64,000 bases of DNA. Origin: Candidatus Sulfopaludibacter sp. SbA3. Its GTDB lineage: Bacteria; Acidobacteriota; Vicinamibacteria; Vicinamibacterales; UBA2999. The stretch covers positions 1 through 64,000 of the forward strand of contig CAMDNQ010000011.1 in NCBI GenBank assembly GCA_945903265.1. The letters are read 5' to 3'. How positions within the stretch are numbered: position 1 is the first letter of the stretch; each line of letters opens with the position of its first letter. Below are positions 1 through 64,000 of this stretch, piece after piece. The position numbers and the translations under genes are program-made. The notes beneath the pieces are model-generated. The model was not told where the DNA came from and made no database searches. It saw only the letters and a list, made by a program, of their open reading frames with translations.

Positions 1-1756
1 ACTGGCCGAACTCGCTTCCCATGAACATCAGCTTCTTGCCCGGGTGGCCGTACATGAAGCCGTAGAGCGCGCGCAGGTTGGCGTGCTTCTGCCAGAGATC
101 GCCCGGCATCTTGTCGAGCATTGAGCGCTTGCCGTGCACGACTTCGTCGCGCGAGAACGGCAGGATGAAGTTCTCGGTGAACGCGTAGATCATGGAGAAC
201 GTGATCTCGCCGTGATGCCAGCGGCGGTGGATCGGATCCTCTTCGACGTACTGCAGGACGTCGTGCATCCACCCCATGTTCCACTTGTAGGTGAACCCGA
301 GGCCGCCGGTGTAGACCGGACGGCTCACCGCCGGCCAGGCGGTCGACTCCTCTGCCACGGTGATCGTTCCGGGCACGCGGCCGTGCGTCACGGTGTTGAG
401 ATGACGCAGGAACGAGACGGCGTCGATGTTCTCGCGGCCGCCATACTGATTGGGGATCCACTCCCCTTCCTTGCGTGAGTAATCCAGGTAGAGCATCGAC
501 GCGACTGCGTCGACCCTCAACCCGTCGAGGTGAAACTCCTCGAGCCAGAAGAGCGCGTTGCTGATGAGGAATCCGCGGACCTCGTTGCGGCCGTAATTGA
601 AGATCAGCGTGCCCCAGTCGCGATGCTCGCCCTGCCGCGGGTCCTCGTGCTCGAAGAGCGCCGTCCCGTCGAACTGCGCCAGGCCGTGCTGATCCTTCGG
701 GAAGTGCCCCGGCACCCAGTCGAGGATCACGCCGAGCCCGTGGCGATGGCACTCGTCCACGAAGAACCGGAAGTCGTCCGGGGTGCCGAAGCGGCTCGTT
801 GGCGCGAAGAAGCCGATCACCTGATAGCCCCACGACCCGCCGAATGGGTGCTCCATGATCGGCATCAGCTCGATGTGCGTGAAGCCCATCTCGCGCACGT
901 ACGGCACGAGCGTCTCGGCCATCTCGCGATACGTCAGCGATCGGTTGCCTTCGCCGGGCACGCGCTTCCACGACCCGAGGTGCACTTCGTACACCGACAT
1001 CGGCCGGTCGTGCCAGCCGCCGTACGATTCGCGATCCGTGAGCCAGTCGGCGTCTTTCCATTGATACCGGCCGTCGGTCCAGATCACGGAGGCGGAATTC
1101 GGCGGCACCTCGAAGTGGCGGGCGAACGGATCCGCCTTCTGCAGGAGGTGGCCGGCAGGCGTCCGCACCTCGTACTTGTAGTTGTCGCCCTCGCCCAGGT
1201 CGGGGATGAAGATCTCCCACACGCCGGACGGGATCAGCTTGCGCATCGCGTGCACGCGGCCGTCCCACCGGTTGAAGTCGCCAATCACGCTCACGCGCTG
1301 CGCGTTCGGCGCCCAGACGGCGAAGTGCACGCCGGTGGTCGTGCCGACCGTGATGCGGTGCGACCCGAGTTTTTCCCAGACGCGATAGTGCGTCCCCTCG
1401 GCAAAGAGATGCAGGTCGAAGTCGGTGAGGATCTGCCCGAAGCGGTAGGGGTCGCCGGCGTCGCGCGTGACGCTGCCTTCGCGCAGACGGAACCAGTAGT
1501 CGAACCCGTCCTTCTCGCCGTCGAGCGGGACCTTCGTCTCGAAGACGCCGTCGCTGCGCCGCTGCATGGCGAAGACGCGATCCCGCGTCACGAGCTGCAC
1601 CTCCGTCGCCGACGGCTGGAGCGTTCGGATGAGGAGGGCCGGACGCCCGTCCACGACCACGCGATGGGGGCCGAGGACGGCAAAGGGATTGTCGCTCGTG
1701 CCCGAGACGAGGGCGTCGAGCACCTCGTCAGCCGGCGCGCGCGAAGGAGCGCTCAT
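1..1756 (-). CDS. glgB: 1,4-alpha-glucan branching enzyme (3' end outside window)
   Basis: Glycogen branching enzyme of family GH13_9, which moves alpha-1,4-glucan segments onto 6-OH positions in the cytosol. The minus-strand frame is open from an ATG at 1756 to the left edge, giving 585 codons; the C terminus is missing. Residues about 100-200 form the CBM48-like region ([19 protein letters not shown] at 138-156). The GH13 barrel follows, with the nucleophile D416 in [10 protein letters not shown], the acid/base E469 in VAEESTAWP and the third carboxylate D537. Region IV reads SRDEVVHGK where the usual form is SHDEVVHGK, so residue 536 is Arg instead of His. The gene diverges from the cyclophilin gene across 23 bp. 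The family call is secure. Whether the Arg matters for activity cannot be seen. Confidence 0.95.
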
Positions 1757-1779
1757 GACCTGATGATATCCTTCTGAAC

Positions 1780-2298
1780 ATGCCCTCTGTTTACGCGAAG
1801 TTCGACACGACCGAAGGAACATTTACCGCCAAGCTGTTCGATGAGCAGGCGCCGAAGACCGTTGAGAATTTCGTGGGGCTCGCGGAGGGCACCAAGACCT
1901 GGACCGATCCCCGCAACAACAAGAAGGTCACCGACCAGCCCTACTACGACGGCGTAATCTTCCACCGCGTGATCGACGGCTTCATGATCCAGAGCGGCGA
2001 CCCGCTCGGGCAGGGAATCGGCGGGCCGGGGTATCAGTTCGCCGACGAGTTCGCGCCGCAGCTCCGCCACAGCAAGGCAGGCATCCTGTCGATGGCCAAC
2101 GCGGGCCCCAATACCAACGGGGGGCAATTTTTCATCACGCTCGGGCCGACGCCGCATCTCGACAACCGGCATTCGGTCTTCGGCGAGATCGTTGAAGGGC
2201 TCGATGTGGTGCAGAAAATCGGGAGCACCAAGGTCGGCCCGCGCGATCGTCCCGTCAAGGACATCGTCATCAACAAGGTCACCATCGAACGGCGGTAG
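1780..2298 (+). CDS. Cyclophilin-type peptidyl-prolyl cis-trans isomerase
   Basis: 172-residue single-domain cyclophilin that catalyses proline cis-trans isomerisation. The hallmark stretches are [15 protein letters not shown] (Arg of the active site), [16 protein letters not shown] and [12 protein letters not shown]. There is no signal peptide, so a cytosolic form (PpiB-like) is likely. The stop codon at 2298 abuts the ATG of the response-regulator gene, so the two are probably cotranscribed. Length and motif order are normal for the family. Confidence 0.94.
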
Positions 2299-2718
2299 AT
2301 GGATCAGGCAGCGCACGCGCCCCGTCGCGGCGCAATTCTGGTGATCGAAGACCGCGATGACGTGCGGCAAGGGCTCGGACAGCTCCTGGAGCTGCACGGC
2401 TATCTGGTCGAAGATGCGATCACCGGCGACCAGGCCCTGCAACACCTCAATTCAGAGCCGGACGGATTTGCACTCATCCTTCTCGACCTGATGCTGCCCG
2501 GCACCACCAGTGGTCGCGACGTGCGGCGCCAGCAGCTGGCCGACCCGGCGCTCGCGACCATCCCGACGATCGTGGTCACCGGCACCGACATCGATCCGCG
2601 CGAACGTGTGGGCCTGCATCCCGAGGCGTGGCTCGAAAAGCCGTATCGCTTCGACGAGCTGCTCGCGCTGATCAAGCGCTATGTGGTGTCAGAAGGAAGC
2701 GCGCTCCAGGCCGAGTAG
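2299..2718 (+). CDS. Stand-alone response regulator receiver protein
   Basis: 139-residue CheY-like receiver domain with no output domain. The acidic pocket is E17-D18 with D20/D21, the phospho-acceptor is D63 in LILLDLMLPG, the switch Thr is T94 in VVTGT, and the conserved Lys is K114 in LEKPY. The ATG directly follows the cyclophilin stop codon, indicating an operon. No histidine kinase lies nearby, so the partner is unknown; it may serve as a phosphorelay intermediate or be an orphan regulator. The 3' end lies 4 bp from a convergent gene. Confidence 0.9.
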   Translation: MDQAAHAPRRGAILVIEDRDDVRQGLGQLLELHGYLVEDAITGDQALQHLNSEPDGFALILLDLMLPGTTSGRDVRRQQLADPALATIPTIVVTGTDIDPRERVGLHPEAWLEKPYRFDELLALIKRYVVSEGSALQAE

Positions 2719-2722
2719 CGCG

Positions 2723-3577
2723 TCACCGCGAAAATTGAAATGACACGCCGCCCGCGAGCGAGAGCGCCCGGGTGCCGCCGCTGAACGTTTCGCCGATACC
2801 CCCGTAGACCGAGACGACGCGCGCGACCGGGTGACCGACGAAGAGCGTCACGTCCGTCAGATTCTCCGAGCCCGTTGCGAGCCCCCCTTCCGCGACTGAG
2901 ATCGAATGCGCGAGTGCTCCCGTGAGCGACGTGCCGCCCGACGACGTCCATTCGACCGCCCCTGCCGTGAACACCGCGCCGCGCGAGAAATAGCCGGCGG
3001 TCCCATACCCGCGCACACCGCTCCCCCGCACTTCGACGCTGACCGGCACCGCCCATTGCACGCGCGACATGTCCTGCGTGCCCGCGCTCAGAATTTCGAC
3101 CACCGATCCGACGGCCAGTCCGAACCGGCCATCGACAGAGGGATCGACGAGGGCGAACTTGCCGCTGATGTACATGTCGTCGAGGCCGCTGGCCGTGGCG
3201 CCGGAATAGCTGACGCGATAGAACGGCACGGTGACGCCGAACTGCGCGCGATCGGTCACGCCGTAGCTGACGTTGAGGATCGGCGCGTCGATCTGGCTGA
3301 TGCCCGACCCGCGCCAGTATCCAACACCGATTCCCGTGGAGCCCGATCCGGCCGCCCACGTACTGGCGTCGTCCAGCCAGGAGCCGAACTGGGGAAAGCG
3401 AAAAAGGTCAGAAGGTGCAGCGGGTTCAGCAGGTGCGCCCTGCGTGGGCGACGCTGTTGCGCCGCTCACCTGAGGCGGGCGAGGACGACTTTTACCTCGC
3501 CCCTGAGCCGACGCGGCGTCAGGGACGAGTAATAGGGCTAGTGACAATGCGCACAGGATGGAGGCGGCCGCGCGCAT
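2723..3577 (-). CDS. Secreted beta-rich protein, probable outer-membrane barrel
   Basis: 284 residues with a Sec signal peptide (MRAAASILCALSLALLL... ending near ASAQG), a Pro/Ala-rich linker to about residue 60, then alternating hydrophobic strands rich in Gly, Tyr and Ser (for example YGVTDRAQFGVTVPFYRVSY and FGLAVGSVVEIL), ending GGVSFQFSR. This pattern fits a small outer-membrane beta-barrel, but no named family is recognised. The start at 3577 is chosen because the frame upstream lacks a signal peptide and overlaps the preceding gene; it lies 5 bp after that gene's stop, suggesting one transcription unit. Confidence 0.7.
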   Translation of the reverse strand: MRAAASILCALSLALLLVPDAASAQGRGKSRPRPPQVSGATASPTQGAPAEPAAPSDLFRFPQFGSWLDDASTWAAGSGSTGIGVGYWRGSGISQIDAPILNVSYGVTDRAQFGVTVPFYRVSYSGATASGLDDMYISGKFALVDPSVDGRFGLAVGSVVEILSAGTQDMSRVQWAVPVSVEVRGSGVRGYGTAGYFSRGAVFTAGAVEWTSSGGTSLTGALAHSISVAEGGLATGSENLTDVTLFVGHPVARVVSVYGGIGETFSGGTRALSLAGGVSFQFSR

Positions 3578-3582
3578 TGACG

Positions 3583-4110
3583 TTACGGGTTGGTACCGGT
3601 CGTCGGCGCAGGACGCAGTTCCTGAATCGCCTGGCCGAGACTGAGCGGATTGGCGCCGGTCATTTTCGCTTTCAGATCCACGAACGCGATGTTCTGGTTC
3701 TTCGACGCTTCCAGCGCGGCGATGAACTGGCCCTGATTGCGGAAGCCTTGCGCCCCCTGCTCCAGCGTCATCCCTGACGGCAGCATCGCCTGCAGACGCG
3801 CCTGCTGCTGCGGATTCCGCGCGATATTCTCCGCGATGGCACGGCCTTCCTGGCTGCCCTGATTTCCGCGATTGGCCTGCTCGGGCCGATCGGTCCGCGG
3901 TCCCTGGGCCTGCGCAGGCCGATCGGTCTTCGGACCCTGCGCCTGCGTCGGACGCTGGGCCTGCCCCGAGCCCGGTCGAGGGGTCTTGGGACCCTGTGCC
4001 TGCGTCGGACGGGTCTTCGGGACCTGCGCCTTCGCACCCTGCGCGGCACCAACCGACGCCACCGCAAAGGTGAGAGCCGCCGCCACCATCACAACTTTTG
4101 AAACGTGCAT
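3583..4110 (-). CDS. Secreted protein with QAQGPKT-type repeats
   Basis: 175 residues. The signal peptide (MHVSKVVMVAAALTFAVASV...) is followed by a low-complexity segment of about 50 residues in which QAQGPKT/QAQGPRT and RPTQ/DRP units recur, then a conserved-looking alpha-helical C-terminal domain (IARNPQQQARLQAMLP, GMTLEQGAQGFRNQGQFIAAL). An AGGAGG Shine-Dalgarno about 6 bp upstream supports the ATG at 4110. The downstream neighbour starts 5 bp after the stop codon. Function unknown; export to the periplasm or cell surface is inferred from the leader. Confidence 0.72.
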   Translation of the reverse strand: MHVSKVVMVAAALTFAVASVGAAQGAKAQVPKTRPTQAQGPKTPRPGSGQAQRPTQAQGPKTDRPAQAQGPRTDRPEQANRGNQGSQEGRAIAENIARNPQQQARLQAMLPSGMTLEQGAQGFRNQGQFIAALEASKNQNIAFVDLKAKMTGANPLSLGQAIQELRPAPTTGTNP

Positions 4111-4269
4111 TTACGATCCTCCTGTCGAGATCGGGTCCAAGAACGATGCCGTTATTGAACTCTCCATATTTAAACGACTTGCGGCGAATCGACGGAAACA
4201 GGCCGTTTCCGAACTGTCGCGGCCGAGCAAAATTTGCACGGGTCCCCCAACAAGGACAGCGCAGCCCTG

Positions 4270-4304
4270 ATGGATACAAAAGCCGCGTTTTTCGGCTCAT
4301 CCAT
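4270..4304 (+). promoter_or_regulatory. Small stem-loop in leader of PEGA gene
   Basis: The 244-bp divergent spacer 4111-4354 contains an AT-rich patch (CCATATTTAAACG near 4166) that could hold promoter elements. It also contains a nested stem: AGCCG/CGGCT around a CGTTTTT loop, inside an outer ATGGAT/ATCCAT pair. Regulatory meaning is unproven. Confidence 0.25.
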
Positions 4305-4354
4305 ATCGGCATGACCGTTGCGAACGGCGGTCCCGCCTGCCCGGAGACCTGTTC

Positions 4355-5167
4355 ATGCGTATCCCCCGAGCGTCACTGACGCTCCTGGTTCTGCTTGCTG
4401 CTGCCCTGTTCACCGCCGACGATGCGAGCGCGCAACGGCGCGCCGGTCGCGGCATTCGTGCCGTCCCAGGACGCGTCGTCGTCATGCGCGCGTACTACGC
4501 GCCGCTCTTCTACGACCCCTGGTTCAATCCGTACGGATTCGGATACGGCGCATACCCGCCGTATGGGTACGGTCCCGCGTATCAAGTCGGCGCATCGCTG
4601 CGCATTCAGGCCGAGCCGCGCGAGACGGAAGTGTTCGTCGATGGCTACTACGCCGGCAGCGTGGACGACTTCGACGGCTTCTTCCAGCGGCTGCATCTGG
4701 AGCCGGGCGAGCACGACGTGACGCTCTACCTCGCGGGACATCGCACCGAGCGGCAGCGCGTCTACCTGCAGCCGGGCAGAACCTTCCGCATCCGCCACAC
4801 GATGGATCCGCTGCCGGCCGGATCGGCGCCCGAGGCGCGTCCCATTTCAGCGCCCATCGTTCGCCGCGGCATCAACGACGCGCCGCGTCGCGCGGTGGAT
4901 GCTCCGCAGCCTCCCGCCTCATTGCCCGCGTTGTCGGCGGAGGCGGGCACCATCGCGATCCGGGTCCAGCCCACAGGCGCCGAGATCCTGATTGATGGAG
5001 AGGTGTGGGAAGGACCCGCAGACAACGAGCAGCTCGTCGTGCAGGTCGCGCCGGGCGCGCACCGGATTGAGATCCGGCGCGAGGGGTACCGCGGCTACTC
5101 GGCCGACGTCGACGTACGGGCGGGCGCGGTGTCGCCGCTCAACGTCAGCCTCGCGCGCTCCAACTAG
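4355..5167 (+). CDS. Secreted protein with two PEGA domains
   Basis: 270 residues. Signal peptide about 1-26 (ends ASAQ), an aromatic Tyr/Pro/Gly-rich segment (FYDPWFNPYGFGYGAYPPYG, about 50-75), then two PEGA domains: about 84-150 (LRIQAEPRETEVFVDGYYAG, HLEPGEHDVTLY) and about 198-262 (IAIRVQPTGAEILIDGEVW, VAPGAHRIEIRREGY). PEGA domains are beta-sandwich modules common in surface proteins of soil bacteria. Start chosen at the ATG that gives a clean leader. The exact role is unknown; a cell-envelope location is inferred. Confidence 0.85.
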   Translation: MRIPRASLTLLVLLAAALFTADDASAQRRAGRGIRAVPGRVVVMRAYYAPLFYDPWFNPYGFGYGAYPPYGYGPAYQVGASLRIQAEPRETEVFVDGYYAGSVDDFDGFFQRLHLEPGEHDVTLYLAGHRTERQRVYLQPGRTFRIRHTMDPLPAGSAPEARPISAPIVRRGINDAPRRAVDAPQPPASLPALSAEAGTIAIRVQPTGAEILIDGEVWEGPADNEQLVVQVAPGAHRIEIRREGYRGYSADVDVRAGAVSPLNVSLARSN

Positions 5168-5190
5168 CACTTCCGGCCACGGGAAGCGAA

Positions 5191-5267
5191 ATGGCCGCGG
5201 GACCCGGCGGGGCGTGATACCGTGAAGGTGCTTTCCTGAGTGCCGCTTTCGACCCTCCCGCGGCCAT
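5191..5267 (+). promoter_or_regulatory. Long-range stem-loop upstream of rpoZ-like gene
   Basis: In the 160-bp spacer 5168-5327 the 12-base arm ATGGCCGCGGGA (5191-5202) is perfectly complementary to TCCCGCGGCCAT (5256-5267), enclosing about 53 nt. It lies 60-70 nt before the omega-like gene. It could be a terminator for the PEGA gene (no T-run seen) or a structured leader; I do not recognise a known riboswitch class. Confidence 0.35.
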
Positions 5268-5336
5268 CTCTCATCAAAGCTTCGTAATACGCAACATCCG
5301 CAATCGCCGGCGATTCGCGGAGCAAGGGTGACCCTC

Positions 5337-5549
5337 ATGATCGCGCGCCGTCCATACGACTCGAACGCCTATGAATTTGTCGTGATCGCGTCGCGTCGCG
5401 CGCACCAGCTCATGGCGGGATGCATCCCCACGCTCGCCGGCGTGCACAAGGCCACGACAATGGCGCAGATGGAAGTCGCGGCGGGTAATATTGTCCGCGT
5501 CCCGGCTACCTCAACGGTCGTTGACGGCACTCTTCTTGTAGAGGTCTGA
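5337..5549 (+). CDS. rpoZ: RNA polymerase omega-subunit-like protein
   Basis: 70 residues from the ATG at 5337 (AAGGG Shine-Dalgarno at 5324-5328); a GTG at 5328 would add three residues. The core matches the omega/Rpb6 signature: YEFVVIASRRAHQLMAG (residues 12-28, with the conserved RRAxQL and G), then HKATTMAQMEVAAGNI (37-52). Omega chaperones the beta' subunit of RNA polymerase. The usual neighbour gmk is absent; the gene sits between a PEGA gene and a TPR gene, so it may be the only rpoZ or a second copy. The 30-bp gap to the next gene contains a small GC hairpin. Confidence 0.8.
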   Translation: MIARRPYDSNAYEFVVIASRRAHQLMAGCIPTLAGVHKATTMAQMEVAAGNIVRVPATSTVVDGTLLVEV

Positions 5550-5578
5550 GCCGCCGCGCTCGCGCGGCAGATACCTAC

Positions 5579-6397
5579 GTGAGACATCTCACTCGCCTTG
5601 CCGCCGTACTCGCCGCCACGCTGACATTTGCCGGCGTGGCGCCCCTCGCGAGCGCACAGAGTGCGACGCTCGACGAGGCGCATCGCCTGTTCTACAGCGG
5701 CCAGTACGAGGCTGCCACCGCACTGGCTCTCTCCGTCCGCGAATCCGATCCGCAGAACCTCCTCGCCTACGAGCTCCGTTCTTCGTCACTCCACTTCCAG
5801 ATTCGACGCGCGCTCGGAACGTCCGACGATCGCGAAAAAGCATGGAAGGCCTGCGCGTCGTGCCCGTCGCTGATGGCCGCGTTCCTCGAGGAAACAACCC
5901 TCGGACGCGCCGCCGCGCGCGAGCGGCTCGCACGGCATCCATCCGATCCCGAGGGGATGTTCTTCCTGGGCAAGCTTGACCTGAACTACGTGTGGCTGCA
6001 GCTCTCGACGCTCGGCCGCAAGACCGGGTGGAGCGAATACTGGGAAGGGCGCAAGACGCTCGACGCGCTGCTGAAGATGGACCCCACGCACGTCCGCGGC
6101 CGTGTCGCCCGCGCATGGATCGACTACATCGTCGCGACGAAGGTGCCGCGCGGCGTCCGCTGGCTCGTCGGAGGCGGCAACAAGAAGCGCGGGCTGGATA
6201 TCGTCCGGGAGGCGTCGCTTGTCGATGCGCCGCCGTACGTGCAGGCCGAGGCGAGGTTCGCGCTGTGGGACATGCAGGTCCGCGAGAAGCGGGTGCCGGA
6301 CGCGGTGGTCACTGCCCGCGGGCTGACGCGCGAGTTTCCTGAAAACCGCGAATTGACGAGATTCCTCTCAACACACGATCTGCAGACCAGCCGCTAG
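5579..6397 (+). CDS. Secreted TPR-type protein
   Basis: 272 residues from a GTG start. Signal peptide about 1-26 (ends ASAQS), then helical repeats of TPR type: LDEAHRLFYSGQYEAATALAL, a middle region LARHPSDPEGMFFLGKLDL, and C-terminal ARFALWDMQVREKRVPDAVVTA. No catalytic motif is visible. It is likely a periplasmic protein-protein interaction scaffold. It ends 6 bp before the convergent tcuA stop. Confidence 0.78.
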   Translation: MRHLTRLAAVLAATLTFAGVAPLASAQSATLDEAHRLFYSGQYEAATALALSVRESDPQNLLAYELRSSSLHFQIRRALGTSDDREKAWKACASCPSLMAAFLEETTLGRAAARERLARHPSDPEGMFFLGKLDLNYVWLQLSTLGRKTGWSEYWEGRKTLDALLKMDPTHVRGRVARAWIDYIVATKVPRGVRWLVGGGNKKRGLDIVREASLVDAPPYVQAEARFALWDMQVREKRVPDAVVTARGLTREFPENRELTRFLSTHDLQTSR

Positions 6398-6403
6398 GTC
6401 CGG

Positions 6404-7780
6404 CTATCCCGCCGCGCTCTCTCCCGCGATCCTTCCGAACACCGTTCCAATCGTCATCCCGATGCCCGCGATGTAGCCGCGCGTCAGGATGTTGCCCGCC
6501 ATGATCTCGCCGGCGGCGTAGATGTTCTTCGCGCGCTCGCCGCTCGTGAGGATGACGCGCGCGCGATCGTCGACCTTCACGCCGAGATAGGTGAACGTGA
6601 TGCCGGGACGAAGCGGGTATCCCCAGAACGGCGGCGTGTCGATGCGCTGTGCCCAGTGCGACTTGGGCGGCGTGAGTCCGTCGGTCCGGCAGTCGTCCAG
6701 TGAGCGGTGGTTGAACGTGCCCGGACGGACGGCAGCATTAAACGACGCGACGGTCGCCTCGAGCGAATCGGCTCCGAGCCCGAGTCCCGCCGCAAGCTCG
6801 CGAATCGACGACGCCACGATCGGGGGGAACACCGACGGCATGAACGTGCCGCGCGTCTTCGCGTCGACGATCGAGTACGCAATCTGATCCGGCTGGCGCG
6901 CAATCAGCTTGCCCCAGATGGCGTAGCGCTTCGGCCACGCGTCCTCGCCCTCGTCGTAAAAGCGCTGGCCGTCGCGATTGACGACGATGCCGAAGGGGAG
7001 GGAGTCGAGGCGGGTCACGATGCCGCCGTCGAAGCGGGGGGCGCGCGCGTCGACCGCGATCGCGTGGCAATCGTGCGGGTCGCCCACCGGCTGGGCACCG
7101 GCGTCGAGCAGGAACCTGATCAGCGCGCCCTTGTTGTACGGCGTGCCGCGGATGATGAAGTTGTCGGCCGCGGGACCCCAGATCTCCCGCAGCCAGTCGA
7201 CGTTGGCCTCGAAGCCTCCGGCCGCGACGACGACGCCTTTTGCTTCGACACGCTCGGTGCGGTCGCCAACGCGAACCGTTGCGCCTCTGAACTCGCCATC
7301 CCTTACGTCGAGCGCCGTCACCTCGGCGTCGTACCGCACGTCGATGCCGGCGCGCTCCGCCGCGGCGTAGTAGCTGTTCATCAGCGCCTTGCCGCCGCCG
7401 AGGAAGAACGCGTTCGTGCGCGAGAGGTGCAGGGTGCCGCTGAGCGACGGCTGGAACCTGGCGCCGAACGATCCCATCCAGCCTGGACATGAGGCCGATC
7501 GATCGACGAGCAGCCGCGCCAGCGGTCCGTCGGTCTCGTTGGCGGTGACCCGCATCAGGTCGGCGAGGAACTCGTCCTCCGAATAGGACTCGGTCAGGAC
7601 GTCGGTCGGCGCACCGTGCGCGCATCGCAGGTTGCGCGTGTGGCGGCTGTTGCCGCCGCGGAAGTCGCGCGGCGCGCCCTCCAGCACGATGACGCTGGCC
7701 CCCTTCTGCCGCGCCGTCAGCGCCGCAGATAGCCCGGCGTTGCCACCGCCTATGACAAGAACGTCGAACACGTTGTTCAC
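6404..7780 (-). CDS. tcuA: FAD-dependent dehydrogenase, TcuA (tricarballylate dehydrogenase) type
   Basis: 458-residue flavoprotein of the fumarate reductase/succinate dehydrogenase superfamily, closest in pattern to TcuA, which oxidises tricarballylate to cis-aconitate. Visible features: the Rossmann dinucleotide site VIGGGNAGLSAA (9-20) with E34, the FAD-contacting RGGNSRHTRN (41-50), VVAAGGFEANVDWL near 185-200, and the C-terminal FAD strand TYLGVKVDDRARV...NIYAAGEIMAGN. No signal peptide. The GTG start lies inside a 7-bp repeat array. It is last in the operon tannase - TctC/B - TctA - TcuA, so its substrate is probably what the transporter brings in. The exact substrate is uncertain. Confidence 0.82.
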   Translation of the reverse strand: MNNVFDVLVIGGGNAGLSAALTARQKGASVIVLEGAPRDFRGGNSRHTRNLRCAHGAPTDVLTESYSEDEFLADLMRVTANETDGPLARLLVDRSASCPGWMGSFGARFQPSLSGTLHLSRTNAFFLGGGKALMNSYYAAAERAGIDVRYDAEVTALDVRDGEFRGATVRVGDRTERVEAKGVVVAAGGFEANVDWLREIWGPAADNFIIRGTPYNKGALIRFLLDAGAQPVGDPHDCHAIAVDARAPRFDGGIVTRLDSLPFGIVVNRDGQRFYDEGEDAWPKRYAIWGKLIARQPDQIAYSIVDAKTRGTFMPSVFPPIVASSIRELAAGLGLGADSLEATVASFNAAVRPGTFNHRSLDDCRTDGLTPPKSHWAQRIDTPPFWGYPLRPGITFTYLGVKVDDRARVILTSGERAKNIYAAGEIMAGNILTRGYIAGIGMTIGTVFGRIAGESAAG

Positions 7781-7826
7781 CCTTCTGAATTCTCGCTTCT
7801 CAGTTCGTGTTCACGTTCGAGGTTCG
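7776..7826. repeat. Heptad repeat array, TTCNNNN type (junction tctA/tcuA)
   Basis: TTC recurs at 7776, 7783, 7790, 7797, 7804, 7810, 7816 and 7823 (steps 7,7,7,7,6,6,7). Read on the minus strand, the array runs from the last codons and stop of tctA into the GTG start of tcuA. Bases 7798-7825 match 55385-55412 at 26 of 28 positions. Confidence 0.8.
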
Positions 7827-9296
7827 ACGGAGAAGCATTGGGCCGAACAGTGTCAGCGCTGCGACGAGCAGGAGAACGGCCGACAGCGGGCGCGTGAAGA
7901 ACACGGACGGATCGCCTTCGCTGATCGCCATCGCGCGGCGGAAGTGTTGCTCGGAGAGCGGGCCGAGAATCAGGCCGAGCACCGCCGGCACGAGCGGAAA
8001 CGCCTTCACGCGCATGGCACAGCCGACGGCACCGACCAGGTACAGGAGGAAGAGATCGAGCATCGAGCGGTTGAGCGTATACGCTCCGAGCGAGGCGAGC
8101 ACCAGGATGCCGCCGAAGAGCAGCGGCCGCGGCACGAGCATCACGCGCGCCCAGACGCCGGCCAGCGGCAGGTTGAGGATCAGCAGCATCACGTTGCCGA
8201 TGTAGAGACTCGCGATGAGCGTCCAGACGAGATCCGGCCGCGTGGAAAACAGGAGCGGGCCCGGCTGCAGCCCGTACTGCTGGAACGCCGCAAGCATGAC
8301 CGCCGCAGTGGCAGACGACGGCAGGCCCAGCGTGAGGAGCGGCACGAGCACGCCGGCCGCGGCCGCGTTGTTCGCCGCCTCGGGTCCCGCCACGCCCTCG
8401 ATGGCGCCCTTGCCGAACTCCTCCGGGTGATCGCTGAGCCGCTTTTCGGTGAGATACGACAGGAACGTCGGGATGACGGTGCCGCCCGCCGGCAGCACGC
8501 CGAGCGGAAACCCGATCGCGGTGCCACGCAGCCACGGTTTCCAGGAGCGCCGCCACTCCTCGCGGTTCATGCCGGTGAAGTCGTGCAGCGTCACCATCTC
8601 GAATTGCTGCCGTCCGTAGCTCCAGGCCTGGTACAGCGTCTCCCCCACCGCGAAGAGACCAATCACGAGGATGACGACATCGATGCCGTCGAGGAGCTGC
8701 GGGATGCCAAAGGAAAAGCGCGCGTCGCCGGTAAGGGGATCGATCCCGATGAGGCCGAGCGCCAGCCCCATGAACAGGCTGAAGAGCCCCCGCGTCAGCG
8801 AGGTGCCGAGCAGGGCCGACACCGCCGTGAAGGCCAGGATGGTCAGCGCGAAGTACTCGGCCGGCCCGAACCGCAGCGCGACCGACGCGAGCATCGGCGC
8901 GAAGAACGTCAGCAGAATCGCCGACAGCGTGCCGGCGACGAACGACCCGACGGCGGCGGTCGTGAGCGCGGCGGCGCCGCGACCGTTCTTCGCCATCATG
9001 TGGCCGTCGATGGCGGTCGCGATCGACCCTGTCTCCCCCGGGGTATTCAACAGGATGCTCGTCGTCGATCCGCCGTACATCGCGCCGTAGTAGATGCCGG
9101 CGAACATGATGAACGCGCTCGTCGGCTCGAGGTTGAACGTGACAGGGAGGAGCACGGCTACGGTGAGCGCCGGCCCGATGCCCGGCAGCACGCCGACCGC
9201 GGTGCCGAGGGTGACGCCGACGAGCGCCCACCCGAGGTGCGGCAGCGTCAGCGCGCCGGCGAACCCGTCCCTCAGCGCGGCGAGAATCTCGAACAT
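7800..9296 (-). CDS. tctA: Tripartite tricarboxylate transporter permease TctA
   Basis: 498-residue inner-membrane protein with about 11-12 hydrophobic segments, the large permease of a TTT transporter. Family hallmarks are [17 protein letters not shown] (about 40-56), [15 protein letters not shown] (about 75-90) and [15 protein letters not shown]. It begins 7 bp after the fused TctC-TctB stop codon and is followed by tcuA, so all three are coexpressed. Its last residues (SNVNTN) are encoded within the heptad repeat. TTT systems import citrate, tricarballylate, or aromatic acids such as terephthalate; the cargo here is not determined. Confidence 0.93.
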
Positions 9297-9303
9297 CAGG
9301 GGA

Positions 9304-10647
9304 TCAGATCAGGCCGGCGAGCACGCCGGCGGGGAGCTGCAGGTCAAGCACGCGGCCGAACAGGAGGAACGCGCTGACGGAGACGGCGACGGCAAAGAGC
9401 GCGTCGCGGACCGGATGGCGCGGGTCGAAGGCGCGGGCGACACACCAGAAGAGGGCGACGGAGGCGATGATGAAGCCGCCGGTTTCGGCGAGGAGCAGGT
9501 TCAGGAGGATGCCGGCGGCGATGAGGACGACGGGGCGCCAGTGGGTGGTGGTCGGCGAGTCGGCGGTCGGCGGGTCCGCAGCTCGCTGGCTTCGCTTCTC
9601 GCCGCGGAGCCGCCCTACGTACGACAGGACGCCGAACAGCGCCAGGCCGCCGAGGATGACGGCCGGATATGCGGCGGAGGCGTTCAGCGACGCGTCCTCC
9701 TCGTCGCCACCGAATTGCGTGAGGATGTTCTGAACGCGGCGCTCTTCGCTGGCAACGAACCGGAGGAACTCCGGGCCGGCGAGATAGCGATCGATCCAGC
9801 GGAACTTCACGAGCGCGGCCTGCCATTCCGGCGACGCGACGAGCGACGCGACGGCGGCGTCCATGCGCTCGCGGTCGGCGGCGCTGAGGCCGGGCGGGCC
9901 GACCACCGAGCGCCAGTTTTCGAACTCGACGTCCACGCCCTGCTCGCGGAGCGTGGGAATGTCGAGACCCGGCAGCCGCTCTCCGCTCGAAATGGCCAGC
10001 GCGCGGACCGTTCCGGCTTCGATCTGCGGCGCGAACTCGGCAAGGCCGTTGATCCCGACCGACACCTGTCCGCCGAGAATCGCCGAGAGCGACTCTCCTC
10101 CCCCCGAGAAGGCGATGTAGTTGACGCGGCGGGGCGCGACGCCGAGCGCGTCGGCAATCAGCCCGGCAAGAATCTGGTCGCTGCCGCCGGCCGATCCGCC
10201 ACCCCATGAAATGGCCTCGGGCCGCGCCCGGAACGCGCGGGTGAAGTCGCCCAGCGTCCTGAACGGCGAGTTCGCGGGGACCGTGAGCACCTCGTACTCG
10301 CCGGTCAACCGGGCAATGGGCGTGACGTTGGCGAACGTCACCTCGGACTGCTGTGTGACGATCGCGCCGAGCATGATGAGGCCGTTGACCATCACCGCGT
10401 CGCCGTTGCCCCGCTCGGCGCCGATGAAGCGGGCGAGACCGATCAGGCCGGCGGCGCCGGGGATGTTTTCGACGGAGACCGTCCGCGCCAGTCCGGTCTG
10501 CTGCACCACCTGCTGCATGACGCGCGCGGTCTGGTCCCAGCCGCCGCCGGGGGCGGCGGGTGCAATGATGCGGAGTTGATCGTAGGTTTGCGCGCCCGCC
10601 GCAACCGGCAGGAATGCGAGAAGCAGGACGCCTACGGCGCGGCGCAC
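9304..10647 (-). CDS. Fused TTT solute-binding protein (TctC) and small membrane subunit (TctB)
   Basis: 447 residues from a GTG start. Residues 1-20 form a signal peptide ([14 protein letters not shown]). About 22-312 is a Bug/TctC periplasmic binding domain ([42 protein letters not shown]). About 325-447 carries four hydrophobic helices of TctB type ([67 protein letters not shown]). TctC and TctB are normally separate proteins, so this fusion tethers the receptor to the membrane subunit. The start overlaps the tannase 3' end by 16 bp, implying translational coupling. Confidence 0.88.
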
Positions 10648-12104
10648 GCGAAGTTCTCGGCCTGATCGATGCTGCCGGTGCCCTTGTATTTCGCGAGCTG
10701 CGGGAACGGGCAGAGCGGACGCGTCCGCGTGACCGTGCCGTTCTCGACACGCGAGGCGAGGATCGACGCCGGCGCCTTCCCGTGCTCACGCCACTGCTCG
10801 AGCGCCGACAGCATGTCGAACTCGTTCGGTCCGCTGCCGCCGCCGCAGTGACCCATGCCCGGCACCATGAACAGCCGCACCGAGTTCTCGACGTCGCGGC
10901 CCATCGCCCTCACCAGCTCGTTGCGGTAGCTGACCGACGAGCGCGGCGGAATGTTCTGATCCTCCCAGCCGTGGAACACGATCATCTTCCCGCCGCGGCT
11001 CACGAACGGCGTGAGGTTCGTCGACGTCGCGCCGAGGACGCCGTTATCGGCTTTGCGGGCCCGCTCGAGATCCCGCGTGATGTCGAGCGTCCGGTAGTCC
11101 CACGCCGGATCCTGAAACACGATGAAGCGGAGCAGGTCGTTGTACATCGGGTGCGGCGTGCTGCCCGACACCGATCCCCAGTGCATCTCGCTTCCGGGCT
11201 CGAGCCCCGTCGAAATTTCCTTGCCGCTGCGGTCGTAGACCGCGCCGTAAATCATCCGCGCCGCGGCAACCTGGGGTTGTGTCAGGCAGTTCGCGCTGTC
11301 GGCGGCCGTACAGGCCATGACGCCTGGGTCGAACCGGCAGGCCGTTGGATCGGCGATGAGGCCGTCCGCGAGCCCATCGGCCGCGTCGCACGCCTTGAGC
11401 GCCGCCTGCCGGATCGCCGGGTACTTAGCCGCCGGGATGAAGCTCTCAGGCGTCTTGTGCGTCGCCTGGATCATCTGGACGGTCTGAAACGCCGCGTCGG
11501 TCCGGTTGTAGCCGGGCGCGCCCGCCACGATGCCGTCGAAGTCCGCTGGATAGCGCTGGGCGGCCATGAACGCCTGGCGGCCGCCGCCGGAGCAGCCGTT
11601 GAAGTACGAGAAGCGCGGCGCCGTGCCGTAGAGCGCCTGCACCGTGGCTTTGCCCTGCACGGCGGTCTCGTGCACCGACCGGTAGCCGAAATCAATCAGC
11701 CGCTCCGGATGGCCCATCGCGAAACTCGCGTCGGAGCCGGTGTGTCCCGTGTCGGTGGACGCGGCCGCGTAGCCGCGTTTCAGCGCGTCGGTGAGTGCGG
11801 CGTACTGAATCGATCCGCCCCAGGCGCCGTTGCCGACCGCGAGGAACTTGCCGTTCCATCCGGTAAGCGGCAGCCAGATCTCGGATTTGATGTCGGAATC
11901 GCTGGAGGGCTTGATGGTCAGCGCGACGCGGCAGGATGCGGGCAGGCCGGCATCAGCGGACTTGACCGTCGCGCTCGTGACTGTTGTGTGCGGCAGCGTG
12001 AGCGACGCCGCGAGGCGTTCGCACGCTGCGGAGGGAACTGGCGCCTGTTGGGCCAGTACGGTCGCGGGCACGAGAACGAAGCTGAGAAGGGCTACGAGTC
12101 TCAT
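10632..12104 (-). CDS. Tannase/feruloyl esterase family secreted esterase
   Basis: 490 residues with a signal peptide (MRLVALLSFVLVPATVLAQ). Alpha/beta-hydrolase of the tannase/FaeB/MHETase family, which cleaves esters of aromatic acids. The diagnostic CS-D-HC arrangement is complete: C171-S172 in FNGCSGGGRQ, D381 in GWEDQNIPP, and H418-C419 in PGMGHCGGG, with the two Cys positioned for a disulfide linking Ser and His elements. It is first in an operon with a TTT transporter and a flavoprotein, suggesting that the released acid is imported and oxidised. Substrate (gallate, ferulate, phthalate-type or other ester) cannot be told from sequence. Confidence 0.9.
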   Translation of the reverse strand: MRLVALLSFVLVPATVLAQQAPVPSAACERLAASLTLPHTTVTSATVKSADAGLPASCRVALTIKPSSDSDIKSEIWLPLTGWNGKFLAVGNGAWGGSIQYAALTDALKRGYAAASTDTGHTGSDASFAMGHPERLIDFGYRSVHETAVQGKATVQALYGTAPRFSYFNGCSGGGRQAFMAAQRYPADFDGIVAGAPGYNRTDAAFQTVQMIQATHKTPESFIPAAKYPAIRQAALKACDAADGLADGLIADPTACRFDPGVMACTAADSANCLTQPQVAAARMIYGAVYDRSGKEISTGLEPGSEMHWGSVSGSTPHPMYNDLLRFIVFQDPAWDYRTLDITRDLERARKADNGVLGATSTNLTPFVSRGGKMIVFHGWEDQNIPPRSSVSYRNELVRAMGRDVENSVRLFMVPGMGHCGGGSGPNEFDMLSALEQWREHGKAPASILASRVENGTVTRTRPLCPFPQLAKYKGTGSIDQAENFACAAP

Positions 12105-12123
12105 GCCCGCGATTATAGGGCGC

Positions 12124-15030
12124 TTACCAGGTCATGCGGATCGCCAGCTCACCTTCCTGGCGCGGCTGCACGCCGAGGATCTGGCCGAAGGCGTTCGACA
12201 GCGCGTTGGTCTGGCGGCCGACGCCGATGCCGCCGCGGTTGATGTTGCCGAATGCGTTGAACAGCTGGCCGATCAGCTCGACCCGCCCGACCCCCAGCTG
12301 GATCGCCTTGCTGACGCGCAGGTCGAAGCGCTGGTACTTGTCGCTCTCGATATTGGCTTCGGCGATCGGGCCGAGCGCGCGGCTGGCGCGGAAAGCGTTG
12401 ACGAATCCGAGGAACTCGCCCATGTCCATCCGGTTGCCGTCGCCCTTCTTGGTCCCCGGCACGTAGTCGTTGTTCCGGTTGCCGTCCAGGTCGACGCCGG
12501 CGCTCGCGGTGAACGGCCGTTCGGTGCGGTACGTCCAGACGGCGCCCGCCGTGACGCGCCACGGCAGCACCATCGCGCCGCTCGCCACGACCGAGTGACG
12601 GCGGTCGGCGAGGCCGTAGCCTTCATCGAGCTCCGGCTTGTAGACGTTGTTGATGTTGCCGGTCGACGTGCCGCTGAAGGAGTTGTCGACGACGCGGCCC
12701 AGCGTATACGACACCGTGTACTGGTAGTTGCTGGAGAGCCGCTTCTGGAGCCGCGCGAGGAGTGCGCGGTAGTCCTGCCAGCCGACCGCCTGGATCTGGT
12801 TGATGCGGCCCCACTGCGGATACGGCACCGGCCCGCCGACCGTCCGCGCCTCGTTGATCTGGTTGCCGGCGTTGAACTTGTCGGACTTGATGTAGACGCC
12901 GTCGACGTGCAGCGCCATGTCGGCGCCGAGCTCCTGCGACGCGCCGACGGTGTACATGTCCGAGTACGGGTTCTCCCACGCCGTGTCCGGGAACGGGTTG
13001 TCGGCCGCGAAGTCCGACATGATCGTGATCGCGGGCGGCGTGGTCGCGATGAACGATGCCGGCGGGCGGCCGCCATACGGATCCGGATACGTCGGATTGC
13101 GGATCGTGATGCTGTTCTGCAGGAGCGCGCCGAGCTCGCCCTGCGGCACGCCGTTCATGATCACGTTGTACTGCCGCCCCGCCGCCATCCGGACGACGCT
13201 CCGGCCGTCGTCACGGACGTCCCACGCCAGGCCGACACGAGGCGAGAAGTTGTTCGTGTCGCCGCGCGATCCGAAGTCGACAAACGGCAGGGGACGCGGA
13301 TAGTAGGTCGCGTTGTTCCGGTCCTCGCCCCAGATCTTCGTTTCGATTTCGTAGCGGAGCCCGAGGTTCAGCGTGACGTTCGACCGCAGCCGCCAGTCGT
13401 CCTGCAGGTACGCCTGCCAGTAGTCATGCGGCTGATCGCGCACGAGCGGCGGAAACGACGCGGTGAACTGGTTGATGGGCCCGCGCAGATTCGCCAGCAC
13501 CGACGGACTGTCGGCGTCGAAGAACTGGTCGGTGGCGAACTGCCACGTGCCGAGCTGGTTCCCCTGCGCGTCTTCCATCAGGTGGAGGTTCTGATACGCG
13601 CCCCCCAGCTTGAAGTTGTGGTTCGAGGTGGACATCGAGAAGTCGTTCCGGAACTCCGGCTTCACCGGCGCGTGGTGCACGAAGAACGACGTGTCGGGGC
13701 TGTAGCTGAAGCTCGGGAACGTGTACTGCGCCTCCAGGTACTTGAACCGGTCCGGACCGAAGTCCTGATAGTCCTTCCAGAGCGGGACGCCCGTCGGCGC
13801 CTGGTACTGGCTCTGGCCGCCCCACGCGAACCGGAACTCATTCAGATACTTCGTGCCGAGCACCCAGGTGTGGCCGGCGACGAGCGACGCGCGCGGAATG
13901 TAGGTGTCGCTGCCCTGATAGGACGAGCCGCCGCAGCCCTCGCACGGATTCCAGTTGCCCTGATACGCCCAGCGGACGAACGCGTTCTGCGCGCCCGACA
14001 GCTGGCCGTCGCCGCGGACGAAGAACATGCGATCGCGGCGGGTGTCCGGGAATACACCCTCGTACTTGCCGTAGAAGTCGGACCGGCCGGTCTGCACGCG
14101 GTACGGCTCGTCCTCGCTGGTCTGCTCCGCCGCGACAAAGAAATGCATCCGGTCGCGGATGATCGGTCCGCCGATTGCGCCGCCGAACTGGTTGCGCGAC
14201 GTCTCGAACTCCGGCAGGCCGCGGGTCTTCAGGTCCGCCGCCGTGAGCGGATCCATCCGCTGCATGGCGTTATTGCGGAAGTACTCGTACGCCTCGCCCG
14301 AGATCGCATTGGTGCCGCCGCGGGTGACGACCGAGACGACGCCTCCCGCGCGGCCGCCGAACTCGGCGGGCGCGGAGCTGGTGATGACGCGCACTTCGCG
14401 GACCGCCGCCTGCGGGAAGTCCTGGCGCGGCTCGCCCGCCTTGGTCGACATGTTGAGCGTCCCGTCGGCCAGCGCGAGTGTCGTGAACTGGAGCGTCCCG
14501 GCGCCGACCTGCGCGTTGTTGCGGCGCGGGCGCGTGCCGTCCTGGCTCGTGCCAGGCAGCAGCAGCGACAGCGTGACGAGCGCCCGGTTGGTGACGGGGA
14601 GCATGTCGATCTGCTCCTGCGTGATCACCGCGGCGATTTCGGTCTTCGAGACTTCGACCACCGGCGCTTCGGCGGTCACCGTGACGCTTTCCTGCAGCGT
14701 CGCGACCGACAGCCGCAGGTTCTGCCGGACTTCCTGGCTCGTCGCCAGGTTGATCCCGTTGGCGGCGACGGTCGTGAATCCGGGAAGCTCCGCGCTGATG
14801 TCGTAGCGGCCCGGCAGCAGCGCCGGCACACGATACTGGCCATCGGCTTCGGTGACGACGACGCGGACGGTTCCGGTATCGGCGTTGCGGACCGTGACGG
14901 TGACGCCGGGGAGGACCCCTCCCTGTTCGTCGGTGACCGTCCCGGTGACCGCGGCGTTGGTGCCCTGCGCGGCGGCGACGCCGGCAGTCGCGAGGATCAA
15001 GGCGAATATGAGCCCGAGCAGCTTGCGCAT
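12124..15030 (-). CDS. TonB-dependent receptor, Oar-like with carboxypeptidase-regulatory domain
   Basis: 968 residues. Signal peptide 1-22 (MRKLLGLIFALILATAGVAA). A CarboxypepD_reg/Cna-B-like domain about 25-105 (VTGTVTDEQGGVLPGVTVTV, GRYDISAELPGF). A plug domain with VTVTAEAPVVEVSKTEIAAV and LPVTNRALVTLSL, then a large beta-barrel with RQDFPQAAVREVRVITSS and Trp as the last residue (AIRMTW). It imports an unknown large or scarce ligand across the outer membrane using TonB energy. The gene is separated from kup by a minus-strand terminator and heptad repeats, so it is its own unit. It stops 19 bp before the tannase start and may be cotranscribed with that operon. Confidence 0.9.
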   Translation of the reverse strand: MRKLLGLIFALILATAGVAAAQGTNAAVTGTVTDEQGGVLPGVTVTVRNADTGTVRVVVTEADGQYRVPALLPGRYDISAELPGFTTVAANGINLATSQEVRQNLRLSVATLQESVTVTAEAPVVEVSKTEIAAVITQEQIDMLPVTNRALVTLSLLLPGTSQDGTRPRRNNAQVGAGTLQFTTLALADGTLNMSTKAGEPRQDFPQAAVREVRVITSSAPAEFGGRAGGVVSVVTRGGTNAISGEAYEYFRNNAMQRMDPLTAADLKTRGLPEFETSRNQFGGAIGGPIIRDRMHFFVAAEQTSEDEPYRVQTGRSDFYGKYEGVFPDTRRDRMFFVRGDGQLSGAQNAFVRWAYQGNWNPCEGCGGSSYQGSDTYIPRASLVAGHTWVLGTKYLNEFRFAWGGQSQYQAPTGVPLWKDYQDFGPDRFKYLEAQYTFPSFSYSPDTSFFVHHAPVKPEFRNDFSMSTSNHNFKLGGAYQNLHLMEDAQGNQLGTWQFATDQFFDADSPSVLANLRGPINQFTASFPPLVRDQPHDYWQAYLQDDWRLRSNVTLNLGLRYEIETKIWGEDRNNATYYPRPLPFVDFGSRGDTNNFSPRVGLAWDVRDDGRSVVRMAAGRQYNVIMNGVPQGELGALLQNSITIRNPTYPDPYGGRPPASFIATTPPAITIMSDFAADNPFPDTAWENPYSDMYTVGASQELGADMALHVDGVYIKSDKFNAGNQINEARTVGGPVPYPQWGRINQIQAVGWQDYRALLARLQKRLSSNYQYTVSYTLGRVVDNSFSGTSTGNINNVYKPELDEGYGLADRRHSVVASGAMVLPWRVTAGAVWTYRTERPFTASAGVDLDGNRNNDYVPGTKKGDGNRMDMGEFLGFVNAFRASRALGPIAEANIESDKYQRFDLRVSKAIQLGVGRVELIGQLFNAFGNINRGGIGVGRQTNALSNAFGQILGVQPRQEGELAIRMTW

Positions 15031-15057
15031 GTCTCAGTGATCTCCCTTGAGAGAAGT

Positions 15058-15084
15058 AAAAACGGTGGGCTACTCTACCACCGT
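15058..15084 (-). terminator. Rho-independent terminator downstream of kup
   Basis: On the minus strand the stem ACGGTGG/CCACCGT (7 bp, 9-nt loop) is followed directly by TTTTT at 15062-15058. It lies 53 bp past the kup stop and before the TonB receptor start at 15030. Confidence 0.65.
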
Positions 15085-15088
15085 CAGG

Positions 15089-15131
15089 GGGATCAGGGAT
15101 CAGGGATCGGGGATCGAGGGATCCGGGATCT
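15089..15131. repeat. Heptad repeat array, GGGATCN type (junction kup/TonB receptor)
   Basis: Six copies of GGGATC plus one variable base start at 15089, 15096, 15103, 15110, 15118 and 15125. The array sits between the kup stop codon (15137-15139) and the kup terminator. The same unit occurs at 26196-26237. Confidence 0.85.
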
Positions 15132-15136
15132 CGGGC

Positions 15137-17026
15137 CTACATCTCGACCTGGACGCCCAGTTCGACAACGCGCTCGGGGGGCAGCCTGAAGAAGGCAGTC
15201 GCGCGGACGGCGTTGCGTGCCATCACCACGAACAGCTTCTCGCGCCAGACCGCCATCCCCTTGCGGCGCGTCACGATGATGGTCTCGCGTCCAAGGAAAT
15301 AGGTCAGGTCCTCGGGGTCCATCACGAGACCCAGCTCGCGCGCGCGGACCAATGCCTCGGGGACGTCGGGATCCTCCATGAAGCCGTACTGCACGCGCAC
15401 GTTATAAATATCGTGGCCGAGCGGCTCCAGCGTGACGCGTTCGTCCGGCGGGACGTGCGGCTGTTGCGCGGTCGACACGGTCAGCACGATCACGCGCTCG
15501 TGCAGCACTTTGTTGAAGCGCACGTTGTGCGCGAGCGCCGGCGGCGTGCCGCTCGGCTGCGCCGTCATGAAGACCGCCGTTCCTGGCACGCGCAGCGGCC
15601 GCACGGCGGCGACGGTGGCCATGAAGTCGTCCAGCGATAAGGCACGCGCGGTCAGGCGCTCCGCGAGCAGCCGGCGGCCGGTCTTCCAGGTCGTCATCAA
15701 CGTGAACAGCGCGAGCGCGACAGCCAGCGTCACCCAGCCGCCCTGCAGGATCTTCAAGGCATTGGCGCCGAAGAACGCAAGGTCGATGACGAGGAAGACC
15801 GCCATCAGGGCCATCGCCGTCGGCTTCGGCCAGTGCCATCGCTCAGTCATCACTACATACAGCAGCAGCACCGTGATGACCATCGTCAGCGTGACAGCGA
15901 TGCCGTAGGCGGCGGCGAGCGCGCTCGACGAACCGAAGCCGATGACGATGACGAGGGTGGCGAACATGAGCGCCCAGTTGATCTGCGGCAGATAAATCTG
16001 GCCCATTTCGCGCGCCGACGTGTGCTCGACCTCGAGCCGCGGCGCGAGCCCGAGCTGGATGGCCTGGCGGGTGATCGAGAACGAGCCGGAGATCAGCGCC
16101 TGCGACGCGATGACCGCGGCTGCCGTCGACAGCACGACCAGCGGCAGCAATCCCCAGGACGGCGCCAGCCGGAAGAAGGGGTGAGTCACAGTCGAATCGA
16201 GCAGCAGCAGCGCGCCCTGCCCGAGATAGTTGAGGACGAGCGACGGCAGCACGAGCACGAACCAGGCAATGCGGATCGGCCGGCGGCCGAAGTGTCCCAT
16301 GTCGGCGTACAGCGCCTCGCCGCCGGTCACCACCAGGAAGACGGCGCCGAGCACCGCGAAGCCGGTCCACCCGTTGCCGACAAAGAACGCGATCGCATGC
16401 CGCGGATCGAACGCTCCCAGCACCGCGGGCAGCCGGACGATCCACCCGATGCCGAGCGCGGCCAGAGTCACGAACCAGATGACCATGACCGGCCCGAACA
16501 ACCCTCCCACGCGGTGCGTGCCGTACTTCTGGATCAGGAAGACGCCGATGAGGATCACGACCGTGACGGGCACGATGTACGGCTGGAACAGCGGGGTGAC
16601 GACCTCGAGCCCTTCGATGGCGCCGAGCACCGAGATCGCGGGGGTGATCATTCCGTCGCCGTACAGCAGCGCGGTGCCGAAGATGCCGAGCGCGACCAGC
16701 ACCGGCCGGCCCACGGCGAGCCGCGACGCGCCGCCGGCGTCACCCGCGCGGCCGGGCACGAGCGCGGTCAGCGCGAGGACGCCGCCTTCGCCCTGATTGT
16801 CCGCGCGCATCACGATCGCGACGTACTTGATCGAGATGACGAGCAGCAGCGAGTAGATGATGAGCGAGAGGACGCCGAGCACGTTGGCGTAGGTCGGCGG
16901 CACGGAGTGCGAGCCGAAGAAACACTCGCGCATCGCGTACAGCGGACTGGTACCAATGTCGCCATAGACGACGCCGAGCGCAGTGATCGTAAGGGGAAAT
17001 AGACGACGAGCGGCGGGATCGGACAC
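15137..17026 (-). CDS. kup: Kup/HAK/KUP family potassium uptake permease
   Basis: 629 residues from a GTG at 17026, chosen because GGAGG (complement of 17032-17036) sits 5 bp upstream; a TTG at 17038 would add four residues but lacks a site. The N-terminal signature GVVYGDIGTSPLYA lies at 18-31. About 12 membrane helices run to roughly residue 450, followed by the usual C-terminal cytosolic part (FMTAQPSGTPPALAHN, EDLTYFLGRETII). It is a low-affinity K+/H+ symporter of the inner membrane. Length and architecture are typical. Confidence 0.95.
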   Translation of the reverse strand: MSDPAARRLFPLTITALGVVYGDIGTSPLYAMRECFFGSHSVPPTYANVLGVLSLIIYSLLLVISIKYVAIVMRADNQGEGGVLALTALVPGRAGDAGGASRLAVGRPVLVALGIFGTALLYGDGMITPAISVLGAIEGLEVVTPLFQPYIVPVTVVILIGVFLIQKYGTHRVGGLFGPVMVIWFVTLAALGIGWIVRLPAVLGAFDPRHAIAFFVGNGWTGFAVLGAVFLVVTGGEALYADMGHFGRRPIRIAWFVLVLPSLVLNYLGQGALLLLDSTVTHPFFRLAPSWGLLPLVVLSTAAAVIASQALISGSFSITRQAIQLGLAPRLEVEHTSAREMGQIYLPQINWALMFATLVIVIGFGSSSALAAAYGIAVTLTMVITVLLLYVVMTERWHWPKPTAMALMAVFLVIDLAFFGANALKILQGGWVTLAVALALFTLMTTWKTGRRLLAERLTARALSLDDFMATVAAVRPLRVPGTAVFMTAQPSGTPPALAHNVRFNKVLHERVIVLTVSTAQQPHVPPDERVTLEPLGHDIYNVRVQYGFMEDPDVPEALVRARELGLVMDPEDLTYFLGRETIIVTRRKGMAVWREKLFVVMARNAVRATAFFRLPPERVVELGVQVEM

Positions 17027-17186
17027 GAGGCCCTCCAAGTGCCGACGGGGTTAGCTGTCGGGCTCGAGGTTGGAAGTCCTCTACCAGCGGAATGCTGGAT
17101 GCGCCCCTGGAAGTCATTCGCGACTTCCGGTGGTTCCCCCGTATCGCGCGGTGCGCGAATTAGGCAACTTCCATTATGCTCCCTCC

Positions 17187-19136
17187 ATGAGCCCGAAGCG
17201 TCATCCCCCTGCATCACCCGAACGACGGACATTCCTGCAGAAGGGCGCGCTGGCCGGGGCGGCGCTCGTCGGTGCACCCGCGGCCGCCGCAGCGCAGGCT
17301 GCAGCGCCACCCGCCGCGGCCCAGGCGCCGCCGCCGCTGACGCACGCGGTCGAATCCGCAGAGCCTGAAGACATCCAGGTCCTCGGCGACAACGAGCGCG
17401 CCGGCTCCGACTACATGATCGACGTCTTCAAGTCGCTCGGGTTCGAGTATTTCTTCGCCAATCCTGGATCCAGTTTCCGCGGGCTGCACGAGTCGCTGCT
17501 CAATCACGGCGGCAACACGGCGCCCGAGCTCATCACGTGCACGCACGAAGAGAACTCGGTCGCGATGGCGCACGGCTTCTACAAGGTGGACGGCAAGCCG
17601 ATCGCCGTCATGGCGCACGGCACCGTCGGCCTGCAGCACGCGTCGATGGCCATCTACAACGCCTGGTGCGACCGCGTGCCCGTCTACGTGATCCTCGGCA
17701 ACCACGCGGACGCCGCGATCCGCCGCGGCGCAGAGTGGTATCACGGCGTGCAGGACGCCGCCGCGATGGTCCGCGACTATACCAAGTGGGACGACTTCCC
17801 TTGGTCGCTCACGCACTTCGCCGAATCAGCCGTCCGCGCGTACCAAATTGCGATGACGCCGCCAATGGCGCCCGTCGTCATGGTGCTCGACGGCGGTCTC
17901 CAGGAACATCCGATCTCGAGGAACGAGCGGCTCCCGATTCCCCGGCTGACGATGCCCGTGCCGCCCGCGGGCGAGCGCGGCGCGGTGGAGGAAGTGGCGA
18001 AGATGCTCGTCGCCGCCGAGAATCCTGTGTTCGTGGCGGACCGCATGGCGCGGACGCCAAACGGGATGAAGATGCTCGTCGAGCTCGCCGAAATATTGCA
18101 GGCGGGCGTCATCGATCAGGGCAGCCGCATGAACTTCCCGTCGCGCCACCCACTGAACCAGACGCAGCGGGCGCGCGCGGCGGTGGTGGACGCCGACGTC
18201 ATCCTCGGTCTCGAGCTCGTGGACTACTGGGGCACCGTCAACGCGTTGCGCGATCAGCTGCACCGCACCACGCGCCGCGTCGCGAAGACGACGGCCAAGC
18301 TCATTTCGATTTCAACCGGCGACCTCTATATCAAGGCCAACTACCAGGACTTCCGTCGTCTGCAGGACGTCGACCTCGCCATCGCCGCGGACCCGGAGGC
18401 GACGCTCCCGGCGCTCATCGATGCGGTGAGACGACTGGTCACCGGCGACCGCCAGCGCGTCTTCCAGGAGCGGGGCGCGAAGCTGGCGCAGGCGAGCCGC
18501 GCGGCCGCAGAAGCGAATCGCGTGGCGGCGACATTCGCGTGGGACGCGAGTCCCGTGAGCGTGGCCCGGCTCTGCGCCGAAGTCTGGAACCAGATCCGGA
18601 ACGAGGACTGGTCGCTCGTCTCGAGCTACTACAGCAACGACCAGACGAACTGGCCGCGGCGGCTCTGGAACTTCGACAAGCCGTACCAGTGGCTCGGCCA
18701 CGCGGGCGGCGGCGGCATCGGCTACGGCGCGCCGGCATCGGTGGGCGCGGCGCTCGCGAACAAGAAGCACGGCCGCCTCTCGGTGGCCATCCAGACGGAC
18801 GGCGACATGATGTATTCGCCCGGCGTGCTCTGGACCGCCGCGCATCACAAGATTCCGCTGCTGAGCGTGATGAACAACAACCGGCAGTACCACCAGGAAG
18901 TGATGCACGTCCAGAAGATGTGCAACGCGCGGAACCGCGGCATCGATCGCGGCGAGATCGGCAGCCAGCTGTCGAATCCGAACATCGATTTCGCGAAGCT
19001 CGCGCAGTCGATGGGCGTGTATGCCGAGGGTCCCATCAGCAATCCGAACGAGCTGGGTCCCGCACTGGCCCGCGCGATCGCCGTCGTCAAGAAGGGCGAG
19101 CCGGCCGTTGTCGACGTCGCCACACAAGTCAGATGA
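17187..19136 (+). CDS. Tat-exported thiamine-diphosphate-dependent enzyme
   Basis: 649 residues. Acetolactate synthase/benzoylformate decarboxylase-fold protein with three domains after an unusual leader. The N terminus has a twin-arginine signal (ERRTFLQKGALAGAALVG, 12-29) and an Ala/Pro linker to about 50. The PYR domain has the cofactor-activating Glu in THEENSVAMAHG (E121). The central TPP_M region is about 250-400. The PP domain carries the Mg/ThDP motif TDGDMMYSPG...SVMNNN near 565-595. Tat export fits folding with a bound cofactor. The ATGA overlap with the cytochrome gene shows translational coupling. Substrate unknown; a 2-oxoacid decarboxylase or lyase feeding electrons to the cytochrome is inference. 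No obvious Shine-Dalgarno. Confidence 0.85.
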   Translation: MSPKRHPPASPERRTFLQKGALAGAALVGAPAAAAAQAAAPPAAAQAPPPLTHAVESAEPEDIQVLGDNERAGSDYMIDVFKSLGFEYFFANPGSSFRGLHESLLNHGGNTAPELITCTHEENSVAMAHGFYKVDGKPIAVMAHGTVGLQHASMAIYNAWCDRVPVYVILGNHADAAIRRGAEWYHGVQDAAAMVRDYTKWDDFPWSLTHFAESAVRAYQIAMTPPMAPVVMVLDGGLQEHPISRNERLPIPRLTMPVPPAGERGAVEEVAKMLVAAENPVFVADRMARTPNGMKMLVELAEILQAGVIDQGSRMNFPSRHPLNQTQRARAAVVDADVILGLELVDYWGTVNALRDQLHRTTRRVAKTTAKLISISTGDLYIKANYQDFRRLQDVDLAIAADPEATLPALIDAVRRLVTGDRQRVFQERGAKLAQASRAAAEANRVAATFAWDASPVSVARLCAEVWNQIRNEDWSLVSSYYSNDQTNWPRRLWNFDKPYQWLGHAGGGGIGYGAPASVGAALANKKHGRLSVAIQTDGDMMYSPGVLWTAAHHKIPLLSVMNNNRQYHQEVMHVQKMCNARNRGIDRGEIGSQLSNPNIDFAKLAQSMGVYAEGPISNPNELGPALARAIAVVKKGEPAVVDVATQVR

Positions 19137-19540
19137 GAAACCTGCCTCGTCGCAGAGCGCATGCTTCAGCGTGCGCGTTGCTCGCGGTGACACTGACAAC
19201 AATCGGCATTGCGCAGGCGCAGAACGCGCCCGCGCCGAAGCCGGCCGCACCGGCGGCCGCCCCCGCCGGCAAGATTGACAACGGCGGCGTGCTGTTCAAG
19301 AAGGTCGGCTGCTATCAGTGCCACGCGAACGAGGCACAAGGCGGCCTGTCGGGCCCGCGTATCGGCCCGGCGCTATTCCCCTGGGCACGCTTCCTGGACT
19401 ACACCCGCAAGCCGAGCGGCGAGATGCCGCCCTACTCGGCGAAGGTCCTCACCGACCAGGATGTCGCCGACATCTACGCCTGGGTCAACGCCCGGCCGCG
19501 TCCACCCGCCGTCAATTCCCTGCCGCAGCTGGCGCCGTAG
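19133..19540 (+). CDS. Secreted monoheme cytochrome c
   Basis: 135 residues; the ATG at 19133 overlaps the stop codon of the ThDP enzyme (ATGA). Signal peptide about 1-30 (ending IAQAQ), Ala/Pro-rich linker, then a small cytochrome c domain with heme motif CYQCH (C60, C63, H64), GPRIGP, and a plausible axial Met M98 in SGEMPPY. Probably a periplasmic electron carrier serving the coupled enzyme. Codons 7-14 of the leader (RRAHASAC) are encoded by a REP-like palindrome (19152-19176). Confidence 0.85.
   Translation: MRNLPRRRAHASACALLAVTLTTIGIAQAQNAPAPKPAAPAAAPAGKIDNGGVLFKKVGCYQCHANEAQGGLSGPRIGPALFPWARFLDYTRKPSGEMPPYSAKVLTDQDVADIYAWVNARPRPPAVNSLPQLAP
19152..19176. repeat. REP-like palindrome inside cytochrome leader
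   Basis: The stem GCGCATGCT/AGCGTGCGC (one G-T pair) with CTTCAG at the tip lies at 19157-19176, preceded by GCAGA. It matches the unit at 39871-39894 almost throughout, but here it is translated as part of the signal peptide. Confidence 0.65.
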
Positions 19541-19549
19541 CAGGCGCCC

Positions 19550-21061
19550 ATGACTCCGTACGAAGAGCTGATCGCGCATACCCGCGAGACGTACCTGCTG
19601 GCGGCCACCGGCGAGCTCCTGCAGTGGGACCAGGAGACGATGCTGCCGCCAGGCGGGATCGCACATCGCAGCCGGCAGCTCGGACAGATTGCCGGCCTTG
19701 TGCACGAACGCGCGACGACGCCGCGCGTCGGCGAGCTGATCGCCGCCTCTGAGGCGATCCGCGAGCTGAGCGCGGATCCCGCGTCCGATTCGGCCGTCAA
19801 CCTGCGCGAGCTGCGGCGCGACTACGACCGTGCGACAAAAATCCCCGCCGCTCTCGCGCGCGAGAAGGCGGAAGTCGCCGCCACCTCGCAGCACGCATGG
19901 GTCGAGGCGCGTGAGAAATCCGACTTCTCGCTGTTCCGCCCGTTCCTCGAAAAGAACCTCGAGCTCGCACGCAAGACTGCGGAGTGCTACGGCTGGCCGG
20001 CGGATGGCGAACCGTGGGACGCGCTTGCCGAAGATTTCGAGCCGGGCATGACGGCCGCGGGCGTCAGTCGCGTCTTCGTGCCGCTGCGCGAGAGTCTTCG
20101 CAAGCTGCTTGGCGAGCTGATGGCCGGAGGCCGTCGTCCGGCGCGTCCTTTCGAGAAGATCGTCATGCCGCTTGCCGCACAGCAGGCGTTCGTGCGGCAT
20201 GTCGCAGAGCGCATCGGGTTCGACTTCTCACGCGGCCGTCTCGACGTCTCGGCGCATCCGTTCTGCTCGGGCCACGATCCGGGCGACATCCGGCTGACGA
20301 CGCGCTATCGCGACAACCGTGTAGGCGATGCGCTGTCGTCGGTGATGCATGAAGCGGGTCACGGGATGTATCACCAGGGTCTGCGGCCGGATCACGGCGG
20401 CACGCCGCTCGGGCAGCCGGCGTCGCTCGGCATCAACGAGAGCCAGAGCCGGACGTGGGAAAACCAGGTTGGACGATCCGAGCCGTTCTGGCGCTGGTGC
20501 CACGGAGAGCTCCCTCGATTCTTTGGCGACGCGGCGGCCGGGGTCTCTGTTGAAGAACTCTATGCCGGCGTGAACGTCGTCGGACCGTCACTCATTCGCG
20601 TCGAGGCCGACGAAGTTACCTACAACCTGCACATCATGGTGCGGTTCGAGCTGGAGCGCGCGCTCATGGCCGGCGACCTCGCCGCGGCGGATCTGCCCGC
20701 GGAATGGAACCGCCGCTACAAGGAATATCTCGACGTCGTCGTGCCGAACGACGCGCAGGGTTGCATGCAGGACGTGCACTGGTCGATGGGCGCGTTTGGC
20801 TACTTCCCCACCTATACGCTGGGGAATCTCTACGCGGCGCAGTTCTTCGAGAAGGCGTTGGCCGACCTGCCGGGCCTGACCGATGCGTTCGCCGCCGGCG
20901 ATTTCTCAGGTCTGAAGCGGTGGCTCAATCAGAACATCCACGCGCACGGAAACCGCTACCGGCCTGCCGACCTCTGCCAGCGAGTCACTGGGAAGCCGCT
21001 CTCGCCGGAACCGCTGCTCAAATACCTCGCGGCGAAGCTCAAACCGCTTTACGGCGTTTGA
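19550..21061 (+). CDS. M32 family metallocarboxypeptidase (carboxypeptidase Taq type)
   Basis: 503 residues, normal for the M32 family, which removes C-terminal residues from peptides using zinc or cobalt. The metal site HEAGH is at 267-271, with the third ligand in INESQSRTWEN shortly after. Other family blocks are LLQWDQETMLPPGG near the N terminus, HPFCSGHDPGDIRLTTRY and EADEVTYNLHIMVRFELE. No signal peptide, so cytosolic. It starts 9 bp after the cytochrome stop codon and may be cotranscribed. Confidence 0.93.
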   Translation: MTPYEELIAHTRETYLLAATGELLQWDQETMLPPGGIAHRSRQLGQIAGLVHERATTPRVGELIAASEAIRELSADPASDSAVNLRELRRDYDRATKIPAALAREKAEVAATSQHAWVEAREKSDFSLFRPFLEKNLELARKTAECYGWPADGEPWDALAEDFEPGMTAAGVSRVFVPLRESLRKLLGELMAGGRRPARPFEKIVMPLAAQQAFVRHVAERIGFDFSRGRLDVSAHPFCSGHDPGDIRLTTRYRDNRVGDALSSVMHEAGHGMYHQGLRPDHGGTPLGQPASLGINESQSRTWENQVGRSEPFWRWCHGELPRFFGDAAAGVSVEELYAGVNVVGPSLIRVEADEVTYNLHIMVRFELERALMAGDLAAADLPAEWNRRYKEYLDVVVPNDAQGCMQDVHWSMGAFGYFPTYTLGNLYAAQFFEKALADLPGLTDAFAAGDFSGLKRWLNQNIHAHGNRYRPADLCQRVTGKPLSPEPLLKYLAAKLKPLYGV

Positions 21062-21065
21062 TCAA

Positions 21066-21100
21066 ACCACGAAGGACACGAAGACCACGAAGGTACGAAG
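21066..21100. repeat. ACGAAG nonamer repeat (single arm)
   Basis: Units ACCACGAAG, GACACGAAG, ACCACGAAG and GTACGAAG follow one another directly after the M32 stop codon and before the VWFA gene. This corresponds to one arm of the palindromes at 26742-26826 and 31967-32053. Confidence 0.75.
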
Positions 21101-21110
21101 ACTGCAGATA

Positions 21111-22073
21111 ATGACCTCCGTGCCGACAAAACGCCTCTTTCTGTCCGGCTTTCTGGCCGTCTGTGTCCTCGGCGGTGTGCACGTGGCCGGTCAGCAGCCG
21201 ACCTTCCGCGGCGCCGGCGATGCGGTCCGCGTGTTCGTCACCGTCACCGATCGTGACGGCCGGCTCGTCACGAATCTCACACAGGACAAGTTCGAGATCA
21301 GGGACGAGGGCAAGCCGCAGCCAATCACGCTGTTCGACAACTCTCCCCGGCCCATCCGGCTCATCGTCATGCTGGACGTGTCCGGCAGCATGGAAGGCAA
21401 CCTGCCGTTGCTGCGTGCCGCCTCCGAGCAGCTCTTCATGCGGCTTCGACCCGACGATGCGGCGCGTGTCGGCTCGTTTGGGCGTGAGGTCGTGATCAGC
21501 GAGGAATTTACGCGCGATACGGCGCAGCTCCGGCGCGCGCTGCCGGAGTTCATCGCTACCGACTCGCCCACGCCGCTCTGGCGCGCAATTGACGAATCGC
21601 TCGATGTGTTCGAAGGCGGGAGTGACGAACGTCCTGTGATCCTTGTGCTCAGCGACGGCAAGGACAGCGGTCCGATCAGTTTTCGCCAGAACAATTCGAG
21701 CCAGGTCGAAGTCATCGATCGCGCGCGCGAAGAGGACGTGATGATTTACGGCATCGGGATGCGCAGCCGGAGCGCGCGGCCCCAGATGCCCGGGCTCGGC
21801 CCCGGCGGGCTGCAGGCGATGATGGTGGCCGACCTGCCCGATCCGGGCCTCGCGCGCGTCGCGGAAGAGACGGGCGGCGGCTACGCGGAGATTCGCTTCG
21901 GCCAGGACCTCGGCGCCGCGTTTGCCCATGTCGCGGACGAACTCCACAGCCAGTACCTGCTTGGATTCGAGCCGCCACGACGCGACGGCAAACGCCACGA
22001 TCTCGACGTCCGCGTCAGCGAGCGGGGACTCACCCCTCGCGCGCGTAAGAGCTACGTCGCGCCGAAAGAGTAG
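21111..22073 (+). CDS. Acidobacterial VWFA-related protein
   Basis: 320 residues with a signal peptide (about 1-28). The beta-sandwich-like N-terminal part (VFVTVTDRDGRLVTNLTQDKF) precedes a von Willebrand A domain. Its metal-ion site begins DVSGSM (D89, S91, S93) and continues with a Thr region near TDSPTP and VLSDGKDSG. This arrangement matches the VWFA-related family expanded in Acidobacteriota. Probably periplasmic or surface adhesion/scaffold; ligand unknown. The leader contains ACGAAG nonamers, and there is no strong Shine-Dalgarno. Confidence 0.88.
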   Translation: MTSVPTKRLFLSGFLAVCVLGGVHVAGQQPTFRGAGDAVRVFVTVTDRDGRLVTNLTQDKFEIRDEGKPQPITLFDNSPRPIRLIVMLDVSGSMEGNLPLLRAASEQLFMRLRPDDAARVGSFGREVVISEEFTRDTAQLRRALPEFIATDSPTPLWRAIDESLDVFEGGSDERPVILVLSDGKDSGPISFRQNNSSQVEVIDRAREEDVMIYGIGMRSRSARPQMPGLGPGGLQAMMVADLPDPGLARVAEETGGGYAEIRFGQDLGAAFAHVADELHSQYLLGFEPPRRDGKRHDLDVRVSERGLTPRARKSYVAPKE

Positions 22074-22083
22074 GCGGCAGTCC

Positions 22084-22104
22084 CTAGTCTTTAGTCTCTA
22101 GTCC
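22084..22104. repeat. Heptad repeat array, YTAGTCY type (EamA stop)
   Basis: CTAGTCT, TTAGTCT and CTAGTCC lie head to tail. The first unit contains the EamA stop codon (minus strand TAG at 22086-22084), and the last residues GLETKD are encoded by the array. Confidence 0.7.
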
Positions 22105-22836
22105 TTGCTGGCCCACGTAGACGCCCGCGAGGACGAGCGCTCCGCCGATCGCCACCCAGACGCCGAACGGCTCGTCGAGCATCGGCACCGCGAGCGCCAG
22201 CGTGGCGAGCGGCTCCAGATAGAGATACATTCCGGCGCGCGCCGCCCCCAGCTTCGCGACGCCGTGCTGCCAGAACCACTGTCCCAGCACCGACCCCGCA
22301 ACCGCGAGATAGAGCAGCGACGCCAGGCCGCGTCCCGACAGCGACAGTATCCGTTCGCTGTCGAACGCGGCGATGAACGGCACCGCGATGCAGATCGCCG
22401 CGGCCATGGAAATGCCCAGTGTCACCACCAGCGGGTCGCGCCGCGTGACCACGTTCCTGGTCGTCACCGTGTACAGCGCCCACGTCAACGTCGACGCGAG
22501 GATCATCCAGTCGCCCACGCTCCGCACCCACCCGAGATCGGCGGGATTGCCGCGCGAGACGAGCACCACGATGCCGAGCGTCGCGATCGCGATGCCGCCG
22601 GCGATGCCGCGCCCGATCCGCTCGCGCAACACCGCCCACGACAGCAGCGCCAGCGTCAGAGGCGTGAACGCGATGATCCAGCCGGTATTCGTCGCGGTCG
22701 TGGCGCGAAGCCCGGTGAGTTGCAGGACGAAATGAAACGCAAAGATGCCGCCGGCCGCGCCGATGGGTACCCAGTCCGCGCGCGAGAGCTCGAATGGTGT
22801 CCGGCGGACCGCGAGGATGACGATGAGCAGCGGCAA
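22084..22836 (-). CDS. EamA/DMT-family transporter with disturbed 5' end
   Basis: 250 residues from the first usable start (TTG at 22836), with about nine membrane helices and two EamA repeats (NTGWIIAFTPLTLALLSWAVL, GMYLYLEPLATLALAVPML). The family normally has 10 helices and about 290-300 residues. The missing first helix (LLLLAAVTLWGWTFIATKIL) is encoded in frame just upstream, back to an ATG at 22980 that overlaps the nitrilase stop as ATGA. However, codon 4 after that ATG is TAA (22971-22969), and no ATG, GTG or TTG lies between it and 22836. So the gene is either 5'-broken or uses a non-standard start. Probable metabolite exporter of the inner membrane. Confidence 0.75.
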   Translation of the reverse strand: MPLLIVILAVRRTPFELSRADWVPIGAAGGIFAFHFVLQLTGLRATTATNTGWIIAFTPLTLALLSWAVLRERIGRGIAGGIAIATLGIVVLVSRGNPADLGWVRSVGDWMILASTLTWALYTVTTRNVVTRRDPLVVTLGISMAAAICIAVPFIAAFDSERILSLSGRGLASLLYLAVAGSVLGQWFWQHGVAKLGAARAGMYLYLEPLATLALAVPMLDEPFGVWVAIGGALVLAGVYVGQQGLETKD

Positions 22837-22976
22837 GGCGATCGCCAGCCGCAGCGCGAAGATCTCGACCGGACCCAGCTCGTCGAGCAGGATCTTCGTC
22901 GCGATGAACGTCCAGCCCCAGAGGGTGACGGCAGCGAGAAGGAGTAAATGCGGACCGATTACCGGATCTTACGCGG

Positions 22977-23707
22977 TCATGACCGGAGGCGCGACGCGAG
23001 CAGTCCCGTCGCTTCGGCAAGGTCGATGTCGGCAACCAGCAACCCGGCTTTGCCGTACGGCTGCCAGGCGAGCACGGTTCCATTCGGACGGATGATGGCG
23101 GATGTCGTCGCCGATCCTTCGCTGGCGCAGTTCACCGTGGCAAAGAACACGGTGTTCTCGGCGGCGCGGCAGAGCGCCGCTTTTTCATGAAAGGTGTTCG
23201 CGGGATCTGCGAACGCGCTCGGACGATGACCGCTGGGCTCGGCTTCGTGCAGGTGCGGGTGAAAGACGACCTGCGCACCGTTCCCGGCGGCCCATCGCAC
23301 GGTCTCGGGATAGCGCCAGCCCTCGTGACAGATGGCGACGCCGAACGTCAGCGGCCCCGAGGTGAAGAGCTCCCGTCCTGAGCCGGGCACGTACGTCTCG
23401 TCCTCCGACGGATCGAGCTGCACCTTGTCCTGAAACCCCGCCTTCGTGCCGTCGCGGTTGATGACGAGCGCCGAGATCATCACGCCCTCATCAACGACCC
23501 GCTCGGTGCCCAGGCGCGCTGCAGGAACATCTGGTCGGGCGGCGGCACCGTCGCGCCCATCAACCGGTGGCCCGGCACGTACGCTTCGGGAAAGCAGAGG
23601 ATGTCGGCGTTCGCGTGACCCGCGTCTTCGATTGCCGCGACCGCACGGGCCACGGAGTCGTCGGGAGAGGATGCGCGCACGATGTTCGCGAGAGCCACGC
23701 GGACCAT
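22977..23707 (-). pseudogene. Frameshifted nitrilase-superfamily amidohydrolase
   Basis: Two frames together spell a carbon-nitrogen hydrolase. Frame one (ATG 23707 to TGA 23480) gives VRVALANIVRAS...DILCFPEAYVPGHRL with catalytic E41, and reads off into LMRA. Frame two (to 22977) resumes with RLGTERVVDEG...ISALVINRDG, the Lys in GFQDKVQLDPSEDE and the Cys in GVAICHEGWRYPE. The helix normally lying between QRAWA and LGTERV (about 20 residues) is missing, so a deletion plus frameshift near 23500 is likely. All three catalytic residues survive but in different frames. A sequencing error could explain the frame change but not the missing residues. Confidence 0.75.
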
Positions 23708-23725
23708 GACATAGGATATTCGCCC

Positions 23726-24652
23726 ATGCTGAAACTCGCCATCGTCGCTGCTCTGCTCGCGTCCTCCTTCGCCAGCCTTCCGTACGCGCAGGCGCCTGTG
23801 CACCTCAACCGCATGATCGAGCGGCTGGCACAGGGACAGGTCGCCTTCGGCGTCAGCAACGAGGACATGTCGCTCGAGAACGCGCGGACGCTCGCGGCCG
23901 AGGATCTCGACTGGGTGTACATCGACTACGAGCATGCGCCGATGAACTTCGAGACGCTGCGGATGTTCCTCGTCGGCATGATCGATCGTGCCCATGCCGC
24001 GCGCACCGGCAGCGTGCAGCCGAAGGTCACGCCGCTCGCGCGCTTCGCGCCGTACGCCCGCGAAGGGGCGGAATGGCCGGTCAAGCAGGGTCTCGATCAG
24101 GGGCTGATGGGCGCGATCTTCAACAGCGTCGACAACCGCGAGCAGGCGCTGCGGCACGTACGCAGCATGCGCTATCCACAGCGGCGCGGCTCGCCGCGCA
24201 TGGAACCGCTTGGGCTGCGCGGGTCCGGTCCGGACAATGCGCTCTGGTTCTGGGGCATCCCAATGGCGGATTACATGCAGCGCGCCGACCTCTGGCCGCT
24301 GAATTCTTCCGGCGACCTGATCGCCATCATGATGATCGAGACGGCCGAGGGCGTGAAGAACGTCGATGCGATCGCGCAGGTGCCCGGCGTCGGCGGCTTT
24401 TATCTGGGAGCATCCGACCTCTCCAATTCAATGGGCGTCGCACCCAATGCGCCGGAAATCGAAGCCGCGATTCAAACAGTGCTCAAGGCGTGCCTCACGC
24501 ACAAGGTCGCGTGCGGCATCACGGCGAGCGCCGCCGACATGCCGCGGCGCGTCAAGGAAGGATTCAGGATTCTTGGCGGCGGCGGGATCACCGGCGGCCT
24601 GTCGGCAGCGGCCGACGCAGCCATTCGTGCAGGCCGCGCCGTCGCGAAATAG
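23726..24652 (+). CDS. Exported HpcH/HpaI-family aldolase
   Basis: 308 residues. The Sec signal peptide (LKLAIVAALLASSFASLPYAQ, cut near 22) is followed by a TIM-barrel class II pyruvate aldolase domain. Key residues are H70 in DYEHAPM, metal ligands E205 in MMIETAEGV and D231 in GASDLSNSMG, and a glycine-rich phosphate or carboxylate loop near the C terminus (GGGGITGG). HpaI-type aldolases cleave 4-hydroxy-2-oxo acids to pyruvate and an aldehyde, normally in the cytosol. Start taken at the ATG giving the leader; it diverges from the nitrilase across 18 bp. A periplasmic location is inferred from the leader. Confidence 0.87.
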   Translation: MLKLAIVAALLASSFASLPYAQAPVHLNRMIERLAQGQVAFGVSNEDMSLENARTLAAEDLDWVYIDYEHAPMNFETLRMFLVGMIDRAHAARTGSVQPKVTPLARFAPYAREGAEWPVKQGLDQGLMGAIFNSVDNREQALRHVRSMRYPQRRGSPRMEPLGLRGSGPDNALWFWGIPMADYMQRADLWPLNSSGDLIAIMMIETAEGVKNVDAIAQVPGVGGFYLGASDLSNSMGVAPNAPEIEAAIQTVLKACLTHKVACGITASAADMPRRVKEGFRILGGGGITGGLSAAADAAIRAGRAVAK

Positions 24653-24703
24653 TGCCTGGTGCCTTGTGCCAGGTGCCTAGTGCGTGCGTAGTGCCTGGTA
24701 CTT
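24651..24703. repeat. Heptad repeat array, NGTGCCN type (convergent junction)
   Basis: Units AGTGCCT, GGTGCCT, TGTGCCA, GGTGCCT, AGTGCGT, then four extra bases, AGTGCCT and GGTACTT. The array spans the whole gap between the aldolase stop codon (24650-24652) and the MBL stop codon (24702-24704), touching both. Confidence 0.8.
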
Positions 24704-25739
24704 AGAGACCGAGAAAATAGTCCCTGGTGGCGGTATCGAAGCAAATCGGCGATCGATAGAGCGGCGAGATCGTCCGTGTGTTCGGGAGCTCGTCGCGGAT
24801 CGCCATCGCCAGCGGATAGATCGGCATGTCGGGCCTCGCGCCGCCGCCTTCGTCATCATGGTGCGTCGGGATGACGTAGCGCGGCTTCGTCAGACGGATG
24901 ATCGGCAGCGACTCGTCGTTCTGCCGCGCGGCCAGAAACCGCCCCTGATACCCGACCATCGTCACATCGAGATTGCCGGTCTTCGCGATCATCTGCTTGA
25001 GGCCGTCGGTCGGCGGGCCGGCGGTGTCGGTATAGAGCAGCCTGAACCCGTTATCGAACGTGAACAGATAGGCATACGTGCCCGTCTGATCGATGCCCTG
25101 GCCGGGTCCGCTGCGATCGCCAATCGCCTCCCACTCCTTCTCTTCCTCCGGCGAGCGCGCGCGGATGATCTCCGCGAATGCCTTTTCGTACGCCGACATC
25201 GCCGTCTGTACCGCGGGGGGGCGCCCGGGGCTGTGGCGATAGAGGATCGGCTCGACGGTGAAGCCGTCGAACTTCACGACACCCGCGGTTGCGGCCGGCT
25301 TGATCTGCGCGTCCGGGATGCCCTGCGCCTTCAGGTAGTCGACGACCTGCGGACCGCCGTACACCGGCGCGCCGGTCTGCTTCGCCGCCGCGATGACGTC
25401 CCAGACGTGATCGCCATGGCCGTGGCCGATCATGATCGCGTTGGCACGCTTCGCGTCCGCGACGCGGAACCCGACGGGGCGCGCCGGTGCGGTGCGCGAC
25501 CAGGCCGCGTCGAGAAGGATGACCGTGCCGCGGTAACTCAATTCGTAGTTGGCAATGCCGAGCCAGCGGAGCGCGAGCACCGAGCGGCCGCGCGGCAGCG
25601 TGCCGCCCGCGGCACCTGGCGTCAGCGTCTGGCACGCGGGGTCAGCCGCGAGCGCGCCAGCCGTCCCCTGCGCCGCTGCGGGCGTGACAAACGTGGACGC
25701 CATGAACGCCGCCCCGACACATCCAAGAATCATTCGCAT
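24702..25739 (-). CDS. Secreted MBL-fold metallo-hydrolase
   Basis: 345 residues with a signal peptide about 1-24 (FVTPAAAQ). Metallo-beta-lactamase fold with the zinc motif HGHGDH in MIGHGHGDHVWD and later metal-binding candidates near LLYTDTAG and IPTHHDDEGGG, an UlaG-like pattern more than a true beta-lactamase. Probably a periplasmic phosphodiesterase or lactonase; substrate unknown. Convergent with the aldolase gene across heptad repeats. Confidence 0.82.
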   Translation of the reverse strand: MRMILGCVGAAFMASTFVTPAAAQGTAGALAADPACQTLTPGAAGGTLPRGRSVLALRWLGIANYELSYRGTVILLDAAWSRTAPARPVGFRVADAKRANAIMIGHGHGDHVWDVIAAAKQTGAPVYGGPQVVDYLKAQGIPDAQIKPAATAGVVKFDGFTVEPILYRHSPGRPPAVQTAMSAYEKAFAEIIRARSPEEEKEWEAIGDRSGPGQGIDQTGTYAYLFTFDNGFRLLYTDTAGPPTDGLKQMIAKTGNLDVTMVGYQGRFLAARQNDESLPIIRLTKPRYVIPTHHDDEGGGARPDMPIYPLAMAIRDELPNTRTISPLYRSPICFDTATRDYFLGL

Positions 25740-25810
25740 GTAGTGCCTTGTACAACGCCTTGACTTGCCCCGACAAGCCCGGTAGGTTCTCCCTCTACTG
25801 GAGGCGACTC

Positions 25811-26203
25811 ATGCCGTTGTCACATCTCCGCCGGGCCGCCGTTCTCGCGATCGTCCTCGCGGCGCCTGTCGCCGCGCACCATTCGCACAACAACTACGCC
25901 ATCGCGGAGTTCACCAATCTCGAAGGCGTCGTGAAGGAAGTGCACCTCATCAACCCCCATTCGTGGGTCTATGTCGAAGTGAAGGACGACAAAGGCGCCC
26001 CGCAGCTCTGGGCACTCGAGGCGACCGGACCGGGCGGACTTCAGCGCAACGGCATCAAGAAGGAAGACGTGCAGATCGGCGACAACGTGAAGGTGCGCTG
26101 CCACAAGCTGCGCGACGGGTCGCCGGGCTGCCTGCTGGGATTTCTGACGCCAAACCACGGCGACGCGGCGCGTGGCCATGGCGTGGAAAAAGAGTGGGAT
26201 TAG
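25811..26203 (+). CDS. Secreted DUF6152-family protein
   Basis: 130 residues. Signal peptide 1-21, mature protein beginning HHSHNNYAIAEF, then a beta-rich domain with LINPHSWVYVEV, ALEATGPGGLQRNG and VKVRCHKLRDG. The pattern (mature HHSF/HHSH, NPHxW, VEL/ALE) is that of DUF6152, function unknown; compare the paralogue at 54168. GGAGG at 25799-25804 fixes the ATG at 25811. The C terminus KEWD and the stop codon are encoded within the start of a GGGATCA heptad array. Confidence 0.82.
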   Translation: MPLSHLRRAAVLAIVLAAPVAAHHSHNNYAIAEFTNLEGVVKEVHLINPHSWVYVEVKDDKGAPQLWALEATGPGGLQRNGIKKEDVQIGDNVKVRCHKLRDGSPGCLLGFLTPNHGDAARGHGVEKEWD

Positions 26204-26237
26204 GGATCAGGGATCAGGGATCAGGGATCAGGGATCA
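26196..26237. repeat. Heptad repeat array, GGGATCA type (junction DUF6152/glcG)
   Basis: Six tandem units: GGGATTA once at 26196, then five exact GGGATCA units from 26203. It contains the TAG stop codon of the DUF6152 gene and ends 19 bp before the next start. Confidence 0.9.
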
Positions 26238-26255
26238 GACAAATTAGGAGGACAC

Positions 26256-26744
26256 GTGCGGTTCACAACTTCGGTTCTCGCTGCGGCGCTCGTCGCCGGC
26301 AGCACGGCTGGCCTTGGCGCGCAGGCGTTGACGCAGCGGAATATGTCGCTCGAGATCGCGCGGGCGCTGGCAGATGCATCGATGGCGTGCGCAAAGGCGG
26401 ACGGCTATGACGTCTCGGTGGCGGTCGTCGACCGCGCGGGCGACATGGTGGTGCTGATGCGAGGCAACCTGGCCAATCCACATAATGCCGAGCTCGCGCG
26501 CCGCAAGGCGTACACCGCCCGCACCTACGGCGTCTCGACGATGGAGTTCAGGAACCGGACGAACGGGACGGACCTGGCCGGGCAGCGTGAGCTGGTCGAC
26601 ATCATTCCGCTGGGCGGCGGATTGCCGGTGCTGATCGGAATGGAGCGGATCGGCGGGCTTGGGTTGAGCGGCGCGCCGACGCAGGAAGCGGACGACAAGT
26701 GCGCCCTGCAGGCGATCAAGGGCGCGGCGGCGCTACTCAAATAA
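26256..26744 (+). CDS. Secreted GlcG/HbpS-family protein
   Basis: 162 residues from a GTG preceded by TAGGAGG (26245-26251). Signal peptide about 1-22 (GSTAGLGAQ). The rest matches the GlcG/HbpS fold: LEIARALADASMACAKADG, VSVAVVDRAGDMVVLMR, ARRKAYTARTYGVST and LIGMERIGGLGLSGAPTQEADD. HbpS binds heme extracellularly; the role of GlcG relatives is unclear. Probably cotranscribed with the DUF6152 gene. Confidence 0.87.
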   Translation: MRFTTSVLAAALVAGSTAGLGAQALTQRNMSLEIARALADASMACAKADGYDVSVAVVDRAGDMVVLMRGNLANPHNAELARRKAYTARTYGVSTMEFRNRTNGTDLAGQRELVDIIPLGGGLPVLIGMERIGGLGLSGAPTQEADDKCALQAIKGAAALLK

Positions 26745-26826
26745 CCACGAAGCCACGAAGAAAAGGCCACGAAAACCCTTAAAGGGCTTCGTGGCCTTTT
26801 CTTCGTACCTTCGAGTCTTCGTGGTT
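26742..26826. terminator. ACGAAG-repeat palindrome between convergent genes
   Basis: Two complementary arms made of CCACGAAG-like units meet at ACCCTTAAAGGG (centre near 26781). The left arm begins AACCACGAAGCCACGAAG and the right arm ends TCTTCGTGGTT. It lies exactly between the glcG stop codon and the cytochrome stop codon, so it probably terminates both. Same design as 31967-32053. Confidence 0.7.
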
Positions 26827-26827
26827 C

Positions 26828-27769
26828 CTAGGACTTGCAGCGATCGGTGCCGAGCCCGCCGCCTTCAGCCGTCCCCACGTCGCGATAGACCTTGTGGCAG
26901 TTCGCGCAGGTGTCGTTCAGCCGCTCGGAGAGCGCGGCGACGGCGTCCTGGTTGCGCGTCTGCACCGTCTTGTAGATCTCGCGGGAGAGCGTGATGAGGT
27001 CCTGCGTGAACTTCTGGTAGTCGGCGTTCTGGATGGGCACCGGCTTGCCGTTCTCGCAGCGACGTCCAGGCATCAGAAAGAGCGGCGTCGTCTCGATCAG
27101 TGCGAGCGCCGCCTGATCGGTTGTCTGCCAGCCGTAGTACACCGTGTTGCCCCAGAGCGGATAGTCGAAGGGCACCGGGTTCTGCGGCTTCATCGTCCCC
27201 GGGTCCTTCAGCTGCGTGTTGAAGATGATGTTCGCGTTGGGGAACGTCACGCCGCGCATGTACTGCGCGAGGTTGGCGACCGGCGGCACGTTGACGGTGC
27301 CGGCGGCGGGTGCCGCGGCGGCGCGCGCGGCGGGGAACGTCACCTGGGCGAGCTGCCCGGCGCCGAGCGCGCCCTGGCCCGCCTTGAAGTTGCTCACCTG
27401 CAGCATGTAGGCGGCGATGTCGATCGACTGCTCCTGGCTCAGGGAGCCCGGGGCCTGCAGCGGCATCGTCTTCTGGATCTTGTCGACCAGTTCCGCGACG
27501 GGACGCCCGCCCCAGACGGTCACGAAGTCGGGTCCGGCGAGCATGGGGCCCACGAGGCCCTCGAGCTTTTCACCGTGGCAGGCGACGCACTGCGCCTTGT
27601 ACAGGGCCGCGCCGCGCTGGGCCTGGGCGGCTGAATAGACGCCGTCCGCGACGGTCCGGGCCTGCCGGGCGTGCAACGTCAGGGACGAAACCCCGGCGAG
27701 CGCGAGGACGCAGACCGCCGCTCCCAGCCCCCAGCGAACCGCGGCGGACCCCACTGCAATACGTTTCAT
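26828..27769 (-). CDS. Secreted two-heme cytochrome c (class I plus c'-like tail)
   Basis: 313 residues from the ATG at 27769, chosen over an upstream ATG because GGAGG sits about 6 bp before it. Signal/anchor region 1-36. Class I cytochrome domain with CVACH (C61, C64, H65) and KTMPLQAPGSLSQEQ as the likely Met-ligand loop. Pro/Ala linker near 150-170. The C-terminal region ends with CANCHKVYR (C288, C291, H292), the CxxCHxxYR pattern of cytochrome c'/c556. Probably a periplasmic electron carrier or dehydrogenase partner. Confidence 0.85.
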   Translation of the reverse strand: MKRIAVGSAAVRWGLGAAVCVLALAGVSSLTLHARQARTVADGVYSAAQAQRGAALYKAQCVACHGEKLEGLVGPMLAGPDFVTVWGGRPVAELVDKIQKTMPLQAPGSLSQEQSIDIAAYMLQVSNFKAGQGALGAGQLAQVTFPAARAAAAPAAGTVNVPPVANLAQYMRGVTFPNANIIFNTQLKDPGTMKPQNPVPFDYPLWGNTVYYGWQTTDQAALALIETTPLFLMPGRRCENGKPVPIQNADYQKFTQDLITLSREIYKTVQTRNQDAVAALSERLNDTCANCHKVYRDVGTAEGGGLGTDRCKS

Positions 27770-27892
27770 CGATTTCCTCCGAAATTCGGCCATTTCGTGA
27801 CCAAAGAAGGAGGCAATTATATCGTGGTTTCGTCATACAATGCGCCTGCCCAGAGCCTTGGGCATCTCAGGTTTTATTGAGGAGGGTGTTGC

Positions 27893-30800
27893 ATGACAGC
27901 GGGTCTTAGTACCGGGAAGTCAATCGTCCGATTGTTTCTCGTACTCATTTTGATGATCGTGCCGGCGTCCGCGTGGGCGCAGGAAGCGACCGTCACGGGA
28001 ACCATCACTGACGCGACGGGCGGCGTGCTGCCCGGCGTCACCGTTACGGCCGTCAACGAAGCGACCGGCTTTACGCTGGAAGCTGTGACGGACGAACGCG
28101 GCGCATTCCGCATGCCCGCACGCATCGGCACGTATCGCGTGACCGCGGTGCTCGCCGGCTTCACGGATGCGACGCGCGCCGGCGTGCCGCTGTCCGTCGG
28201 ACAGACGGTCACCGTCAACCTGCAGCTGAACCCCTCGGGGCTGACCGAGTCGGTGACCGTCACCGGCGAGGCGCCGCTCATCGACGTCACGACGTCGAGC
28301 CTCGGCAGCAACATCAGCCAGGCGCAGATGGAAGAACTTCCGCTCAACGGCCGCAACTGGCAGGACCTCGCCATGCTCGCCGTCGGCAACAAGGTGAACG
28401 AAGTCGGCACGAACGAGATCGCGGCCGAAGGCGCGGGCACCTACCAGGTGAACGTCGACGGGCAGCAGATCACGTATGAAGGCGGCGGCCTGGGCAACGT
28501 CCAGGCGCGCTACAGCCGCGACGCGATTGCCGAATTCGAGTACATCTCGAACCGCTTCGATGCGAGCCAGGGCCGGTCGCAGGGCGTCCAGATCAACGCC
28601 GTCACCAAGTCCGGCACCAACAACTTCGCGGGCTCGTTCGGCGCCTACTTCCGCGACGACAAGATGAACGCGGCCGACCACATCGTCGGCTACGTCCTGC
28701 CCTACTCGAACCAGCAGGTGAGCGCCACGCACGGTGGCCCGATCATGCGGGACAAGTTCCATTACTTCCTGAACTACGAGAACGAGAAGCAGGACTACAG
28801 CACGGTGTTCACGACCCCGTACCCGTCCTTCAACCTGCAGTTCACGGAGCCCCGCGAGGAGCACAAGGCGGGCCTGCGGCTTGACTACCAGTTCACGCCG
28901 AGCTTCCGCCTCTCGTGGCGCGGCGCGCTCTGGCAGAACGACCAGTCGATCGACCAGGGCTTCGAAGGCAGCTCCGTCGAGCACCCGTCGTTCCTGGTGC
29001 ACACCTACCGCGACAGCGACCAGTTCCAGTTCACCTTTACCAACGTGCTGGGCAGCCGCGCGGTGAACGAGATCCGGACCGGCTATGTCGGCCTCCGGAA
29101 CCTCGAGGAGTCGAAGGTCCCGTGGCCGCAGCATCCGTCGTCGCAGAGCGACGGCATTCTCAACGGCAGCCCGATCCTGACGTTCCAGGGCTTCCGGTTC
29201 GGACCTCCGGGAAGCGTCCCGCAGGAGATCCAGCAGGGGAACTGGTCGTTCCGTGACGACTTCGGCACGTCGTTCAACGCCGGTGGGCGCCACGACCTGA
29301 AGCTCGGGGCGGACTACATCAAGAACTCCTTCTGGCTCCTTATCTGCCGCGACTGCACGGGCATCTACACGATGGACCTCGGACCGATTCCGGCGAACTT
29401 CGAACGGAATTTCCCGGTCTGGAACGACCCGGAGACGTGGAACCTCGACGCGTTCCTGCCGATCACCCGGCGTTATACGCAGGGCATCGGCGACTTCACC
29501 TTCGCGGTGGATCGTCACCAGATGGCCGGATGGATCCAGGACGACTGGCAGATGACCGACAAGCTGACCCTGAACCTCGGTCTGCGCTACGACCTGACGA
29601 AGAATGGGTTCGGCGAAGAGTTCACCTTCGATCCGTGGGTGCAGGCCGGCCGCCCCAACGACACCGACAACTGGCAGCCCCGCCTCGGCGCGGCGTACCA
29701 GTTGAACGATCGGACTGTCATCCGCGGCGGCGCCGGCAAGTACTACGCCTGGGTGACCGACCAGTCGGCGCACGGCACCAAATCGTGGGTGAACATCGTC
29801 GGCGTCGAGCTGATTCCCGACGGGCGCCCTGACTTCAACAGCAACCCGTTCAACGGCCCGCAGCCGACCTACGACCAGCTCGTGCCACGCACCTGCTGGG
29901 ATCAGAAGGTGAACCAGGGCGGGGCGCGCACAGGGTGCATTCGCCGGACGGTCGGCAACAACCTGTCGAGCCCGACGTCGCAGTTCCCGTATTCCTATCA
30001 GGGATCGATTGGCTTCCAGCGGCAGCTCGGGACGCAGATGGCGGTTGAAGCCGACTACGTCTATTACAAGAGCTACTACAACATCAGCGGCGGGAACATC
30101 AACCAGTCGTGGAACGTCGATACGGGGGTCCCGTTCAATACGAACCAGATCGCCCGCCTGCCGTTCCCCGAGTGGGGCAACGTGAGTATGCGGCGCAACA
30201 GCCCTGGCGAGGACGAGAAGAGCCATTCGCTCCAGGCCGGTCTGACCAAGCGCTTCAGCAACCGGTGGCAGGCGTCGGCGACCTACTCGCTGACGCTCGA
30301 GTCCCGGAAGGACTACCCGGTGCTCGTGCCGGAGATAGCGGCGTTCCCGCAGACGGCCGGCGGCTGCCAGCACCCGATCACCTGGAACGCGGCCGGCACG
30401 GCGTGGAACTGCTCGACGCCCGTGAACTTCGCGGCGTTCGGCGTGGACGTCTACGACGGCTCCGAATGGTACCGGACGGGACACCAGAAGCACCGCGCGG
30501 TGTTCAACGCCATCTACGAGCTGCCGTACGAGATCATGTTCAGCGGTCTCTACTTCTACGGCGACAACGGCTACAACACGACGACGTCCGGCACGGACGT
30601 GTTCGGCACGGGCGGCGTGATCGCGGCCCGGACGCGCCTGGATCGGTCGATCATTCCACGCAACAACTTCAACAAGAAGGACCTGCACCGCCTGGATCTG
30701 CGCGCGATGAAGCGCTTCAGCTTCAACGGGCGTTACTCGGTGGAACCGATGATCGAGCTGTTCAACCTGTTCAACCGGGCGAACTTCACGACCTGGGTGC

Positions 30801-30898
30801 TGAACGAGCGCAACGCGCGCTTCCTCGAGCCGGACGCCGCGGACGGCATCGCGTATCAGCCGCGCACCGTGCAGTTCGGGTTCAGAGCGCGCTTCTAA
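27893..30898 (+). CDS. TonB-dependent receptor, Oar-like
   Basis: 1001 residues. Signal peptide about 1-32 (ending SAWAQ), CarboxypepD_reg domain about 34-115 (VTGTITDATGGVLPGVTVTA, GTYRVTAVLAGF), plug with VTVTGEAPLIDVTTSS and LPLNGRNWQDLAML, barrel ending FGFRARF with terminal Phe. GGAGG lies about 9 bp upstream of the ATG. TACAAT at 27836-27841 in the AT-rich divergent spacer may be its -10 element. It probably supplies substrate to the downstream secreted MBL protein (68 bp away, same strand). Ligand unknown. Confidence 0.9.
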   Translation: MTAGLSTGKSIVRLFLVLILMIVPASAWAQEATVTGTITDATGGVLPGVTVTAVNEATGFTLEAVTDERGAFRMPARIGTYRVTAVLAGFTDATRAGVPLSVGQTVTVNLQLNPSGLTESVTVTGEAPLIDVTTSSLGSNISQAQMEELPLNGRNWQDLAMLAVGNKVNEVGTNEIAAEGAGTYQVNVDGQQITYEGGGLGNVQARYSRDAIAEFEYISNRFDASQGRSQGVQINAVTKSGTNNFAGSFGAYFRDDKMNAADHIVGYVLPYSNQQVSATHGGPIMRDKFHYFLNYENEKQDYSTVFTTPYPSFNLQFTEPREEHKAGLRLDYQFTPSFRLSWRGALWQNDQSIDQGFEGSSVEHPSFLVHTYRDSDQFQFTFTNVLGSRAVNEIRTGYVGLRNLEESKVPWPQHPSSQSDGILNGSPILTFQGFRFGPPGSVPQEIQQGNWSFRDDFGTSFNAGGRHDLKLGADYIKNSFWLLICRDCTGIYTMDLGPIPANFERNFPVWNDPETWNLDAFLPITRRYTQGIGDFTFAVDRHQMAGWIQDDWQMTDKLTLNLGLRYDLTKNGFGEEFTFDPWVQAGRPNDTDNWQPRLGAAYQLNDRTVIRGGAGKYYAWVTDQSAHGTKSWVNIVGVELIPDGRPDFNSNPFNGPQPTYDQLVPRTCWDQKVNQGGARTGCIRRTVGNNLSSPTSQFPYSYQGSIGFQRQLGTQMAVEADYVYYKSYYNISGGNINQSWNVDTGVPFNTNQIARLPFPEWGNVSMRRNSPGEDEKSHSLQAGLTKRFSNRWQASATYSLTLESRKDYPVLVPEIAAFPQTAGGCQHPITWNAAGTAWNCSTPVNFAAFGVDVYDGSEWYRTGHQKHRAVFNAIYELPYEIMFSGLYFYGDNGYNTTTSGTDVFGTGGVIAARTRLDRSIIPRNNFNKKDLHRLDLRAMKRFSFNGRYSVEPMIELFNLFNRANFTTWVLNERNARFLEPDAADGIAYQPRTVQFGFRARF

Positions 30899-30965
30899 TC
30901 GGCGGGTGATCGGGGCCGGGCGGGATTCGTTTCCGCCCGGCCATTTATTTTTCAGGAGACACGAG

Positions 30966-31961
30966 ATGAAAGTACGTTCACTGACGGTCGCGCTCGGGGG
31001 CCTGCTCGTCGCGGCGCTGATCCAGACGCCGGGCAACGCGCAGGGACGCCAGGGCGGCCAGGCCGCCGCGCCGGCCAACGAGACGCTCAGCGCGAGCTTC
31101 CGCGGCAGCAAGGCGCGCGACTGGGAGTTCCAGAAGACGGCGCCGATCAAGGTATTCGACAACCTGTACTACGTCGGACCCGGCAACGTGTCGGTCTGGA
31201 TGATTCCGACCACCGACGGCCTCATCATTTTCGACGCGACCCAGGAACCGCTGGTCGATCACGTCCTCGACAGCATCCGGAAGGTCGGCTTCAACCCGGC
31301 GGACATCCGGTACATCTTCCTGACCCACGGCCACCTCGATCATTTCGGGGGCGTCGGCAAGCTGAAGGCGGCCGCGCCGAAGGCGCGGATCGCGACGCTC
31401 GAGGAAGACTGGGCGCTCATCGACACGTTCTACAAGAACGTGGCCTCGGGAGCCGCGGCGAAGAACCCGAATGCCCGCGACCCTGGCATCCCGTTCTCGC
31501 GCGATCTCGTCATCAAGGAAGGCGACGTGATCACCCTCGGCAAGACCCAGATCAACGTCTACAAGCTGCCCGGCCACACCGCCGGCTCGCCGTCCTTCAC
31601 GTTCACCGTGTATGACAACGGACGGCCACACAAGGCGGTCCTCTTTGGCGGTCCGGGCCAGCGCAACGGCGTCGAGGGCGGCACGCAGTTTCTCCAGAGC
31701 CTCCGCCGTCTCAAGACGGGCAAGGAGTTCGCGGACGTGGAAGTGCCGGTGCACGTCCACAGCCACCTGAACACCTATCCCGATCCGCGCGGCGGCACGG
31801 TGTTCGAGCCGGCGATGCAGCTGGCGAAGCGGCAGGCGGGCCAGCCGCACCCGTTCGTGATTCCCAAGCAGTGGAGGGAGTGGCTCGACATCGCCGAAGC
31901 CGGGACGATCAAGTACGTCGAAGAGGCGAAGGCCGGAAAAGCCGCGCCGGTCGGCAACTAA
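30966..31961 (+). CDS. Secreted B3-like metallo-beta-lactamase-fold hydrolase
   Basis: 331 residues. Signal peptide about 1-26 (TPGNAQG). The MBL domain has the complete first zinc motif HGHLDH (H121, H123, D125, H126), the third ligand in KLPGHTAGSPSF, and a later His-rich stretch VPVHVHSHLN. The wording LTHGHLDHFGG and GHTAGS resembles subclass B3 beta-lactamase-like proteins; beta-lactam hydrolysis is possible but not shown. AGGAGA upstream supports the ATG at 30966. It follows a TonB receptor on the same strand and is probably in its operon. Confidence 0.82.
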   Translation: MKVRSLTVALGGLLVAALIQTPGNAQGRQGGQAAAPANETLSASFRGSKARDWEFQKTAPIKVFDNLYYVGPGNVSVWMIPTTDGLIIFDATQEPLVDHVLDSIRKVGFNPADIRYIFLTHGHLDHFGGVGKLKAAAPKARIATLEEDWALIDTFYKNVASGAAAKNPNARDPGIPFSRDLVIKEGDVITLGKTQINVYKLPGHTAGSPSFTFTVYDNGRPHKAVLFGGPGQRNGVEGGTQFLQSLRRLKTGKEFADVEVPVHVHSHLNTYPDPRGGTVFEPAMQLAKRQAGQPHPFVIPKQWREWLDIAEAGTIKYVEEAKAGKAAPVGN

Positions 31962-31966
31962 GAACC

Positions 31967-32053
31967 AACCACAAAGGAACGAAGAAGACGAAGGTCACGA
32001 AAACCCATTAAAGGGTTTCGTGATCTTCGCTACCTTCGTGTTCTTCGTGGTTC
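31967..32053. terminator. ACGAAG-repeat palindrome between convergent genes
   Basis: Arms of GACGAAGGTCACGAAAACCC type and their complement meet at CCCATTAAAGGG. The element sits between the stop codons of the MBL gene and the convergent diheme cytochrome. Same architecture as 26742-26826 but with different internal unit order. Confidence 0.7.
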
Positions 32054-32056
32054 CCG

Positions 32057-33124
32057 TTACGGCTTCAACGACGCCAGATACGCCGTAATCGCAATCAGAT
32101 CGTCTTCGGTCAGCTTCTCGACCGCCGGCTTCATCATCACCGCCATATCGCCGTTCCGGGCGCCGACCTGGAAGTCATAGAGCTGCCGCGCCATGTACCC
32201 GGGATGCCGGTTCGCGAGCGGCGGCGCGATCGCCGTGCCGCGCATGTCGGGACCGTGGCAGGTGCCGCACGCCTGCGTCTTCCCGTTGCCGCCGGTCGTC
32301 ACGAGCGTCTCCCCCGCCTTGATGCTCCCGGGCGGGACGTACGCCACCAGTCCGACGCGCGGGTTGCGGAGCATGTTGGCCTGATACGAATCCTCGGGCA
32401 TTTCAACGATGCGCCGGCCGATCGGCTCGGTCGCGTCGCCGGGGGCATCGAGGAACAACCCGTTGATGGTGGCGGTGAACACCGGGACCGTCGCCGATTC
32501 GACGACGCGGATCCAGGGTTTGTAGGGAAGCGAGGCGAAGTACTCCGCCGCCAGCCGCGCTTCCTCAGGCGTGAGATTGCGCGCCATGGCCGCCATTTCC
32601 CACGCGTTGGCCTTGTTGACGTCGGCGCTCTTCCGCTTGCCGTTGGCCATCTCCGTCAGCTGGCGCAGGAAGTAATCGACAGTCAGGCCGGCCACCGGCC
32701 CGTTCTGCATCAATCCCTGGCCGTTCGGGTAGTGACAGATCGCGCAGGCGCGAAAGCGCGTCGCCTCTTTGCCGTTGGCCACGATCGGCGGCATCGGCGG
32801 GTGATCCTCCGGATACCAGTCGGCGGGCCGGTAGGGTGAGGTGATCTCGGCAACCGTGAAGCTCTTGCCCGTTCCCGGAATCGTGAGCCGCTCCCCTGTC
32901 TGGTCGGTCGGCATGCCGCCCGGGCGGTCGCAGTCGCGCGGCGTGTTGCCGGGGCACCGGTTCGACCAGTCCTGCGGCATCTTCGGCAGCTCTTTGTAGC
33001 CGTACGCCCACAGCGGAAAGCCCGGCTCGAGCACGCGAAACCGCGGCGCCTGGCCGGATAACTGAACAGCCCCTGCCGCCGCGAGACCGATTACACAGGT
33101 GAGAAAGAGGATGCGTTTTGTCAT
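32057..33124 (-). CDS. Secreted diheme cytochrome c
   Basis: 355 residues with a signal peptide about 1-25 (LSGQAP). Two heme motifs, CAICH (C127, C130, H131) and CGTCH (C286, C289, H290), each in a class I-like domain; the second is followed by GPDMRGTAIAPPLANRHPGYMARQLYDFQ. The region WYPEDHPPMPPIV between leader and heme 1 is shared with the paralogue at 42109-43140, as is EPIGRRIVEMP. Probably a periplasmic electron carrier or dehydrogenase subunit. It diverges from the DUF1080 gene. Confidence 0.87.
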   Translation of the reverse strand: MTKRILFLTCVIGLAAAGAVQLSGQAPRFRVLEPGFPLWAYGYKELPKMPQDWSNRCPGNTPRDCDRPGGMPTDQTGERLTIPGTGKSFTVAEITSPYRPADWYPEDHPPMPPIVANGKEATRFRACAICHYPNGQGLMQNGPVAGLTVDYFLRQLTEMANGKRKSADVNKANAWEMAAMARNLTPEEARLAAEYFASLPYKPWIRVVESATVPVFTATINGLFLDAPGDATEPIGRRIVEMPEDSYQANMLRNPRVGLVAYVPPGSIKAGETLVTTGGNGKTQACGTCHGPDMRGTAIAPPLANRHPGYMARQLYDFQVGARNGDMAVMMKPAVEKLTEDDLIAITAYLASLKP

Positions 33125-33165
33125 GGATGGTCCGCCTGCCCGGGTTTAGGATACCCGAACATCTT

Positions 33166-33723
33166 ATGACCGGACCTGTCCTGCTTCTCGTCGCTCTCGT
33201 CCTCGGCCAGACCACCGGTCCGTGGGTCACGCTGTTCGACGGCAAGAGTTTCAACAACTGGACGATGACCGGCAACGCCAACTGGCGGATTGCCGACGGC
33301 ATCGCTGAGGCCGACGTGCCACGGGGATTTCTCGTCTCACGTGAGTCGTACGGCGACTTCGAGCTGCGCGCGGAGGTCTGGACGCGGCCCGAATCGAACG
33401 GCGGCATCCTGTTCCGGATTACCGATGCCCGCGACCCGGGCATCGAAAACGGGTACGAGCTGAATATCAACGACACGCGGAAGGACCAGACCGGGCGCAC
33501 CGGATCGATCGTCAACATCGCGCCGCCACTGGTGAAATTCGATTCCGGCAACCAGTGGGTCACCGTCGAGATTCGGGCGGTTGGGCCGACGATGACCGCG
33601 AGACTCAATGGCGTGCTCACGGCCGAGGCGACCGACGCGAAGTACGCGCGCGGACCCGTCGCGCTGCAGGCCGCCGGCGGGCTCGTGCGCTACCGCAACG
33701 TCCAGATCCGCGAAATCAGGTAG
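33166..33723 (+). CDS. Secreted DUF1080 (3-keto-disaccharide hydrolase fold) protein
   Basis: 185 residues with a short leader (GPVLLLVALVLGQ). A concanavalin-like domain of DUF1080 type: TLFDGKSFNNWTM at the start, FELRAEVWTRPESNGGILFR in the middle, and VALQAAGGLVRYRNVQIREI at the end. Family members hydrolyse 3-keto-glycosides or bind carbohydrate. Start taken at the ATG giving the leader. First of three genes (DUF1080, beta-propeller, cytochrome) on the same strand. Confidence 0.85.
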   Translation: MTGPVLLLVALVLGQTTGPWVTLFDGKSFNNWTMTGNANWRIADGIAEADVPRGFLVSRESYGDFELRAEVWTRPESNGGILFRITDARDPGIENGYELNINDTRKDQTGRTGSIVNIAPPLVKFDSGNQWVTVEIRAVGPTMTARLNGVLTAEATDAKYARGPVALQAAGGLVRYRNVQIREIR

Positions 33724-33780
33724 TATCCTCACGCAGTTCGGCCGGACACGTCTGACCACGTCTTTCAACGGAGGTTCGTG

Positions 33781-34923
33781 ATGGGTACGTCGCTTACCAC
33801 GCGGGTATTCGCAGCGGTCGTCGTCGTCGTCGCCGCCGCCGCGGCTCCGTCAACCCAGGGTGTCCCGAAGCTCGATTCCTACGACGGCGTCGCCGTGCGG
33901 ATCCTGCAGAGCAACAACGCGGGCAACGTGCATCACATCATCGACCCCGCCACGAACACGGTCGTGGGCCTCCTGCGCGGGTGCCCACACGCGCACAACC
34001 TGACCACGCATCCCGACGGACTCTATTACTACTGCGCGAACGAGCAGGAGAAGACGGTCGACATCTTCGATACGAAGACCCTCCGGCAGGTGCAGCAGAT
34101 CAAGCTGTCCGAGCGGCCGAACAAGATCGTCGTCAACAAGAAGTACAAAAAGCTGTACGCCGGCATCCGCAACCGCACCGCAGACGGGCGCTCGCTGGTG
34201 GACGTCATCGACCTCAATACCCACACGCTCATCAAGAGCATCCTGGTCCATCACCCCGTCCACAACACCTACGTGACACCTGACGACAGTGTCGTGATCG
34301 CGGGCCTCTCGGGCGAGGTCCAGCCGGGCGAGCCGACGATCCAGGCGATCGATCCGCGGACGGACGAAGTCATCTGGGGCATGGAGATTACCGGTCACCA
34401 GCAGTACGGCCGGACGCACCACGAGGTGCGGCCGATGGCATTCGAAGCCAATGCCGACGGCTCCACGAAGCGGCTCTTCGCCCAGGCGACCGGGCTCAAT
34501 AGCGTCTTCGTGTTCGACTGGAAGACACGGAAGCTCGAAACGATCCTGTCGCCGCCGCCGCTTCCGCCCTGGCAGCAGAATGCCGACGGGATTCAGAACA
34601 GCGACTCGCACGGCCTCGAAGTGCTGCCGAACCGTTCCGCGGTGTGGGCGTCGAGCCGGCTGGATAGCCGCATCTATGGATGGTCGCTGCCTGATCTCAC
34701 GTACATCGGCGCAATTGAAACGGGCCCGACCGCGAACTGGATGACGTCAACGCCCGACAGCAAGTTCATGTACGTGGCGATCTCGGGCTCGGACTACACC
34801 ATCGCCATCGATCTGCAGAAGAAGGCCATCGTGTCGAAGATCAAGACCGGCGCACGGCCGGCCCGCATCAGCACGGCTGTCCTCCCGGCCAACCGGGCCG
34901 AAAACACGACCGCGAGCCGCTGA
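33781..34923 (+). CDS. Secreted beta-propeller (YVTN-type repeat) protein
   Basis: 380 residues from the ATG at 33781, with GGAGG six bases upstream (a GTG immediately before it is less likely). Signal peptide about 1-25. Successive blade-like repeats follow, such as NVHHIIDPATNTVVGLL, KTVDIFDTKTLRQVQQIKL, SLVDVIDLNTHTLI and YTIAIDLQKKAIVSKIKTG, which fit a seven-bladed YVTN/NHL-like propeller. No catalytic residues recognised. One base separates its stop codon from the next ATG, so it is cotranscribed with the diheme cytochrome. Confidence 0.83.
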   Translation: MGTSLTTRVFAAVVVVVAAAAAPSTQGVPKLDSYDGVAVRILQSNNAGNVHHIIDPATNTVVGLLRGCPHAHNLTTHPDGLYYYCANEQEKTVDIFDTKTLRQVQQIKLSERPNKIVVNKKYKKLYAGIRNRTADGRSLVDVIDLNTHTLIKSILVHHPVHNTYVTPDDSVVIAGLSGEVQPGEPTIQAIDPRTDEVIWGMEITGHQQYGRTHHEVRPMAFEANADGSTKRLFAQATGLNSVFVFDWKTRKLETILSPPPLPPWQQNADGIQNSDSHGLEVLPNRSAVWASSRLDSRIYGWSLPDLTYIGAIETGPTANWMTSTPDSKFMYVAISGSDYTIAIDLQKKAIVSKIKTGARPARISTAVLPANRAENTTASR

Positions 34924-34924
34924 C

Positions 34925-35764
34925 ATGAAGGCGTACGCGAACGTGACGCGCTGGTGCTTCGCGGCAATCCTGGTCGCGGTGTCGATGGACGCGGGATTCG
35001 CGCAGTCCACGCCGGCCCCCCGCCCCGCCGACATCGAGTCGTATCGCACGACGATCGAGCCGCTCTTCATGCGGGGCCGCGGCGGCACGATGCCGGGGTT
35101 CGCGTCGTGCGTGATGTGCCACACGTGGCAGACGAAACTGCGCTTCCAGCTCGAAACGCCGGCGACGCCGGCCGGATGGAGCGCGGAGCAGACGCGCACG
35201 AACTTCGAGATGATCACGAAGCTCGTGAACACCGCCAGCCCGGAAACGAGCCGCCTCCTCGTGAAACCGCTCGCGCCGGCGGCGGGCGGACTCGGACATA
35301 CCGGCGGGACGTTCTGGCCGAATCGGAACGACGCGGAATACCAGACGGTCCTGAAGTGGATCCGCAGCCTGCCTGCGGATCGCTACGTGCCGGCGCCGGA
35401 GCCGGCGCTCGACTTCACGTTCTTCCGTTCGTGCATCCAGAAGGTCTTCCAGAACCCGAAGGAGGGACAGATCCACTGCAGCAATTGCCATGGGGCAGGG
35501 CAGATGGGTTTCGCGCCCGTACCGGCGGCCGGCCGCAAGGAATGGGATGACGCCGAAGCCAGGCGTGCGTTCGCGGTGATGACCCGGCTGGTCGTCCCCG
35601 GCAATCCCGTGCAGAGCCGCTTCCTGCTGAAGCCGCTGCATCCGGATGGCGGCGGATCGTACGCGCACAACGGCGTGCGCCGCTGGCAGACCCAGAAGGA
35701 CCCAGAGTGGCAGATGATCGCGTCGTGGGTGCGCGGCGAGAAGACCGGAAACAGCTGTAGCTAA
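34925..35764 (+). CDS. Secreted diheme cytochrome c-like protein
   Basis: 279 residues with a signal peptide about 1-26. Two similar halves, each with a CxxCH heme motif: CVMCH (C62, C65, H66) after YRTTIEPLFMRGRGG, and CSNCH (C185, C188, H189) after FFRSCIQKVFQNPKEG. Both halves end with a conserved S/R-LLxKPL-P segment (SRLLVKPLAP, SRFLLKPLHPDGGG). The internal duplication resembles planctomycete-type cytochromes. Probably takes electrons from the neighbouring secreted enzymes. The last 4 bp overlap the convergent MBL gene. Confidence 0.85.
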   Translation: MKAYANVTRWCFAAILVAVSMDAGFAQSTPAPRPADIESYRTTIEPLFMRGRGGTMPGFASCVMCHTWQTKLRFQLETPATPAGWSAEQTRTNFEMITKLVNTASPETSRLLVKPLAPAAGGLGHTGGTFWPNRNDAEYQTVLKWIRSLPADRYVPAPEPALDFTFFRSCIQKVFQNPKEGQIHCSNCHGAGQMGFAPVPAAGRKEWDDAEARRAFAVMTRLVVPGNPVQSRFLLKPLHPDGGGSYAHNGVRRWQTQKDPEWQMIASWVRGEKTGNSCS

Positions 35765-37380
35765 AACAATTTCGCGAAATCACTCCACGGGATCGGCTTC
35801 CCGTGGATCGGCACGATCGTCGCCACGTCGTGCCGGAGCCGCTGCACCTGGTTGAAGAGCGCGCGGTTCATCACCGTCGGCGCCGATGGCAGTCCTTCGT
35901 GCGTGTCCAGTAGATCCGCCTCGACGACGATCCGCTCGTTCGGCAGATAGGCCATCAGCATCCCCTCGACATGCTCCAGCGGGTGCACGTATGAAATGTG
36001 CATGATGCGCTTGCCGTCGGTCAGCATGTAGTTCTCGGTCACCCGCTCCCAGTAATACCCTTCCGCGAGCTCCGTCGGCGGCATCAGCGAGACCAGGTCG
36101 GGCTCGAGGGTGCGCGGCCGGTAGTTCAAGATGTCGTTGTTGTAGAAGACGTAGTTCTTGTAGTGCGTGACGATCGTCGCGCCGATGTGCATGTAGGTCC
36201 GCAGGCCGCCGATGTGATCGCCGTGCTGGTGGGTATTGACCACGTATCGAATCGGCTTGTTGGGAATCAGCTTGACGATCTCTTCGATGACCGCGAGGTT
36301 GCGCTTCTCGTCGAGCGGCGCCTCGATGACCGCGATCCACTCGCGGAACTCGACGGCGACACTGTTGTGCGACGCGCCCCCAAGGAGATACACCCCGTCG
36401 GCCAGCTTCGTCGTCTCGACGCGCACCGGAAAGGCGGCCTGCTGCACGTTCGCCGGAACGGCCGCGGCGTCGGGGCACACATTCGCCTGAACGGTGTCCA
36501 TGAAACCGTCGAGCGCATTGTGGCCGCCGTTCACGTACTGGGACGCGTAGTTGTCGTCCCAGCCTTCGTGGTGATGCCACGTCAGAGGGAACCGAATCCC
36601 GTTGCCGGCGTCGACGTACTTGCTGCCGTACGCAGTGTTGGTGTTCTCGTGCTCGTAATTCGTATCCCCGAAGGCGGGATCGTGCACGTTGGTGTGGATG
36701 CGCTGAACGATGTTGTCCTTGTTGATCGTCGCGTCCACCTGATACTTGCCGAGCACCGTGATCGACACGACGGTGACGCGCTCCGGGATGGCGGTCGGAC
36801 CGTCGCGGCCCATCTCACCGAGCTCCCACCGCCACGACGCCTTCGGGTTCGCGCCGGGGAGACGCGCGGCCTTGAGGAACCCGTGGGGATTCGACACCCA
36901 GAGATCGAGGAGCCAGCGCTCGGCGTCCTCGGGCCGTGCCGCGACTGCCGGGGCGCCCGCCCCGTCGTGCGACCAGCCGAACTTCCCGTTCACATAGAAG
37001 GTCTGCCGCTCGTTCTTCTGAACCGGCGTGCCGCCGATCCAGCCGAGACCGAACTTCCAGGACGCGGGGTTCTGCCCCGGCTTCCGGTCGATCTCCTCCT
37101 TCATCGTTCCCGCGTCCCAGTTCATCGTGCGTGAGTAGCGGGTGAAGGGAATGCGGGGCCAGTCGACGCCCACGTCGGCGAACCGCTGCTGCCCGACCGC
37201 GCCGGTGTAGCCGCGCGTGCCGGACACCGTGACGCATTTCAAATTGTCAGTGCCGATCGCCTTCGCCGCCGCAGCGATGACCGGACCCGGATCGACGTAT
37301 CCCGGCGGCAGCTGCTGCATCGAGGCGGTGGCCGTCGCGACGATCGCCAGTGCGGTCGCGATGAGAAATCTCGGGCGCAT
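35761..37380 (-). CDS. Large secreted MBL-fold metallo-hydrolase
   Basis: 539 residues. Leader MRPRFLIATALAIVATATA, an N-terminal domain of about 320 residues of beta-rich character (WGLGWIGGTPVQKNERQTFY region, FPLTWHHHEGWDDNY), then an MBL domain starting near VYLLGGASHNSVAVEF with zinc motif HQHGDH in VNTHQHGDHIGGL, a later His in HPLEHVEGMLMAYLP, and D in VVEADLLD. Substrate unknown. The start is preceded by AGAGG inside a heptad array, which may serve as the ribosome site. Confidence 0.85.
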   Translation of the reverse strand: MRPRFLIATALAIVATATASMQQLPPGYVDPGPVIAAAAKAIGTDNLKCVTVSGTRGYTGAVGQQRFADVGVDWPRIPFTRYSRTMNWDAGTMKEEIDRKPGQNPASWKFGLGWIGGTPVQKNERQTFYVNGKFGWSHDGAGAPAVAARPEDAERWLLDLWVSNPHGFLKAARLPGANPKASWRWELGEMGRDGPTAIPERVTVVSITVLGKYQVDATINKDNIVQRIHTNVHDPAFGDTNYEHENTNTAYGSKYVDAGNGIRFPLTWHHHEGWDDNYASQYVNGGHNALDGFMDTVQANVCPDAAAVPANVQQAAFPVRVETTKLADGVYLLGGASHNSVAVEFREWIAVIEAPLDEKRNLAVIEEIVKLIPNKPIRYVVNTHQHGDHIGGLRTYMHIGATIVTHYKNYVFYNNDILNYRPRTLEPDLVSLMPPTELAEGYYWERVTENYMLTDGKRIMHISYVHPLEHVEGMLMAYLPNERIVVEADLLDTHEGLPSAPTVMNRALFNQVQRLRHDVATIVPIHGKPIPWSDFAKLF

Positions 37381-37381
37381 G

Positions 37382-37415
37382 TACTTTGACCTCTGACTTG
37401 TGACTTCTTACTTGT
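37382..37415. repeat. Heptad repeat array, GACTTNT type (junction MFS/MBL)
   Basis: Units GACCTCT, GACTTGT, GACTTCT and TACTTGT run from 37388 with a degenerate unit before. On the minus strand this is the entire 27-bp gap between the transporter stop codon (37410-37408) and the ATG of the MBL gene at 37380, and it supplies the AGAGG ribosome site. Confidence 0.8.
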
Positions 37416-38715
37416 GGTCCAGCGTCCCGGTCCGATCCTTGAGCAGGATCACGCAGACGAGGCTGATGAGCGAACAGATCGCCATGTAGACGGCGATGGC
37501 CGTCGACGTCTCGAACTGGCGGTACAGCAGGACCGCGATGATCGGCGCGGGGCCGCCGGCGGTAATCGACGCCAGCTGATAGCCAAGCGACGAACCGCTA
37601 TAGCGAAGCGACCCGGGAAAGCTCTCGGCGATGAAGGCGGCCTGGGGGCCGTACTGCATGTCGTGCAGCGGCAGCGCGATGAAGACCGCCAGGAAGATCA
37701 GCCCGATCGATCCGGAGTCCAGCAGATTGAAGTAAATGAACGGGTACACGACCATGATCACGCACCCGATGCCGATGATCCGGCGGCGGCCGAACTTGTC
37801 CGAGAGGTGGCCCATCGTCAGCGTCATGGGCAGCGAGAGCAGCGCCTGCAGCATCACGAAATTGAGAATCGTCGCGCGCGCCATGCCGAGCTGCTGCGTG
37901 GCATACGTGATGATGTACGTCGTGAAGATATAGAACTGCACCTGCTGCCCGGTGCGCAGGAACATCGTGAGCAGAATCTCGCGCCAGTTACCGCGCACCA
38001 CGTCGAGCAGCGGCGTCTTCGCGAGTTCGCCGCGCTCCTTGAGGTTCGTGAACACCGGGGTCTCGAGCACGCCGACCCGGATGTACATGCCGACGAAGAC
38101 GAGCACGATGCTCGCGAGGAAGGGCACACGCCAGCCCCACTCGATGAAATCGGTCTCGCTCGTCGTGAGCGTCATGATGGCGAGCGCGCCGTTGGCGAGC
38201 ACCATGCCGGCGGGCGCGCCGAACTGCGCGAAGCTCGTGGTGAAGCCGCGGCGCTTCGGGCTGGCCCACTCGCCCGCCATCAGCACCGATCCGCTCCACT
38301 CGCCGCCGACGCTCAGCCCCTGAAAGACGCGCCCAATGGTCAGGAGCACGGCGCCCCAGATCCCGATCGTCTCGTAGGACGGAATCAGGCCGATGCCGAC
38401 GGTCGCGACGCCCATCATCATCATCGTGATGATCAGCAGCGACTTCCGGCCCACGCGATCGCCGAAGTGGCCGAAGAGCGCGGCGCCCATCGGCCGGGCG
38501 ACGAATCCGACGAAGAAGGTCGAGAACGACAGCAGCGTCCCGATGAAGGGGTCGCTCTGCGGAAAGAACTTCTGCGGGAAGACGGTAGCGGCGGCGACGC
38601 CGTAGAGGAAAAAGTCGTACCACTCGATCGTGGTACCGACGGCGGACGCCGCGACGGCGCGTACGAGCTGTTTCTTTTCCGGGGCGTCGGCCATGAGGAC
38701 GGGTGAAGTTACCAT
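37408..38715 (-). CDS. MHS-type major facilitator (organic acid:H+ symporter)
   Basis: 435 residues from the ATG at 38715; ATGs at 38730 and 38694 are alternatives, and the last would avoid overlapping tcuB. About 12 membrane helices with the MHS signature SAVGTTIEWYDFFLYG, the loop motifs FGDRVGRKSLL and HLSDKFGRRRIIG, and LSVGGEWSGSVLMAGEW. The MHS subfamily includes the tricarballylate/citrate symporters TcuC and CitA, shikimate and proline/betaine permeases. Being divergent from tcuB, a TcuC-like role is plausible but inferred. Confidence 0.9.
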   Translation of the reverse strand: MVTSPVLMADAPEKKQLVRAVAASAVGTTIEWYDFFLYGVAAATVFPQKFFPQSDPFIGTLLSFSTFFVGFVARPMGAALFGHFGDRVGRKSLLIITMMMMGVATVGIGLIPSYETIGIWGAVLLTIGRVFQGLSVGGEWSGSVLMAGEWASPKRRGFTTSFAQFGAPAGMVLANGALAIMTLTTSETDFIEWGWRVPFLASIVLVFVGMYIRVGVLETPVFTNLKERGELAKTPLLDVVRGNWREILLTMFLRTGQQVQFYIFTTYIITYATQQLGMARATILNFVMLQALLSLPMTLTMGHLSDKFGRRRIIGIGCVIMVVYPFIYFNLLDSGSIGLIFLAVFIALPLHDMQYGPQAAFIAESFPGSLRYSGSSLGYQLASITAGGPAPIIAVLLYRQFETSTAIAVYMAICSLISLVCVILLKDRTGTLDHK

Positions 38716-39833
38716 ATTCCCTCGTGACATCCTCCACAGCCGCCGCCCTTCTCGTCGAAGGCGAGCGCATCATGGTCGTCTGCAACGCGTGCCGCTATTG
38801 CGAGGGGTACTGCGCCGTGTTCCAGGCGATGGAGCGGCGGGTCGCCTTTCCGGCCGCGGACATGAACTACCTCGCCAACCTCTGTCACAACTGCGGCGAG
38901 TGCCTGTACGCGTGCCAGTACGCGCCGCCGCACGAGTTCAACATCAACGTGCCGAGGAACCTCGCGCAGATCCGGCTCGCGTCGTACGAGGCGTATGCGT
39001 GGCCGTCCTTTCTCGGCCGTGCCTTTCGCATGCACAGCGTGGGCACGTCGCTCGCGGTCTCGGGCGCGATGATCGCCGTGATGGCGGCGGCAACGGCGAT
39101 CGCCGGGAGTTTCGGGGCGCCGGCCGCGTCAGCGGACTTCTATGCCGTGCTGCCGCACCACGTGATGATCGGGATGTTCGGGTCGGTGTTCACCTTTGTC
39201 GTGGCGGCGCTGGCGATCGGCGTGGCCAGATTTCGCAAGGATGCGGCAGCGGGTCCACGGGGCGATGAGACCGCGCCTCGCCGTGGAGCCCGCTCCACGT
39301 ACCGAGCCGTGAAAGACGCGCTGACGCTGAAGAACCTGCACGGCTCCGGCGCGGACTGTACGTATCAGGGCGAGGAATCGCGGACACCCTGGCGGCGGTG
39401 GTTCCACCACTGCACGTTCTACGGATTCATGCTGTGCTTCGCCTCGACGTCCGTGGCGGCCGTCTACCACTGGCTCGGCTGGTCCGCGCCGTATGGCTAT
39501 ACGAGCGCGCCGGTCATTCTGGGGAGCCTCGGGGGCTTTGGACTGCTCATCGGCCCGGCCGGCCTCTATGGCCTGAGTGTCGCGAGAGACGGGGAACTGA
39601 CCGACCCGGTCCAGCAGCCGATCGATCGCGGGTTTATCCTGCTGCTGTTTCTCACCAGCTTCACCGGCCTGGCGCTGCTGGTCCTGCGCGCGACCCCGGC
39701 GATGCCGGCGCTCCTGATCGTCCATCTGGGCGTCGTGCTGGCGCTCTTCGTGACCATGCCGTACGGCAAGTTCGTACACGGTTTCTACCGCACAGCTGCG
39801 CTCGTCCAGCACCACCACGAACGCGCAGGCTGA
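38703..39833 (+). CDS. tcuB: TcuB-type Fe-S/membrane protein of tricarballylate utilisation
   Basis: 376 residues from a GTG (GAGG a few bases upstream; a second GTG at 38724 is possible). Two [4Fe-4S] motifs lie near the N terminus, C27/C30/C33/C37 (CNACRYCEGYC) and C61/C64/C67/C71 (CHNCGECLYAC). They are followed by about six membrane helices with conserved His (LPHHVMIGMFG, WFHHCTFYGFM). TcuB re-oxidises the reduced FAD of TcuA and passes electrons to the membrane. A TcuA homologue is not adjacent here but lies at 6404-7780. The C terminus ERAG and stop codon fall inside a REP-like hairpin. Confidence 0.88.
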   Translation: MKLPYSLVTSSTAAALLVEGERIMVVCNACRYCEGYCAVFQAMERRVAFPAADMNYLANLCHNCGECLYACQYAPPHEFNINVPRNLAQIRLASYEAYAWPSFLGRAFRMHSVGTSLAVSGAMIAVMAAATAIAGSFGAPAASADFYAVLPHHVMIGMFGSVFTFVVAALAIGVARFRKDAAAGPRGDETAPRRGARSTYRAVKDALTLKNLHGSGADCTYQGEESRTPWRRWFHHCTFYGFMLCFASTSVAAVYHWLGWSAPYGYTSAPVILGSLGGFGLLIGPAGLYGLSVARDGELTDPVQQPIDRGFILLLFLTSFTGLALLVLRATPAMPALLIVHLGVVLALFVTMPYGKFVHGFYRTAALVQHHHERAG

Positions 39834-39894
39834 AGCCTGCGCTCTACATCCGATTCGCTGTCCGCAGCCGTAGAGCGCACGCTTCAGCGTGCGC
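39823..39894. repeat. Inverted pair of REP-like units
   Basis: Unit one (39823-39847, minus orientation) and unit two (39871-39894, plus orientation) each begin with GTAGAGCGCA and form a stem with CTTCAG at the tip (stems GCGCAGGCT and GCGCACGCT). The heads face each other across about 24 bp. The tcuB stop codon is inside unit one. Confidence 0.75.
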
Positions 39895-39931
39895 GTCCGA
39901 CGTGTTATCGTCACGCCTGAAGGAGACACTC

Positions 39932-42079
39932 ATGCGACACCCCGTTGTGCTCGTGATGCTGGCGTTCGCGTTCGGCGTGAATCTGTCGGCGCAAGGCACC
40001 GATTTCAGGATCGCGACGCTGACGCCGCGGCCCGACTTCGTCAGCGGCGGTGACGCGCCGATCCAGGTGCAGCTGCCGGCGTCGGTCGACGTGACACAGG
40101 TGCTCGTCACGCTGAACGGGTGGGACGTGACGCCGAGTCTCCATTTCAACAGCGCCCGCAGGACGCTGTCGGGGGTCGTCGAAGGACTTCAGCCAGGACC
40201 GAACACGATTACGGCCAGCACACGCGACTCGGGCGAGCGCGTGCAGCTGGATCTGGTGAATCATCCCGCCGTCGGTCCCGTGTTCGCGGGACCCCACGAG
40301 ACGCCGTTCATCTGCCAGACGGAACAGTTCAAGCTGCAGAACGGCGAGCTGCTCGGGAAGGCGCTCGATGAGCACTGCTCGATTGCGACGCGCGTCGACT
40401 ACTACTACAAGTCGACCGCCGGCGGAGCGCTGAAGCCGCTGGCGGGGACGGCCGTTCCCGCTGACGCCGCCCAGGTGACGACGATCGGCGGCGCCGCGGT
40501 GCCGTTTATCGTCCGCATCGAAACCGGCACCATCAACCGCGCCATCTATCAGATCGCGATGCTCCACAAGCCTGGCGATCCGGAGCCGGCCTTCACGACA
40601 CGGTCCGCCGGCTGGAACGAGCGCCTGATCTATACGTTCGGCGGCGGCTGCACGAGCGGCTGGTACCGCCAGGGCGCCGGCACCGGCGGGGTGGTCGACG
40701 AGGTCATGCTCCAGCGCGGCTACGCGGTGGCGTCGGCGTCGCTGAACGTCTTCGGCAACAACTGCGCGGAGACGCTGGCGGCCGAGACGATGATGATGGT
40801 CAAGGAGCATTTCGTCGAGGCCTACGGCGCCCCGACGTTCACCATCGGGTGGGGCGGATCGGGCGGCTCGTATCAGCAGCACCAGATCGCCGACAGCTAC
40901 CCGGGCCTCCTCGACGGTCTCATCCCGGCGCGCAGCTTCCCGGACCTGAATTTCGGCACCGTGCCCTTCATCACCGACGCGCGGCTGCTGAAGAATTACT
41001 TCGACAAGAGCAAGGTGGCGTTCACCGACGAGCAGAAGCGGCTCGTGAGCGGGTTCGGTGAATGGGCGACGGCGGCCGCGGTCTACGACGATGCGGGGCG
41101 CATCAGCCCGACCGAGCACTGCTCCGAGGTGATCCCCGAAGCGATGCGCTATCACGCGACGCAGCGGCCGAAGGGCGCGCGATGCGACGTCTACGACCAC
41201 GCGGTCAACGTCTTCGGCCGGGATCCGAAGACCGGTTTCGCGCGCCGGCCGCTGGATAACGTCGGCGTGCAGTACGGACTCGCCGCACTGAACCGCGGCG
41301 CCATCACCACCGCGCAGTTCCTCGATCTGAACGAGAGAATCGGCGGCTTCGACAACGACGGCAACTTCCGCGCGGGCCGGACGGTCGGCGACCTCGAGGC
41401 CATTCGCGTGGCGTACCAGTCGGGACGGCTGACCAACGGGGGCGGCGGACTCGCCTCGGTACCGATCATCGACTACCGCGCCTACCTGGACGACACGGGC
41501 AAGGGGAACGTCCACGTGCGCTATCACTCGTTTTCGACGCGCGAGCGCCTGCGCAAGGCGAACGGCCACTCCGACAACTTCGTGATGCTGACCGACGATC
41601 GGAAATGGGGCGACTCGCTGCGCGCGCCCGTCGTCCGCGAGGCGCTGACCCAGATGGATCAGTGGCTGACGAAGATTGTCGAGGACACGAGCAGCGACGC
41701 GCCGATCGAGAAAATCCGCCGCGCGAAGCCGGTGGACCTCGTGGACGCCTGCTGGACGCGCGACGACAACCCCCGGAAGATCGTCGAGCCCGCGCAGTTC
41801 GGCGCCGGCAAGTGCGACGAGCTGTACCCGGCCAACTCGTTCCCGCGCCACGTCGCCGGGTCGCCGGTCGCTGGAGATGTCATCAAGTGCCAGCTCAAGC
41901 CGATCAGCGCGGCCGACTATAAGGCGGCACTCAGTGCGGCCGAGACGACGCGCCTGCGCCGCATCTTCCCTGACGGGGTGTGCGACTGGTCGAAGCCGGG
42001 CGTCGAGCAGCAGAAGCCGGCAGGGACGTGGCAGCGGTTCGGCGTGCAGACGGCACCCCAGACAGCCGCGCGAGACTAG
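39932..42079 (+). CDS. Secreted DUF6351-family protein, alpha/beta-hydrolase-like
   Basis: 715 residues from an ATG with AAGGAGA at 39919-39925. Signal peptide about 1-20 (NLSAQG), then a beta-rich N-terminal domain (VDVTQVLVTLNGWDVTP), and a large domain with FGGGCTSGWYRQG and a nucleophile-elbow-like GWGGSGGSYQQ. Several Cys could form disulfides, fitting export. DUF6351 members are annotated as hydrolases without proven substrate. The TAG stop codon begins a heptad array that runs to the next gene's ATG. Confidence 0.83.
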   Translation: MRHPVVLVMLAFAFGVNLSAQGTDFRIATLTPRPDFVSGGDAPIQVQLPASVDVTQVLVTLNGWDVTPSLHFNSARRTLSGVVEGLQPGPNTITASTRDSGERVQLDLVNHPAVGPVFAGPHETPFICQTEQFKLQNGELLGKALDEHCSIATRVDYYYKSTAGGALKPLAGTAVPADAAQVTTIGGAAVPFIVRIETGTINRAIYQIAMLHKPGDPEPAFTTRSAGWNERLIYTFGGGCTSGWYRQGAGTGGVVDEVMLQRGYAVASASLNVFGNNCAETLAAETMMMVKEHFVEAYGAPTFTIGWGGSGGSYQQHQIADSYPGLLDGLIPARSFPDLNFGTVPFITDARLLKNYFDKSKVAFTDEQKRLVSGFGEWATAAAVYDDAGRISPTEHCSEVIPEAMRYHATQRPKGARCDVYDHAVNVFGRDPKTGFARRPLDNVGVQYGLAALNRGAITTAQFLDLNERIGGFDNDGNFRAGRTVGDLEAIRVAYQSGRLTNGGGGLASVPIIDYRAYLDDTGKGNVHVRYHSFSTRERLRKANGHSDNFVMLTDDRKWGDSLRAPVVREALTQMDQWLTKIVEDTSSDAPIEKIRRAKPVDLVDACWTRDDNPRKIVEPAQFGAGKCDELYPANSFPRHVAGSPVAGDVIKCQLKPISAADYKAALSAAETTRLRRIFPDGVCDWSKPGVEQQKPAGTWQRFGVQTAPQTAARD

Positions 42080-42108
42080 GGACTGGAAACCAGAGACCAG
42101 AGACAGCC
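42074..42108. repeat. Heptad repeat array, GACYAGA type, filling a stop-to-start gap
   Basis: GACTAGG, GACTGGA, AACCAGA, GACCAGA and GACAGCC are consecutive 7-mers. The first contains the upstream TAG stop codon, and the last is followed directly by the downstream ATG at 42109. Confidence 0.8.
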
Positions 42109-43140
42109 ATGCGCAAGATACTGACAACTATTCTTCTTGCTGGTGCGGTAACGTCGACGCCTCTGCTGAATGCGCAGCAGGCCGAAGCCCCCAATCCGGA
42201 GGCGCCCTGGTGGGCATACGGGTTCCAGTGGGCGCCGAAGGCGGGCGAAGAGGCGCGCGAGTGCGGCGTTCCGACGCCGATTTCCTGCTTCAACCCGAGA
42301 CCCATCCCGCAGCTCGAGGACGTGCCGCGGATCCTTCCAGGCGCGCCGAAGCCGTTCAGCCGCAAGCAGGCCTCCGAATGGTGGGGACCCGCCGACTGGT
42401 ACCCCAACGATCACCCGGCGATGCCGGACATCGTGTCGAAGGGCGCCGAACACAAGGGTGTCCGCGCCTGCTCGCTCTGCCACAGCGCGCTTGGCAAGGG
42501 CCGCTCCGAGAATTCCTCCGTGGCCGCGCTGCCCGCCGCGTACTTCCTGCAGCAGCTCGAGCTCTTCAAGACCGGCCAGCGGAAGAGCGCCGATCCGCGC
42601 AAGCTCAATACGAAGGAAATGATCGCGATGGCGAAGGCGCTGTCGCCCGAAGAAGCGAAGGCTGCCGCCGAGTACTACGCCTCCGTGGCATGGACGCCCA
42701 GGGGCAAGGTGGTCGAGACGGCGAATGTGCCGAAGTTCCGGTCCGCGGGTGGGCTGTATCTGCCTCTCGAGGGCGAAGCGACCGAACCGATCGGGATGCG
42801 CATCATCGAAATGCCGAATCGTCCCGACGACCTCGAGTACCTCCGCGACCCGAAAGCCGACTGGACGATCTACGCCCCGGTAGGGAGCATTGAAAAAGGC
42901 AAGGCGCTCGCCACCACCGGTGGCGGAAAGACGATGGCGTGCGGCGTGTGCCACGGCCCGAACCTCAAGGGCCTCGCCAGCGTTCCGCCCATCGCGGGCC
43001 GCTCGCCCACGTACATGACGCGCCAGATGTACGACATGCAGCAAGGGGCTCGCGTGAGTCCGCTCATGAAGGCGGTCGTCGCGAAGCTGACCAACGAAGA
43101 TTTCGTGGCTATCGGGGCGTATCTGGCTTCGCTGGAGTAG
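42109..43140 (+). CDS. Secreted diheme cytochrome c (paralogue of 32057-33124)
   Basis: 343 residues with a signal peptide about 1-22. Heme motifs CSLCH (C121, C124, H125) and CGVCH (C278, C281, H282). Shares WYPNDHPAMPDIV, EPIGMRIIEMP and GPNLKGLASVPPIAGRSPTYM with the other diheme cytochrome, so the two are diverged paralogues. Probably cotranscribed with the DUF6351 gene and acting as its periplasmic electron or structural partner. The last 32 bp overlap the convergent spermidine-synthase-like gene. Confidence 0.87.
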   Translation: MRKILTTILLAGAVTSTPLLNAQQAEAPNPEAPWWAYGFQWAPKAGEEARECGVPTPISCFNPRPIPQLEDVPRILPGAPKPFSRKQASEWWGPADWYPNDHPAMPDIVSKGAEHKGVRACSLCHSALGKGRSENSSVAALPAAYFLQQLELFKTGQRKSADPRKLNTKEMIAMAKALSPEEAKAAAEYYASVAWTPRGKVVETANVPKFRSAGGLYLPLEGEATEPIGMRIIEMPNRPDDLEYLRDPKADWTIYAPVGSIEKGKALATTGGGKTMACGVCHGPNLKGLASVPPIAGRSPTYMTRQMYDMQQGARVSPLMKAVVAKLTNEDFVAIGAYLASLE

Positions 43141-45580
43141 CCCCGGGCGCGGGCAGCTGCCGCAGCGCGTCTTTCCATTCGGCCGCATTCGCGCCGACGT
43201 ACATCTCGTCAGGAAAACGCCGGTACCGCATCATGTTCTCGTAGATGCGGGCGTCGTAGATGTTGTTCGCCATCCCCGCCAGGTACTCCAGCCGCAGGTT
43301 GCGATCCGTGTTGATCTGCGCGCCGGCGACCCACGGGCGCAGGTCCGATGCCTGGCCCGCATACGTCGCCAGCAGCCCTGGCAGGCCCTGGATCTCGACC
43401 TCCCGCAGCGCCTGATCCACCCGGGCGTGGTCGGGCCGCGCCAGCCGCGTGTACAGACTCTCCGGCTCGATACGCAGCGGTTCGTTCTTCGCCAGCAGCA
43501 CCACGTCGTAGCCACGCCCCGACGCGTACTGGTTGCTCCAGATCGTGCCGTTCGGGAACACCTCGAAGAACGTGGCGATCTCGCTCTTCACGACCTCCTC
43601 GCTGCTCTGATAGAGCGGGACCCACTGGGTGACGATGCCGCCGGGGTTGAGATGCGCCTTCACGTGCTCGAAGTATTCGCGCGTGTACAGGGCCGCGGAC
43701 CCCTTCACCCATGGATGAATCGGGTCCGACGTAATGACGTCGAACTTCTCGCTGGTCGTCAGAATGAAGTGCCGCGCGTCGTCGGAGACGATCTCGACGC
43801 GGGAATCGTTGACGACGTCGTTGTTCTCCTTGCTGAAGAACGGCGCGATGCGCTGGGGGACGAGCGGCTCGATCTCGCAGATGACCAGCCGCTGGACGCT
43901 CGGGTGCAGCACGAACGATCCGGCGGTCACGCCGGCGCCAAAGCCGACGACGAGCACGCTCTTCGGCTCGGGGTGCATCAGCGCGGACACATGGCCGAGA
44001 AGCCGCTGGAGCCGCATGTCGAGGATTTCGCTCGAGGCCTCGACCTTGCCGCTGACGTGAAAGTTGCGAACGCCGTCTGCGCCTTCGGAGACGGCGACGG
44101 ACGAATTCAGGCCCTCGCCCTGGTACAGATAGCGATCGCCGCGGAACGTCGTAATCTGCCGGCCGTAGGCGATCACCTCGGGAGGTACGGGCGCCATCGT
44201 CGCGGCCGCCACGATCCCGATCAGCAGTGCGGCGGCGCCGAGACCGGCGCGCCGCGATCCGGACAGCGGCGCGTCGGTGGCAGCGGGAGCGACGACCATC
44301 AGCAGCGCCGCGGCCGCCGCGGCCCACACCAGGATGCGTTGCGCGTCGAGCGTGCCGAGCGCGGGAACGAGCGCCAGGCTGAACGCGAGCGCGCCCGCGA
44401 CCGCCCCGATCGTGTTGGCCGCGTACAGCCGGCCGACGAGCCGGGCGGAATCACCGGCACCCGGCGCCGCGGCCGCCAGCGCCAGCGGAAAGCTCGCGCC
44501 CCAGAAACAGGCGGCCGGGAGCACCGCGAGCACGACGCGGAGCATATCGATCTGGATGTTGAACCAGGGTCCCCCGGACAGCGCCGGATCGATCGGCCAG
44601 TACGGAAACGCGCGCGCCATGAGCGCCGCTGCCCAGGCGGCGCCAAGCACCACGCCGACCTGCGACATCGCGAGCAGCGCCCCCGGCCTCGGCGAGACGC
44701 GCGCAAGCCACGCGCCCGCCGCGCTCCCCAGGCCGAGCCCGGCCAGGAAGACCGCCGCGATCATCGAGAAGGTATAGACGGTGCCGCCGAGCAGGAGGGC
44801 GAGGATCCGCGTCCAGATCACCTGGGCGCCGAGCGCCGTGAACCCGGAGAGCGCGGTGACGGCATAGATCGGCCACCGTCCGATACCAGCGGCGGCGCCC
44901 CGGTCCCCCACCTCTTCCCGCGGCGTGTACGCCGAGCGGCCCGCCAGCATGAACGCGACAGCCGCCACCGCCAGGTTCATCGCGACGGCGACATACGTCG
45001 CCACCGACATGTCGAACACCCGAAGCAGGTAGAAGCCGGACAGCAGGGCGCCGGCGACGGCGCCGGCGATGTTGCCGCCGTAGAGGAGACCGAGCCAGGA
45101 CACGCCTTCCGGGGTATGGCCAACCCACCGCGCCACGGCGGGGAGCGTCGCCCCCATGAGGATGGTCGGAGGCAGGAGCAGCACCCCGCAGAGGACGCCG
45201 CGCAGCAGGATTCCGGTGAAGCCGGGGCCTGTGCCCGGGGCGAGAGCGTTCCCGACCGCCGGAAGGCCGAGCAGAATGACCACGCCACAGACCGCAATCC
45301 CGATCTCGAGAAACGCGTAAACCCTCAGCGGATGCTGGACTTGCGGGATCAGCCGCCCGGCCAGGAGGCTTCCAAGGCAGAGGCCGCCCATGAAGGTGGC
45401 GAGGAGCACACCCAGGGAGACGGCGGTGGCGCCGATGACCAGCTGGAGCAGCTGAAACCAGACCACCTCGTAGATCAGGGCGGCGGCGCCGCTTCCCACG
45501 AAAAGCGCCAGAATCAGCGGCATCCGGGATGGGAGCCTGGGATCGTCGGCGGTCTTGGTCCGCTCCTTCCGGTCGCGCAT
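43109..45580 (-). CDS. Membrane-fused spermidine synthase-like protein
   Basis: 823 residues. The N-terminal half has about 12-14 membrane helices in two MFS-like blocks (SGAAALIYEVVWFQLLQLVIG; SGFTALGAQVIWTRILALLLGG). The C-terminal half is a polyamine-aminopropyltransferase-type SAM fold with SVLVVGFGAGVTAGS (SAM loop), VICEIEPLV, SDDARHFIL and ITSDPIHPWVKGSAALYT. The family is widespread in Acidobacteriota, but true spermidine synthesis is rarely proven. The C-terminal codons overlap the convergent cytochrome gene. No clear Shine-Dalgarno at the ATG. Confidence 0.87.
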   Translation of the reverse strand: MRDRKERTKTADDPRLPSRMPLILALFVGSGAAALIYEVVWFQLLQLVIGATAVSLGVLLATFMGGLCLGSLLAGRLIPQVQHPLRVYAFLEIGIAVCGVVILLGLPAVGNALAPGTGPGFTGILLRGVLCGVLLLPPTILMGATLPAVARWVGHTPEGVSWLGLLYGGNIAGAVAGALLSGFYLLRVFDMSVATYVAVAMNLAVAAVAFMLAGRSAYTPREEVGDRGAAAGIGRWPIYAVTALSGFTALGAQVIWTRILALLLGGTVYTFSMIAAVFLAGLGLGSAAGAWLARVSPRPGALLAMSQVGVVLGAAWAAALMARAFPYWPIDPALSGGPWFNIQIDMLRVVLAVLPAACFWGASFPLALAAAAPGAGDSARLVGRLYAANTIGAVAGALAFSLALVPALGTLDAQRILVWAAAAAALLMVVAPAATDAPLSGSRRAGLGAAALLIGIVAAATMAPVPPEVIAYGRQITTFRGDRYLYQGEGLNSSVAVSEGADGVRNFHVSGKVEASSEILDMRLQRLLGHVSALMHPEPKSVLVVGFGAGVTAGSFVLHPSVQRLVICEIEPLVPQRIAPFFSKENNDVVNDSRVEIVSDDARHFILTTSEKFDVITSDPIHPWVKGSAALYTREYFEHVKAHLNPGGIVTQWVPLYQSSEEVVKSEIATFFEVFPNGTIWSNQYASGRGYDVVLLAKNEPLRIEPESLYTRLARPDHARVDQALREVEIQGLPGLLATYAGQASDLRPWVAGAQINTDRNLRLEYLAGMANNIYDARIYENMMRYRRFPDEMYVGANAAEWKDALRQLPAPGATPAKPDTPR

Positions 45581-45672
45581 GCGGCGGGTACTCTACCTGA
45601 TTCACACAATTTCCCCCCCGGAACGGCCCGATTGACGCGGTTGGGTCACCGTGTTACAAAGCGTCACTCCTT

Positions 45673-45719
45673 ACAGGGCGTAATCCGCGAGGACTCCGCC
45701 CTGTCGGGTGCCGTTTTTT
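45673..45719 (+). promoter_or_regulatory. Hairpin with T-run in TonB-receptor leader
   Basis: ACAGGGCG (45673-45680) pairs with CGCCCTGT (45697-45704) and is followed ten bases later by TTTTTT (45714-45719), 25 bp before the start codon. It could be a transcription attenuator for the receptor gene or a terminator of an upstream promoter transcript. No known riboswitch class recognised. Confidence 0.35.
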
Positions 45720-45744
45720 CCATCGCAGTAGGAGGTTAGTTTTG

Positions 45745-48700
45745 ATGCTTTCGCCGGTGCTCTTTGCACGCCTCGGCCGCGCAGTGTGGACCATCGCACT
45801 GTGTACGCTGCTGGCTGCCCCGCTCGCCTATGGGCAGTCCACCAGCACGTTCAACGGCCGCATTCTCGACCAGGGAGACCTCGTCCTCCCCGGTGTCACT
45901 GTCACCGCCACCAACGTCAACACGGGTGTGGCGCGAACCACCGTCTCGAATGAGCAGGGTGTGTACTTCATCGGCGGGCTCGAGCCTGGAACCTATCGGG
46001 TTGAGACCGACCTGGCCGGATTCGGGCCGTCGGTCCGGGACAACGTGCGCCTGGATGTCAACTCGGTCCTGACGATCGACTTTCAGCTTGGCGTCGCCGG
46101 ACTCTCCGAGACGCTGACCGTGACCGGCGAAGCGCCGCTCATCGAAACCACGCAGTCGAAGGTGGCCAACACCATCGAGACGACGGAAGTCCAGAACCTG
46201 CCGATGATCAACCGGACGATCAGTAGCATGCTGGAGCTTCTGCCGGGCGCAGCGCCCGTTGCGCCGCTGCACCGCACCAAGGAGAACGTCGGCACCGTGT
46301 CGTACGGCGGCTCACTGGGCGGCAACATGACCATGTCGGTGGACGGCGCGGACAACCGCGACCACCACTACAGCGGTCCGCTCCTGACCTTCACGACCGA
46401 GAGCCTCGAACAGTTCCAGCTCTCCTCCAGCCAGTTCACGGCGGCCGACGGCCGCACGGGCGGCGCCGCGGTCAGCCTGGTGACGAAGTCGGGCACCAAC
46501 AACATGGACGGCTCGCTCTTCATCTATCACCGCGACAAGAACATGACGGGGAAGGACTACTTCACCAAGCAGGCCAACGGCGAGAAGGCGCCCTTCAGCC
46601 GGCAGCAGTTCGGCGGTTCGATCGGCGGCCCGATCGTCCAGAACCGCATGTTCTACTTCGGCGCGATCGAGCAGCAGAACGAGGAAGTCGGGCGGTTCGT
46701 TCCCGCGTCGCAGTACAACGAGCTCGCGGTCGTCGTCCGCGCGGTGAACGCCGGGCAGGTCCCGAAGGGCTACGTGAATCCCGACCACCCGCGCATCGGC
46801 GAGCAGCCGGGCGGACTGCGGACCTATTCGGCGAAGGTGTCAACGCAGCTGAACAACAACCACTCGCTGATGGCTCGCTATGCGGGTCAGAACGAGGGAC
46901 GCGATTCGGTCACCTGGACGACGAACAACGATGACGGCCAGCCGGACGACTTCAAGATCGACGCGTTCAGCCTGGTCGGCCAGCACAGCTGGGTGATGGG
47001 CAACAACGGGTTGAACCAGATCACGGTCCAGGCGAACCACGTCGATTATCTCGCCGACGTCTGGGATCGTTTGACGGGCAAGCACTACACCGCCGACTTC
47101 CCGAACGTGGACATCCTCTCGCCGCGGCTCTCCTTCCCCAGCGTCAGCACGGGCGCGGGCGGCGACGGCGGCACGATCGCGGATCGGTCGGTGTACCAGT
47201 TCAAGGACGACGTCTCCCTGCTGAAGGGCAACCACTCCCTGAAGATGGGCTTCAACTACAACTTCCTGCACCAGTTAGGGATTCTGAACGGCAACGAGCA
47301 CTTCGCCACGCTCGCGTTCTTCGACGATCCCTCGGTGATCCTGAACAACACCAACGGGCGGTATCCGCAGGGCTTCCAGACGCCCGGCATCGTCTCGTCG
47401 TGGCAGCAGGCCAACGGCGGCGCCCTGAACGGCGTGGGCTACTGGGCCGACACGTTTAACAACGTGCAGCAGATCTCCACCTGGTTCCAGGACGACTGGC
47501 GCGCCTCGTCGCGGCTCACGCTGAACCTCGGCGTCCGGTATGACACCGACTTCAACCTGATGGACGAGAACAGCTTCGATCTGAATGCGACGCGGATCGT
47601 GCTCGAGGCGATCGGCAGCCCCTACGGCGCCTCGCCGAAGGCGCCGCGGCTCGACATCTCGCCGCGCGTCGGTTTCGCGATGGACCTGCGGGGCGACGGC
47701 CGGCGCGTGCTGCGCGGCGGCTACGGGATGTACTTCGACCAGTACAACACCGCGGCGGCGGCGGGCGACATCACCGCGCAGGCGCGGCGGCCGCTCAACG
47801 CGCTCGCGACGCTGACGAACACCGCGATCGGCGTCGGGCAGCTGGCGACCTACCGGTTGGGCATCGACCCGCTGCCGGCGCAGCCGACGGAGGGCAACAG
47901 GCTTCCGCTCGGCTCGCAGGGCCAGTGGATCGACAAGGACATGGTCGACCCGCGGACGCACCAGTTCCACATCGGGTACGCGCATGAGCTGATGGCGGCC
48001 ACGACACTCGCCATCGACTACACGCACGTCGAGGGGCGCAACGAGAAGCGGCAGCTCAATATCAACCCGCTGATCAACGGACGGCGCCTGCTGGCGGACG
48101 ACTTCCAGCGCGTGTTCGGCAATCCCAACTACCTCTCGCAGGTGCGCATCCTGTCGGGGATCAACGAGTCGCGCTATGACGCGTTGACGTTCCTGTTCCG
48201 CCGGCGGATGGAACGCTTCACGATGCAGGCGCACTACACGCTGGCCGGGTCGTATTCGTACGGCGGTTCCACGGGGAACCGGTCGGGCGCGGCGCTCCCG
48301 CAGATATGGGACCAGCCGTTCGCCGAGGACGAATGGGGCCCGAACGGTCCGGACGAACGGCACCGTTTCGTCTTCACGGGCGTCATCGAGGCGCCGTGGG
48401 GCATCCAGTTCTCGCCCGTCGTGCAGGCGGCGAGCGCCAGGGCGTACAACCTGACGGCAGGTTCGGATCTGAACCGCGACGGCGTAAACAACGACCGCTG
48501 GGTCGATCCGGCGACCGGCACGCAGGTCGCCGTCAATGCGGCCCGCGGCGACAACACGTTCAACGTCGACATGCGGACGACGAAGTTCATCGAGCTCGGA
48601 GGTGCGACGCGCGTCGGGTTGTTCCTCGAGGCGTTCAACATCTTCGACAACGTGAACTTCGGCAGCGCCTACAACGGCAACGGCCGCAGTCCGGCGTTCC

Positions 48701-48774
48701 GGACCCCAACCGGATTCATGCCGCGTCTGGGCATTCCACGACAGGTACAGGTCGGGGCCAGGTTCCTGTTCTAA
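45745..48774 (+). CDS. TonB-dependent receptor, Oar-like (tandem paralogue 1)
   Basis: 1009 residues from the ATG at 45745, with GGAGG at 45731-45735. Signal peptide about 1-31, CarboxypepD_reg domain about 33-110 (FNGRILDQGDLVLPGVTVTA, GTYRVETDLAGFG), plug (VTVTGEAPLIETTQSK, LPMINRTISSMLELLPGA, SVDGADNRDHHYSGPLL), barrel ending VGARFLF. Shares most plug and barrel motifs with the next gene, so the pair arose by duplication. Followed by a strong hairpin at 48797. Substrate unknown. Confidence 0.9.
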   Translation: MLSPVLFARLGRAVWTIALCTLLAAPLAYGQSTSTFNGRILDQGDLVLPGVTVTATNVNTGVARTTVSNEQGVYFIGGLEPGTYRVETDLAGFGPSVRDNVRLDVNSVLTIDFQLGVAGLSETLTVTGEAPLIETTQSKVANTIETTEVQNLPMINRTISSMLELLPGAAPVAPLHRTKENVGTVSYGGSLGGNMTMSVDGADNRDHHYSGPLLTFTTESLEQFQLSSSQFTAADGRTGGAAVSLVTKSGTNNMDGSLFIYHRDKNMTGKDYFTKQANGEKAPFSRQQFGGSIGGPIVQNRMFYFGAIEQQNEEVGRFVPASQYNELAVVVRAVNAGQVPKGYVNPDHPRIGEQPGGLRTYSAKVSTQLNNNHSLMARYAGQNEGRDSVTWTTNNDDGQPDDFKIDAFSLVGQHSWVMGNNGLNQITVQANHVDYLADVWDRLTGKHYTADFPNVDILSPRLSFPSVSTGAGGDGGTIADRSVYQFKDDVSLLKGNHSLKMGFNYNFLHQLGILNGNEHFATLAFFDDPSVILNNTNGRYPQGFQTPGIVSSWQQANGGALNGVGYWADTFNNVQQISTWFQDDWRASSRLTLNLGVRYDTDFNLMDENSFDLNATRIVLEAIGSPYGASPKAPRLDISPRVGFAMDLRGDGRRVLRGGYGMYFDQYNTAAAAGDITAQARRPLNALATLTNTAIGVGQLATYRLGIDPLPAQPTEGNRLPLGSQGQWIDKDMVDPRTHQFHIGYAHELMAATTLAIDYTHVEGRNEKRQLNINPLINGRRLLADDFQRVFGNPNYLSQVRILSGINESRYDALTFLFRRRMERFTMQAHYTLAGSYSYGGSTGNRSGAALPQIWDQPFAEDEWGPNGPDERHRFVFTGVIEAPWGIQFSPVVQAASARAYNLTAGSDLNRDGVNNDRWVDPATGTQVAVNAARGDNTFNVDMRTTKFIELGGATRVGLFLEAFNIFDNVNFGSAYNGNGRSPAFRTPTGFMPRLGIPRQVQVGARFLF

Positions 48775-48796
48775 AGGCACCACAATCGGGCACGTT

Positions 48797-48826
48797 ACGA
48801 AGGGCCGGCATGTGCCGGCCCTTCGT
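48797..48826 (+). terminator. Hairpin after TonB receptor 1
   Basis: Perfect 14-bp inverted repeat ACGAAGGGCCGGCA/TGCCGGCCCTTCGT with a two-base centre, 23 bp past the stop codon. No T-run, so termination is inferred from position and strength. The same arm sequence recurs at 51954. Confidence 0.6.
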
Positions 48827-48900
48827 GTGTACCGCGGTGTACGGGTGTATTATTCGGGCGCTACAGCCCCGTTTATCCCCGGACACAAGGAGGAATGCGT

Positions 48901-51897
48901 ATGCGGTTCGGCCTTTCCATCTGGCGTTTGGCAGCACTCATGGTGCTTCTGAGCACCGGACTGGCCTTCGCCCAGGCCTCGAGCACGATCAACGGCCGGG
49001 TACTCGATCAGGGTGATGCCGTCCTTCCGGGCGTCACCGTCACGGTGACCAACACCGCCACCGGCGTGGTCCGCACGGCCGTCACGAACGACCAGGGCGT
49101 GTACTTCATGCCGGCGCTCGACTCGGGCGTCTACAGCGTCACGACCGACCTGCCGGGGTTCGCGGCGGCGCCGCGCAACGGCATCAACGTCGGCGTCAAC
49201 CAGACGCTCACCATCGACTTCCAGATGACGGTCGCGGGTCTGCAGGAATCGCTGACCGTCACCGGCGAGGCGCCGCTCATCGAGGTCACGCAGTCGAAGG
49301 TGGCGTCGAGCATCGAGGCGACCGAGCTGCAGAACCTCCCGATGATCGCGCGCAACGTCAGCGGCATGCTCGCGCTGCTGCCGGGCGCGGTGCAGATCGA
49401 GCCGACGCACCGCAGCAAGACCAACGTCGGCAGCGTGTCGTACGGCGGATCGGCCGGCACCAACGTCATCCCGAGCGTGGACGGCGCGGACAACCGCGAC
49501 AACCAGTTCGGCGGGCCGCTCCTCGGCTTCTCCACGGAAGCGCTCGAGCAGTTCCAGCTGGCGACCAGCCAGTTCAACGCCGCGGACGGCCGCACCGGCG
49601 GCGCGGCACTGATGATGGTGACCAAGTCGGGCACCAACGAGCTGCACGGCTCGGCGTTCGGCTTCGGCCGCAGCGACAAGCTCTCCGCGAAGGACTTCTT
49701 CACGAAGGAAGCCGGCCGCGCGAAGACCCCCTACAACCGCGCGCAGTTCGGGGGCGCGGTGGGCGGACCGATCATGCAGAACCGGACGTTCTTCTTCGGC
49801 GCCGTCGAGCGCATTCAGGAGGACTCGGAAGTCTCCGTGCCGGCGAACCTGGTACGCGAGAAGGCGTTCCTCGTGGATGCGGACGCACGCGGCCTCATTC
49901 CGAAGGGCTACATGAACCCGAAGAACCCGACGTCGGTCGCGCAGCCGTCGCGCGTGCTGCTGACCACGGGCAAGGTCAACACGCAGCTGAGTAACGAGCA
50001 CAGCCTGATGGTGCGCTACGCCGGCCACGAGGACTACAAGGGCGCCTCGACGTTCACCCCGTCCAACGACAACCGCGAGCCCGAAAAAACGGACATCACG
50101 ATGTGGAGCCTCGTCGGGCAGCACAACTGGGTGATGAGCAACTCGACGCTCAACCAGCTCGTGGTCCAGATGAACAGCCTGCAGCGCCTGAGCGACACGA
50201 CCAGCGAAATCACCGGCGAGTCGTACATGGTGAACTTCCCGGACGTGAAGCTGTTCCCGCTGCGCCTCTCCTTCCCGTCTGTGAATACCGGCGCGGGCGG
50301 CCAGGCCGGGTCGATCACCGACACGCAGCTGTATCAGATCAAGGACGAGGTCTCGATGCAGACCGGCACGCACGCCGTGAAGTTCGGCGTGAACTACAAC
50401 TTCCTGAAGGACATCGGCCTGATGAACGGCAACGGCCTCTACGGCGTGCTGACGTTCTTCCACGATCCATCGGTGATCGCGAACAACTCGAACGGCCTGT
50501 ATCCGCAGGGCTTCCAGACCCCCGGTGTCGTCCGGCAGTGGGAGCAGGCGAACACGGTGCTCGCCGACTCGCTCCTGAACGCGCACCAGATCGCGGCCTG
50601 GTTCCAGGACGACTGGCGCATCACGCCGCAGCTCACGCTGAACCTGGGCGTGCGTTACGACATCGACCTGAACTTCTACGACCAGCCGCACTACGACAAT
50701 AACGCGACGCGGCTGGCGCTCGAGGCGATCGGCAACCCGTTCTCGGCGCTCCCGAAGACGCCATTCGGCAGCATCTCGCCGCGCTTCGGCTTCGCGTACG
50801 ACCTCAGCGGCGACGGCCGGCGCGTCCTGCGCGGCGGCGGCGGGGTGTACTGGGATCAGCTGAACATCAACGGCGGCAACATCTCGGACATCTATTCGCA
50901 GAACAAGCGGCCGCTGAACGTGCTGGCCACCCGAACCAATACCGCGATTGGCGTGGGCCAGCTGTCGACGTTCCGCTTCGGAGTAGACCCGAACCCGCCG
51001 GTGCCGTCGGAGTCGAACTCGCTGCCGCTCGGCGCGACCGGCCAGTGGCTGGACCCTGAGATCAGCAACCCGTACAACATCCAGGGACACATCGGGTACG
51101 CGCACCAGTTCGGATCGAGCACGAGCCTCAACATCGACTACACGCACGTGGAAGGCCACAACGAGTTCAGGACGATCAACATCAACCCGATCGTCGGCGG
51201 GCGGCGCGTGCTCGAGCCCGACTTCCTGCGTGTGTTCGGCACCGCGCGGTACCTGAACGCGGTCAACATCTACAAGTCGATGAACAAGTCGCAGTACGAC
51301 GCGCTGACGTTCAAGGTGATGCGCCGGATGCCGCGCGTGACGCTCCAGGCGCACTACACGCTGGCCGGCGCGTACGCCTACGGCGGATCGATTGCCGCCC
51401 GCGGCGGCGTCGGCGTCCCGGTGGACAACTTCGACCCGTTCAACGAGAGCGAGTGGGGTCCGACCGGCAACGACGAGCGGCATCGCGCCGTCGCGATGGG
51501 CGTCTTCGAGACGGTGTGGGGTGTCCAGGTGTCGCCGATCTTCCAGATCGCGAGCGCGCGGCCGTTCAACCTGACCGCCGGCTCGGACCGCAACGCCGAC
51601 GGCCAGAACAACGACCGCTGGGTCGACCCGGCCACCGGCCAGGCCGTCTCGCTCAACGCGGCCCGCGGCGACAAGACCGTCGTGTTCGACACGCGCGTGA
51701 CCAAGTTCATTGAACTGGGCGGCGCGCGGAGGCTCGGGATCTTCGCCGAGTTCTTCAACCTGTTCGACACAGTGAACCTGGGCAGCTCGTACAACGGCAA
51801 CGGCAGCAGCGCGACGTTCCGGCAGCCGAGCGGCGGGTTCGTGCCGGGCATCGGCTATCCGCGCCAGGCGCAGCTGGGCGTGCGCTTCCTGTTCTAG
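48901..51897 (+). CDS. TonB-dependent receptor, Oar-like (tandem paralogue 2)
   Basis: 998 residues from the ATG at 48901, chosen over the ATG at 48895 because AAGGAGG (48887-48893) is then 7 bp away. Signal peptide about 1-24, CarboxypepD_reg (INGRVLDQGDAVLPGVTVTV), plug (VTVTGEAPLIEVTQSK, LPMIARNVSGMLALLPGA, SVDGADNRDNQFGGPLL), barrel with DWRITPQLTLNLGVRYD and terminal LGVRFLF. Probably the head of a unit with the three secreted proteins downstream, though hairpins lie between. Confidence 0.9.
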   Translation: MRFGLSIWRLAALMVLLSTGLAFAQASSTINGRVLDQGDAVLPGVTVTVTNTATGVVRTAVTNDQGVYFMPALDSGVYSVTTDLPGFAAAPRNGINVGVNQTLTIDFQMTVAGLQESLTVTGEAPLIEVTQSKVASSIEATELQNLPMIARNVSGMLALLPGAVQIEPTHRSKTNVGSVSYGGSAGTNVIPSVDGADNRDNQFGGPLLGFSTEALEQFQLATSQFNAADGRTGGAALMMVTKSGTNELHGSAFGFGRSDKLSAKDFFTKEAGRAKTPYNRAQFGGAVGGPIMQNRTFFFGAVERIQEDSEVSVPANLVREKAFLVDADARGLIPKGYMNPKNPTSVAQPSRVLLTTGKVNTQLSNEHSLMVRYAGHEDYKGASTFTPSNDNREPEKTDITMWSLVGQHNWVMSNSTLNQLVVQMNSLQRLSDTTSEITGESYMVNFPDVKLFPLRLSFPSVNTGAGGQAGSITDTQLYQIKDEVSMQTGTHAVKFGVNYNFLKDIGLMNGNGLYGVLTFFHDPSVIANNSNGLYPQGFQTPGVVRQWEQANTVLADSLLNAHQIAAWFQDDWRITPQLTLNLGVRYDIDLNFYDQPHYDNNATRLALEAIGNPFSALPKTPFGSISPRFGFAYDLSGDGRRVLRGGGGVYWDQLNINGGNISDIYSQNKRPLNVLATRTNTAIGVGQLSTFRFGVDPNPPVPSESNSLPLGATGQWLDPEISNPYNIQGHIGYAHQFGSSTSLNIDYTHVEGHNEFRTININPIVGGRRVLEPDFLRVFGTARYLNAVNIYKSMNKSQYDALTFKVMRRMPRVTLQAHYTLAGAYAYGGSIAARGGVGVPVDNFDPFNESEWGPTGNDERHRAVAMGVFETVWGVQVSPIFQIASARPFNLTAGSDRNADGQNNDRWVDPATGQAVSLNAARGDKTVVFDTRVTKFIELGGARRLGIFAEFFNLFDTVNLGSSYNGNGSSATFRQPSGGFVPGIGYPRQAQLGVRFLF

Positions 51898-51907
51898 GCC
51901 CTCTAAC

Positions 51908-51937
51908 GTAGGGGCCGACCTTAAGGTCGGCCCCTAC
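51908..51937. repeat. GTAG-headed perfect palindrome (REP-like)
   Basis: GTAGGGGCCGACC/GGTCGGCCCCTAC around TTAA, 30 bp and fully palindromic, 11 bp past the TonB receptor stop codon. Related to the element at 62929-62958 (stem GGGCGGACC). Confidence 0.7.
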
Positions 51938-51952
51938 AGCGACACGTGATAC

Positions 51953-51985
51953 AACGAAGGGCCGGCATCAGCCGGCCCTTTCGTT
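51953..51985 (+). terminator. Hairpin after TonB receptor 2
   Basis: AACGAAGGGCCGGC pairs with GCCGGCCCTTTCGTT around ATCA (one bulged T). It repeats the arm of the hairpin at 48797. It lies 20 bp before the next start codon, so it may also affect that gene's translation. Confidence 0.55.
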
Positions 51986-52004
51986 TGTACCGAGGAGATT
52001 CCAC

Positions 52005-52619
52005 ATGCGTCGCCTGGTTATCGGAGGTCTACTGCTCGCCATGACGTCATCCCCCGTTCTTGCCCAGCGCCTGGGCCTCCCGCCGAAGGACACCCTCACC
52101 GCCGAGCAGCGCGCCGCCATGGAGGAATTCCAGAAGCAGCGCGGTGTCGGCATCTCGGGTCCGTTCGAGCCGATGCTCTGGAGCCCCGAGGCCATGATCC
52201 GCGCGGCCGCGATGGGCACGTACCTGCGCTACAAGAGCGTGTACTCGCAGGACCTGAGCGAGTTCATCATCCTGCTGGCCGGACGCTCCTGGAGCCAGCA
52301 GTACGAGTGGTCGGTGCACTACCCGATCGCCCTGAAGGCCGGGGTTAGCAAGGCGATCGCGGACGCGATTGCCGAAGGCCGGCGTCCCGCCGGGATGTCC
52401 GCGGACCAGGAGATGCTCTACGACTTCACGACCGAGCTGATTCAGAACAAGAGCATCAGCGATCCGACCTACGCGCGCGTCCTGAAGCGATTTGGCGAGA
52501 AGGGCGTGATCGATGCGGTCAGCATCACCGGGTATTACACGCTGCTGGCGATGGTGCTGAACGTGGCGAGGACGCCGCCGGACAAGGGCGTGCCCCTGCT
52601 GCCTGCGCTGCCCCAATAG
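52005..52619 (+). CDS. Exported carboxymuconolactone decarboxylase-like protein
   Basis: 204 residues. Signal peptide about 1-20 (MTSSPVLAQ), then an all-helical CMD/AhpD-fold domain: EFIILLAGRSWSQQYEWSVHYPIALKAG and SDPTYARVLKRFGEKGVIDAVSITGYYTLLAM. The CxxC pair of AhpD is absent; the QYEWxxH version is retained. CMD enzymes act in protocatechuate degradation in the cytosol, so export is notable. It shares a direction and close spacing with the next two genes. Confidence 0.85.
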   Translation: MRRLVIGGLLLAMTSSPVLAQRLGLPPKDTLTAEQRAAMEEFQKQRGVGISGPFEPMLWSPEAMIRAAAMGTYLRYKSVYSQDLSEFIILLAGRSWSQQYEWSVHYPIALKAGVSKAIADAIAEGRRPAGMSADQEMLYDFTTELIQNKSISDPTYARVLKRFGEKGVIDAVSITGYYTLLAMVLNVARTPPDKGVPLLPALPQ

Positions 52620-52632
52620 AACGAGATTGATC

Positions 52633-54171
52633 ATGATCTTTCAACGCGCCCTCATCATGGCTGCGCTGGCCCTTGCCGGTACATCGGCGTTTCCTTCAGC
52701 CGTGCTGGCCGGACAGGGAACGCCAGCCCGCGTCGTGCCCCGGACGGCGGACGGGCGCCCCAATCTCGAGGGCATCTGGCAGGTACGGAACAGCGCCTCG
52801 GCCAACCTGGAGAATCACCCGGCACGCGTCGGCCAGCGGCCGGGGCTGAGCGTCATCGACGGCGGCACGATCCCGTACCAGCCGTGGGCGCTGACCCGCA
52901 GGCGCGAGAACCGTGCCGGCGGCGCGACGGCCGATCCACTCTCGCAGTGCTTCATGCCCGGCGTGCCGAGGATCATGTACCTGGACTTCCCTTTCCAGAT
53001 CTTCCAGACACGCGACCACGTCGCCATGACCTTCGAATGGCAGCAGGTGTACCGGCTGATCCCCACCAACGGGAGCAAGCCCGCCGACGGATTGACCTTC
53101 TGGATGGGAGATTCGCGCGGGCGCTGGGACGGCGACGTGCTGGTCGTGGAGGTCACCAACCATGACGAGCGCACGTGGCTCGACAGGGCCGGCAACTTTC
53201 ACAGCGATGCGCTGAAGGTGACCGAGCGTTTCATGATGATCGATGCCGACACTATGCAATACGAGGCCACGATCACCGATCCAAAGGTGTTTTCGCGGCC
53301 GTGGACGATCCGCATGCCGCTGCACCGCCACCGGGACATGGCGCGCGTGCTCGAGTACCAGTGCCGGGCTGAGATGGAAGAGGCCAGCGGCGACTTCGAG
53401 CGCGAGCCGCGGACCTGGTACTCAGGCGCGGAATCGGCCGCCGTCGCCGCTCCCGCGCCGGCGTCACCGCGGCCGTCGGCCGCCGCCGCATCGCGGCCCG
53501 ATGTGAACGGCTTCTTCCAGGCTGACGCGGGCGGCGCGAACTGGGGGTTCGAGAAGCACAACGAGCCGTTCACGCCGGGAGGCCGCGGCGTCCTCGTGGA
53601 GCCGCTGGCGCTGCCCTATCAGCCGTGGGCGAGGGACGAGAAGGTCAGCCGGAACCTGCCCGAACGCGGGTATGACGATCCGACGGCGCACTGTTTCGTT
53701 GGGGGCGTCCCGCGCGCCATCTATGTGCCGTCGCCGTTTCACATCGTGCAGACAGCGACTCACATCGTCATCCTCCACGAGCGGATGTCGTGGCGGATCA
53801 TCCCGCTCGACGGGTCGCCATTTCTTCCCGACACCATCCGCCTCTGGATGGGCGACTCGCGCGGGCGCTGGGATGGCAGCACCCTCGTCGTCGAGACGCG
53901 GAATCTCAACGGCAAATCCTGGTTGAACGAGGTCGGCGACGTGATCAGCCATGCGGCCTACGTCGTCGAGCGGTTCACGCCCGTGGAGGGCGGACATCTC
54001 CAGTACGAGGCGACCGTCACCGATCCGGTCGTCTATACGCGGCCCTGGACGATTGCCATGCCGCTGCGACGCCAGAATGGCGAACTGCTCGAGGTCGCCT
54101 GTCTCGAGGACAACCAGGACCTGAAGCACCTGAAGGACATCCGGGATGCGGCACGACGAGGACAACGATGA
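52633..54171 (+). CDS. Secreted protein with two tandem copies of an uncharacterised domain
   Basis: 512 residues from the ATG at 52633 (a TTG six bases earlier is possible). Signal peptide about 1-28. Two copies of a roughly 220-residue domain are joined by an Ala/Pro linker. Matching motifs are IPYQPWALTRR / LPYQPWARDEK, DPLSQCFMPGVPR / DPTAHCFVGGVPR, WMGDSRGRWDGDVLVVE / WMGDSRGRWDGSTLVVE, and DPKVFSRPWTI / DPVVYTRPWTI. I do not recognise a function; the domain is common next to DUF6152, as here. It overlaps the next gene by ATGA. Confidence 0.82.
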   Translation: MIFQRALIMAALALAGTSAFPSAVLAGQGTPARVVPRTADGRPNLEGIWQVRNSASANLENHPARVGQRPGLSVIDGGTIPYQPWALTRRRENRAGGATADPLSQCFMPGVPRIMYLDFPFQIFQTRDHVAMTFEWQQVYRLIPTNGSKPADGLTFWMGDSRGRWDGDVLVVEVTNHDERTWLDRAGNFHSDALKVTERFMMIDADTMQYEATITDPKVFSRPWTIRMPLHRHRDMARVLEYQCRAEMEEASGDFEREPRTWYSGAESAAVAAPAPASPRPSAAAASRPDVNGFFQADAGGANWGFEKHNEPFTPGGRGVLVEPLALPYQPWARDEKVSRNLPERGYDDPTAHCFVGGVPRAIYVPSPFHIVQTATHIVILHERMSWRIIPLDGSPFLPDTIRLWMGDSRGRWDGSTLVVETRNLNGKSWLNEVGDVISHAAYVVERFTPVEGGHLQYEATVTDPVVYTRPWTIAMPLRRQNGELLEVACLEDNQDLKHLKDIRDAARRGQR

Positions 54172-54599
54172 ACAATGCGAAGGCGCGGTGCGGTCGTGTG
54201 GTGGCGGCGGCGGCGTTCATCGGCAGTGTGCTTGGGGCGCTGGTGTCGCCGGCCGGCGCCCATCACTCGTTTTCGGCCGAATTCGACATCAACAAGCCGA
54301 TCAAGCTGATGGGGGCGGTCACCGAGATGCGCTGGTCGAATCCCCATGCGTGGATTTACATCGACGTCAAAAGCGCAGACGGGAAGGTCGTGAACTGGGC
54401 GGTCGAACTGAGCGCCGCCAACCAACTCTACCGCCGGGGCTGGCGGCGCGAGGACGTCGTGGTTGGGGCGGTGGTGACCGTGGAGGGGTGGCTGGCGCGC
54501 AACGGGACGCCGACGGTCAACGCCAATACGGGGCTGATCCAGCTCCCGGACGGCCGGAAGCTGTCGGGGGGCGCTCCCGGCGAGACGGGGCCTCGGTGA
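54168..54599 (+). CDS. Secreted DUF6152-family protein (paralogue of 25811-26203)
   Basis: 143 residues; the ATG overlaps the previous stop codon (ATGA), showing coupling. Signal peptide about 1-31 ending in PAGA, mature start HHSFSAEFD, then the family motifs RWSNPHAWIYIDV, NWAVELSAANQLYRRGW and VTVEGWLARNGTPTVNA. Function unknown; the coupling suggests it works with the two-repeat protein. Confidence 0.83.
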   Translation: MNNAKARCGRVVAAAAFIGSVLGALVSPAGAHHSFSAEFDINKPIKLMGAVTEMRWSNPHAWIYIDVKSADGKVVNWAVELSAANQLYRRGWRREDVVVGAVVTVEGWLARNGTPTVNANTGLIQLPDGRKLSGGAPGETGPR

Positions 54600-54617
54600 T
54601 TCGGTGAGCCTGCGTGG

Positions 54618-55367
54618 TTATCCGAGGAGCCGGCCGCCGTCGACGACGATGGCGGTGCCGGTTGACGCCGTCAGCGTGGCGGCGGATACCACCGCCCGGC
54701 CCACGTCTTCCGGCTGAACGAGACGTCCCAGCGGCGTCTTGTCGATGTACGCCTGGCGCCACGCCGGGTCCATCCCCTTGATGAACTCCGTGTCGACGAG
54801 GCCAGGGCTGACGGTCATGACGCGGACGGAGGGCGCGAGCGCGCGCGCGAGCGACACGCTCATCGTATTCAGCGCGGCCTTGGACGCGCAGTACGCGACG
54901 TTGCTGCCGATGCCAAGCGTAGCCGCCACCGACGAAATGTTGACGACCACCCCGCCGCCCCGCTGTTCGAGCAGGCGCCGCAACGCGCGGATGGTGGCAA
55001 ACGGTCCGCGCCAGTTCGTCGCAAAAATCTGATCGATCAGGCCGTCGTCGAGCGCGTCGAGATCCTCATGCGGGACGAACCGCGTCGTCCCCGCGGAATT
55101 GACAAGGACGTCCACGGTGCCGAACCGCTCGGCGAGCTGGGTAGCGAGGCGCTGGAGGCTGGCGGGCGCGGTGACGTCGGCCTGCATGGCGGCATGCCCT
55201 GTTCCGGGCAAAGAGCCGGCAAGGGCTTCGGCTTCAGCCTGCTTGCCGCGGTAGACCGCGACGACCTGCGCGCCCGCCTCGGCGAGCGCGCGGCAGATGG
55301 CGACCCCGATGCCCCCCGTGGCGCCGGTGACGACGGCGACCTTGCCTTGGAGTAAACCGCTGTTCAC
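54618..55367 (-). CDS. Short-chain dehydrogenase/reductase
   Basis: 249 residues from a GTG start. Classical SDR: cofactor loop TGATGGIG (14-21), NSAGTT (90-95), structural Asn N118, catalytic Ser S146, Y159 and K163 (YCASK). FabG-like pattern; substrate not determined. It follows the HisD-like gene on the same strand, separated by a heptad array that extends into its start codon. Pairing of SDR and HisD/HpsN-type enzymes is known from dihydroxypropanesulfonate degradation, but this is only a hint. Confidence 0.87.
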   Translation of the reverse strand: MNSGLLQGKVAVVTGATGGIGVAICRALAEAGAQVVAVYRGKQAEAEALAGSLPGTGHAAMQADVTAPASLQRLATQLAERFGTVDVLVNSAGTTRFVPHEDLDALDDGLIDQIFATNWRGPFATIRALRRLLEQRGGGVVVNISSVAATLGIGSNVAYCASKAALNTMSVSLARALAPSVRVMTVSPGLVDTEFIKGMDPAWRQAYIDKTPLGRLVQPEDVGRAVVSAATLTASTGTAIVVDGGRLLG

Positions 55368-55413
55368 GCTTCTGGGTGCTTGGTTCTCAGTTCGTGTTCA
55401 GGTTCGGGGTTCA
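55363..55413. repeat. Heptad repeat array, TTCNNNN type (junction hisD-like/SDR)
   Basis: TTC at 55363, 55370, 55384, 55391, 55397, 55403 and 55410. The last four steps (7,6,6,7) repeat those of 7797-7823. On the minus strand it spans from the stop codon of the HisD-like gene to the GTGAAC start of the SDR gene. Confidence 0.8.
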
Positions 55414-56700
55414 CTGAGCCACCCCCGCCTTCGCGTACTTGCGCACGCGATGATCCGCCTGTTCTTTGTGCCCCCAGAAACGTTCGATTTCGCAGAGCCG
55501 CGAGCAGTACTCGCCGATGATGACGGTCGCTTCCGGCGTCACGTGCTGATACGTCACCGTCTTGAGGAACTTTCCGACCCAGAGTCCGCCGGTGTACCTG
55601 GCGGCGCGCCTGGTCGGCAGGATGTGGTTGGTGCCAATCACCTTGTCGCCATAGGCGACGTTGGTTTCCGGGCCGAGGAAGAGGGAGCCGTAGTTTTTCA
55701 TCCGCTCGAGGAAGTACTGCGGATTGCGCGTCAGGATCTCCACGTGCTCACTGGCAATTTCGTCGGCGACCTCGACGGCTTCCGCCTCGTCATCGACAAG
55801 GATGATCCGCCCGTAATCGCGCCACGATACGCCCGCGAGGTCCGCCGTCGGCAGCACCGTCAGCTGGCGCTCCACTTCCTTGACGACGGCGTCGGCCAGC
55901 GCCCGCGACGTGGTGACGAGCACCGCCGGCGAGTTGGGTCCATGCTCGGCCTGTCCGAGAAGATCGGTCGCGACCATGTCGGCAGACGCGGTGTCATCGG
56001 CCACGACGAGGATTTCGGTCGGACCGGCGAGCAGATCGATGCCGACGCGGCCGAAGAGCTGCCGCTTCGCTTCCGCAACGTAGGCATTGCCCGGCCCGAC
56101 GAGCATGTCGACCGGAGCCATGGAGGCGGTGCCCAGGCCCATCGCGGCAATCGCCTGGACGCCGCCGAGAATGTAGATTTCGTCGGCGCCGGCCAGCGCC
56201 ATCGCGACGATGGTCTCGGGGTGCGCGCGCCCTTCGTAGGGAGGCGTGCACGCGATGACGCGCGGCACACCGGCGACCTTGGCGGTCAGGATGCTCATGT
56301 GCGCCGACGCGATCATCGGATAGCGGCCGCCGGGGACGTAGCACCCCACGCTCTGGATCGGGATGTTCTTGTGCCCGAGGGTCACGCCCGGCATCGTTTC
56401 GATCTCGACGTCGCGGAGCGCATCGCGCTGGGCTTCGGCGAAGACGCGGATCTGACGCTGAGCGAACTCGATATCGCGCCGAACGCCGGGATCGACGCGC
56501 TCCAGCAGCTCGGCGATCGCCGCCGGAGACAACCGGAAGTCTGCGGGGGCCCAGCGATCGAATTTCTGGGAATAGGCGCGAACGGCCTCGTCGCCCCGCG
56601 TCTCGACATCCTGGAGGATCGACTCCACCGTCTTGCGGACGGCGTCGTCGGCCGCGCGCGACGCCGCCTCCGTGATCCCCGTCTTGAGGTCTGTGGCCAT
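55411..56700 (-). CDS. Histidinol dehydrogenase-family enzyme (HisD/HpsN-like)
   Basis: 429 residues from the ATG at 56700. The HisD fold with zinc-site residues Q250 and H253 ([13 protein letters not shown]), D352 ([13 protein letters not shown]) and H411 (GHKEQA), and the catalytic pair E318-H319 (SEHVEI). No his genes are nearby. The C-terminal wording ([31 protein letters not shown]) looks like the alcohol-oxidising HpsN-type subgroup more than biosynthetic HisD, so a catabolic NAD-dependent alcohol dehydrogenase is favoured. Divergent from the aminotransferase. Confidence 0.82.
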
Positions 56701-56757
56701 AGCTCGCGAATCATGGCATGCGGGAGGTAAGATGAACAACTCTCAGGGGAGCAGCAT

Positions 56758-57951
56758 ATGACTCGCGCCGGACGGCATTTCCTCCAGATTCCGGGACCGA
56801 CCAACGTTCCCGACCGCGTACTCAGGGCGATGGATGGCCCGACGATCGATCACCGCGGGCCCGACTTTGCGAAGCTCGGGAAAGAGGTCCTCGAAGGACT
56901 GCGGCCCATCTTCCAGACCAGGGGCGCGGTCGTTATTTACCCCGCGTCCGGCACCGGCGCGTGCGAGGCGGCGCTCGTCAACACCCTCTCGTCGGGCGAT
57001 CGCGTCCTCATCATGGAGACCGGCTGGTTTTCGCACATCGCCTGGCGCGAGACGGCGACCAAGCTGGGACTGCAGGTCGAGTACGCGCCGGGTACGTGGC
57101 GGCGTGGCGCCTCCCCTGAAGATCTGGAGCAGCGGCTCCGGGACGACAAGACACACACGATCAAGGCGGTCGTCGTCGTCCATAACGAGACCTCGACGGG
57201 TGTCGTGAGCCGCATTGCCGATCTCCGCAAGGCGATGAACAGCGCGCGGCATCCCGCTCTGCTCATCATCGACACCGTTTCGTCGCTCGGATCGATCGAC
57301 TATCGCCACGACGAATGGGAAGTCGACGTCACGGTGACCGGCTCCCAGAAAGGGCTGATGCTGCCGCCCGGTCTCGGGTACAACGCCATTTCGGAGAAGG
57401 CGCTTGCCGCGAGCAAGACGGCGACGCTGCCAAAGGCCTACTGGGACTGGGAGCCGATGCTCAAGAACAACGCATCGGGATACTTTCCCTACACGCCCGC
57501 CACCAACCTGCTCTACGCCATGCGCGAGGCGCTGGCGATGATGCAGGAAGAGGGGCTGCAGAATATTTTCCGCCGCCATCAGCGGCACGGCGACGCGACG
57601 CGCGCGGCGGTCCGCGCCTGGGGCCTCGAGATCATGTGCGAGGACCCGCGCGAGTACTCGAACTCGCTCACGGCCATCTACACACCCGAAGGTCACGACG
57701 CCGACACGCTGCGCGCGCTGATCCTCGACAGGTTCGACATGTCGCTCGGCACCGGCCTCGGCAAGCTCGCGGGCAAGGTGTTCCGCATCGGCCACCTGGG
57801 ATCGTTCAACGATCTCATGCTGGCCGGTACGCTGTCCGGCGTCGAGATGGGCCTTCGCCTCGCCGGCATCCCGCACACGCCCGGCGGCGTCCTTGCGGCG
57901 CTCGACACGTTGAGCGTTCCCGCATCGAAGGCCGAACCGGTGATGTCCTGA
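56758..57951 (+). CDS. Class V aminotransferase, serine-glyoxylate type
   Basis: 397 residues, PLP fold type I. N-terminal PGPTNVPDRVLRAM, the PLP-phosphate loop SGTGACEAAL (64-73), the PLP ring Asp D172 in IIDTVSSLGS, and the Schiff-base Lys K198 in TGSQKGLMLPPG. Closest in pattern to serine-glyoxylate/alanine-glyoxylate aminotransferases, making glycine from glyoxylate in the cytosol. The gene downstream, one base away, encodes a glycolate-oxidase-like protein that would make glyoxylate, supporting the role. Confidence 0.9.
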   Translation: MTRAGRHFLQIPGPTNVPDRVLRAMDGPTIDHRGPDFAKLGKEVLEGLRPIFQTRGAVVIYPASGTGACEAALVNTLSSGDRVLIMETGWFSHIAWRETATKLGLQVEYAPGTWRRGASPEDLEQRLRDDKTHTIKAVVVVHNETSTGVVSRIADLRKAMNSARHPALLIIDTVSSLGSIDYRHDEWEVDVTVTGSQKGLMLPPGLGYNAISEKALAASKTATLPKAYWDWEPMLKNNASGYFPYTPATNLLYAMREALAMMQEEGLQNIFRRHQRHGDATRAAVRAWGLEIMCEDPREYSNSLTAIYTPEGHDADTLRALILDRFDMSLGTGLGKLAGKVFRIGHLGSFNDLMLAGTLSGVEMGLRLAGIPHTPGGVLAALDTLSVPASKAEPVMS

Positions 57952-57952
57952 G

Positions 57953-60844
57953 GTGCAGCTCGCACCCCTCCCCCTCAGTTCCCACGCGAAGCCGGTAGAC
58001 ACTTTCGGGCGCAGCGCCGAGCTCGAACAGGCGCTGAAACGCGCGGTCGCCGGCGAAGTCCGCTTCGACCGCGGGACCCGCGCTCTGTACGCGACAGACG
58101 CCTCCAATTACCGCCAGCCGCCGATCGGCCTGGTGATCCCGCGGGACGAGAACGACGTCATCGCCACTGTGGCGCTCTGCCGCGAATACGGCGCGCCGGT
58201 GCTGTCGCGGGGCGCCGGCACGAGCCTCGCCGGCCAGTGCTGCAACGTCGCCGTCATCCTCGATTTCTCGAAGTACATGCACCGGATCCTCGAGCTGGAT
58301 CCGGCGCGCCGCATGGCTAGAATCCAGCCGGGCGTCGTGTGCGACACGCTGCGGAACGCGGCCGAGAAGTTTCAGCTGACCTGGGCGCCCGACCCCTCCA
58401 CGCACAGCCGCTGCACGCTGGGCGGAATGATTGGGAACAACTCCTGCGGCACCCATTCGCTGATGGCGGGCAAGACCGTCGACAACATCCAGGAACTGCG
58501 CGTGCTGCTGTACGACGGAACCCAGCTGACCGTCGGCCCGACCAGTGATGCCGAGCTCGCGGCCATCATCGCGGGAGGCGGCCGCCGTGGCGGGATCTAC
58601 GCCGGGTTGAAAGACATCCGCGATCGCTACGCGACACTGGTCCGCGAGCGTTTCCCGGACATTCCCCGCCGCGTCTCAGGCTACAACCTGGACCAGCTGC
58701 TGCCGGAAAACGGTTTCAACGTGGCGCGCGCGCTGGTCGGCAGCGAAGGCACCTGCGCCCTGGTGCTCGAGGCGAAGGCGACGCTCATCCCCAGCCCGCA
58801 GCATCGCTCGCTCGTCGGCCTCGGATATCCAGACACGTTCCAGGCCGCCGACCACGTGATGGACATCCTCGAGCTGAAGCCGATCGGCCTCGAGGGCTTC
58901 GAGGGCATCATGGTCGACGGGCTCCGCAAGAAAGGCGCGCCGAACCTCGAACTCCTTCCGGAAGGACGCGGATTCCTGCTGGCCGAATTCGGCGCCGACA
59001 GCGACGCCGACGCGCAGGCGGCGGCCGAGCGGCTCGTCGAGCGCCTGAAGAAACAGCCAGGCGCGCCGAACATGCGGATCTACACGAAGGCCGAGTCGCG
59101 CCACGTGTGGCGCATCCGCGAGGCGGGACCGCGCGCGGCGATTTCTGCGCCGGGCATGCCGCCGCGGTACGAGGGGTGGGACGATTCCGCCGTGCCGCCG
59201 GCCAATCTTGGACGCTATCTCCGCGAGCTGCGCGCGCTGCTGGACGAATACAACTATCAGGCGGCGTATTACGGGCACTTCGGCCATGCCTGCATCCACA
59301 TGCAGGTCAGCTTCGATCTCAGAAGCGAGGCGGGCGTCCGCACCTACGGAGAGTTTGTCGACCGCGCCGCCGACCTCGTCGTGAAGCATGGCGGGTCGAT
59401 CTCGGGCGAGCATGGCGACGGACAGGCCCGCGGCGCGCTGCTGCCCAAGATGTTCGGTCCCGAGCTCATGGAAGGCCTGCGTGAGTTCAAGCGCCTGTGG
59501 GACCCGGACTGGAAGATGAACCCGGGCAAGTTGATCGACGCCTACGCGCCCACGGAAAACCTGAAGCTGGGCGCCGACTATAAGCCTCACGACCCGCCCA
59601 CGCACTTCAAGTTTCCCGACGACAGCGGATCGTTCGCGAAGGCGACCCTGCGCTGCATCGGCATCGGCGAATGCCGCAAGCAGGATTACGGCACGATGTG
59701 CCCGAGCTATATGGCGACGCTGGAGGAACAGCACAGCACGCGCGGCCGCGCGCACATGCTGTTCGAAGTCCTCTCTGGCGAGATCATCGACGGCACGTGG
59801 ACCAACGAGCACGTGAAAGAGTCGATGGACCTCTGCCTGTCGTGCAAGGCGTGCAAGACAGAGTGCCCGGCCAACGTGGACGTGGCAACGTATCGCTCGG
59901 AGTTCCTGTCGCACTACTACGAGAAGCATGCGCGCCCGCTCGAAGCCTACGCCTTCGGCTGGTTCGATCAGTGGGCGCGCCTCGCGTCGGGCATGCCGCA
60001 GCTGGCCAACTTTGGATCGCGCGCGCCAGGTCTAAGCGGTCTGATGCGCAAGGTCCTTCACCTGGCTCCGGAGCGCGAGCTGCCCCGCTTTGCCACGACG
60101 ACGTTCAAGAAATGGGCAACGCAGCACGATGTCCCCGGCTCCGCGGACGTCATCCTGTGGGGCGACACGTTCAACAACTACCTGCATCCAGAGACGAGCA
60201 TCGCGGCGTATGAAGTCCTCACGGGCGCCGGATTCCGCGTGGGGGTGCCGAAGGGACATCTCTGCTGCGGCAGGCCGCTGTACGACTTCGGGATGCTCGA
60301 CCGCGCCAAGAGCTACCTGCGTCAGGTGATGTCGGCGCTTGGCCCGGACATCGATGCCGGCCGCCCGCTTGTCGTCCTCGAACCGAGCTGCGCGTCGGTC
60401 TTCAGAGACGAGCTTCGCAACCTCTTTCCGGAAGATCCGCGCGCCCAGAAGCTCCGCGCCCAGACGTTCGTCCTGAGCGAGTTCCTGACAAAGTACGCGC
60501 CCGACTATGCGCCGTCACTGAAGCGGAAGGTGCTGCTCCACGGCCATTGCCACCAGAAGGCGATCATCAAGATGGATCATGAGGTCGCGCTGCTCGAGAA
60601 GCTCGGCGCCGAGGTGCGGATGCCGGATGCCGGGTGCTGCGGGATGGCGGGGCCGTTCGGATTCTCCGCGGACAAGATCGACGTCTCGAAAGCGATCGGC
60701 GAGCGCGTGCTTCTCCCCGCCGTCCGCGCCACCTCCGACGACACGCTCATCGTCGCCGACGGTTTCAGCTGCCAGGAACAGATCTCCCAGCTCACCGGCC
60801 GCAAGGCGATCCACCTCGCCCAGGCACTGCGCCTCGCCACGTAA
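57953..60844 (+). CDS. FAD-linked oxidase fused to Fe-S/CCG domains (2-hydroxyacid dehydrogenase)
   Basis: 963 residues from a GTG start. FAD-binding PCMH domain about 50-270 (VLSRGAGTSLAGQ, GGMIGNNSCGTHS), C-terminal FAD-oxidase cap to about 540 (HGGSISGEHGDGQARG). Then Fe-S sites: C568/C574/C583 region (GECRKQDYGTMCPSY) and C628/C631/C634/C638 (CLSCKACKTECP). Then two CCG-type segments (HLCCGRPLYDFG; HGHCHQKAI, GCCGMAGPFG). Equivalent to GlcD and GlcF fused, as in YdiJ-type proteins: oxidises glycolate or D-2-hydroxyacids and passes electrons to quinone. Cotranscribed with the aminotransferase. Confidence 0.9.
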   Translation: MQLAPLPLSSHAKPVDTFGRSAELEQALKRAVAGEVRFDRGTRALYATDASNYRQPPIGLVIPRDENDVIATVALCREYGAPVLSRGAGTSLAGQCCNVAVILDFSKYMHRILELDPARRMARIQPGVVCDTLRNAAEKFQLTWAPDPSTHSRCTLGGMIGNNSCGTHSLMAGKTVDNIQELRVLLYDGTQLTVGPTSDAELAAIIAGGGRRGGIYAGLKDIRDRYATLVRERFPDIPRRVSGYNLDQLLPENGFNVARALVGSEGTCALVLEAKATLIPSPQHRSLVGLGYPDTFQAADHVMDILELKPIGLEGFEGIMVDGLRKKGAPNLELLPEGRGFLLAEFGADSDADAQAAAERLVERLKKQPGAPNMRIYTKAESRHVWRIREAGPRAAISAPGMPPRYEGWDDSAVPPANLGRYLRELRALLDEYNYQAAYYGHFGHACIHMQVSFDLRSEAGVRTYGEFVDRAADLVVKHGGSISGEHGDGQARGALLPKMFGPELMEGLREFKRLWDPDWKMNPGKLIDAYAPTENLKLGADYKPHDPPTHFKFPDDSGSFAKATLRCIGIGECRKQDYGTMCPSYMATLEEQHSTRGRAHMLFEVLSGEIIDGTWTNEHVKESMDLCLSCKACKTECPANVDVATYRSEFLSHYYEKHARPLEAYAFGWFDQWARLASGMPQLANFGSRAPGLSGLMRKVLHLAPERELPRFATTTFKKWATQHDVPGSADVILWGDTFNNYLHPETSIAAYEVLTGAGFRVGVPKGHLCCGRPLYDFGMLDRAKSYLRQVMSALGPDIDAGRPLVVLEPSCASVFRDELRNLFPEDPRAQKLRAQTFVLSEFLTKYAPDYAPSLKRKVLLHGHCHQKAIIKMDHEVALLEKLGAEVRMPDAGCCGMAGPFGFSADKIDVSKAIGERVLLPAVRATSDDTLIVADGFSCQEQISQLTGRKAIHLAQALRLAT

Positions 60845-60856
60845 CCGCTCGCGTAC

Positions 60857-60880
60857 GTAGTGTCCGGCTTCAGCCGGACC
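60857..60880 (+). repeat. REP-like unit, GTAG head
   Basis: GTAG at 60857-60860 is followed by the stem GTCCGGCTTCAGCCGGAC (60862-60879), with CTTCAG at the tip as in the 39.8-kb pair. It lies 13 bp past the stop codon of the FAD/Fe-S gene. Confidence 0.6.
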
Positions 60881-60900
60881 GTCTCGAACGATTCACATCC

Positions 60901-61046
60901 GCCGGCAGCTGAGACCAGGTGTCTCGACTCCGCCAGCCGCGCGGCTCGCCCGCTGAGAGGCGTAACGCCTGATCTTGTTTTCGCAAAGCCGGTTCCCCGG
61001 CGACCGCGTCGGCCGGCTCCGCGAGACACCCGGTCTCACAGCCGGC
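60901..61046. repeat. 146-bp imperfect inverted repeat, possible MITE or structured RNA
   Basis: Arms of about 42 bp: left GCCGGCAGCTGAGACCAGGT... and right the complement of GCCGGCTGTGAGACCGGGTG..., both containing GGTGTCTCG. The centre carries the small palindrome AGGCGTAACGCCT. It occupies most of the 247-bp gap between the FAD/Fe-S gene and the low-GC orphan gene. No open frame of note inside. Confidence 0.6.
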
Positions 61047-61091
61047 GCTGTTCAGGACTGAAGGCGACGCGGGACGAGACACCTCAGATGA

Positions 61092-61907
61092 TTACAGCCC
61101 TGGCGCTCGGCTACTGATTCGACACGTAAGCGCCTCAAAGCCGGTGCGGTTCAGTTGCGCGCCCGGCGGCCACCGCACCTCACCAACGTCGGGATGGAGC
61201 TGGATCATGAAGTGGCTCCACGGCAGGTTCTTCGGTTGGATCGCGTAGGCCGATTCCGGTACGTAGTTCATGGATCCTTTTTTCGGCTTTGTTCGATTGC
61301 GAAGAAACAACGCTTGGATGACGACTTCACGGAGTTGAATTGTCACAGTAAAGGCGTGGAGGTGGTGGATCTTCCGAAGACTAGGGATTCTCGAAAACCC
61401 AGAATACGTAAATTCAACTCGTAGAGAGTCCTCTTTGGCGTATTTGGCACGACCGACCCACATCTCAACCCTGTTTGGCGGAAGCCAATCATCGCGTAGC
61501 TTCGTCCGTTGCGCTTGTGTGAAGAACGGCGCAGCTCCTGTCGCCGCTACATCGGCGTGGTCCAGGATGATGGACTTGATCGTCGTCCAAATAATGAGTG
61601 CCGTGCATTGTTCGTCTGTGAAGATCTTCGGTTCGTCTGGTTTTAGAATTAACTGAGTGAGTAGGGGTTTGACTTGATTCTCGATCTGACTCATCCACTG
61701 CGTGTTGCACGGTGTGCATACCACTGGCAGTCGAACATTGATGCGCTGCGCCGGGCCGCCAAGGCGCGCCGCGCCGCTGCGTGGCTTAGTCGAAATCCGG
61801 AAATTTCTCGCTCCGAGGCCCTGAAGGAGGCGCGACAGCCATGATGGAAACAAATCCTCAGGGCTCATGGGTTCGACTGTCGGCCCGCAGAACGCACACT
61901 CGTTCAT
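61092..61907 (-). CDS. Orphan HNH-like zinc-ribbon protein, low GC
   Basis: 271 residues. Zn-binding Cys pairs C4/C7 (ECAFCG) and C64/C67 (VCTPCNTQWMSQIE) frame SPEDLFPSWL. This resembles HNH-like proteins that carry S-x-E-H-xx-P-x-W-L between the two CxxC pairs and CNxxWMxxLE after. Here the usual His is Asp (position 18), so nuclease activity is doubtful. The rest is helical and unrecognised (TALIIWTTIKSIILDHAD). Visibly richer in A/T than its neighbours and flanked by a 146-bp inverted repeat and a heptad array, suggesting recent acquisition. A defence or mobile-element role is only a guess. Confidence 0.72.
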   Translation of the reverse strand: MNECAFCGPTVEPMSPEDLFPSWLSRLLQGLGARNFRISTKPRSGAARLGGPAQRINVRLPVVCTPCNTQWMSQIENQVKPLLTQLILKPDEPKIFTDEQCTALIIWTTIKSIILDHADVAATGAAPFFTQAQRTKLRDDWLPPNRVEMWVGRAKYAKEDSLRVEFTYSGFSRIPSLRKIHHLHAFTVTIQLREVVIQALFLRNRTKPKKGSMNYVPESAYAIQPKNLPWSHFMIQLHPDVGEVRWPPGAQLNRTGFEALTCRISSRAPGL

Positions 61908-61955
61908 CGACGTTTTCTAGCTATCCGCTTTGAGCGTGATGCTTTCGCCGCCACG

Positions 61956-62000
61956 GAACATCGAACACGAACGTGGAACTTGGAACCCGGAACTCAGAAC
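61956..62000. repeat. Heptad repeat array, GAACNNN type
   Basis: GAAC at 61956, 61963, 61969, 61976, 61983, 61990 and 61997 (steps 7,6,7,7,7,7), followed by TTC at 62008 and 62015 in inverse orientation. It fills most of the gap between the orphan gene and the aldolase stop codon at 62023. Confidence 0.8.
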
Positions 62001-62022
62001 GGCAGCGTTCTGCGTTCCTGTT

Positions 62023-62880
62023 CTACTTCCCCAGCGCGCGCTCTTTCCAGTACCACCAGCTGCGCGGGTAGACGATCGGCTGGCCCGGACCGGAGGACTG
62101 GCCGCCGAGCGGACCGGCGTCCACTGATGTCAGCATGTTCACCGAACCGCCGAGTGCCATGGCCTGCGCCTGCACGCGCGCGTTGACGTCGAGGAAGATG
62201 GCGCGGCTGACGGCCTCCGGGATGCTCGGGCCGACGACGACGAAGCCGTGGCCGCGAAGCAGGGCGACTGGCCTGTCTCCGAGTGTCTGCGCCAGCGCGG
62301 TTCCGAGCTCGTTGGTGCTGACCAGCATGCCGGCCGACCCGGGCACCTTGCGGATCTCGAACATCGGCACGGTGCCGCTCACGGTGCCGCCAAGCATCCA
62401 TGTCGCCATGTGGTAGACGGGCCGAAGCGGGATGTTGGAGACCGCAAACGCCAGGATCGACGGGGTGTGCGCGTGCACGACCGACATCACATCCGGCCTC
62501 GCCTTGTAGATCGCCGCGTGGATGAACCGCTCGGAGACGCCAACCGGCGGGGTCGCCGATACGGCTTTGCCCTCCAGGTCGTACTCCACGAGATCCGCCC
62601 CTGTCTGCAGCGACGGCGCCAGATCCCGGCCCAGGAGAAACCGGTCCTGGCGCTCGGGATGCCTGACGCTGATGTGTCCGAGACCGTCGACGATCGCTTC
62701 GTGCGTCAGAATCTGATTGGCGACGATCAAGTCGTCAACGATCTGCATGACCGTCGGGGGCGCCGGGCTCGCCGTTGTCTGGCTGGGGATGGCTTGTCCT
62801 GATATCGCGACCGGCATGGCGATCCATGCCGCCAGCGCTGCCGCCGCCATGCCTGTGATTGTTCCGCGTACACCCGCCAT
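62023..62880 (-). CDS. Exported class II aldolase/adducin-family protein
   Basis: 285 residues from the ATG at 62880, preceded at 5 bp by GGAGG. Signal peptide about 1-30 (AWIAMPVAISGQA). Aldolase II domain: VANQILTHEAIVDGLGHISVR, zinc-ligand pair HAH in VVHAHTPSILAF, third His in LLRGHGFVVVG. The family includes fuculose- and ribulose-phosphate aldolases and 5-dehydro-sugar-acid decarboxylases, normally cytosolic; here the leader predicts the periplasm. Substrate unknown, and a phosphate-independent substrate is likely there. Confidence 0.86.
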   Translation of the reverse strand: MAGVRGTITGMAAAALAAWIAMPVAISGQAIPSQTTASPAPPTVMQIVDDLIVANQILTHEAIVDGLGHISVRHPERQDRFLLGRDLAPSLQTGADLVEYDLEGKAVSATPPVGVSERFIHAAIYKARPDVMSVVHAHTPSILAFAVSNIPLRPVYHMATWMLGGTVSGTVPMFEIRKVPGSAGMLVSTNELGTALAQTLGDRPVALLRGHGFVVVGPSIPEAVSRAIFLDVNARVQAQAMALGGSVNMLTSVDAGPLGGQSSGPGQPIVYPRSWWYWKERALGK

Positions 62881-62928
62881 CACGACCTCCTTCGGAAGTA
62901 TCGAGCGGGGGTGAGTCTATCGCGATTC

Positions 62929-62993
62929 GCGGGGCGGACCTGACAAGGTCCGCCCTACGGCAGATGGAGCGGGCCTGGCATGGTCCGCCCCAG
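62929..62993. repeat. Pair of REP-like hairpins (GTAG and GGAG heads)
   Basis: Unit one, read on the minus strand from 62958, is GTAGGGCGGACC...GGTCCGCCC. Unit two, read on the plus strand from 62966, is GGAG with stem GCGGGCC/GGTCCGC (one G-T pair). The heads face each other, as in classic paired REP elements. Located in the 124-bp gap between aldolase and nucleoside hydrolase. Confidence 0.6.
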
Positions 62994-63004
62994 GCCCAGG
63001 GGGG

Positions 63005-64000
63005 CTAATTCGGGCGGACGGGCACGCCGAGCGTGCGTGTGAAGAGGTCGACGAATCGCCGCGAATTGGCATCGAGCGCGACTTCCGCGTTCGCCGGGCC
63101 CCTCGGGGCGATCACCGTGCGGCCTTCTTCCGGCGCCTCCTGGCGGACTTCAATGGAGACCCGCGTAAAGCGGAGCATCTCGTCGTCGGCGATGACTGTC
63201 GCGGCAAGCGGATCCCACGCAAACAGCGTCCCCTGGTCAATCAGGTCGTCGACCGTGGCGAGGACCTGCGTGACCACGCGCGCCAGCGGCCGCTGGGAGG
63301 TCTGGAGCTGACGCTGCAACCCGCGATCGATCGCCACCTTCTGCGTGGCGTCGAGCGGCACGAGCCGGATGGATGCGCCCGACACGAACACGCGGCGCGC
63401 CGCCTCCGGATCGATATAGAAGTTCCACTCCGCGCTGGTGTTGTCGGCGACGCCGCCATCCTCCAGGTTGCCCGGCACCTTGATCGCCCCGCCCATGATG
63501 ACGAGGCGGTCGATCGTCTTCGCGGCCGCCGGATTGAGGCGGAACGCTTCGGCCAGGTTCGTGAGGCCGCCGAGCGCGAGGACCGTCACCGGACGCGCCG
63601 CGTCGCCGAGTCGCGCCGCCAGGAATTCCGGCGCCGGCTGTGAGGCCGCCGTGCGACGCGTCTCGGGAAGTTCCACGCCAGGCAGTTCATCCGACAGGCG
63701 GCGCCAGTCCTCCGGGAACGATCGGTTGCCGCTCAGCGGCGCCGTGCGGCCGATATGGACGGGTACGTCGGCGCGTCCCGCGAGCTCCAGCAGGCGGAGG
63801 ATGTTCGCCGCCCCCGCCTCGGCGTGCGCGAGGCCCGTCGTGATCGTGACGGCTTCGACGCGGGTCCGCGCCGACGACAGGAGAAACGCGAGCGCCATGA
63901 AGTCGTCTGGCCCTGCGTCAGTATCGACAATCACCGAGATCGGCGCCTGGCGGGCGTCGGCGGGCGTGGTCATGACGGCCACCAGCAACAGCACACCAGC
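63005..64000 (-). CDS. Exported nucleoside hydrolase (5' end probably outside window)
   Basis: About 329 residues are visible from a GTG at 63994, but the frame is open to the right edge and the visible leader (LLLVAVMTTPADARQA) looks like the end of a longer signal peptide. Inosine-uridine nucleoside hydrolase fold with the Ca-binding motif VDTDAGPDDFMALAF, LALGGLTNLAEAF, NTSAEWNFYIDPEAA (active-site Asn/Glu region) and the late Asp in FAWDPLAATVI. It would split nucleosides into base and ribose in the periplasm. Followed by REP-like hairpins. Confidence 0.88.
   Translation of the reverse strand, partial: AGVLLLVAVMTTPADARQAPISVIVDTDAGPDDFMALAFLLSSARTRVEAVTITTGLAHAEAGAANILRLLELAGRADVPVHIGRTAPLSGNRSFPEDWRRLSDELPGVELPETRRTAASQPAPEFLAARLGDAARPVTVLALGGLTNLAEAFRLNPAAAKTIDRLVIMGGAIKVPGNLEDGGVADNTSAEWNFYIDPEAARRVFVSGASIRLVPLDATQKVAIDRGLQRQLQTSQRPLARVVTQVLATVDDLIDQGTLFAWDPLAATVIADDEMLRFTRVSIEVRQEAPEEGRTVIAPRGPANAEVALDANSRRFVDLFTRTLGVPVRPN

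Follow-up and report, generated by a model that had tools for sequence, protein, structure and literature searches.

In textbooks, thiamine diphosphate (ThDP) chemistry belongs to the cytosol or the mitochondrion, and the redox partners known for it are FAD, lipoyl groups, Fe-S clusters or NAD. In the window (the whole 64,000-nucleotide stretch of DNA analysed here), a gene for a ThDP enzyme begins with what reads as a twin-arginine (Tat) export leader and runs directly into a gene for a c-type cytochrome. Is this enzyme exported, is the cytochrome its dedicated partner, and what would such a pair do outside the cytoplasm?

A putatively exported ThDP enzyme and its neighbouring cytochrome

The enzyme gene (P0001) starts with ATG at 17187 and ends with TGA at 19134-19136. 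A check of the frame confirmed the twin-arginine leader that a sequence-only reading of this locus had reported (MSPKRHPPASPERRTFLQKGALAGAALVG; also written MSPKRHPPASPERRTFLQKGALAGAALVGAPAAAAAQ). The leader has the RRxF[LIMF] pattern and the hydrophobic stretch of Tat substrates, and its region has low pLDDT in a 15-sequence AF2 model, as leaders should give. The three TPP_enzyme domains (N, M, and C) each score above the Pfam cutoff. The features of both genes are listed in Table 1.

Table 1 Features of the enzyme-cytochrome pair in the window
Feature	Position	Strand	Basis or remark
Tat-leader ThDP enzyme P0001, 649 aa	17187..19136	+	PF02776, PF00205, PF02775; fold; family alignments
Twin-arginine leader: RRTFLQ, hydrophobic stretch, Ala-rich region	17187..17297	+	End approximate
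Codon of catalytic Glu E121, position of BFD E47	17547..17549	+	Invariant in Tat clade; common to cytosolic group; BFD alignment
Codon of H144, aligned with BFD His70	17616..17618	+	BFD alignment; invariant
ThDP/Mg site motif D538-G-D...N564-N565	18798..18881	+	Invariant in family alignments
Active-site loop H569-Q-E571	18891..18899	+	Alignment of Tat clade and cytosolic group
ATGA overlap of enzyme stop and cytochrome start	19133..19136	+	Sequence
Class I monoheme cytochrome c P0002, 135 aa, predicted Sec export	19133..19540	+	PF13442
Heme c binding motif CYQCH	19310..19324	+	C, C, and H invariant in cytochrome subfamily
Met98 (GEMPPY), probable axial heme ligand	19424..19426	+	Invariant in cytochrome subfamily

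Membership in the ThDP superfamily was judged by a catalytic Glu together with the metal-binding motif GDG-X24,27-N. E121, D538, G539, and N565 are invariant in the family alignments, which upholds the earlier identification of E121 as the conserved ThDP Glu. The metal motif had been placed at GDMMYSPG; a ThDP site is indeed present, but it lies at T537-D538-G539-D540...N564-N565, with D538 and N565 as the ligands on reading the sequence. The first Gly of GDG is replaced by Thr in P0001, at a position that varies within the Tat-ThDP family; PMC3534367 gives Gly here in 98% of the superfamily. S95, placed by hand in the alignment with benzoylformate decarboxylase (BFD), matches Ser26 of that enzyme, and E571 falls at the position of yeast PDC E477 (hand alignment; numbering background from PMC3534367). 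H554, H569, E571, and M573 are conserved in the Tat-leader clade described below and differ in its cytosolic relatives; H569 and E571 are invariant in the clade, and the cytosolic group has mostly Tyr and Asp, respectively.

P0001 has four Cys and no CxxC pair, so it lacks the Fe-S cysteine motifs of 2-oxoacid:ferredoxin oxidoreductase and contains no Fe-S cluster motif that could act as an internal acceptor. The oxidising members of the ThDP fold (POX and PoxB) use FAD, and FAD may serve as an electron relay in P0001, in which the central domain PF00205, the site of FAD binding in those oxidases, is present.

The downstream protein, P0002, is a class I c-type cytochrome by its CXXCH motif, its distal Met, and its match to PF13442 (Cytochrome_CBB3; 37.4 bits, cutoff 27), and it has a predicted Sec-type signal peptide of approximately 28-29 aa. 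In the alignment, its subfamily can be told by the Met ligand, by an Arg present in every member, and by its own conserved C-terminal tail around x-I-P-L-L. The ATGA overlap noted earlier is present in the window pair but is not widely conserved, since no more than 15 of 98 pairs allow an overlapping cytochrome start. The start lies no more than 80 nt from the enzyme stop in 95 of these 98.

Distribution of the pair

Loss of the twin-arginine leader or of the cytochrome neighbour in most orthologues had been named beforehand as grounds for giving up the idea of an exported pair. We scanned one genome per species and recovered at least 582 relatives of the enzyme; the RR leader is present in 78 of the best 80 of these, and the other two are a frameshifted gene and a contig-truncated gene. 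In a wider sample, extended with homologues from Acidobacteriota, Hyphomicrobiales, and plasmids, the homologues with at least 42% identity to the window protein, sampled from Acidobacteriota and Pseudomonadota, fall into a single clade, and the RR leader is present in essentially all of them. Among the 104 Tat-clade members with at least 450 nt of downstream sequence, a same-strand CXXCH gene follows in 96, and eight are without an adjacent cytochrome. The co-occurrence proposed from the single locus thus extends across genomes, and the orthologues also keep the ThDP site (Glu and metal ligands). Cytosolic homologues with up to approximately 40% identity have neither the leader (0/27) nor a cytochrome neighbour (0/27). 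The contrast between 96/104 and 0/27 rules out both chance co-location of the two genes and an oddity of this one locus. In a quick tree, the leader-bearing sequences all group together to the exclusion of the cytosolic relatives (support 93); a careful tree supports the Tat clade at 100/98 for a 17-member sample.

The genome of the window also contains one of the cytosolic homologues, on contig C4 (L019:7267-10065, +). It is 40% identical and lacks leader and cytochrome; by eye, its neighbours are an ABC transporter ATPase gene directly in front and a 3-hydroxyisobutyrate-dehydrogenase-like gene behind.

The Tat clade is patchily distributed. Matches at E 1e-100 are present in 11 of 297 sampled Acidobacteriota, and by our own count clade-level matches are present in 39 of 297 genomes of the family of Bradyrhizobium acaciae. 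One 2 Mb genome (G298) has at least five Tat-type paralogues. Cultured carriers include Bradyrhizobium acaciae and a plasmid of Caballeronia zhejiangensis, on which the two genes carry no annotation beyond 'thiamine pyrophosphate-binding protein' and 'c-type cytochrome'. On a Novosphingobium plasmid (L114:10734-11443, +), a second small c-type cytochrome gene follows the pair, abutting or overlapping the first cytochrome gene.

Pairing of enzyme and cytochrome

Enzyme and cytochrome distances across 98 pairs are correlated (Mantel r 0.71, against at most 0.20 in 500 permutations), a correlation to which shared ancestry contributes. The window cytochrome is 52-71% identical to the cytochromes of orthologues, compared with 49% to the cytochrome of the paralogue in the same genome. 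These identities indicate that the two paralogous pairs in the window genome did not mix partners. A profile of the cytochrome subfamily gave 23 matches above 100 bits in 16 genomes, 21 of which are beside a Tat-ThDP gene. Of the two unpaired matches, one is a true orphan in a genome (G289) that holds two Tat-ThDP genes without a cytochrome of their own. The other sits at the edge of a contig in G298; a Tat-ThDP gene of this genome is likewise cut off by a contig edge, which makes an assembly break likely. In three control genomes that lack the Tat enzyme, no match to the profile exceeds 40 bits. The cytochrome core is basic (median pI 8.7) and the enzyme mildly acidic (6.4), which is compatible with docking but counts as weak evidence.

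The conservation of the active site bears on whether the protein catalyses a reaction at all. An exported protein that binds or scavenges ThDP without catalysis would keep the residues of the ThDP site, as seen here, and would fit a family to which no reaction is assigned. Yet the family, divergent as it is, keeps the catalytic Glu, the His, E571, and H569 without exception, although binding alone would require none of them, and the protein has a dedicated redox partner; we regard a purely binding role as very improbable.

A second putatively exported family

The genome of the window encodes a second ThDP protein with a Tat leader, approximately 25% identical to P0001 (contig C4:170664-172562, L020/L218; L020:10164-12062, +). 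Its family was examined through the loci L218-L225. Sequence upstream of the second-family gene is available in six Acidobacteriota genomes, and each of these encodes a small c-type cytochrome, of another type than that of the first family, immediately upstream. In a distant Hyphomicrobiales relative, the leader is Tat-like and the stop overlaps a gene for a diheme cytochrome. A search of plasmids for the second family gave no match.

In the careful tree, the two Tat-ThDP families are apart and each is nearer to leaderless proteins. A common clade of both was rejected by the AU test (p-AU 2.5e-58, to be read qualitatively given the long branches). The pairing of enzyme and cytochrome therefore apparently arose twice, and such a repeated origin speaks for a ThDP enzyme and a cytochrome c acting together outside the cytoplasm.

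A possible periplasmic electron route

With moderate confidence, we interpret the pair as a ThDP dehydrogenase of the periplasm together with its own cytochrome c, which would accept electrons from the ThDP-bound intermediate. At the level of sequence, this reading draws on the leader, the ThDP site, the sites of the heme and its Met ligand, and the dedicated, co-diverging pairing. The enzyme would take up ThDP and Mg and fold in the cytoplasm, and, as its leader suggests, would be exported folded by Tat. The Tat system carries folded, cofactor-loaded proteins, which fits ThDP as a cofactor made in the cytoplasm. In the periplasm, the ThDP ylide would attack a 2-oxo acid, an aldehyde, or an alpha-diketone. 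The dedicated cytochrome would then oxidise the resulting carbanion/enamine, probably by taking one electron at a time in two steps, and the presumed oxidative direction would give a carboxylate, or an acyl-ThDP that is then hydrolysed. The reduced cytochrome would feed the respiratory chain.

Ferricyanide and other one-electron acceptors can oxidise the ThDP-bound carbanion of this class of enzymes; our literature search on this reaction found no report. A carbanion oxidisable in one-electron steps, with a dedicated cytochrome c as the natural equivalent of such an acceptor, favours a periplasmic dehydrogenase of 2-oxo acids, aldehydes, or diketones. If electrons do pass to the cytochrome, the pair would represent a new class of ThDP oxidoreductase. 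We would give about even chances to the broader claim of a new class of exported ThDP oxidoreductases in which a dedicated c-type cytochrome oxidises the carbanion directly (without flavin, lipoyl group, or Fe-S cluster), with periplasmic oxidation of 2-oxo acids, aldehydes, or diketones, at least two independent inventions, and several Tat-type paralogues in single genomes.

Fold and alternative reactions

An AF2 model built from 94 family members has a pLDDT of 91.2 and replaced the 15-sequence model (69.6). It has the shared fold of the ThDP-dependent decarboxylase superfamily (PDC/BFD/ALS type). Among known structures it is most similar to benzoylformate decarboxylases (Z 36.8), closely followed by acetolactate synthases, and the top Foldseek match by E-value is glyoxylate carboligase. 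Since the fold includes carboligases such as the latter, the enzyme might carry out a carboligation or a reductive reaction, with the cytochrome as its electron donor or as a sensor or structural subunit. We consider this improbable, because a Met-ligated class I cytochrome typically has a high potential and is then a poor reductant. Moreover, the catalytic Glu is invariant in the Tat clade, whereas PMC3534367 describes glyoxylate carboligase as lacking it.

The main alternative to a dehydrogenase is a non-oxidative decarboxylase or lyase, similar to benzoylformate decarboxylase or benzaldehyde lyase, that releases an aldehyde in the periplasm, with the cytochrome serving a separate dehydrogenase that oxidises the aldehyde. 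The closest folds are decarboxylases and lyases, and the BFD-type Ser and His and the PDC-type Glu position are present. Some gene contexts point the same way. In L200 (7560-10686, +), the pair is followed in one apparent operon by genes for a 2Fe-2S subunit and a molybdopterin aldehyde-oxidase-like subunit (Pfam), and by eye a similar Mo-enzyme gene adjoins the pair in L198; the molybdenum enzyme could be the true electron donor at these two loci. PQQ-type dehydrogenases are encoded within approximately 10 kb of the pair in 12 loci. Against this, the cytochrome is the constant neighbour and no dehydrogenase is, and the cytochrome subfamily follows the ThDP enzyme rather than any dehydrogenase. 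We therefore consider a lyase unlikely and continue to favour direct oxidation by the dedicated cytochrome.

Genomic context and possible substrates

Genes for TcuA (tricarballylate dehydrogenase; 694 bits, cutoff 369), TctA, a TctC-TctB fusion, and a tannase/feruloyl esterase lie in a row in the window (6407-12104, -). TcuA-like genes are near five of the closest orthologues, divergent and just upstream in three, and recur only there; tannase genes are present in five loci. Elsewhere, the pair is near genes for ring-hydroxylating dioxygenases, UbiX/UbiD, Amidohydro_2 decarboxylase-like proteins, and XDH-type enzymes, with Amidohydro_2, UbiD, and XDH-type genes in a few loci. A search for a conserved neighbour across the loci returned only the cytochrome, and no enrichment was strong enough to name a substrate. 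Together, these contexts at most suggest catabolism of carboxylic and aromatic acids, probably with different substrates for different paralogues. A derivative of an organic or aromatic acid is the probable kind of substrate.

Other genes of the window lie downstream of the pair. An HpcH/HpaI-type aldolase (PF03328; 23567-24652, +) scores well below the HpaI equivalog cutoff. Its frame appears to open with a signal peptide and the protein is possibly exported, which may make it a second usually cytosolic C-C bond enzyme acting outside the cytoplasm. Two small proteins are also encoded, one DUF6152 (PF19649; 25748-26203, +) and one HbpS-like (PF03928; 26172-26744, +); a DUF6152-like gene is also near the pair in L035.

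Comparison with known systems

No curated NCBIfam model covers the Tat-clade members tested. The best curated model over the full length of P0001 is PRK08327/NF006203 (thiamine pyrophosphate-requiring protein), for which P0001 is below the equivalog cutoff (265 versus 456; other clade members, 226-265). It is also below the cutoff of the NCBIfam BFD model (PRK07092; 162.5 versus 493 bits). Among the open-access papers searched, no title or abstract describes an exported ThDP enzyme coupled to cytochrome c. If the proposed reaction is correct, a large exported clade and a second family would open a new electron route for ThDP enzymes and, in abundant soil bacteria, give carbon-derived electrons a new way into respiration from the periplasm. 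Under this reading, hundreds of poorly annotated 'thiamine pyrophosphate-binding protein' and 'c-type cytochrome' genes gain a testable joint function.

In structure, the closest known enzymes are benzoylformate and 4-hydroxybenzoylformate decarboxylases (PDB 1bfd, 4q9d, and 6qsi), which share the fold (Z ~36.8, 24% identity), the catalytic Glu, and the His and Ser at the His70 and Ser26 positions. BFD-type enzymes work in the cytosol, catalyse non-oxidative reactions, and are not known to have a cytochrome partner. Identity is approximately 33-40% for the cytosolic sister clade (L019, L180-L193), which differs from the Tat clade in the absence of leader and cytochrome. In the proposed reaction, the pair resembles PoxB and POX, in which the ThDP intermediate is oxidised to a carboxylate and, for PoxB, electrons can reach respiration. 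Those enzymes use FAD, with quinone or O2 as acceptors, and face the cytoplasm; to our knowledge, no member of the pyruvate oxidases is exported or linked to cytochrome c. In gene arrangement, close parallels include SorAB sulfite dehydrogenase and p-cresol methylhydroxylase, in which an exported catalytic subunit is encoded with a dedicated class I cytochrome acceptor; the cytochrome of the latter is a weak match (E 0.12). In contrast to the ThDP pair, these systems use molybdenum or flavin chemistry. The enzyme belongs to a known superfamily, in which its predicted export and its pairing with a cytochrome set it apart.
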